This document shows positions 1 through 25,007 of a stretch of DNA of 25,007 nucleotides, piece after piece; position 1 is the stretch's first letter; each line of letters starts with the position of its first letter. The stretch is from positions 1-25,007 of the forward strand of contig SVHQ01000009.1 in assembly GCA_015055785.1 (NCBI GenBank), written 5' to 3'. A model generated the notes under the pieces. The model did not search any database and was not told the DNA's origin. It worked only from the letters and a program-made list of their open reading frames with translations. This stretch comes from Clostridiales bacterium. GTDB lineage: Bacteria > Bacillota_A > Clostridia > Christensenellales > Borkfalkiaceae. A program made the translations under genes and the position numbers.

Positions 1-2
1 TC

Positions 3-338
3 GTAGCATTTTCGGGAATTTGCCTTTACACCGTACCAAACTTTGTTGAAACGGGCAGCATCTTACGATGGCTTTTCCTGCTTTCCGCAGGCAGTATCGG
101 TCCGTTCGGCGTGGTGTTATTGGCGGCATTCGTTTTATACTATCTCATCACCGCAGATGCGTTCGGCACACCCCTGGTGGCTCCATTTTCGCCTCTTATT
201 GTCCACGACCTACGCGATACAATCGTCAAATACGATATGCATAGTTTAAAAACTCGACCTGCACTTTTGCGGAGTAAAAACGTAACCAGAATGCGTTTAC
301 CTGAAGATAAGCAAACAAAAAAATCCTCAAAATCTTAA
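3..338 (+). CDS. gerAA: Spore germination receptor subunit A, C-terminal part (GerAA family)
   Basis: The open frame enters from the left edge, so only the last 111 residues are present. It contains membrane-segment sequence (SAGSIGPFGVVLLAAFVLYY) followed by the hallmark GerA C-terminus: FGTPLVAPFSP, then DLRDT, and a cytoplasmic tail with TRP and an R-x-R type ending rich in Lys and Ser. GerA-family A subunits are multi-pass inner-membrane proteins of dormant spores that, with the B and C subunits, sense nutrients and trigger germination by ion release. It is followed 61 bases later by gerAB and then gerAC in the same direction, the standard three-gene receptor operon. The promoter and N-terminal domain lie outside the window. 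Confidence 0.9.
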   Translation, partial: VAFSGICLYTVPNFVETGSILRWLFLLSAGSIGPFGVVLLAAFVLYYLITADAFGTPLVAPFSPLIVHDLRDTIVKYDMHSLKTRPALLRSKNVTRMRLPEDKQTKKSSKS

Positions 339-399
339 TTTATATTAAGTAAATTCAAACCTATTACGATCATTAAATTTTTATAAAAAGGAGCAAGGT

Positions 400-1596
400 A
401 TGCCCTCGTCAACCCTACAAAGTTTCACGTCGAACGAAAGAGAACAAACCTCTTTTTCTTCACTTTTTTCTGCTAATTTATCAAAAAATGAGAGCATTTA
501 TGGCAGACAAATTTCCTTTGTTGCCGCGTTTTTATTGCCCGCCTCTAAACTTTTGGAAGTGCCGTCCCTACTCGCCAAATACGCAACAGGCGACTTGCTT
601 TTGCCTGCCCTCATGCATTTTTTATTGCAAGGTGCTATTTTGGGCGTGTTGTTATTCGTTGTTTATCGAAGTCAAACACCGCTTATCGAACGTTTGCAAA
701 AAAGCTTAGGAAGATTTTTGCCTATAATTTATATTGTTTACGCAATTTATTTTATCTTTTCCGCTATTTTACCATTATTGGATTTAGAAAAATTTGTTTA
801 TGCGGCCTTTTTTGACACCGAACCCACCGTTTTTTCTTTCGGTTTCTTCTTTTTATTAAGTGCTTTTATCTGCACGAAGGGAGTGAAAGCAATCGGACGC
901 TGCGCCGATTTGTGTTCCTTTTTATTCATTCTACCCTTCTTCGCTTTAATCGCCATGTCCCTTTCCTCCGCCGATTTCACCCATCTTTTACCCTTATTCG
1001 GAACAAAATTTGGCGATACCATGTCTGCGTTCACGCGCACAACACCCCATTTTTCTGATGCAATTTTATTATTGCCGCTTTTGTGTCAATATCAGCCCAA
1101 GAAAGAGGATTCGGCCAAAATTATGTTGGGGTATACCTTCGGTGCTTTTTGCACCTTGCTTTTACTTGCGGTATTTTTTGGGACTTATTCTTCTCTCGCG
1201 CCTCGTGAACATTACGCTTTTTCAAAAATCGCGCAATATTTCCCTGCACTTTCCATTTTAGGGCGTATCGACCTTGTTTTTGTATACCTTTTGTCAATTG
1301 TTTTGCTCTTTTTTACCTGTATTCCCTTGCAATATAGCGTCGATTTATTTTCTCGCGCCACCAACACTGCAAAATACCGTGTTTGGATATCCTTTGTCCT
1401 CAATCTTGGTTTGTTTTTCTTTGTCTTATACGTCAATAAATATTACGATGGTTTTTACAAGACAATAAGCGGCAATCTGCCTATCATTTTTTGGTTCATC
1501 GCGGACATGGTCCCCTTATTTTTAATTTTCTTGCCCAAACATGAGAATAAAACTCCCTCAAATTCCAAGCCGAAAAAGGAGAAAAACCATGCGTAA
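400..1596 (+). CDS. gerAB: Spore germination permease-like subunit B (GerAB family)
   Basis: 398 residues, close to the usual length of about 365. It is strongly hydrophobic with roughly ten membrane segments, consistent with the amino-acid/polyamine/organocation transporter fold of GerAB proteins, which bind the germinant in the spore inner membrane. The first 35 or so residues are hydrophilic before GRQISFVAAFLLPASKLL, which matches the family's first helix; the family usually has a shorter lead. The start ATG is preceded by AAAAGGAGCAAGGT, a good ribosome binding site. The last bases overlap the start of gerAC by 8 bases, so the two are translationally coupled. The germinant specificity cannot be read from sequence. 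Confidence 0.88.
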   Translation: MPSSTLQSFTSNEREQTSFSSLFSANLSKNESIYGRQISFVAAFLLPASKLLEVPSLLAKYATGDLLLPALMHFLLQGAILGVLLFVVYRSQTPLIERLQKSLGRFLPIIYIVYAIYFIFSAILPLLDLEKFVYAAFFDTEPTVFSFGFFFLLSAFICTKGVKAIGRCADLCSFLFILPFFALIAMSLSSADFTHLLPLFGTKFGDTMSAFTRTTPHFSDAILLLPLLCQYQPKKEDSAKIMLGYTFGAFCTLLLLAVFFGTYSSLAPREHYAFSKIAQYFPALSILGRIDLVFVYLLSIVLLFFTCIPLQYSVDLFSRATNTAKYRVWISFVLNLGLFFFVLYVNKYYDGFYKTISGNLPIIFWFIADMVPLFLIFLPKHENKTPSNSKPKKEKNHA

Positions 1597-2896
1597 TTTA
1601 CACAGCAAAAACACCGTTCGATATTATCTTTTTATAGTCATTATTTTGGCATTTTTTTTCTTTTCCAATGATTTTGGTTTGATCGACGTGCAAAAAACGG
1701 CGATTGTCATGGCGGTGGGAATCGACCGCGAGGAGGATTCCTTTATTCTAACTTCGCAAATCGCCATTCCACAATCTTCGAAACAAGGCAAGACCACGGA
1801 AACAGTGCAGCTCGTCAGCCGTGGCAAAACGGTGGCAGCTGCTTTTGAAGAAATCAACGCCAAAACGGGTTGGTATCCAAAGCTCGTATTTTGTAATTTG
1901 ATTATTCTCGGCAGCAAAACCGCCGAACAAAACGTTTTTGACGCGCTGGATTATTTTTTGCGCGATGAATATTTGTCGGATGATTGCCTTCTTGCCACTT
2001 GCGATGGTTTGGCGAAAGATATTTTAAATGTCACCGCCCTTGTCGATCCGTCAGGTGCTACGGCGATGCAAAAAGTGCTTTCTCCGCACGCCGAACGGGT
2101 GGGCGCGGTGCTCCCCTCTACGTTGCGTGAATTTGCCATCGGATATTTCAGCGATAGCCGTTGCGGTTTTCTCCCTATCATTAAAACGGAACCGCAACAA
2201 GAAAAAATCGACGGCGAAAACAATTCCTCTTCACAAGGCTCCCCTTCCGATAAACAATCGGGCGGCAATGGCTCTGATGCAGGAAGCGGTTCTGGAAGCG
2301 GCTCGAGTGTCGGTTCTGAGAGCGGAAGCGATAAAAGCGGCTCGGGGGGTGAAAGTGGCTCGGGGGGCGAGCAAAAGAAAAATGACAAACCTGTTTTCAG
2401 TGCAGGTGAAACGGCTTTATTTTTAGACGGAAAGCGAGTAGAAAAACTAACGCGAGAGGAATCGTTTGCATTCAGTGCGGTGACGAACTCTTTGCGGTTG
2501 GCAAATTATTCTGTGCCCTCCAGTGATAACACCTGCACGTTGATTATCAAACAAAACCAACCGAAAACCAAATTATCTGTGGGAAAAAACGATCGAGTAT
2601 GTTTAAAAATAAGCGTTGTTTTGACGGCTGGAGTTTCTGATTACTCAAAATCGCAGGATTTAATGAATATTTCGGACGCGGGTGATTTGCCACGCGGCGT
2701 TCTTCAAACGGCAGAGAAAAAAATGAGTGCAGAAATAACGCGAGTGTTTGATAAATGCCGTTTGAGCGGTTGCGATTTGTTCGGGATTCAAGAGCGTTTG
2801 ACAAAATATGAAAAAGAACATGCGGATCGGTTGGCGGATACAGCACTTGTGGGGGCGATTGTGGACGTGGAAGTGCGTTTCCGCAACGTTCGTTAG
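1589..2896 (+). CDS. gerAC: Spore germination protein C (GerAC family), atypical non-lipoprotein form
   Basis: 435 residues from ATG 1589, chosen because AAAAAGGAG lies at the right distance and the start overlaps the end of gerAB; a start at 1541 is possible in frame but has no such site. Residues 12-27 form a membrane anchor, followed by IDVQKTAIVMAVGIDREED, the conserved start of the GerAC N-terminal domain. The C-terminal half (about residues 268-435) matches the Ger(x)C C-terminal domain. Two oddities: GerAC proteins are normally lipoproteins, but there is no lipobox Cys near the anchor (first Cys is residue 102); and residues about 205-267 are a Ser/Gly/Asp low-complexity linker between domains. 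It likely works in the receptor at the outer face of the spore inner membrane. Confidence 0.85.
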   Translation: MRNLHSKNTVRYYLFIVIILAFFFFSNDFGLIDVQKTAIVMAVGIDREEDSFILTSQIAIPQSSKQGKTTETVQLVSRGKTVAAAFEEINAKTGWYPKLVFCNLIILGSKTAEQNVFDALDYFLRDEYLSDDCLLATCDGLAKDILNVTALVDPSGATAMQKVLSPHAERVGAVLPSTLREFAIGYFSDSRCGFLPIIKTEPQQEKIDGENNSSSQGSPSDKQSGGNGSDAGSGSGSGSSVGSESGSDKSGSGGESGSGGEQKKNDKPVFSAGETALFLDGKRVEKLTREESFAFSAVTNSLRLANYSVPSSDNTCTLIIKQNQPKTKLSVGKNDRVCLKISVVLTAGVSDYSKSQDLMNISDAGDLPRGVLQTAEKKMSAEITRVFDKCRLSGCDLFGIQERLTKYEKEHADRLADTALVGAIVDVEVRFRNVR

Positions 2897-2975
2897 CAGG
2901 CTGAGCCTGCACCCAGACTTTCTATCTTTCTTTATAGCTTAGATAAAAGCGATAGCGGCAGCAGACAAGATGAAA
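2896..2975 (+). repeat. Dispersed structured repeat, copy 1 (downstream of gerAC)
   Basis: Begins with the perfect hairpin GCAGGC-TGA-GCCTGC, whose first G is the last base of the gerAC stop codon. It continues with the family body: ACTTTCTATC, TTTCTTTATAGCTTAGATA. The body is shared with copies at 3013, 13238, 14507, 14601, 19086, 22620 and 22713, while the terminal hairpin sequence differs but keeps its pairing. There is no T-run after it, so it is not an ordinary terminator. Confidence 0.7.
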
Positions 2976-3012
2976 AAACTATCTATTTTAATTGGCTTAC
3001 ACCTAATTTTTT

Positions 3013-3090
3013 TCCACGCGCGCCGTTGAATCCAAACTTTCTTTCTTTTTATATAACTTGAATAACGGCGTTGAAGATGACAGACTGGGA
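3013..3090 (+). repeat. Dispersed structured repeat, copy 2 (diverged)
   Basis: A weaker copy lying about 40 bases after copy 1 in the same orientation: ACTTTCTTTC, TATATAACTTGAATAA, then a tail with GACAGACTGGG resembling the GCAGCAGAC tail of copy 1 and the GTAGCAGACTG tail of the copy at 22620. The terminal hairpin is degenerate. Assigned from the shared body and the tandem position only. Confidence 0.45.
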
Positions 3091-3139
3091 TAAAAAATAA
3101 TCTTCTACAAATCAACTGCATATCTATACAAAAAAAATG

Positions 3140-3563
3140 TATGGATAACTGTGTAAAGAGGGGAAGTTATCAACAAAATTATAAATATATTAATTTATGC
3201 AGAGTATGCGAATAAAGGGTTTTCCACATGTATTGTGCACAAATGTGGATAAAATAAGCTTGTCCACGCGCATTTTTGTAAAAATGTGGAAAACTTTTTA
3301 CCTTGGTTATGTTTTATTTTTAAAAAACCTACGTTTGCGCTGTATATCCACCTAAAAACCCTCTTTTTTTGTGGATAACTTCTCCACAACGGCTTTTGTT
3401 GATAAATAATTTTATCATAATTTTTGTGGATAAACTAATTTTTTCTGTTAAAATGTGGAAAAATTATTGTAAAATAATCGTAAAATTCATTCAAAAAGCA
3501 CTATTTATCCACAAACGTTTGTTCTTTTTTTAAAATGGTAAAAGTTATCCACATTTATACACA
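3140..3563. other. Cluster of DnaA boxes (origin-like region, left)
   Basis: A gene-free region with perfect DnaA boxes (TTATCCACA or its complement) at 3244-3252, 3370-3378, 3425-3433, 3505-3513 and 3545-3553, plus TTATACACA at 3555-3563. One-mismatch boxes occur at 3140, 3167, 3220, 3285, 3380, 3397 and 3454. Boxes occur in both orientations. The region is AT-rich but I found no run of TAG-like trios next to a box, unlike the right cluster at 13.4 kb. It lies between converging genes (gerAC and the cvpA-like gene). It may be an origin module, or a DnaA-titrating site. Dense boxes are seen directly; the function is inferred. Confidence 0.7.
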
Positions 3564-3604
3564 CAAGAATATTTGTATAATTTAAATTTTTGGGCATAAA
3601 AATA

Positions 3605-3640
3605 AGACGGAAAAACAATCCTTTCCGCCATATTTTTTAT
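3605..3640. terminator. Likely bidirectional terminator
   Basis: Hairpin GACGGAAAAA...TTTCCGCC with a T-rich run on both sides (TATTTTTTAT on the plus strand and CTTATTTTT on the minus strand). It sits downstream of the minus-strand cvpA-like gene and would end its transcript. Confidence 0.6.
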
Positions 3641-3684
3641 GTAGTTTTATTTTATTTTGCAATAAAAACGCTTTTATAATTTCC

Positions 3685-4404
3685 TTAAGAAATCATCCAA
3701 CCGAGCAGTTTATTCAATAAATTGTTGTTATATAACGCACCAACAAAGAGGCTGTTATCAAGATATGTTGTGATGCCTTCCGAGGGGATCAGCGACAAAA
3801 TACCCAATACGAAATATACCGCCAACAAACCGAAGAACAAACCGACAATACAGCCCAATAAAATATCGATACGGTTTACGAGTTTGATTTTTTTTGCGAT
3901 TTTTTTCACGAGTTTCTTCAAAAGCCACATCAATCCCCAAGCCGCACCAACCAAAAGCACCCAAGTGATAAAGTTGATACAAACTCCCGCGAGAGTGTCA
4001 CCTGCCACCATTGCAAGCGTCGTGCCCGTTGCAATACTTTCGTTGCCAAAATTTTCTATAATCAAATCGACAAGAAAGCTTGGCAAATTCTTTTCCGCAA
4101 GTGCCGCCGTAATGCCCTCATTGGAAATATCCGTTCCGAAACCCTCAATTTTCAACAAAGCTGTTTCAAAGGAAGCGTTCAACGTATCCTGCAATCCGAA
4201 CAAACCGCCCGTCAACGTCACCACCAATTTCGTGAATAATATGCCGACAAGCAGTGCCGCCGCTACAGATACAATCCCGAAGAAACATTCAATAAAACCT
4301 TTCTTACCGCAAAACCATGCTGCAAAAACGAGGATTGCCAACACGACGAGGTCGAGAATATAATTTGACCAAGCGATAGCACAAAGTCCGTTTAAGTTTA
4401 ACAT
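3685..4404 (-). CDS. CvpA family membrane protein
   Basis: 239 residues with four or five membrane segments: a first near residues 14-32, a second after GFIECFFGIVSVAAALLVG, then LVKKIAKKIKLVNRIDILLGCIVGLFFGLL near residues 165-200. The NRIDILLG...GLFFG segment matches the family pattern of CvpA, named for colicin V production and common in Firmicutes as small membrane proteins of unclear role. A central soluble loop of about 75 residues (TDISNEGITAALAEKNLPSF) is typical in length. The start is preceded by GGAGAGGAG. It has its own promoter (4477-4505) and stands alone on the minus strand. Confidence 0.75.
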   Translation of the reverse strand: MLNLNGLCAIAWSNYILDLVVLAILVFAAWFCGKKGFIECFFGIVSVAAALLVGILFTKLVVTLTGGLFGLQDTLNASFETALLKIEGFGTDISNEGITAALAEKNLPSFLVDLIIENFGNESIATGTTLAMVAGDTLAGVCINFITWVLLVGAAWGLMWLLKKLVKKIAKKIKLVNRIDILLGCIVGLFFGLLAVYFVLGILSLIPSEGITTYLDNSLFVGALYNNNLLNKLLGWMIS

Positions 4405-4476
4405 TTTTCGTTATTCTCCTCTCCATAAAAAATCAAAAACGGAAAAACAAAGCTATTTTTCCCTTTTGTCTGCTAC

Positions 4477-4505
4477 ATTATAACACAACTATTATTTTTT
4501 TTCAA
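4477..4505 (-). promoter_or_regulatory. Sigma-A type promoter for the cvpA-like gene
   Basis: On the minus strand, -35 TTGAAA (4500-4505), a 17-base spacer and -10 TATAAT (4477-4482), about 70 bases upstream of the start codon. Confidence 0.75.
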
Positions 4506-4673
4506 TAAGTTTTTCAAATTTCTTTCCTTATTTATTAAATAAATATCGCGCATGAGGTTTAATTTTGCTTATTTTTGGCAATAACCGCTAAGGCAGTCCG
4601 AAAAAGATTGAACAATTTTCATTCTACGCCGTAACGCTCTTACATAAAAAAATGAACATTGGAGCGATAGATA

Positions 4674-5315
4674 ATGGAGTACTCTTTTCATATTTATAAT
4701 AAAATGGCAACAGACGGCGTAGCGTTGGCAACAGACAACCTTTTATCAAGCAATTTAGAGGGTAAAAAACAAAAAATAAAGGGGGCATGTACGAGTTTAA
4801 CGCAAAAAAACACTTCTTCTATATCCTATGAAAAACCGCCAATTATTGTGTGTGTGGGCAGTGATTTGGCGATTGGAGATAGTTTAGGTCCTATCACGGG
4901 TTCCATGCTAAAATTCAAAACGCAAGGTCTGCACGTCTTTTTATACGGCACCCTTTCTTCCCCCGTCACCGCCAAGGAAATAAAATATTTACGCGCCTTT
5001 TTAAAGGAAACGCATAAAGACCGTCAAATTATAGCCATTGACGCGGCGGTTGGTAATCAAGGGGATATCGGACTTATCAAAACTTCCGATTCACCTCTCT
5101 TCCCTGGTGCCGGCGCGAATAAGAAATTGGGCGCGATAGGGGACATCTCAATTATGGGCATCGTAGCAGAAAAATCCGTTGCTAATTACGGCTTATTAAA
5201 TACCACAAGATTAAATCTTGTCTATACAATGGCGGAAATTATTTCTGACGCCCTCGCCGCCCTGCTTTGGGAAAAATGTAGCCGCTACCAAGAAGAAAAC
5301 GCCAAAAAAGCTTGA
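4674..5315 (+). CDS. yyaC: Sporulation protein YyaC (GPR-like protease fold, DUF1256)
   Basis: 213 residues. The conserved core begins near residue 57 with IIVCVGSDLAIGDSLGPITGSML, followed by VFLYGTLSSPVTAKEI and IAIDAAVG, and a C-terminal PGAGANKKLGAIGDISIMGIV; these are the hallmarks of YyaC, related in fold to the germination protease and hydrogenase-maturation peptidases. In Bacillus it is made in the forespore and lies near the origin, as here. The first 55 residues are a poorly conserved extension. GGAG lies 8 bases before the ATG. A CATTCTA about 50 bases upstream resembles a forespore sigma-G -10, but I found no convincing -35. Its exact activity is not established. Confidence 0.85.
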   Translation: MEYSFHIYNKMATDGVALATDNLLSSNLEGKKQKIKGACTSLTQKNTSSISYEKPPIIVCVGSDLAIGDSLGPITGSMLKFKTQGLHVFLYGTLSSPVTAKEIKYLRAFLKETHKDRQIIAIDAAVGNQGDIGLIKTSDSPLFPGAGANKKLGAIGDISIMGIVAEKSVANYGLLNTTRLNLVYTMAEIISDALAALLWEKCSRYQEENAKKA

Positions 5316-5335
5316 TTTTTTATTAAAAAAAATGC

Positions 5336-5364
5336 TTGACTCTTTGCTCTCTTCGTGTTATACT
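5336..5364 (+). promoter_or_regulatory. Sigma-A promoter for queT
   Basis: -35 TTGACT (5336-5341), a 17-base spacer, -10 TATACT (5359-5364). It starts 20 bases after the yyaC stop, giving queT a transcript of its own with a leader of about 55 bases that carries the riboswitch. Confidence 0.85.
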
Positions 5365-5374
5365 ATCTTTCGAT

Positions 5375-5420
5375 GGGAAGGTTTTCGGTAAACACTTCCA
5401 AATAAAAAAACCGAGGTACA
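5375..5420 (+). promoter_or_regulatory. Candidate preQ1-I riboswitch
   Basis: The leader can fold into an H-type pseudoknot: stem P1 GGAAG (5376-5380) with CTTCC (5395-5399), a loop containing TCGG (5385-5388) that pairs with CCGA (5411-5414), joined by the A-rich segment AAATAAAAAAA. The ACAC just before the P1 3' strand and the A-rich joint match the preQ1-I aptamer architecture. The second stem overlaps the GAGG ribosome binding site (5413-5416), so ligand binding would hide it and block translation. It sits in front of queT, a known preQ1-regulated gene type. Assigned by eye. Confidence 0.7.
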
Positions 5421-5425
5421 ACTCT

Positions 5426-5959
5426 ATGAAAAGAAAGTCTTTGACGAAGCTACTCTGCCGTGCTGGCGTTATCGCCGCGCTGTACGTTGCGCTCACTTAC
5501 ATTTTTATGCCCTTTGCCTATGGTCCTTTTCAAATCCGTCCGGCAGAGGCGTTTTGTATTTTACCGCTATTTTTTCCCGAAGCGGTGCCTGCATTATACA
5601 TAGGCTGCATGATTTCAAACCTTCCTACTGGGTCTATTCCAGACATCATTTTAGGGTCACTTGCCACACTGATTTCTGCATTCGGTACGTACATGGTAGG
5701 CAGGTTTTTAAAAAATGCATGGTTAAAAATCATTTTAGGCGGTATTTTTCCAATTCTTTTTAATGCCTTTATCATACCGCTCATTATCGTCTTTTTAAAC
5801 AACGAATTTGCAGGGTATCCCAGCACCGCCATTGCTTATTTTTCCTTTGTCGCATCCATTGCCTTGACGGAGACCGTTTGGGTATACGCTTTGGGCGCAC
5901 CCTTATATTTTTCATTAGAAAAACTGCGTAAAAAAGCACTTATCAGTTTTTTACAATAA
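5426..5959 (+). CDS. queT: QueT family queuosine-precursor transporter
   Basis: 177 residues, the usual size. MKRKSLTKLLCRAGVIAALYVALTYIFMPF and then GPFQIRPAEAFCILPLFFPEAVPALYIGCMISNL are the signature of QueT, the substrate-binding (S) component of an ECF transporter for preQ1 or a related queuosine precursor. About five or six membrane segments follow. The start at 5426 was chosen because GAGG lies 9 bases upstream; longer frames run through the promoter and riboswitch and cannot be translated from this transcript. The shared ECF A, A' and T subunits are not in the window. Regulated by the preQ1 pseudoknot in its leader. Confidence 0.87.
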   Translation: MKRKSLTKLLCRAGVIAALYVALTYIFMPFAYGPFQIRPAEAFCILPLFFPEAVPALYIGCMISNLPTGSIPDIILGSLATLISAFGTYMVGRFLKNAWLKIILGGIFPILFNAFIIPLIIVFLNNEFAGYPSTAIAYFSFVASIALTETVWVYALGAPLYFSLEKLRKKALISFLQ

Positions 5960-5978
5960 TCCTTTATATAAAAGATAG

Positions 5979-6012
5979 GGCAGTGAGGAATTTTTCCCCA
6001 CCGCCTTTTTTT
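5979..6012 (+). terminator. Terminator after queT
   Basis: GGGCAGTGAGGAA pairs with TTCCCCACCGCC (two A-C mismatches), followed by TTTTTTT. It separates queT from the converging DUF4097 gene. Confidence 0.6.
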
Positions 6013-6028
6013 GCGCTTTTTAAATATT

Positions 6029-6832
6029 TTATTCTTTAAATTGAAGATGAATGGAGCCAACGCCGCCGCTTATTTCTATAAAATTACTGCCGTTGCCGAA
6101 ATTTTCCATATTAGAAACGTTCGTCCCGTCAACCGTAATACTTCCAATGCCTTTTTCTATATCCAGCCTATAATCGTCTTTTTTACCAAGAACGGTTATA
6201 TTCGATTCCCCAACGCCTAAATTAAGCTTACTTTCGCCTCTCAGCGCAGAAGTCAAATTCAATTGCCCCACGCCCATTTCCAAATCAAGGTTACAAAGTA
6301 CGCCATCGGATATCGTAATTTTTCCTGCTCCGCCCTCAATCTCCGCACTTACGTTGGCAATCAGCTTATTTATAGTAACTTCACCTGCGCCCAACACAAA
6401 ATCTATCCTTTCCGCGCACAAATAATCCAACGTGAATTTACCCGCACCCGTCAAAATATCCACACCTTCAAAGGTCATATCCGCAGGAATGTAAAGCCGC
6501 AATATAGCTCCTTTATAATTTCTAATGAATTTTTTTGTATTTTGAATGGTGAGTACGCCGTTTAAATCGTCAACGCTGATATATTTTAAGTTACTCTCCA
6601 CAGAAAAATTCTCGCCTTGCTCGATGGTAAAATCTGCCGCACCGATTTCTATTTTCAACTCGGTGATATTTGACGAAATGGAATACGTTGTCATCTCGTC
6701 ACTTACGGCATCATTTATAAAAAATCCACCCAAAGCACCCAACAAACCCAACGCACCGCCTATAATGCCCACCGAAAGAAAAACAGCAAACGCCATAGCC
6801 AGGTATTTGATTACTTTTTGAATTTTGGTCAT
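6029..6832 (-). CDS. DUF4097 family putative adhesin-like / LiaG-like membrane protein
   Basis: 267 residues. Residues about 10-38 are one membrane segment rich in Gly, Leu and Ala. The rest is a repetitive beta-structure with recurring short strands and turns such as ILTGAGKFTLD, FVLGAGEVTINK, IEGGAGKITIS and LEMGVGQLNL, the pattern of the DUF4097 right-handed beta-helix. Related LiaG proteins lie in the LiaIHGFSR cell-envelope stress operon. The start overlaps the end of the upstream LiaF-like gene by 4 bases (ATGA), so they are co-translated. No LiaRS two-component genes are visible, so control is unknown. The role is probably surface or envelope stress, inferred from family and pairing. 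Confidence 0.75.
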   Translation of the reverse strand: MTKIQKVIKYLAMAFAVFLSVGIIGGALGLLGALGGFFINDAVSDEMTTYSISSNITELKIEIGAADFTIEQGENFSVESNLKYISVDDLNGVLTIQNTKKFIRNYKGAILRLYIPADMTFEGVDILTGAGKFTLDYLCAERIDFVLGAGEVTINKLIANVSAEIEGGAGKITISDGVLCNLDLEMGVGQLNLTSALRGESKLNLGVGESNITVLGKKDDYRLDIEKGIGSITVDGTNVSNMENFGNGSNFIEISGGVGSIHLQFKE

Positions 6833-7506
6833 TTAATATCTACGCCTCCGAACATACAAGTACCGCTTATGTAGATAGTAGGGGCGTCTGTTTTCGCCTT
6901 AGTTTTATTAGAAACACCGCCAAAAATGCAGCTGGAATTAACTTTTACATTAACGTTTTGCGGCACCAAAATATCAATCCCGCCGAAAATCGCCGTCATC
7001 TTAATAGCACAGTCCTTTTCAATGATCGCGTTGCGCAAATCACATTCCACGCCACCGAAAATTGCGGAAAGTTCAGCCCCCTCAAATACTTGACCGTCAT
7101 AATTCATATCATAACCTGAAAAAATAGCATTGCCCGACTTTGTTTCGCCGCCGTTTGCCTTAATTTCAACGATAATCTCGTTTGCTTTGTTATTGAAAAA
7201 CGCCGTATATATCATTTTAATACCGGCAATAACGATAATAACGGGGATCAGCAGTTTCCAAAGCATAGAAAAATCCATCACCTCTTGACAGCACAACAAC
7301 AAACAAACGCCAATGAGAATGCCCACGATGTTGCCCGTTTTATCACGTTCGGTGAATAAGCCTACGGTGCAAGGAACGATGATAAACAACGTCCACCAAC
7401 CATCAAAGAAGATATCAATATTCGTGATTTCTAACGCATTTAACGCAAACATCACGCCTACTGCAATAAGTACAATACCCCAAATTACCTTTTTAAATTT
7501 TTTCAT
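6829..7506 (-). CDS. LiaF-like membrane protein
   Basis: 225 residues. The N-terminus (about 1-105) has four hydrophobic segments, starting VIWGIVLIAVGVMFALNALEI, of the LiaF transmembrane type. The C-terminal part (about 110-225) is a small beta-strand domain with three repeats of the motif (I)FGGV/I: AIFGGVECDL, AIFGGIDILVP, CIFGGVSNK and MFGGVDIK, characteristic of the LiaF C-terminal domain. LiaF inhibits the LiaRS cell-wall stress system in Bacillus; here there are no kinase or regulator genes nearby. It is translated together with the downstream DUF4097 gene. GGGGAG lies before the ATG. Confidence 0.8.
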   Translation of the reverse strand: MKKFKKVIWGIVLIAVGVMFALNALEITNIDIFFDGWWTLFIIVPCTVGLFTERDKTGNIVGILIGVCLLLCCQEVMDFSMLWKLLIPVIIVIAGIKMIYTAFFNNKANEIIVEIKANGGETKSGNAIFSGYDMNYDGQVFEGAELSAIFGGVECDLRNAIIEKDCAIKMTAIFGGIDILVPQNVNVKVNSSCIFGGVSNKTKAKTDAPTIYISGTCMFGGVDIK

Positions 7507-7604
7507 TTTTTTTCTCCCCTTTTATAAGGTAACTCTATTTTAGCACATCTTATTGAAAAAATAAAGTACTTTTAAAAAATTTGTCAAATATATTTATAAA
7601 AATA

Positions 7605-7638
7605 GGGGACAGGTTTACATTCAACGCATACCTGCCCC
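7605..7638 (-). terminator. Terminator of the rpmH-jag operon
   Basis: On the minus strand: GGGGCAGGT and ACCTGTCCCC form a stem with one bulged base and a 15-base loop, followed by TATTTTTAT. It is placed directly after jag. Confidence 0.75.
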
Positions 7639-7659
7639 CATCTTTTGCTTATTTTTCTA

Positions 7660-8655
7660 TTATTCCTTATCGTCGCCGCTACCGCTGTTACCAAGGAAAA
7701 TACCGAAGAAATCGTTATTTGTTTTCAACGTCGTGCCGCCCGTAGCACCGCTACCGCTGGAAGGTTTTCTATCACGGTTATAGGGCTTTTTATTATAGCC
7801 GTTACGGTTATTGCCGTATCCGCCGCGACTTCCGCCGTTTCTGTTGCCATAGCCGCCTCTGCCGCCACGACCTCTATTATCACGTCTATCTCTGTCGTTT
7901 CTTGCAGACAATGCAGGAGCATCAGGATCTTCCAAATTATCAGGAATAATCACGATATAGCGGTTGGGTTCTTTACCTTCGCTTTGTGTGGAAACACCTT
8001 CGCGTTCAGACAACGCCGCGTGAATAATACGTCTTTCATAAGGGTTCATGGGTTCGAGTTTGATTTTCTTACCCAAACGAATTGCTTTTTGTGCAAGGTT
8101 TTCAGACAATTTATTCAACGTTGCTTCTCTGTTTTCGCGATAATTTTCGCAATCTACCACAACGCGCTTGTATTCGTCTCTGCCCGTGTTTGCCACAGCA
8201 CCTGCAAGCGTCTGAATCGCATCAATCATAACGCCGTGCTTGCCGATAATCGAAGTGGTGTTTGCCGCCGTTACGTTGATTTCCACCTTTTCGCCTTCGG
8301 AAACCAATTCCGTGCAAGCCGTGATGTGCAACAAATCAAACAAACCTTCCAAAAATTCAACCGTTCTTTCACCGTCCGTTTTGCCTTCTTTGCAAATAGG
8401 TTGATTTTCGCATTTTTTCGCTACGTTTTCTTCCTTTTCACAGGAATCCTCACAGCAACAATTCTCGTTCGTTTTTGCACAATTTTCCTCATTTAAAGGA
8501 GCGATTTCTACACGCGCCTTCACTGAACCAAAAAGCTTTTTCTTTCCCTCTTCCAAAACGCGAATATCTGCGTTTTCTCTTGCCAAACCCAGCTCTTTCA
8601 AGCCATTCTCAACGGCTTCTTCTACCGTTTTGCCCGTAAATTCTTTGTATTGCAT
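7660..8655 (-). CDS. khpB: RNA-binding protein KhpB/Jag (SpoIIIJ-associated)
   Basis: 331 residues, longer than the usual 200-220. Residues 1-52 are the Jag-N domain (GKKKLFGSVKARVEI). Residues about 105-172 are the KH domain, with SIIGKHGVMIDAIQTLAG giving the GxxG-type GKHG loop. Residues about 173-240 are the R3H domain with RRIIH (the R-x3-H motif) at 208-212. KhpB binds RNA with KhpA and works with YidC in Firmicutes; the gene follows yidC here, as in Bacillus. Two additions: a linker (53-90) with seven cysteines, three consecutive at 66-68, and a C-terminal tail (about 250-331) rich in Arg, Gly, Asn and Tyr resembling an RGG-type disordered RNA-binding region. GGAG lies before the ATG. 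Confidence 0.9.
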   Translation of the reverse strand: MQYKEFTGKTVEEAVENGLKELGLARENADIRVLEEGKKKLFGSVKARVEIAPLNEENCAKTNENCCCEDSCEKEENVAKKCENQPICKEGKTDGERTVEFLEGLFDLLHITACTELVSEGEKVEINVTAANTTSIIGKHGVMIDAIQTLAGAVANTGRDEYKRVVVDCENYRENREATLNKLSENLAQKAIRLGKKIKLEPMNPYERRIIHAALSEREGVSTQSEGKEPNRYIVIIPDNLEDPDAPALSARNDRDRRDNRGRGGRGGYGNRNGGSRGGYGNNRNGYNKKPYNRDRKPSSGSGATGGTTLKTNNDFFGIFLGNSGSGDDKE

Positions 8656-8695
8656 TATTTTTCTCCTTATCGCCTTAAAAGGGGCTTTCTCTCAC

Positions 8696-10198
8696 TTATT
8701 TTTTATCTTTTTTGTCCGCTTTTTTCTTGTCGGCGGTATTGTTCGTAATTTGTTTTCTGCCAGGGAAACGCTGGTTATACTTTTCCTGCTCGCGCTGCGC
8801 TTCTTTCTTGTTTTCAACGGAGTCTACCGCTTTATTGATAACAAGAGTGGACAAAAGCGAGAAGATATTGCTCGTAATCATGTAGATAGAGAAAGCAGAG
8901 CTATACATAAACGAGAAGATTGCAAACATACCCGTCATAATAATCATCGTCATTTTTTGTTGTGATGCAGCTTGTCCGTCTACCGAGCTAAACTGTTGTT
9001 GTTCTTTTTGCGAACGGTTCGTCACCCATTGTTGCAATAAAATTGTGCCGATAGAAAGGGCGATTAAGATATACCAACCGTTTGCTTCCGTCTTGTGCTT
9101 TTCCAAACCGTCTGTTACAAGCTTATACGTTTCTTCTTTATATGCGTCCGTATAGCCCGTTACGCTTGCCAATTCAACCTTTTCACCGTTCACTTCAAAT
9201 TTTTCTCTGGAAATTTCCGCGCTAAATTCGGAATAGGTGAGCACGGGGTGCTTATAGGATGCGTCCGTAGCCCAAATATTTTTAATCCAAAGGAATTTCG
9301 TGTTTTCGATTACTTCTTCATCATAAGCAACCAAAACGGCACCTTGCGCTTGTTTAGTGAAATAATTTTTAATGGCAGTTTGTGCAACTTCCGTCTTTTG
9401 TTCCAACGTCAATTCAGCAGAAATTTCTTCGCCTTCCGCCGCGCTTTCTGCTGCTAATTTTTGCGCTGCTACAGCGTCTGCCACCGCTTTATCTACAAGC
9501 GCCTTGATTTCTTCGTTTGCATACGCTTTTTCTACGTCAATCTTATATTCTTTTTGCGTTCTGCTTTGAATATAAGCAAGCTTTTCTTCCGTCGTTTCAC
9601 CGAGGTTTTCGTTTTCACTAAGCGTAATCGTATAATAGATATATTTATCCGAAGCTGCATTCGTGTCTTTAACCATAACGATATTGCCGTCAATCGTGAG
9701 GTTTTCTTCCGTTAAATCAGCGCAATACGTTTGAATTTTTGCATTGTACGCGTTTAACATCGTGTTATAATTGCTGACGTTAGAATACTGTGAATAAGCG
9801 TTAAATGCACCGATAGCCACGAAGAATATGACCATGGAAAGAATCATGGGAAGACAGGAAGAGAACATATTAATGCCGTTTTCCTTATACATTTCCATGA
9901 GTTTTTGATTGTATTTTTCTTTATCGTTGCCGTATTGTTTTTGTAATTTTTCCATACGCGCTTGATTTTCTTTCATCAAACGGTTTTGTTTTCTCATGGC
10001 TATTCTTTGATATACGTCAAAGGGCATAACGATGAGCTTCAAAATTAAGGAAAATAAAATAATACCTACGCCTACCGTACCAACACCCGTGATTAACCAA
10101 CGAATGATTTTACCGATAAAGTTTAAATATACGTCGTAAGTTTGACCGAAAACGACGATAGATACGTCTGCGGTATTTAATAAATTTAAAAGTCCCAT
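8696..10198 (-). CDS. yidC: Membrane protein insertase YidC/Oxa1 with a large outer loop
   Basis: 500 residues, about twice the usual Gram-positive size. Core: first helix near 29-60, a cytoplasmic helical hairpin (QNRLMKENQARMEKLQKQYG), GINMFSSCLPMILSMVIFF (second helix 117-135), WYILIALSIGTILLQQWVT (374-392), then MTMIIMTGMFAIFSFMYSSAFSIYMITSNIF and a Lys-rich tail. The functional groove residue, Arg in most homologues, is Lys54 here (ILKLIVMP). Between the second and third helices lies an insert of roughly 238 residues, where homologues have a few tens; WIKNIW (304-309) is the normal segment embedded in it. No signal peptide or lipobox. The gene is third from the end of the rpmH operon. 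It inserts membrane proteins with SecYEG or alone. Confidence 0.92.
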   Translation of the reverse strand: MGLLNLLNTADVSIVVFGQTYDVYLNFIGKIIRWLITGVGTVGVGIILFSLILKLIVMPFDVYQRIAMRKQNRLMKENQARMEKLQKQYGNDKEKYNQKLMEMYKENGINMFSSCLPMILSMVIFFVAIGAFNAYSQYSNVSNYNTMLNAYNAKIQTYCADLTEENLTIDGNIVMVKDTNAASDKYIYYTITLSENENLGETTEEKLAYIQSRTQKEYKIDVEKAYANEEIKALVDKAVADAVAAQKLAAESAAEGEEISAELTLEQKTEVAQTAIKNYFTKQAQGAVLVAYDEEVIENTKFLWIKNIWATDASYKHPVLTYSEFSAEISREKFEVNGEKVELASVTGYTDAYKEETYKLVTDGLEKHKTEANGWYILIALSIGTILLQQWVTNRSQKEQQQFSSVDGQAASQQKMTMIIMTGMFAIFSFMYSSAFSIYMITSNIFSLLSTLVINKAVDSVENKKEAQREQEKYNQRFPGRKQITNNTADKKKADKKDKK

Positions 10199-10339
10199 TT
10201 TACGTTGTTTCCAATAATATTTTTTTGAGGCTTTATTTTTTATCGCCTACTGATTTTCTTCCTTTTTTTATACCCGTTTACCACTGCTCCAAAACGTTTT
10301 TAATTCCGCTTTTTTGCATTTGTAAAATTATTTTCATGA

Positions 10340-10666
10340 TTACAACAACCAACGTTTTTTGAAATACCATTCGGGAGCAGGGTCATATCCGCCTTTAGAA
10401 AAGGGGTTACAGCGCAAAATACGCCACATTCCAAGCAAAATCCCGATAATCACCCCTTGATTGTTGATACACTCCAAGGTGTATTGCGAACAGGTAGGGC
10501 GATAAAGACAAGTATGTTTAGATAGAAAACGTTGATAAAAGAGTATTAAACGCATACAAAGCATCTTTAAAAAAGGCTTAAACACCTTTTTTTTGAGATA
10601 TTTATGATTGATGCGGAAAAGCTGGATAAAATCCACCCTTACATTTTCTCTTTTTTGATTATACAT
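10340..10666 (-). CDS. yidD: YidD, membrane-protein insertion efficiency factor
   Basis: 108 residues from ATG 10666, but homologues have about 70-85 residues, so the true start is uncertain. The conserved core LILFYQRFLSKHTCLYRPTCSQYTLECI...RILRCNPFSKGGYDPAPEW is complete, with the Cys residues of the family. From 10666 the gene overlaps rnpA by 28 bases. Alternatives are a GTG at 10636 immediately after the rnpA stop and an ATG at 10564; no strong ribosome binding site separates them. YidD helps YidC-dependent membrane insertion; it lies between rnpA and yidC, as in many Firmicutes and Proteobacteria. Confidence 0.88.
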   Translation of the reverse strand: MYNQKRENVRVDFIQLFRINHKYLKKKVFKPFLKMLCMRLILFYQRFLSKHTCLYRPTCSQYTLECINNQGVIIGILLGMWRILRCNPFSKGGYDPAPEWYFKKRWLL

Positions 10667-10956
10667 TGTAAATGCCGTTGAAAGGTAGAAAAGGCGTAAT
10701 TTTTGCTCACTTTCGGGATTAAAACGATGGTGTACGTCCCTTTCATTTCCTGTTGAACGGAACGAAACGCTTCGCGAAGCAATCTTTTAATACGGTTTCT
10801 CTGCACGCTTTTACCGTGTCTTTTTCCAATGGAAATCCCCATTGTCATTCTTTCGGATGGGCGATAAAGAACCGTCAAAGAGGGCGAAAAACCTCGCTTA
10901 CCCTTTTGAAAAAGTCTTTGAAAATCCGCTTGTTTTTTTAATCTGTAATATTTCAT
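10639..10956 (-). CDS. rnpA: Ribonuclease P protein component
   Basis: 105 residues, normal length. The signature RNRIKRLLREAF is at residues 53-64, with the basic GKRHGKS before it. The protein binds RNase P RNA and helps it cut the 5' leader from tRNA precursors. It lies between rpmH and yidD in the conserved origin-proximal order. The ribosome binding site before its ATG is weak, and a long hairpin lies between it and rpmH (11041-11079). Confidence 0.93.
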   Translation of the reverse strand: MKYYRLKKQADFQRLFQKGKRGFSPSLTVLYRPSERMTMGISIGKRHGKSVQRNRIKRLLREAFRSVQQEMKGTYTIVLIPKVSKNYAFSTFQRHLQCIIKKEKM

Positions 10957-11040
10957 TTTCAGCGTAAAGGAATAGTTTTTTTGTCCTGAAATTGCTAAAA
11001 AACAACCCTAAAGATAAAAAAATCTTCCGTTATTAAAAAT

Positions 11041-11079
11041 GGCAAATCCTCTCCTTTGAGAAAAGGAAAGGAATTTGTC
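11041..11079 (-). terminator. Long intercistronic hairpin between rpmH and rnpA (attenuator or processing site)
   Basis: A near-perfect stem of about 17 pairs with a GAGA/TCTC-type loop: GGCAAATCC...CCTTT on the left arm and AAAGGAAAGGAATTTG on the right. On the minus strand it is followed by ATTTTTAATA. It could partly terminate transcription or protect the rpmH end, giving more L34 than RNase P protein. Assigned from structure only. Confidence 0.6.
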
Positions 11080-11107
11080 ACTTATTTTTTAACTTCTTTA
11101 AAAACGA

Positions 11108-11242
11108 TTAGTGGGTCAATCTCTTGCGGCCCTTATCTCTACGTCTTTTAAGTACTCTTCTGCCTGCGGTCGTTGCCATTCTCTTACGGAAACCATGTAC
11201 TTTGCTCTTCTGTCTTTTCTTGGGTTGATAAGTTCTTTTCAT
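11108..11242 (-). CDS. rpmH: 50S ribosomal protein L34
   Basis: 44 residues, the standard length, beginning [18 protein letters not shown] and ending KGRKRLTH with the family core [18 protein letters not shown]. Part of the large ribosomal subunit. AGGAG lies 9 bases before the ATG. It is first in the operon rpmH-rnpA-yidD-yidC-khpB and has its own promoter about 70-100 bases upstream. Confidence 0.97.
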
Positions 11243-11314
11243 AATATTTCTCCTGATTTTGTTTTTTTATCTTTTTTGGTGTATATCGCAGTTTCTCCCA
11301 CGATAACGCTCTAT

Positions 11315-11344
11315 ATTATAGCCTAAATTTATAAAGTCCGTCAA
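11315..11344 (-). promoter_or_regulatory. Sigma-A promoter for rpmH
   Basis: Minus strand: -35 TTGACG (11339-11344), spacer 18 bases, -10 TATAAT (11315-11320), about 75 bases upstream of the rpmH start. Confidence 0.8.
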
Positions 11345-11410
11345 GCAATTTTCAACGCTTTTTTTCTTCTTTCCGCTTTTTTACGAGAAAAAAGAGCTTT
11401 TTCTTTTATT

Positions 11411-12523
11411 TTACGCTTGCTGGCTGGTACGAACGGGTAATACAAGGTATTGACAGCTCTTATCTTCCACGTTCTCGATTGTGAAAGGGGATACAGACGT
11501 ATTAAACGACAACACAACGATTTCCTCTTCCAAAGCTTTCAAAGCGTCCAAAAGATATTTCCCGTTCATGGCAATTTTTAATTCCTTGCCTTCCATATCC
11601 GTTGCCGACACCGTTTCTTCTACTTTACCCATATCCGAATTGGCGTTGATGATAATTTTATCATGCTTTACGTCCAACAAAATAAGGTTGTTTTTATCGC
11701 CGCGGATAAGTACGGAAGCACGCTCTACACTGTCGATAAGCTCGCTTCTCTTCACTTGCACCTTTGTCGTGAAATCTACAGGGTAAATATTTTCCTTACG
11801 CACAAATTCCCCCGAATACAATCTCGAATTAATCACGGTATCTTCCACAGCCACCGACAATAAATTCTTACTTGCGTAAATTTTTAACGTGTTTTCATTG
11901 CCAAGCATACGGGAGATTTCCGTTAAAGTACGTGCGGGGCATACGATTTTCATTTCACCGCTGCCGTCTAAAACGTCACAATACGAACAAGCCATTCTAA
12001 AACCGTCCAATGCCGTCGCTGTCAATTGATTGTCTTTCGTTTCCATAAGACAACCTTTCAAAATAGGTCTGCTTTCGTCGGTCGCGCAGCAGAACACCAC
12101 TTTGGATATCAACGTTTTTAAATCAGCTTCCTTAATTTCGAAATATTCTCCAACGTCCTGCGTGTTGTCCCCAAAAACAGGGAAGTCAGTAGCGGATAAC
12201 GCTTGCATATACGATTCACTATCTGCATATTTAATGGAAATACCCTTTTCATCGGAAGCAATCACCACTTCAAAAGCCGCGATTTTCCCCACAAAATCGG
12301 CAAACGTTTTACCGTTCACACACAGCTCGCCTTCTTCTAAAATCTCCGCTTTAATCTTCTTTTCAATGGAAATTTCACCGTCGTATGCTTTCAACGTAAG
12401 CCCGTCGTTTTTAGCTTGTAATTTAATGCATTCCAAAACAGGCGTAATCGTCTTTGCCGCGCAGGCTTTGCTTACCACGAGCGCCGCATCCGATAAAATC
12501 ATTCCGTCACATACAAATTTCAT
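11411..12523 (-). CDS. dnaN: DNA polymerase III beta subunit (sliding clamp)
   Basis: 370 residues, normal length, three clamp domains. Hallmarks are DESRPILKGCLMET and ATALDGFRMA in the middle domain and the C-terminal YLVLPVRTS, the segment that contributes to the protein-binding pocket. The clamp encircles DNA and tethers polymerase III. AGGAG lies 8 bases upstream of the ATG. Unusually there is no dnaA next to it: the gene upstream is a SLOG-type protein and the next gene downstream is rpmH on the same strand. It has a strong promoter of its own. Confidence 0.96.
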   Translation of the reverse strand: MKFVCDGMILSDAALVVSKACAAKTITPVLECIKLQAKNDGLTLKAYDGEISIEKKIKAEILEEGELCVNGKTFADFVGKIAAFEVVIASDEKGISIKYADSESYMQALSATDFPVFGDNTQDVGEYFEIKEADLKTLISKVVFCCATDESRPILKGCLMETKDNQLTATALDGFRMACSYCDVLDGSGEMKIVCPARTLTEISRMLGNENTLKIYASKNLLSVAVEDTVINSRLYSGEFVRKENIYPVDFTTKVQVKRSELIDSVERASVLIRGDKNNLILLDVKHDKIIINANSDMGKVEETVSATDMEGKELKIAMNGKYLLDALKALEEEIVVLSFNTSVSPFTIENVEDKSCQYLVLPVRTSQQA

Positions 12524-12574
12524 ATCATTCTCCTATGTACACGCTTTAAAAAAGCTCTTATATTTTACCTTTTA

Positions 12575-12604
12575 ATTATACCATAAAAGCTCTTTTTTTT
12601 GCAA
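12575..12604 (-). promoter_or_regulatory. Sigma-A promoter for dnaN (extended -10)
   Basis: Minus strand: -35 TTGCAA (12599-12604), spacer 18, -10 TATAAT (12575-12580) with TGG just before it. A repeated AAGAGCTTTT flanks the -10 on both sides (about 36 bases apart), which might be an operator. The leader is about 45 bases. Confidence 0.75.
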
Positions 12605-12654
12605 GCAAATTCCACGTTTTTCACGTATTATTTTATCATTATTTTACTATAATT

Positions 12655-13158
12655 TTACAATTTTACGTTCACGTAAATAATTTCTTTTTCGGGGTATTTT
12701 TTCTGGCAGTATTTGACGGTGTACGCCGCGCCGCCTTTTTCTTTTTTACAGTAGGCTATGAGTGCGTCTGCGTGCTCTACCATATACTGATTTCTCATCA
12801 ACATACAACCGCGATGATAGTTTTCTGATAATAAAATTTTTTCGTCCGCGCGCTGTAATATGGAAACGTAACGGGCTTTGTCTGTATCGGAATAGCTCTT
12901 TTCTTGATTATAACAGGGAATACAGGCTATCAAGCGGATTTGTGGATAGCTTTTCTTTAATGAAAGAGTCGCTTCGGCTGCCAATAAATCAAAACCCTGC
13001 GCCATACCGTTATAAAAATCTACCACGCCTTTTTTAGCGTAGTTTTCTATCGTTTCCCACAAGAGTTTGGGAGAGAAGTCTTCTCCTATGTTTCTATGAC
13101 CCGTAAAAGCACAGCTTTTAATGGGTGTGTTGTTTGTTTTTATTCTTAATTGTTCCAT
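12655..13158 (-). CDS. DUF1273/YpsA-like SLOG superfamily protein
   Basis: 167 residues. The fold signature is CAFTGHR (16-22), NGMAQGFDLLAAE (50-62) and, near the end, CMLMRNQYMVEHADALIAYCKKEKGGAAYTVKYC. This is the Rossmann-like SLOG superfamily, which includes YpsA, GpsB-linked proteins of Firmicutes and the DprA/LOG families; members may bind nucleotides, but no activity can be assigned here. The start was set at 13158 since the longer frame runs through a clear promoter (-35 at 13201-13206, -10 at 13177-13182). This leaves a leader of only about 15 bases and no clear ribosome binding site. It stands between the origin region and dnaN. Confidence 0.75.
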   Translation of the reverse strand: MEQLRIKTNNTPIKSCAFTGHRNIGEDFSPKLLWETIENYAKKGVVDFYNGMAQGFDLLAAEATLSLKKSYPQIRLIACIPCYNQEKSYSDTDKARYVSILQRADEKILLSENYHRGCMLMRNQYMVEHADALIAYCKKEKGGAAYTVKYCQKKYPEKEIIYVNVKL

Positions 13159-13176
13159 CTTTTTGCACCGCTTATT

Positions 13177-13206
13177 ATTATACCATAACACTCCCCACCT
13201 TGTCAA
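13177..13206 (-). promoter_or_regulatory. Sigma-A promoter for the SLOG-like gene
   Basis: Minus strand: -35 TTGACA (13201-13206), spacer 18, -10 TATAAT (13177-13182) preceded by TGG. The consensus elements are perfect. Transcription would start near 13170, giving a very short leader. Confidence 0.85.
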
Positions 13207-13310
13207 CCAACGTTCCGTTCGATTTTGTCTTTCTATCCCAGCGTTCCGCTGGACTTTGTCTTTCTATCTTTCTATATAGCTTAAAAAGAAGATTGGTGAG
13301 TGAAGAGCAA
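13207..13310 (+). repeat. Dispersed structured repeat, truncated copy then full copy
   Basis: A shortened copy (CCAACGTTCCGTTCG, then TTTTGTCTTTCTATC) from 13207, directly followed at 13238 by a full copy beginning CCAGCG-TTC-CGCTGG, then ACTTTGTCTTTCTATC and TTTCTATATAGCTTA. It abuts the -35 box of the SLOG-like gene. Matches the copies after rsmG and before lon almost base for base in the first 45 positions. Confidence 0.75.
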
Positions 13311-13340
13311 AATTCGGTAGACTTTTTTTGCTTTATTTGT

Positions 13341-13374
13341 AAAAAAAAAATAGCTTGCCGTTTTGGCGGCAGGC
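13341..13374 (-). terminator. Minus-strand terminator next to the origin candidate
   Basis: On the minus strand GCCTGCCG and CGGCAAGC form a stem with one mismatch and a CCAAAA loop, followed by a run of ten T. No minus-strand gene lies between it and rsmG, so it may end an unannotated transcript from the origin or an antisense transcript. Confidence 0.65.
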
Positions 13375-13380
13375 TTACTC

Positions 13381-13760
13381 CTGATATTATTATATTAAAA
13401 TAAATATTAATAGTAGTATTAGTAGGGTGCTGTGGAAATGTGGACAAGCCGAATTTATGCCCTTGAATGTCTTTAAAAATCTGCTTTTTTATATTTAATT
13501 TTACTGTGGACAACCCCACCTTTTATTGTGGAGAAAATTGTGGAAAATTTGTGGAATTGTGGAAAAATAAACTGTATATACAAACAGTGTAATGTATAAA
13601 AATACAATAAAAAGTGAATAAAAATAAGTTTATTATGGGTTATCCACTATAGTTATCCACAATGTGGAGAAGGGGAAAATCGTGGGGTGGATAAGCTGTT
13701 AAAGCCATACAAGACAAGGGATAAAGCGGATAAAATTTTTCTTTCGTTGTGGAAAACTTT
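13381..13760. other. Candidate replication origin oriC (DnaA-trios plus DnaA-box cluster)
   Basis: In order: AT-rich stretch (13381-13410); a trio run TAATAGTAGTATTAGTAG (13408-13425); GC-rich GGTGC; then DnaA boxes TGTGGAAAT (13431) and TGTGGACAA (13439). More boxes follow: 13505, 13527, 13539, 13558, 13640, a perfect TTATCCACA at 13653, 13663, 13686 and 13748. This order (AT-rich, trios, GC-rich, boxes) is the basal unwinding system described for Bacillus subtilis. Transcription diverges on either side (SLOG/dnaN leftward, rsmG rightward). The motif order is seen directly; origin function is inferred. Confidence 0.8.
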
Positions 13761-13771
13761 TTTTAAAAGGA

Positions 13772-13800
13772 TTGCCTTTTATGAAAAATCGTGGTATAAT
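13772..13800 (+). promoter_or_regulatory. Candidate promoter overlapping the start of rsmG
   Basis: -35 TTGCCT (13772-13777), spacer 17, -10 TATAAT (13795-13800) preceded by TGG. If used, transcription starts near 13807, just before the ATG at 13811, giving an almost leaderless message. It lies inside the 5' end of the longer reading frame. Confidence 0.5.
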
Positions 13801-14506
13801 AAAAAACGCTATGGAAATAAGAGAGATTCAAACAATTTTAGAAACAGAGATTTTAGGGGAAAAACGCGAGAAATTTGAGAAATTTCGTGCGCTTTTGCTG
13901 GAATATAACCAAAAATACAATCTCACGACGATCTTGGAAGAAAAGGATATGTTATACAAACATTTCTTGGACAGCGCGGCTGGCGTGGATTTATTTTCAC
14001 AAAATGCACGCATTGCAGAGATTGGTTCGGGGGCAGGTTTTCCCTCGATTGTCTTAAAAATCCTGCGGCCGGACTTGCAATTGGATCTTTTTGAGAGTGT
14101 TGGAAAAAAATGTGAATTCTTAAAGGCTGTTGTGGATAACTTTGATTTTAAGAATATGCATATTTATAACATTCGCGCGGAAGATGCGGCGAAGGACGTG
14201 AAATTTAGGGAAAAGTATGATTTTGCAACGGCGAGGGCTGTAGCAAGAATGAATACTTTGACGGAATACTGTTTGCCGTTCGTAAAGGTTGGAGGAAAGT
14301 TTATAGCGTATAAGAGCGGTGACGTGAGCGAGATTTTGGAAGCGGAATCGGCGTATAAGACGCTTGGCGGTAAGAAATCAAGCGTGTATGCGTATGCTTT
14401 GCCTGAGGGGTATGGCGAGCGTGTGTTGGCGGTGATTGAGAAAATTAAGCCAACGCCTGCAAAATATCCACGCGGACAGGGTAAGGAACGTAAAAACCCC
14501 CTCTAA
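13781..14506 (+). CDS. rsmG: 16S rRNA (guanine-N7) methyltransferase RsmG (GidB)
   Basis: 241 residues from ATG 13781, which has AAAGGA 9 bases upstream. The alternative ATG 13811 (231 residues) follows a promoter-like TATAAT and would be nearly leaderless. The S-adenosylmethionine motif IAEIGSGAGFP is at 78-88; the N-terminal NQKYNLT and the later FATARAVARMNTLTEYCLPFVKVGG and C-terminal KYPRGQGKERKNPL are characteristic. RsmG methylates a guanosine in the 530 loop of 16S rRNA. In Bacillus it lies beside mnmG near the origin; here mnmE and mnmG are absent and it starts the rightward replichore. Confidence 0.93.
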   Translation: MKNRGIIKNAMEIREIQTILETEILGEKREKFEKFRALLLEYNQKYNLTTILEEKDMLYKHFLDSAAGVDLFSQNARIAEIGSGAGFPSIVLKILRPDLQLDLFESVGKKCEFLKAVVDNFDFKNMHIYNIRAEDAAKDVKFREKYDFATARAVARMNTLTEYCLPFVKVGGKFIAYKSGDVSEILEAESAYKTLGGKKSSVYAYALPEGYGERVLAVIEKIKPTPAKYPRGQGKERKNPL

Positions 14507-14680
14507 CCAGCGTTCCGCTGGACCATGACTTTCTATTTTTCTAAATAGCTTGGAAAGAGGCTTGGTTGGTGGTGGGCTTTCGTAAATAAACGAACATTTT
14601 CCATCTGCGTTCCGCTGGACCATGACTTTCTATCTTTCTAAATAGCTTGGAAAGAGGTTTGATAGTTTTTTTTAGTAAAG
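14507..14680 (+). repeat. Dispersed structured repeat, tandem pair after rsmG
   Basis: First copy from 14507 (immediately after the stop codon): CCAGCG-TTC-CGCTGG, ACCATGACTTTCTATT, TTTCTAAATAGCTTGGAAAG, then GGTTGGTGGTGGGCTTTCG. Second copy from 14601 with the same body but a damaged hairpin. In both, CTTTC pairs with GAAAG around an inner CTATTTTTCTAAATAG-type hairpin; in the first copy the inner stem is perfect through a compensatory T/A pair. Suggests a conserved RNA or DNA structure. Confidence 0.75.
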
Positions 14681-14893
14681 GGTCAAAGGGATAATCCCCT
14701 TGTGGGAGGTTGAGGGCAAAGCCCTCGCAAGAGAATTTTCCTAAAAATTAAGCAAAATGAAATTTTTCGCTATTTTATTGCCGCAAGGCAATTCTATGGA
14801 GTAATGCTCTAAAAAAGTAAAATATAAAAGCATATAGCCATGTACGCGATGAAATAAACCTGTACATGGGTAATTTTTTTTATTTTTTTAATT
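14680..14893 (+). other. Gene-free stretch with small hairpins
   Basis: Between the rsmG repeats and ricT. It holds several short perfect palindromes: GAGGGC-AAA-GCCCTC (about 14713-14727), AAGGGGATAATCCCTT-like pairing near 14690-14702, and ATTGCC-GCAA-GGCAAT (about 14777-14792). The last element is the 14838-14880 terminator. I saw no open frame that looks coding. Confidence 0.6.
14838..14880 (+). terminator. Terminator built on a copy of the CCATGTACG motif
   Basis: CCATGTAC (14838-14845) pairs perfectly with GTACATGG (14862-14869), followed on the plus strand by a run of eight T with further T-rich sequence. It would end plus-strand transcripts from rsmG; it also lies directly after the minus-strand ricT. 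Its left arm is a copy of the ATGTACG repeat. Confidence 0.6.
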
Positions 14894-15763
14894 TTATTCG
14901 GATAATTCTTCTAAATCATCGTCCTTGTCATCATTTTCAGATTGGTTATTTTTCTTAAAACGAAGTTCGTCAACGGAGAAGTCTTTATAAATCCAGCCGC
15001 CTGCTTTGTCGTCGATTTTTACTTTCGCTTGCATTTTCAGCATATTAATAGAAACGACGATGGCACGTCCGTCGGGAGAACCCACTTCCGAGCCTACCTT
15101 TGGCATCTTTTTAACAACATCGGCATAGTAATCGTTTTCATAACTAAGGCAGCACATCAATCTGCCGCAAAGACCGCTAATTTTACCAGGGTTAAGCGAC
15201 AAGCCTTGATTTTTTGCCATTTTAACGCTTACCTTTTTAAATTCGGGCATATTGCCTGCGCAACAACAAACTCTGCCGCAAGGCGCGATACCGCCGAGGT
15301 ATTTCGTTTCGTCACGCGTGCCTACTTGGCGAAGCTCGATACGGGTGTGGAATGCAGAGGCAAGATCTTTCACCAATTCACGAAAATCTACGCGGTTTGC
15401 GGAAGTGAAATAGAATAAAAGTTTATTTCCCTCAAAGGAATATTCACAGTCCACGAGTTTCATATCCAAGTTATGTGCTGCGATTTTTTCTTTACAAATC
15501 TGCATCGCTTGCGGTTTTTTTGCTTGGCATTCCTCGTAATGCGCTTTGTCTTCGGCGGTGGCGATACGAATAATCGGCTTTAAAGGAGATACGATTTCGT
15601 CGTCGCTCACCTCGCGTTCGGGGTACGCTACCCACGCGTATTCAAGGCCGCGTGAGGTTTCCACAATCACCGGCATGTTGCGTTCGTAGTTATCGCCCGC
15701 TTTCGGGGAAAAATAATACAATTTTCCGCCGTTTTTAAATTTAATGACTACTACTTTTTCCAT
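14894..15763 (-). CDS. ricT: RicT/YaaT, PSP1-domain regulator of RNase Y
   Basis: 289 residues. N-terminal VVVIKFKNGGKLYYF and the PSP1 C-terminal domain (VGTRDETKYLGGIAPCGRVCCCAGN, then GLCGRLMCCLSYE). Cys 162, 166, 167, 168, 199, 204 and 205 are the residues that carry iron-sulfur clusters in the Bacillus Ric complex (RicT with RicA and RicF), which directs RNase Y maturation of mRNA and affects sporulation and competence. An acidic tail ends the protein (NDDKDDDLEELSE). The gene follows holB with 9 bases between, the usual Firmicutes pair. Partner genes are not in the window. Confidence 0.88.
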   Translation of the reverse strand: MEKVVVIKFKNGGKLYYFSPKAGDNYERNMPVIVETSRGLEYAWVAYPEREVSDDEIVSPLKPIIRIATAEDKAHYEECQAKKPQAMQICKEKIAAHNLDMKLVDCEYSFEGNKLLFYFTSANRVDFRELVKDLASAFHTRIELRQVGTRDETKYLGGIAPCGRVCCCAGNMPEFKKVSVKMAKNQGLSLNPGKISGLCGRLMCCLSYENDYYADVVKKMPKVGSEVGSPDGRAIVVSINMLKMQAKVKIDDKAGGWIYKDFSVDELRFKKNNQSENDDKDDDLEELSE

Positions 15764-15772
15764 AATTTATCC

Positions 15773-16771
15773 TTATATGTTCTGTTTGTTTTTCGCGCGA
15801 ATGTTGGCAATACACAGTTCGATACACTGTGAAAAAACAGCGTTGAACTTCACTTGTCTTTCCGCTTCGCTTAACGCTTCTTGTGCGTAAAGCAACGCAG
15901 GAATGGTGTAAAAATCAGCCGTTTTTTTGATATTTTCCAATTCGCTTTTTAATAACAATCTATTTTGAAAAGATTTTAAGTTCGTTTGTTTGCTCGTTTT
16001 TAACAAAAGTGCGTCGCGGAAAATTAAACGCAATAAAGTCAAAAGCTCTTTTTGCTGTTTACTTTCTCCAATTTGTTTTATAAGCATGGGTAATCGCGAA
16101 TCGCTTGTCAGCGCCAAAGCAAAAGCGTTTTCCACCAACGTTTTATAATGTCCGCCTTCTGCGATGTTTTGCGCTTCACCTAAACTTCCGCTGGACGCCG
16201 CTGCGCAAAGGGAAATTGTTTGCTCGTCAAAGCGGTCTTGATAAATACGGAGTAGGCAATTTTCAATTTCTTCGACGTTAAAAGGCTGTATTTCCAATTT
16301 TTTTACACGGGAAAGCACGGTGGGCAAAACGGGAAAAACCGTAGTCGCACCCAATAAAAACACAACGTCTTTGGGCGGTTCTTCCAACAGTTTTAAAAGC
16401 TTGTTTTGCGTCTGCACGTTGGCTTCGGCAAAATCACCCAAAATAAAGATTTTTTTCTGTGTTTCTATGGGATTAAGCGTACTTTCTTCTTGAATTTTTA
16501 ACGCGTCTTCTACGGTGAGTTTTTTACCCTCGGCAGGGAAAAATAGACAATCGGAAAAATTCTCATTTTCGATAAGCGTGCAAACGCGCAAAAAACCGTT
16601 TTTATCTTGCTGAAATTCCTTTTCAAAAAAAAGCTTTGCAAACGTTTTTAACGCCGAACGAAGATTCCGCGCGTCGTTTAAAAGGAGTAGATAGGCATGC
16701 CCTAATTTATCCTCTTCGCTCTCTGTTTTGAGCAGGCGATATGCCTGTGTATTTTTAAAGAGTGTTTGCAT
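15773..16771 (-). CDS. holB: DNA polymerase III subunit delta-prime
   Basis: 332 residues. Recognised by GHAYLLLLNDARNLRSALKTF at the degenerate P-loop position (no GxxGxGKT), VQTQNKLLKLLEEPPKDVVFLLGATTVFPVLPTVLSRV, and the C-terminal all-helical domain. This is the clamp-loader subunit that does not hydrolyse ATP; the degenerate P-loop is normal. I do not see the N-terminal zinc-binding Cys group present in many homologues. It is first in a two-gene minus-strand unit with ricT, so replication and RNA-decay control share a transcript. Confidence 0.88.
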   Translation of the reverse strand: MQTLFKNTQAYRLLKTESEEDKLGHAYLLLLNDARNLRSALKTFAKLFFEKEFQQDKNGFLRVCTLIENENFSDCLFFPAEGKKLTVEDALKIQEESTLNPIETQKKIFILGDFAEANVQTQNKLLKLLEEPPKDVVFLLGATTVFPVLPTVLSRVKKLEIQPFNVEEIENCLLRIYQDRFDEQTISLCAAASSGSLGEAQNIAEGGHYKTLVENAFALALTSDSRLPMLIKQIGESKQQKELLTLLRLIFRDALLLKTSKQTNLKSFQNRLLLKSELENIKKTADFYTIPALLYAQEALSEAERQVKFNAVFSQCIELCIANIRAKNKQNI

Positions 16772-17206
16772 AAGACCTCATTTTTTGTGAATTTCGCTCA
16801 TTCCTTATAATTATAACATAAAAATGAAAAATAAGCAAGCGTTATATAAAAAATTGTGGATGTGCAATAAAGAGTTTTGTTAAATCGGAGTTTTTATTCA
16901 ATAGCGAACGAAGTCTGTATTTTATAACAAAACAAACCACCATGTACGCGTTGAGATAGAATATTTTATAAAATGAGGGCACCATGTACGTGTTGAGATA
17001 TGATAAATAGATAAAAAACAGAGAAAAACTTACAAGAGATTGCTTTTTTTACAATTCTTTGCCAGTTTTTTATCATAAAAAACGCTTTACAAGGCAAAAA
17101 AGAAATGATATAATATAATGTGTGTGCGTAAAAGCATAAAAAACAAAGAGGTAAGTACTTGTTTTTACCGTAAAATCAACGAAAAATATAAAACAAGGAG
17201 CATCTG
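16772..17206 (+). other. Gene-free stretch with two ATGTACG motif copies and the wzz promoter
   Basis: Holds two copies of CCATGTACG: ATG at 16942 (reads MYALR then stop) and ATG at 16984 (reads MYVLRYDK then stop), followed by a T-rich stretch and the promoter at 17086-17119. The leader of the next gene contains a GGTAA...TTACC hairpin near 17152-17171. No coding frame is evident. Confidence 0.55.
17086..17119 (+). promoter_or_regulatory. Sigma-A promoter for the wzz-like gene
   Basis: -35 TTTACA (17086-17091), 17-base spacer, -10 TATAAT (17109-17114), with a second overlapping TATAAT at 17114-17119. The leader to the start at 17207 is about 85 bases. Confidence 0.75.
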
Positions 17207-18169
17207 ATGGAAGAAAAAGTACAGATTGAAGAAGGCATTAGTTTACTGGACATAGTAAGACTTCTTTTTAACAAGCTTTTGATTTTGATTATGGTTGGTG
17301 TAATCAGCGGTTTTTTAGGCGGTATTGTAGCCGTTGCGAGAACGCATGATGTCAACTATTGGGGAACGACGGTCGAATTTTACGTAAACCCCTTTAAAAA
17401 CGATGATAGCGATGAAAACGTGAGTGCGGGTATTACTGGCGGTGCCGGAAGTAGCCAATACGGCGTATACGGTGCATACGGCCGTCACGTTATGGATAAC
17501 ATCATTAAATTGCTCAGTTCGGAAAGCTTTGCAGAGTTTTTGATTGACGGGGTAACGGTGGATACCGAGGACGGTGTGGAAGTTGTTTCCGCGCCGATGA
17601 AAAATATCCCTGAAAAAATCGGCTTTAACAACAAAGGCGAACGTTATATGACGAGCGAGTATAAGGGATTCCTCAAGAAAGTAGACAACGCGGTTAATTT
17701 CTCCTATTTGGAAGCAGACGCGGATATGGAAGACGCAAACAACCTTGCTCGAAGCTTCATTTACGTAAGTATTTCCGTTATCAATGACAAAGCGTTTGCA
17801 GAAGAATTGCTTGAAAGCGTGAAAAAAGTAGTGCCTTGGTACGTACAAGAAAACATGACGGTGCCTACCGATTACGACGGAACCAACTGTAAAAAGATTA
17901 CCGTCCTTGAAGAAATCACGCTTACGAACCCTGGTTATACGACGAACGAAGCGATTAAATATGCAATTTTGTTTGCGTTTGCAGCGGTTGCGGTTGCTTG
18001 TGTTGTAATTATTCTCATTGACAGATCGGATAAGAGATTGCGCGATTACGAACTTGTTATGCGTAATTTGGAAGTGCCTGTTCTCGGCGTTATTCCTACG
18101 ATTGAACCGATGATACAAAAAGCAAAAGCTGAAGCGGCAGCAAAAGCGAAAGCGGAGGAAAAGAAATGA
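17207..18169 (+). CDS. Wzz/YveK-type polysaccharide chain-length protein
   Basis: 320 residues. ISLLDIVRLLFNKLLILIMVGVISGFLGGIVA (about 10-45) contains the first membrane segment and the Wzz N-terminal motif; a second segment lies near 245-270 (AILFAFAAVAVACVVIILI), followed by LEVPVLGVIPTIEP, the cytoplasmic proline-rich motif. Between them is a long outer region of about 200 residues. Such proteins set the length of exported polysaccharides and activate the partner BY-kinase, whose gene overlaps its last 4 bases. AAGGAG precedes the start. No glycosyltransferase, flippase or polymerase genes are nearby, so the polysaccharide is unknown. A short Lys/Ala coiled tail ends it. Confidence 0.82.
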   Translation: MEEKVQIEEGISLLDIVRLLFNKLLILIMVGVISGFLGGIVAVARTHDVNYWGTTVEFYVNPFKNDDSDENVSAGITGGAGSSQYGVYGAYGRHVMDNIIKLLSSESFAEFLIDGVTVDTEDGVEVVSAPMKNIPEKIGFNNKGERYMTSEYKGFLKKVDNAVNFSYLEADADMEDANNLARSFIYVSISVINDKAFAEELLESVKKVVPWYVQENMTVPTDYDGTNCKKITVLEEITLTNPGYTTNEAIKYAILFAFAAVAVACVVIILIDRSDKRLRDYELVMRNLEVPVLGVIPTIEPMIQKAKAEAAAKAKAEEKK

Positions 18170-19011
18170 AACTTTTATCTTTAATTTCCAATCACAGATC
18201 GAAAAACCGCGTTAAAAGAGTTGCACAGAATAACAGCAAACACGCTTCGGCAAGAACAGAATACTTATTAAACGAAAAAACACCTTTCAACGTAACGGAA
18301 GCTTTCCGTAATTTAAAGGCTTCTATTTCCGTATCCGTACCTAAAAAATCGGAAGGCGTTGTTATCATGGCAACGTCTGCTTATCCCGAAGACGGTAAAA
18401 CGACGGTTACGGCAAACCTTGCGTTGATGTTCGCTTTGTCGGACGCAAAAGTAGTGCTTGTGGACGCCGATATCCGTAAAGGACGTATTGCGCGTTATTT
18501 CAAGCGTAAAAGCGCACCCGGACTTTCTGATTATTTGTCCGGTCAAGCATCGCTTGGCGACGTTGTGCACAGAACGCGTGCGAATGAAAATCTTTCGTAT
18601 ATTACGTGCGGTACGCACTCCCCTCGCCCTTATGAATTGCTTGAAAGCGAGGAAATGAAAAATTTGATAGAAGAGCTGAAGAAATATTATGATTACGTCA
18701 TCATTGATACGCCGCCGGTTCTCGTTATTTCCGATGCGTTGGCGTTGACTTCCGTGGTGGACGGAACCGTGCTTGTTTGCCGTCATCAAGTGTCCTACGT
18801 TAGCGACATTTCGCGTGCAATCAACACTCTTCGTTTCTCTAAAGCGAATATTCTTGGCGTTATCGTAAACGATTATAAAGAACCGCAAATCAGCAAATAT
18901 GGCGGATATGGTAAGAAATATTCTTACTATTCCTACAAATACGGTTATGGATATGGATACGGATACGGTTCGACAACGCCCGAACCAACAGACGAAGAAA
19001 AGAAGTCTTAA
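18166..19011 (+). CDS. BY-kinase (CpsD/YwqD/EpsB-type tyrosine kinase)
   Basis: 281 residues. P-loop-type Walker A at about 70-80 (SAYPEDGKTT, Lys78), Walker A' VVLVDADIRKG (97-105) and Walker B DYVIIDTPP (176-184). The C-terminal end (245-268) is a run of Tyr, Gly and Lys with many tyrosines, the autophosphorylation cluster of BY-kinases. The DNA for it consists of near-identical hexamers GGNTAY. It partners the Wzz-like protein encoded just upstream (ATGA overlap) and controls polysaccharide export. Unlike most such kinases it lacks a visible phosphatase gene next to it. Confidence 0.88.
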   Translation: MKLLSLISNHRSKNRVKRVAQNNSKHASARTEYLLNEKTPFNVTEAFRNLKASISVSVPKKSEGVVIMATSAYPEDGKTTVTANLALMFALSDAKVVLVDADIRKGRIARYFKRKSAPGLSDYLSGQASLGDVVHRTRANENLSYITCGTHSPRPYELLESEEMKNLIEELKKYYDYVIIDTPPVLVISDALALTSVVDGTVLVCRHQVSYVSDISRAINTLRFSKANILGVIVNDYKEPQISKYGGYGKKYSYYSYKYGYGYGYGYGSTTPEPTDEEKKS

Positions 19012-19027
19012 TTGCAGAAATTATTAT

Positions 19028-19056
19028 AAAAAGCTCTCTTTTCGAGGGCTTTTTTT
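19028..19056 (+). terminator. Terminator after the BY-kinase gene
   Basis: Stem AAAAGCTCTC / GAGGGCTTTT (one G-T pair) with a TTTTC loop, followed by more T. Ends the two-gene transcript. Confidence 0.8.
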
Positions 19057-19085
19057 ACAAGAAAGTCTTATTTTATATAATAGTT

Positions 19086-19153
19086 CGTAACCCACCAAGC
19101 CCCTATCTAAGCTATATAGAAAGATAGAAAGACAAAGTCCAGCGGAACGCTGG
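19086..19153 (-). repeat. Dispersed structured repeat, copy before lon
   Basis: On the minus strand: CCAGCG-TTC-CGCTGG, ACTTTGTCTTTCTATC, TTTCTATATAGCTTAGATAG, GGGGCTTGGTGGG. It ends 34 bases before the lon start and faces away from lon. Here CTATC pairs with GATAG around CTATATAG. The near-identity to the copy at 13238 suggests recent spread. Confidence 0.75.
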
Positions 19154-19187
19154 TTTAAAAGAGAGAAAAAACGGTTAATAATATAGT

Positions 19188-21644
19188 ATGATGGAAAACT
19201 ACACACAACAAGAAAATGAACAAATGAATAAATATCCCACCTTTCCGCTTATACCGCTCCGTGGTAAAGTGGCATTTCCGCACGCTTCCATATCCTTTGA
19301 AGCTGGCCGTGAAATGACCCTCAAAGCCATCGAACACGCATCCGCGACAAACCGCTTGGTGATGATTTGTACGCAGCGAGAAACGGAAAAGGACAAAATC
19401 GAGGCAACCGACCTCTATTCCGTAGGCTGTGTGGCAAAAATAAAACAAGTGATGCAAGTCAGCAACGGTATTGTGCGCGTACTTTGTGAGGGTATGTACC
19501 GCGCAAAGACAAAAGCTGTTTCGATAGACAACGGCTGTTTTTTCGCGCACGTGGACGAAATTAAAATTATTCACGGCGACGACGTGATGGAAGAAGCGTA
19601 TTTCAGAACCGCGAAAGAATTGCTTAAAGACGTAATTGCAACGGACGGAAAAATCACCAAAGACACCGTTTCCAAATTAGAAAAAATTACCAGCGCAGAC
19701 GAATATATCGACGTAGCTGTTTCCGCAATGCGCGTACGTTTGGAAGTGAAACAAGCGATTTTGGAAGAAGGCAAATTGATTGAACGTTTGAAATTATTCG
19801 AAAGATGCCTCAATGACGAACTGGAAATATCTAAAATCGAGAAAAAAATAGCTTCTGCTGTTCGCCAAAGCATTGATAAAAACCAAAAAGAATACTTTCT
19901 TCGTGAACAGTTAAAAGCCATTCATTCCGAGCTCGGCGACGATGGCAAGGAAGAGGACGAATACCGTCAAAAGGTGCTGGATAAAAAACTGCCCGAGGTT
20001 TTGGAAGAAAAATGCCTCAAAGAAATCAACCGTATGCGTAAAATGCAGACGACCTCTCCTGAATACAACGTCATTACAAGCTATCTCGACCAAATTCTGG
20101 AATTGCCTTGGACGGAAGAAACGGAAGATACCGAACTTCTTTCCGATTGCGTAGACGTACTCGAAGCGGACCATTACGGTCTTGAAAAAATCAAGGAACG
20201 TATCACGGAATACCTCGCCGTTTTGAAATTGACGGGTAACATGAAAGCCCCTATTTTATGTTTTGTAGGGCCTCCCGGGGTAGGTAAAACGAGTATTGCG
20301 CAGTCGATTGCGCGTGCTTTGGGTAGAAAATTTGTGCGCATGAGTCTTGGCGGCGTGAAAGATGAAGCGGAAATTCGCGGTCATCGCCGCACGTATATCG
20401 GTGCAATGCCTGGGCGTATTATGTACGGCATGAAGAACGCTGGCTCGATTAATCCCGTGTTCTTGCTCGATGAAATTGACAAAATTACGTCGGATATGCA
20501 TGGCGACCCTGCAGGCGCGCTCTTGGAAGTGCTCGATCCTGAACAAAACGTTTCTTTCCGCGATAGATATATCGAAGCCCCCTATGATTTGAGTAAAGTG
20601 CTCTTTATCACAACAGCAAATACGCTCGATACCATTCCCGGCCCCTTGCGCGACCGTATGGAAATTATACAGCTTTCGGGCTATACCATGGAAGAAAAAA
20701 CGGAAATTGCCCGTCGTTATCTTGCGCCGAAACAGTTGGCGGCAAACGGCCTCACCGATAACAACTTGGTGTTTACGGAAGAAGGCGTGCGTATGGCGAT
20801 TGAGGGTTACACACGCGAGGCAGGCGTTAGAACGTTGGAACGCGTGGTTGGTTCGCTGTGCCGTAAGGTGGCGGTGCAGTACGCGAATGATAAAAATTTA
20901 CCCTGCGTCACGATTAATGGAGAAAAGGTGAAAGAGCTTCTTGGGGCGCCTAAATTCACGATAGACGAAGGCAGAGAAACGTCGGAAATCGGCGCGGTGA
21001 CCGGTCTTGCTTGGACGGCTGTCGGCGGCACGACGTTGACGGTGGAAGCGAGCTTGATGACAGGCAAGGGCGACGTTAAATTGACGGGGAAACTCGGCGA
21101 CGTCATGAAAGAATCGGCGCAAGCGGCGCTCACGTATATCCGTGCTCATGCGGAAAAAAACGGCGTGGAAGCGGATAAATTTACCAAATACGATTTGCAT
21201 ATTCACGTACCCGAGGGCGCAACACCGAAAGACGGCCCCAGTGCAGGCGTGACGATGGCAACGGCGATTTTGTCGGTATTGACCGAAAAACCCGTGCGTT
21301 GTGACGTGGCGATGACGGGTGAAATTACGTTGCGCGGGAAAGTGTTGCCGATTGGCGGTTTAAAAGAAAAATCCCTTGCGGCAAGACGCGTGGGAATAAA
21401 AACCGTCATCATGCCCTATGGAAACGAGCGTGAAATTGCGGAATTGCCTGCGGTTTTGCGTGAAGAAATCACCTTTGTACCCGTAAAAGAAATAGACGAA
21501 GTGTTCGACGTGGTATTTCGTTTAAGCGATGCGCATTTTGAGGATAAAAAACCTTTAAAACCCCGCAAAAAACGTATACCGAAAACGCAACCTTTGCCCG
21601 TGGTTCCGCAAACGCCCATCGACCGTGACGGCGTGAGATGTTAA
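19188..21644 (+). CDS. lon: ATP-dependent protease Lon (LonA)
   Basis: 818 residues, typical. N-terminal substrate-binding domain beginning FPLIPLRGKVAFPHASI; AAA+ domain with Walker A GPPGVGKTS (about 361-369) and Walker B VFLLDEIDK; C-terminal serine-lysine protease with catalytic Ser685 in DGPSAG and Lys726 in GGLKEK. Lon degrades misfolded and regulatory proteins in the cytoplasm. The first 12 or so residues (MMENYTQQENEQ) are a short extension; MNKYPTF at 19224 is an alternative start, and no good ribosome binding site distinguishes them. It precedes engB by 36 bases, the usual Firmicutes lon-ysxC pair. No CIRCE or CtsR site was seen upstream. Confidence 0.96.
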   Translation: MMENYTQQENEQMNKYPTFPLIPLRGKVAFPHASISFEAGREMTLKAIEHASATNRLVMICTQRETEKDKIEATDLYSVGCVAKIKQVMQVSNGIVRVLCEGMYRAKTKAVSIDNGCFFAHVDEIKIIHGDDVMEEAYFRTAKELLKDVIATDGKITKDTVSKLEKITSADEYIDVAVSAMRVRLEVKQAILEEGKLIERLKLFERCLNDELEISKIEKKIASAVRQSIDKNQKEYFLREQLKAIHSELGDDGKEEDEYRQKVLDKKLPEVLEEKCLKEINRMRKMQTTSPEYNVITSYLDQILELPWTEETEDTELLSDCVDVLEADHYGLEKIKERITEYLAVLKLTGNMKAPILCFVGPPGVGKTSIAQSIARALGRKFVRMSLGGVKDEAEIRGHRRTYIGAMPGRIMYGMKNAGSINPVFLLDEIDKITSDMHGDPAGALLEVLDPEQNVSFRDRYIEAPYDLSKVLFITTANTLDTIPGPLRDRMEIIQLSGYTMEEKTEIARRYLAPKQLAANGLTDNNLVFTEEGVRMAIEGYTREAGVRTLERVVGSLCRKVAVQYANDKNLPCVTINGEKVKELLGAPKFTIDEGRETSEIGAVTGLAWTAVGGTTLTVEASLMTGKGDVKLTGKLGDVMKESAQAALTYIRAHAEKNGVEADKFTKYDLHIHVPEGATPKDGPSAGVTMATAILSVLTEKPVRCDVAMTGEITLRGKVLPIGGLKEKSLAARRVGIKTVIMPYGNEREIAELPAVLREEITFVPVKEIDEVFDVVFRLSDAHFEDKKPLKPRKKRIPKTQPLPVVPQTPIDRDGVRC

Positions 21645-21686
21645 GAAAAAAAGAGAAGTAACAAAGACCTTTCTTGAGGTGTGGAT

Positions 21687-22448
21687 ATGCAACAGAAGAA
21701 AAGCAAGAAAAAGCAAAATGGGCATACCATGTACGCGGTGAAATATGAAAGGAAACCGAAAGAGGGTGGGCTGGTATGCGATGAAAATAACGCGTCTTGT
21801 CAACCCGCTTTGGTTGTTAAAAACGCAGAATTTATCACGTCTGCGGCGCGTGCAGACCAGTTTATTACGCCAGATAAACCCATGATTGCCGTTTGCGGAA
21901 AATCTAACGTAGGCAAAAGTTCCTTTATTAATATGCTTGCGAATCGAAAAAAACTGGCAAAAACGAGTAGTGAACCGGGGCGAACAAGACTCGTCAATTA
22001 TTTTGATTTTGGGGAATTTGTTTTGGCGGATTTGCCGGGGTATGGTTTTGCGCGAGTTTCCAAAGGCGAAAAGGAAAAATGGGCAAAAACGCTGAATGCT
22101 TTTTTTGCGGATAAGGAAAAAATTTCGCACGTGTTCATGCTGGTGGATTCCCGTCACGACCCCACCGAGGACGACGTGCAGATGTTGGAATTTTTAAATT
22201 TTAACATACTCCCCTTTACCATTGTTTTGACGAAAGCAGATAAACTTTCCAAAATGAAATTGAAAGAACATATTCGCGCGATTGCCGCCGATTTGTATTT
22301 AGGTGAAAGCAATCTTTTGGCGACGAGTTCGGAAACGGGATATGGAAAAAATGACGTATTGGCGAAGATAAAATCGGTGATAGACAATGCAAATTTAGTA
22401 CGTGAGAACGCTGAAAATGCGGAAACCGCAGAAGAAATAGTTGAATAA
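21687..22448 (+). CDS. engB: Ribosome-assembly GTPase EngB (YsxC/YihA)
   Basis: 253 residues from ATG 21687, chosen because GAGG lies 7 bases upstream; GTG 21681 is in frame but too close to that site. G1 GKSNVGKSS (71-79), G3 DLPGYG (115-120), G4 TKAD (182-185) are all intact. EngB is about 190-200 residues in most bacteria, so residues 1-45 are an extra Lys-rich start. Inside it lies MYAVKYERK, encoded by a copy of the CCATGTACG motif (ATG 21729). EngB acts in late assembly of the 50S subunit. It likely shares lon's transcript and is followed by a terminator. The C-terminal 20 residues are acidic. Confidence 0.9.
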   Translation: MQQKKSKKKQNGHTMYAVKYERKPKEGGLVCDENNASCQPALVVKNAEFITSAARADQFITPDKPMIAVCGKSNVGKSSFINMLANRKKLAKTSSEPGRTRLVNYFDFGEFVLADLPGYGFARVSKGEKEKWAKTLNAFFADKEKISHVFMLVDSRHDPTEDDVQMLEFLNFNILPFTIVLTKADKLSKMKLKEHIRAIAADLYLGESNLLATSSETGYGKNDVLAKIKSVIDNANLVRENAENAETAEEIVE

Positions 22449-22452
22449 AAAC

Positions 22453-22482
22453 AAAAGGAAGGCGTGAAAACCTTCCTTTTTT
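22453..22482 (+). terminator. Terminator after engB
   Basis: AAAAGGAAGG / CCTTCCTTTT, a perfect 10-pair stem with an 8-base loop, followed by TT. Ends the lon-engB transcript. Confidence 0.85.
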
Positions 22483-22534
22483 ATGATAAATAGTTAAAAA
22501 TGAAAATAACATGAATTAATGCTTTCTTTTTTAC

Positions 22535-22600
22535 GAGATTGCCACACTTCACTTCGTTTCGTTTGGCTTCGCCAAATAGCAAGCTGAACGCAATGACAAT
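22535..22600. repeat. Palindromic intergenic element (ATTGCC...GCAATGAC type)
   Basis: GAGATTGCCACAC at the left and AACGCAATGACAATG at the right are inverted relative to each other, flanking a perfect hairpin TTTGGC-TTC-GCCAAA. The same TTC loop occurs in the main repeat family, though the body is unrelated. Looks like a REP-like or small mobile palindrome. Confidence 0.5.
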
Positions 22601-22619
22601 GTGAAATATTTTTTCTTCA

Positions 22620-22801
22620 CAGTCTGCTACCGACCAAGCATTTATCCAAGCAATTTAGAAAGATAAAAAGATGAAACACCCTAAGGGTGCGGAACACAGA
22701 TAAAATAAAAAGTCCTCTTATTTACGAAAGCCCATCACCGATCAAGCACTTATCTAAGCTATATAGAAAGATGGAAAGACGAGGTCCAGCGGAACGCTGG
22801 T
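22620..22801 (-). repeat. Dispersed structured repeat, tandem pair after the 22.8 kb gene
   Basis: On the minus strand, the first copy (22713-22801) starts right at the stop codon of the gene at 22802 with CCAGCG-TTC-CGCTGG, then the body and the tail GGTGATGGGCTTTCGTAAATAA. The second (22620-22689) has a different hairpin, CACCC-TTA-GGGTG (palindromic), then TTTATCTTTCTAAATTGC and GCTTGGTCGGTAGCAGAC. The tandem arrangement and stop-codon placement match those after rsmG and gerAC. Confidence 0.72.
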
Positions 22802-23248
22802 TTAGAGGTATTCCTTCCACTTCTTTTCAAATTGTTCTTCAGCTTTTATCATTTCATCGAGCAAAGCGATAATTTCTTCATTCCCATCCTCGCTCAAATC
22901 ACCTGCTGTCGTGCGCAAGGACGTAATACCCATCACCGTGCCCTGCACCATCATATCCGCAATATGCGCGCGGGAATTATCCGTCAACGTGCTCATCTTG
23001 ATAGACCCCCACATCATCGCTTTTTTCATGGGATTAGGTTCTTTTAATTCCAAACCCATGTCCTTGGCAAGCGTAGCAGCTTTTGCAGAAAAACGTTCGT
23101 ACTCTTCATGTTGTGCGTGCAATTCCTCGCGCACTGCCATATCCTGTGTTTCAGGCAAAATATTTGATATCGATTGCAGGGCAAGCTGTGCATTGCGGTA
23201 AATTTCCGCCAAAGCTTCTTCGGTTTTTTTCTTGTCATGATTTTCCAT
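22802..23248 (-). CDS. Uncharacterised small helical protein (ferritin-like bundle shape)
   Basis: 148 residues; I do not recognise the family with certainty. The sequence is almost entirely helical, acidic and rich in Ala, Met, Glu and Lys, with a heptad-like spacing suggesting three or four helices, e.g. EEALAEIYRNAQLALQSI, then EELHAQHEEYERFSAKAATL, MKKAMMWGSIKMSTLTD and IIALLDEMIKAEEQFEKKW. No signal peptide or membrane segment. The general layout resembles four-helix bundle proteins of the DUF2383/ferritin-like kind common in Clostridia, but metal ligands are not evident. AAAGGAGATG precedes the ATG. It is divergent from rplU. Confidence 0.7.
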   Translation of the reverse strand: MENHDKKKTEEALAEIYRNAQLALQSISNILPETQDMAVREELHAQHEEYERFSAKAATLAKDMGLELKEPNPMKKAMMWGSIKMSTLTDNSRAHIADMMVQGTVMGITSLRTTAGDLSEDGNEEIIALLDEMIKAEEQFEKKWKEYL

Positions 23249-23369
23249 AAAAACATCTCCTTTTTGCGTTTATAATACAAAGTGTTGCCGATTTTTCCCT
23301 TTTACATACCCTACAATATAAAATTTAGCCTTTTTTATATAAAAAATAAAAATATTCATTGAAAAATGC

Positions 23370-23399
23370 TTGACGGAAAAGAAAAAAATATGTTATAGT
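23370..23399 (+). promoter_or_regulatory. Promoter for rplU-rpmA
   Basis: -35 TTGACG (23370-23375), spacer 18, -10 TATAGT (23394-23399), 112 bases upstream of the rplU start, leaving room for a structured leader. Confidence 0.75.
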
Positions 23400-23403
23400 T
23401 ATA

Positions 23404-23505
23404 GTCGAGCCGATAGGAACGGGCTTTTTTAAGTCAGCAATTTTTACGCAAAAACGTGAAAACGCTGCGCCTTGGATATTCTTCGAGACTGGAAAGAGGA
23501 GGTAA
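23404..23505 (+). promoter_or_regulatory. Candidate L21 leader structure
   Basis: The leader before rplU has two possible stems: AGCCG...CGGGCT with a one-base bulge followed by TTTTTT, and CAGC...GCTG around TTTTTACGCAAAAA. A leader that binds L21 is known in front of rplU in many Firmicutes. I cannot match the consensus reliably by eye, so this is tentative. Confidence 0.35.
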
Positions 23506-23510
23506 ATTTT

Positions 23511-23816
23511 ATGTACGCTATCATCGATAACGGTAACAAGCAGTATAAAGTTGCAGAAGGCGACGTTGTAAGAGTAGAAAAGCTCAACGCAGCAGAAGGC
23601 GAAACTGTATCTTTCAAAGTGCTTATGGTTGCTGATGAAAACGGTATCAAGACGGGCGCGGAAGTAGAATCCGCTAAAGTTACCGCTACGGTCGTTAAGC
23701 AGGATAAGGCGAAGAAAATCATCGTCTTCAAGTATAAAGCTAAGAAAAACGAACGTAAAAAGCAAGGTCACAGACAGCCCTTCACCGCAGTTAAAGTTGA
23801 AAAAATCGAACTCTAA
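23511..23816 (+). CDS. rplU: 50S ribosomal protein L21
   Basis: 101 residues from ATG 23511, chosen for AGGAGG 8 bases upstream. [18 protein letters not shown] is the L21 start; the C-terminal [24 protein letters not shown] carries the RNA-binding GHRQPFT motif. Large-subunit protein. It heads a unit with rpmA 87 bases downstream; the gene for the Prp protease that usually lies between them in Firmicutes is missing. Confidence 0.96.
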
Positions 23817-23903
23817 TTTGGTTTTTAACGCTTGATTGCACACCGCCTTTTTATATAAATATATAGAAGGCTTGGGAAAAATAAATTTTAAGGAGAAATA
23901 AAG

Positions 23904-24182
23904 ATGATTTTTATCAGTTTATTCGCTCATAAAAAAGGTACCGGTTCCTCCCACAACGGTAGAGATAGTGAAGCAAAGCGTCTTGGCACGAAGCGTAGCG
24001 ACGGTCAAAAAGTTCTTGCTGGTAACATTCTCGTTCGTCAGAGAGGTACGAAAATTCATCCTGGTACGAACGTAGGCATCGGTAAAGATGACACCTTGTT
24101 CGCACTCGTTGACGGTATCGTTCGCTATGAAAGAATGGGCAAAGACAAGAAAAAAGCAAGCGTTTATCCCATCGCTGAATAA
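23904..24182 (+). CDS. rpmA: 50S ribosomal protein L27 with a Prp-cleaved N-terminal extension
   Basis: 92 residues. [26 protein letters not shown] is the conserved L27 start, preceded by MIFISLFAH, a hydrophobic extension ending Phe-Ala. In Firmicutes such an extension is removed by the cysteine protease Prp after the Phe-Ala pair before assembly, exposing the end that reaches the peptidyl-transferase centre. AAGGAG lies upstream of the ATG. A strong terminator follows. Prp is presumably encoded elsewhere. Confidence 0.95.
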
Positions 24183-24200
24183 TTAAATGAGATAATGTTA

Positions 24201-24226
24201 AAACCCACCGATTACGGTGGGTTTTT
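24201..24226 (+). terminator. Terminator after rpmA
   Basis: AACCCACCG-ATTA-CGGTGGGTT followed by TTT. Perfect 9-pair stem. Confidence 0.9.
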
Positions 24227-24331
24227 CGTTTACTTTTTTGTTCTTTAAGAGTATAATAATAGTAGGAAAAAGTACAATATAAATTAGAAAAAACAGCTCA
24301 AAAAAACAAAATCTGATAAGATGAGGCTACC

Positions 24332-25007
24332 ATGTACGAGATGAAGGATAAAAACGAGAAAAACAACCCTACCATGTACGCGTTGAAAAATAAAAAGCAA
24401 TATGCGTTAGGAGGGGTATTCTTCATTATTTTGTCAGCTTTTTTCTATTCATTGATGAGTTTATTTGTAAGGCTTGCAGGTAATTTACCCACCTTTCAAA
24501 AGGCATTTTTTAGGAATTTTATCGCGACTTTCGTAGGGTTTGCTTTGTTGATAAAAAGCGGCTCGTTAAAAATGCAAAAAGGTAGTTTGCCGGCTTTAAT
24601 TGGTAGAACGATTGCGGGTTCGATTGGCGTTATCTGTAATTTTTATGCCATTGATAGAATGAATATTTCCGATGCGTCCATTTTAAATAAACTTGCGCCC
24701 TTTTTCTCCGTTGTCTTTTCCATTTTAATATTAAAGGAAAAAGCGTCTTGGAAAGATTGGGTTTTGGTGGCGTTGGCATTTTGTGGCGCATTGTTTGTGG
24801 TGAAGCCCACTTTTTCTTCCGCGGAAAGCCTCCCTGCTTTTATTGGCGTCTTGGGCGGTTTAGGCGCAGGGCTTGCTTATACTTTTGTACGATATTTAGG
24901 AAAAAAGGGGGAGCGAAACGCCTTTATTGTGTTTTTCTTTTCGGGGTGTTCCTGTTTGATTATGTTGCCGATGGCGATTGTGCAATATCAGCCGATGAAC
25001 TTTATGC
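24332..25007 (+). CDS. EamA/DMT-family transporter, cut by the window end
   Basis: Open to the right edge (225 residues seen). Membrane segments begin after residue 24 with YALGGVFFIILSAFFYSLMSLFVRLAG, then FVGFALLIKSG, the paired GSIGVICNFYAIDRMNISDASILNKLAPFFSVVFSILILKEK and WVLVALAFCGALFVVKP: the EamA repeat of drug/metabolite transporters, usually ten segments. Two in-frame starts exist: ATG 24332 with GAGG 5 bases before it, and ATG 24374. Both lie on copies of the CCATGTACG motif, giving MYEMKDK and MYALKNK. Substrate unknown. Confidence 0.82.
   Translation, partial: MYEMKDKNEKNNPTMYALKNKKQYALGGVFFIILSAFFYSLMSLFVRLAGNLPTFQKAFFRNFIATFVGFALLIKSGSLKMQKGSLPALIGRTIAGSIGVICNFYAIDRMNISDASILNKLAPFFSVVFSILILKEKASWKDWVLVALAFCGALFVVKPTFSSAESLPAFIGVLGGLGAGLAYTFVRYLGKKGERNAFIVFFFSGCSCLIMLPMAIVQYQPMNFM

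What the first reader, a model, noticed from the sequence alone, without database searches (positions are those of the whole stretch)
13381..13760. Clear basal unwinding element (DnaA-trios) at a candidate oriC without dnaA next to it
Seen directly: AT-rich stretch, TAATAGTAGTATTAGTAG, a GC-rich spacer, then adjacent DnaA boxes. The order matches the Bacillus subtilis basal unwinding system. In Bacillus the trios lie between dnaA and dnaN; here dnaA is absent and rsmG and a SLOG-like gene flank the element. Unwinding would be to the left of the boxes.
Basis: partly seen in the sequence, partly recalled or inferred. Interest (0 to 1): 0.7.

Follow-up and report, generated by a model that had tools for sequence, protein, structure and literature searches.

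The report
Gut-bacterium replication origin lacking dnaA
This stretch is very probably where an uncultured gut Clostridia bacterium starts copying its chromosome; it has the standard DNA-opening signals, but in the relatives checked the gene for the starter protein DnaA, usually next door in this group, lies elsewhere.

Summary
At 13371-13447 lie an AT-rich stretch, six DnaA-trios, a 5-nt GC-rich spacer and two tandem DnaA boxes; more boxes follow up to rsmG. The stronger box is 13 bp from the trios, the commonest published spacing. Shuffles almost never give this.

Relatives identify it as the origin. The motif lies beside dnaN and/or rsmG in 11 of 14 close relatives and 24 of 27 further genomes of the GTDB family. 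In 6 of 7 contigs read at length, the cumulative GC-skew minimum falls within about 100 bp of it. dnaA is never within 4 kb of dnaN in 96 family genomes; 55 of 93 genomes from the order keep it there. dnaA sits in a recF-dnaA-mnmG module without a box cluster.

It may titrate DnaA or be half of a split bipartite origin.

Verdict: a basal-unwinding-system (BUS) oriC uncoupled from dnaA across a Clostridia family. The mechanism is known; I found no description of this arrangement in Bacillota (open-licence library). No bench data.

The parts
13371..13404 (+). AT-rich stretch, presumed DNA unwinding element
   Evidence: 79% A+T against 60% for the window; position relative to trios as in published BUS origins
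13408..13425 (+). six DnaA-trios, read 3'-GAT GAT TAT GAT GAT AAT-5' from the boxes
   Evidence: sequence; conserved in relatives
13426..13430 (+). GC-rich spacer GGTGC
   Evidence: sequence
13431..13447 (-). tandem co-oriented DnaA boxes, weak (13431-13439) and strong (13439-13447), 8-bp step
13505..13756 (.). ten further DnaA boxes of the origin, one exact (13653-13661)
13772..14506 (+). rsmG (gidB), right flank of the origin
   Evidence: PF02527, E 3.1e-47
12655..13206 (-). YpsA-like SLOG gene, left flank
   Evidence: PF06908, E 1e-17
11411..12523 (-). dnaN (DNA polymerase III beta clamp)
   Evidence: PF00712, PF02767, PF02768
3140..3600 (.). second DnaA-box cluster, 17 boxes in 400 bp, 6 exact, between the 3' ends of a gerC-like and a cvpA-like gene
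   Evidence: found in 12 of 14 close-clade loci where cvpA is visible

Best explanation
The element is the chromosomal origin (oriC) of a gut Clostridia bacterium and works as a basal unwinding system. ATP-DnaA binds the tandem boxes at 13431-13447, helped by the boxes up to 13756, extends as an oligomer leftwards along the trio strand (13425 to 13408), captures trio bases and opens the AT-rich stretch at 13371-13404, where helicases are loaded and forks leave in both directions. DnaA comes from a distant recF-dnaA-mnmG locus, so dnaA is no longer tied to the origin by position. The second cluster near 3.4 kb most likely tunes initiation by binding DnaA. Shown by computation: motif, conservation, skew switch, distance of dnaA in relatives, conserved trio-contacting residues. 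Inferred: DnaA binding, unwinding, helicase loading, role of the second cluster.
For: Motif and chance. Strict trio pattern beside rsmG in 11 of 14 close relatives, interrupted in 2, not visible in 1. Loose pattern in the dnaN/rsmG region in 19 of 20 family genomes and 5 of 7 others. Cumulative GC-skew minimum within about 100 bp in 6 of 7 contigs, 133 bp in the window. Eight exact parS sites, all 5.7-8.4 kb from the motif. dnaA within 4 kb of dnaN in 0 of 96 family genomes. No box cluster beside dnaA in 14 of 14. DnaA of G011 keeps the five residues Asn187, Ile190, Ile193, Arg202, Glu228.
Against: No marker-frequency or bench data. Own genome not held. G058 skew minimum is 19 kb from the motif, and 11 of 20 single 20-kb stretches have their minimum elsewhere. 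Three family genomes (G060, G027, G017) lack the pattern. The window has no parS with at most 2 mismatches. The TA[AGT] trio pattern was found at the dnaA-dnaN gap in only 2 of 20 stretches from the wider order, so the descent of these trios from a canonical origin is not shown. DnaA Asn196, which contacts the third trio base, reads Lys in G011.
Confidence: 0.92

Rival explanations
1. Split bipartite origin: the second box cluster is the counterpart of oriC1 and acts together with the trio site (oriC2) by DnaA-mediated looping, across 7-13 kb instead of across dnaA.
For: Its box count (8-17 per 400 bp) resembles oriC1 of clostridia (9-19) while the origin cluster resembles oriC2 (5-9) (PMC7561715 passages). 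Distance kept at 7.4-13.3 kb in 11 of 11. Not at a promoter: flanking genes converge.
Against: Absent in L002 and L014 and not seen in the stretches of more distant family members that have the motif. Published bipartite origins span about 2 kb (PMC4285127 passages).
Confidence: 0.22
2. The boxes are a DnaA-controlled promoter of rsmG or the SLOG gene, not an origin.
For: The region lies between divergent genes; DnaA also acts as a transcription factor (PMC8203912, abstract in listing).
Against: Trios with fixed spacing, skew minimum at the motif, nearby parS. A promoter role in addition is not excluded.
Confidence: 0.03
3. The true origin lies beside dnaA elsewhere; this is a relic or secondary site.
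For: dnaA adjacency is common in the order (55 of 93) and in published Firmicutes (PMC7561715 passages).
Against: No box cluster beside dnaA in 14 of 14 nor within about 9 kb in 7 of 7; 0 exact boxes in 400 bp upstream in 14 of 14. No lasting change of skew sign at dnaA in G107, G011, G012, G010, G089, G041, although the 4-kb bin at dnaA is close to zero or slightly reversed in G011 and G010.
Confidence: 0.02

Closest known systems
Basal unwinding system of Bacillus subtilis incC/oriC2 (PMC6669920, PMC8287927, PMC10721633; passages read)
   Same: Trios, spacer and tandem co-oriented boxes in the same order; stronger box distal to the trios at 10-13 bp; unwinding away from the boxes towards dnaN
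   Different: rsmG stands where dnaA would be; dnaA is elsewhere; a SLOG gene lies between trios and dnaN in the close clade
Clostridioides difficile bipartite origin (PMC7561715; passages read)
   Same: Trio run almost identical on the complementary strand; trio-bearing part carries fewer boxes, the other part more
   Different: There both parts flank dnaA; here the second cluster is 7-13 kb away and dnaA is absent
Cyanobacterial origin near dnaN with dnaA elsewhere, e.g. Synechococcus elongatus (PMC7198777; passages read); E. coli oriC is also distal to dnaA (PMC13220808; passages read)
   Same: Origin separated from dnaA; in S. elongatus next to dnaN
   Different: Other phyla; here within Bacillota, whose origin context is described as conserved with dnaA
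oriC-proximal DnaA-box clusters of B. subtilis (Okumura 2012, not held; cited through PMC13220808)
   Same: Box clusters outside the origin that can bind DnaA
   Different: Here one dense cluster between convergent genes, 7-13 kb from the origin; function untested

Membership tests
Basal unwinding system (BUS) | At least three trios with central adenine | tested here: met
   Eleven NAN triplets in a row, four of them GAT-type; rule from PMC8287927
Basal unwinding system (BUS) | DnaA box with at most 2 mismatches within 16 bp, second box at most 4 | tested here: met
   1 mismatch at 13 bp, 2 mismatches at 5 bp
Basal unwinding system (BUS) | DnaA residues that capture trio bases | tested here: met
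   Five residues named in PMC10721633 identical in DnaA of relative G011; the window's own DnaA not seen
Basal unwinding system (BUS) | DnaA-dependent strand separation needing boxes and trios | not testable with these tools
   Needs purified protein
Chromosomal oriC | Minimum of cumulative GC skew | tested here: met
   6 of 7 long contigs of relatives; window 133 bp off
Chromosomal oriC | Highest copy number in growing cells | not testable with these tools
   No reads
Canonical Firmicutes origin (rnpA-rpmH-dnaA-dnaN) | dnaA adjacent to the origin | tested here: not met
   No dnaA beside it in window or 14 relatives; 0 of 96 family genomes
Bipartite origin (oriC1 + oriC2) | Two box clusters that act together, one with the unwinding site | tested here: inconclusive
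   Second cluster present but 7-13 kb away and missing in 2 of 14 close-clade loci; joint action untested
Regulatory DnaA-box cluster outside oriC | Dense boxes outside the origin whose loss changes initiation timing | tested here: inconclusive
   Density met; effect on timing not testable

The most novel reading that the evidence does not exclude
A family of Clostridia initiates replication from a dnaA-less trio site between dnaN and rsmG and, in the close clade, couples it to a strong DnaA-binding partner about 10 kb away, while dnaA has moved off and its promoter region has no exact DnaA box. The usual Bacillota links (dnaA dosage at the origin, box-based autoregulation, short bipartite looping) would then be replaced by a long-range control element.
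Probability: 0.22. Interest if true: 0.72.

Novelty: new variant of a known kind. Interest (0 to 1): 0.52.

Why it matters
dnaA is the default landmark for finding bacterial origins (Ori-Finder 2022, PMC10225481 passages), and the Firmicutes context is described as conserved rnpA-rpmH-dnaA-dnaN (PMC7561715 passages). In this family that rule would misplace the origin, by about 290 kb in G107, and could bias coverage-based growth estimates. It is also a natural experiment: the unwinding site stayed with dnaN and rsmG while the initiator gene left, so whether dnaA position and autoregulation matter for timing becomes testable.

Tried and rejected
Own-genome skew and dnaA search: not possible, no genome held. 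RNA families: nothing at gathering threshold; one weak threonine-leader match at E 0.73, far below its cut-off. tRNA genes: none found. parS in the window: none with at most 2 mismatches, two with 3. Claim that the 8-bp box step is new: dropped, because the B. subtilis step did not appear in the passages read. Descent from a canonical dnaA-dnaN origin: left as inference, since the trio pattern was found at the dnaA-dnaN gap in only 2 of 20 order stretches (L100, L114). Print searches for a dnaA-less Bacillota origin listed none on this lineage; the library is open-licence only and listings were read, not all papers.

Rows dropped before counts; weak DnaA-like hits (E 8e-15 or worse), one G194 fragment and minor second dnaN hits were not entered, so G032 and G100 (family) and G123, G158, G195 (order) have no dnaA there; the list was cut at its weak end. 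Distances are between domain hits; 31 loci with a recognisable trio; left out were L005, L010, L014, L125, L133 and the seven of L039-L046 discussed below. The 20 family genomes were picked by me across the list, some because dnaA and dnaN share a contig; they are not a random sample. For G107, G058, G089, G041, G011:C108 and G012:C4 only part of the contig was fetched, so skew was summed across gaps or short of the end.

Full report
What is there. On the minus strand, leftwards from the element, lie a YpsA-like SLOG gene, dnaN, rpmH (named from its translation only), rnpA, yidD, yidC and jag; on its right rsmG starts on the plus strand. The gap between the SLOG and rsmG reading frames is about 565 bases. 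In it lie an AT-rich stretch (13371-13404), the trio run TAATAGTAGTATTAGTAG (13408-13425), GGTGC, and two co-oriented boxes, TGTGGAAAT (13431-13439) and TGTGGACAA (13439-13447); further boxes run to 13756.

Chance. The arrangement occurs once in the window, in 1 of 400 shuffles of the window and in 3 of 5000 shuffles of the 380-base region; in 1.02 Mb of four relatives it occurs three times, each time at the predicted origin, and misses the interrupted copy of the fourth. It meets the published BUS rules, and the 13-bp distance of the stronger box is the commonest published spacer (PMC8287927, outline and passages). The C. difficile trio quoted in PMC7561715 (passages) reads, on the other strand, almost the same run followed by GGTG.

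Close relatives. A DnaN search of GTDB genome contigs gave 16 loci, 14 at 70-82% identity. The strict trio pattern stands beside rsmG in 11 of the 14; in L010 and L014 the run is interrupted but spacer and tandem boxes are in place; L005 does not reach the gap. In L003, L007 and L013 the SLOG-trio-rsmG block is turned round relative to dnaN with its own order intact.

The family. Twenty more genomes of the same GTDB family, picked by me, were read around dnaN. With a looser rule (at least 3 TA[AGT], one TAG, a box with at most 2 mismatches within 16 bp) 19 of 20 have the motif there: 17 between rsmG and dnaN or the SLOG gene, one (L130) in an inverted block, one (L128) where the contig ends before rsmG; G060 has boxes but no trio. 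The same rule gives 8 hits elsewhere in these 0.38 Mb. In seven further members, taken because dnaA lies 5-27 kb from dnaN, the rule finds it in 5 (L039-L043); G027 (L044) has a run interrupted by one base change and G017 (L046) shows none. In 31 aligned members the best box is 12-13 bp from the trio in 21 and 3-5 bp in 10; the best tandem pair has an 8-bp step in 25 of 31.

Is it the origin? Cumulative GC-skew minima against the motif: G107 336,400 / 336,417; G011 23,300 / 23,369; G012 82,900 / 82,831; G010 78,300, next to a box cluster at 77,818-78,217; G089 12,550 / 12,589; G041 178,350 / 178,299. In G058 the minimum is 19 kb off; only 7.6 kb of that contig lies beyond the motif. In the window it is at 13,272. 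In the 20 single 20-kb stretches it lies within 110 bp in 9, about 650 bp off in 2 and elsewhere in 9. Eight exact parS sites (consensus recalled) were found in 2.41 Mb, partly overlapping stretches; all lie 5.7-8.4 kb from the motif, in 8 of the 20 family genomes; sites with 1-2 mismatches also occur elsewhere.

Where is dnaA? In 14 of 14 close relatives it is on another contig than dnaN. In the family sample of 101, both genes were found in 96: 0 within 4 kb, 5 at 5.5-11 kb, 10 at 24-289 kb on one contig, 81 on different contigs. In the order sample of 101, both in 93: 55 within 4 kb; five of the other 38 are members of this family. Different contigs alone could be fragmentation; the 15 same-contig cases and the contrast with the order could not. 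dnaA is flanked by a divergent recF-like gene and by mnmG. No box cluster (5 or more in 400 bp) lies within about 1 kb in 14 of 14, and none of 6 or more within about 9 kb in 7 of 7. The 400 bp upstream hold no exact box; nine weak ones occur over the 14, seven of them the same TTTGCATAA near -140. Skew keeps its sign on both sides of dnaA; the bin at the gene is near zero, slightly reversed in G011 and G010.

DnaA. The G011 protein aligns with B. subtilis DnaA of entry 8btg; Asn187, Ile190, Ile193, Arg202 and Glu228, named in PMC10721633 (passages), are identical, Asn196 reads Lys (residues counted by me on the printed alignment).

Ancestry (inference). In L039-L043 the recF-dnaA-mnmG block lies a few kb beyond jag while dnaN-motif-rsmG is already in place. 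The simplest reading is that dnaA left, rsmG came to stand in its place, and the dnaA block drifted away. The trio pattern is seen at the dnaA-dnaN gap in only 2 of 20 stretches from the order, so descent from a canonical trio site is not shown.

Second cluster. 3140-3600 has 17 boxes in 400 bp, 6 exact, against at most 6 in 40 shuffles. A gerC-like and a cvpA-like gene converge on it, so no promoter role is evident. It is found in 12 of 14 close-clade loci with cvpA visible, not in L002 and L014, 7.4-13.3 kb from the motif in 11 of 11, on either side (L009, L012 against the window). I favour a DnaA-binding regulatory site like the B. subtilis clusters whose loss causes early initiation (PMC13220808 passages); a split bipartite origin stays open.

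Verdict. Known mechanism, unusual arrangement: a BUS-type oriC uncoupled from dnaA in a Clostridia family. Separation from dnaA itself is known in cyanobacteria and E. coli. Function is inferred.

Noticed in passing
window 3140-3600: Second DnaA-box cluster with stronger boxes than the origin, between two convergent genes; kept 7-13 kb from the origin in close relatives.
   Followed up: partly
window 13241-13272, 14510-14541, 14607-14638, 19119-19150, 22766-22797: Interspersed repeat with a short palindrome (CCAGCGTTCCGCTGG) followed by CTTTCTAT stretches, five copies in non-coding gaps. An exact 13-base core was not found in 175 loci of relatives, though L014 shows a similar element by eye.
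   Followed up: partly
L058 6717, L123 4408, L127 16387, L131 14616, L135 15361, L136 4806, L137 3748, L138 19007, L139 530: parS-like sites 5.7-9.7 kb from the origin motif in family members (exact in all but L058, which has one mismatch); none in the window with at most 2 mismatches.
   Followed up: partly
L111, L112, L113, L115 and genomes G117, G118, G120, G146, G185, G203: Other members of the order also have dnaA displaced or turned relative to dnaN, so such shifts may have happened more than once.
   Followed up: no
L018, L019, L022, L027, L028, L029, L030, about 140 bp upstream of dnaA: A shared weak box-like site TTTGCATAA in 7 of 14 recF-dnaA gaps; could be a remnant autoregulation box or part of a promoter.
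   Followed up: no
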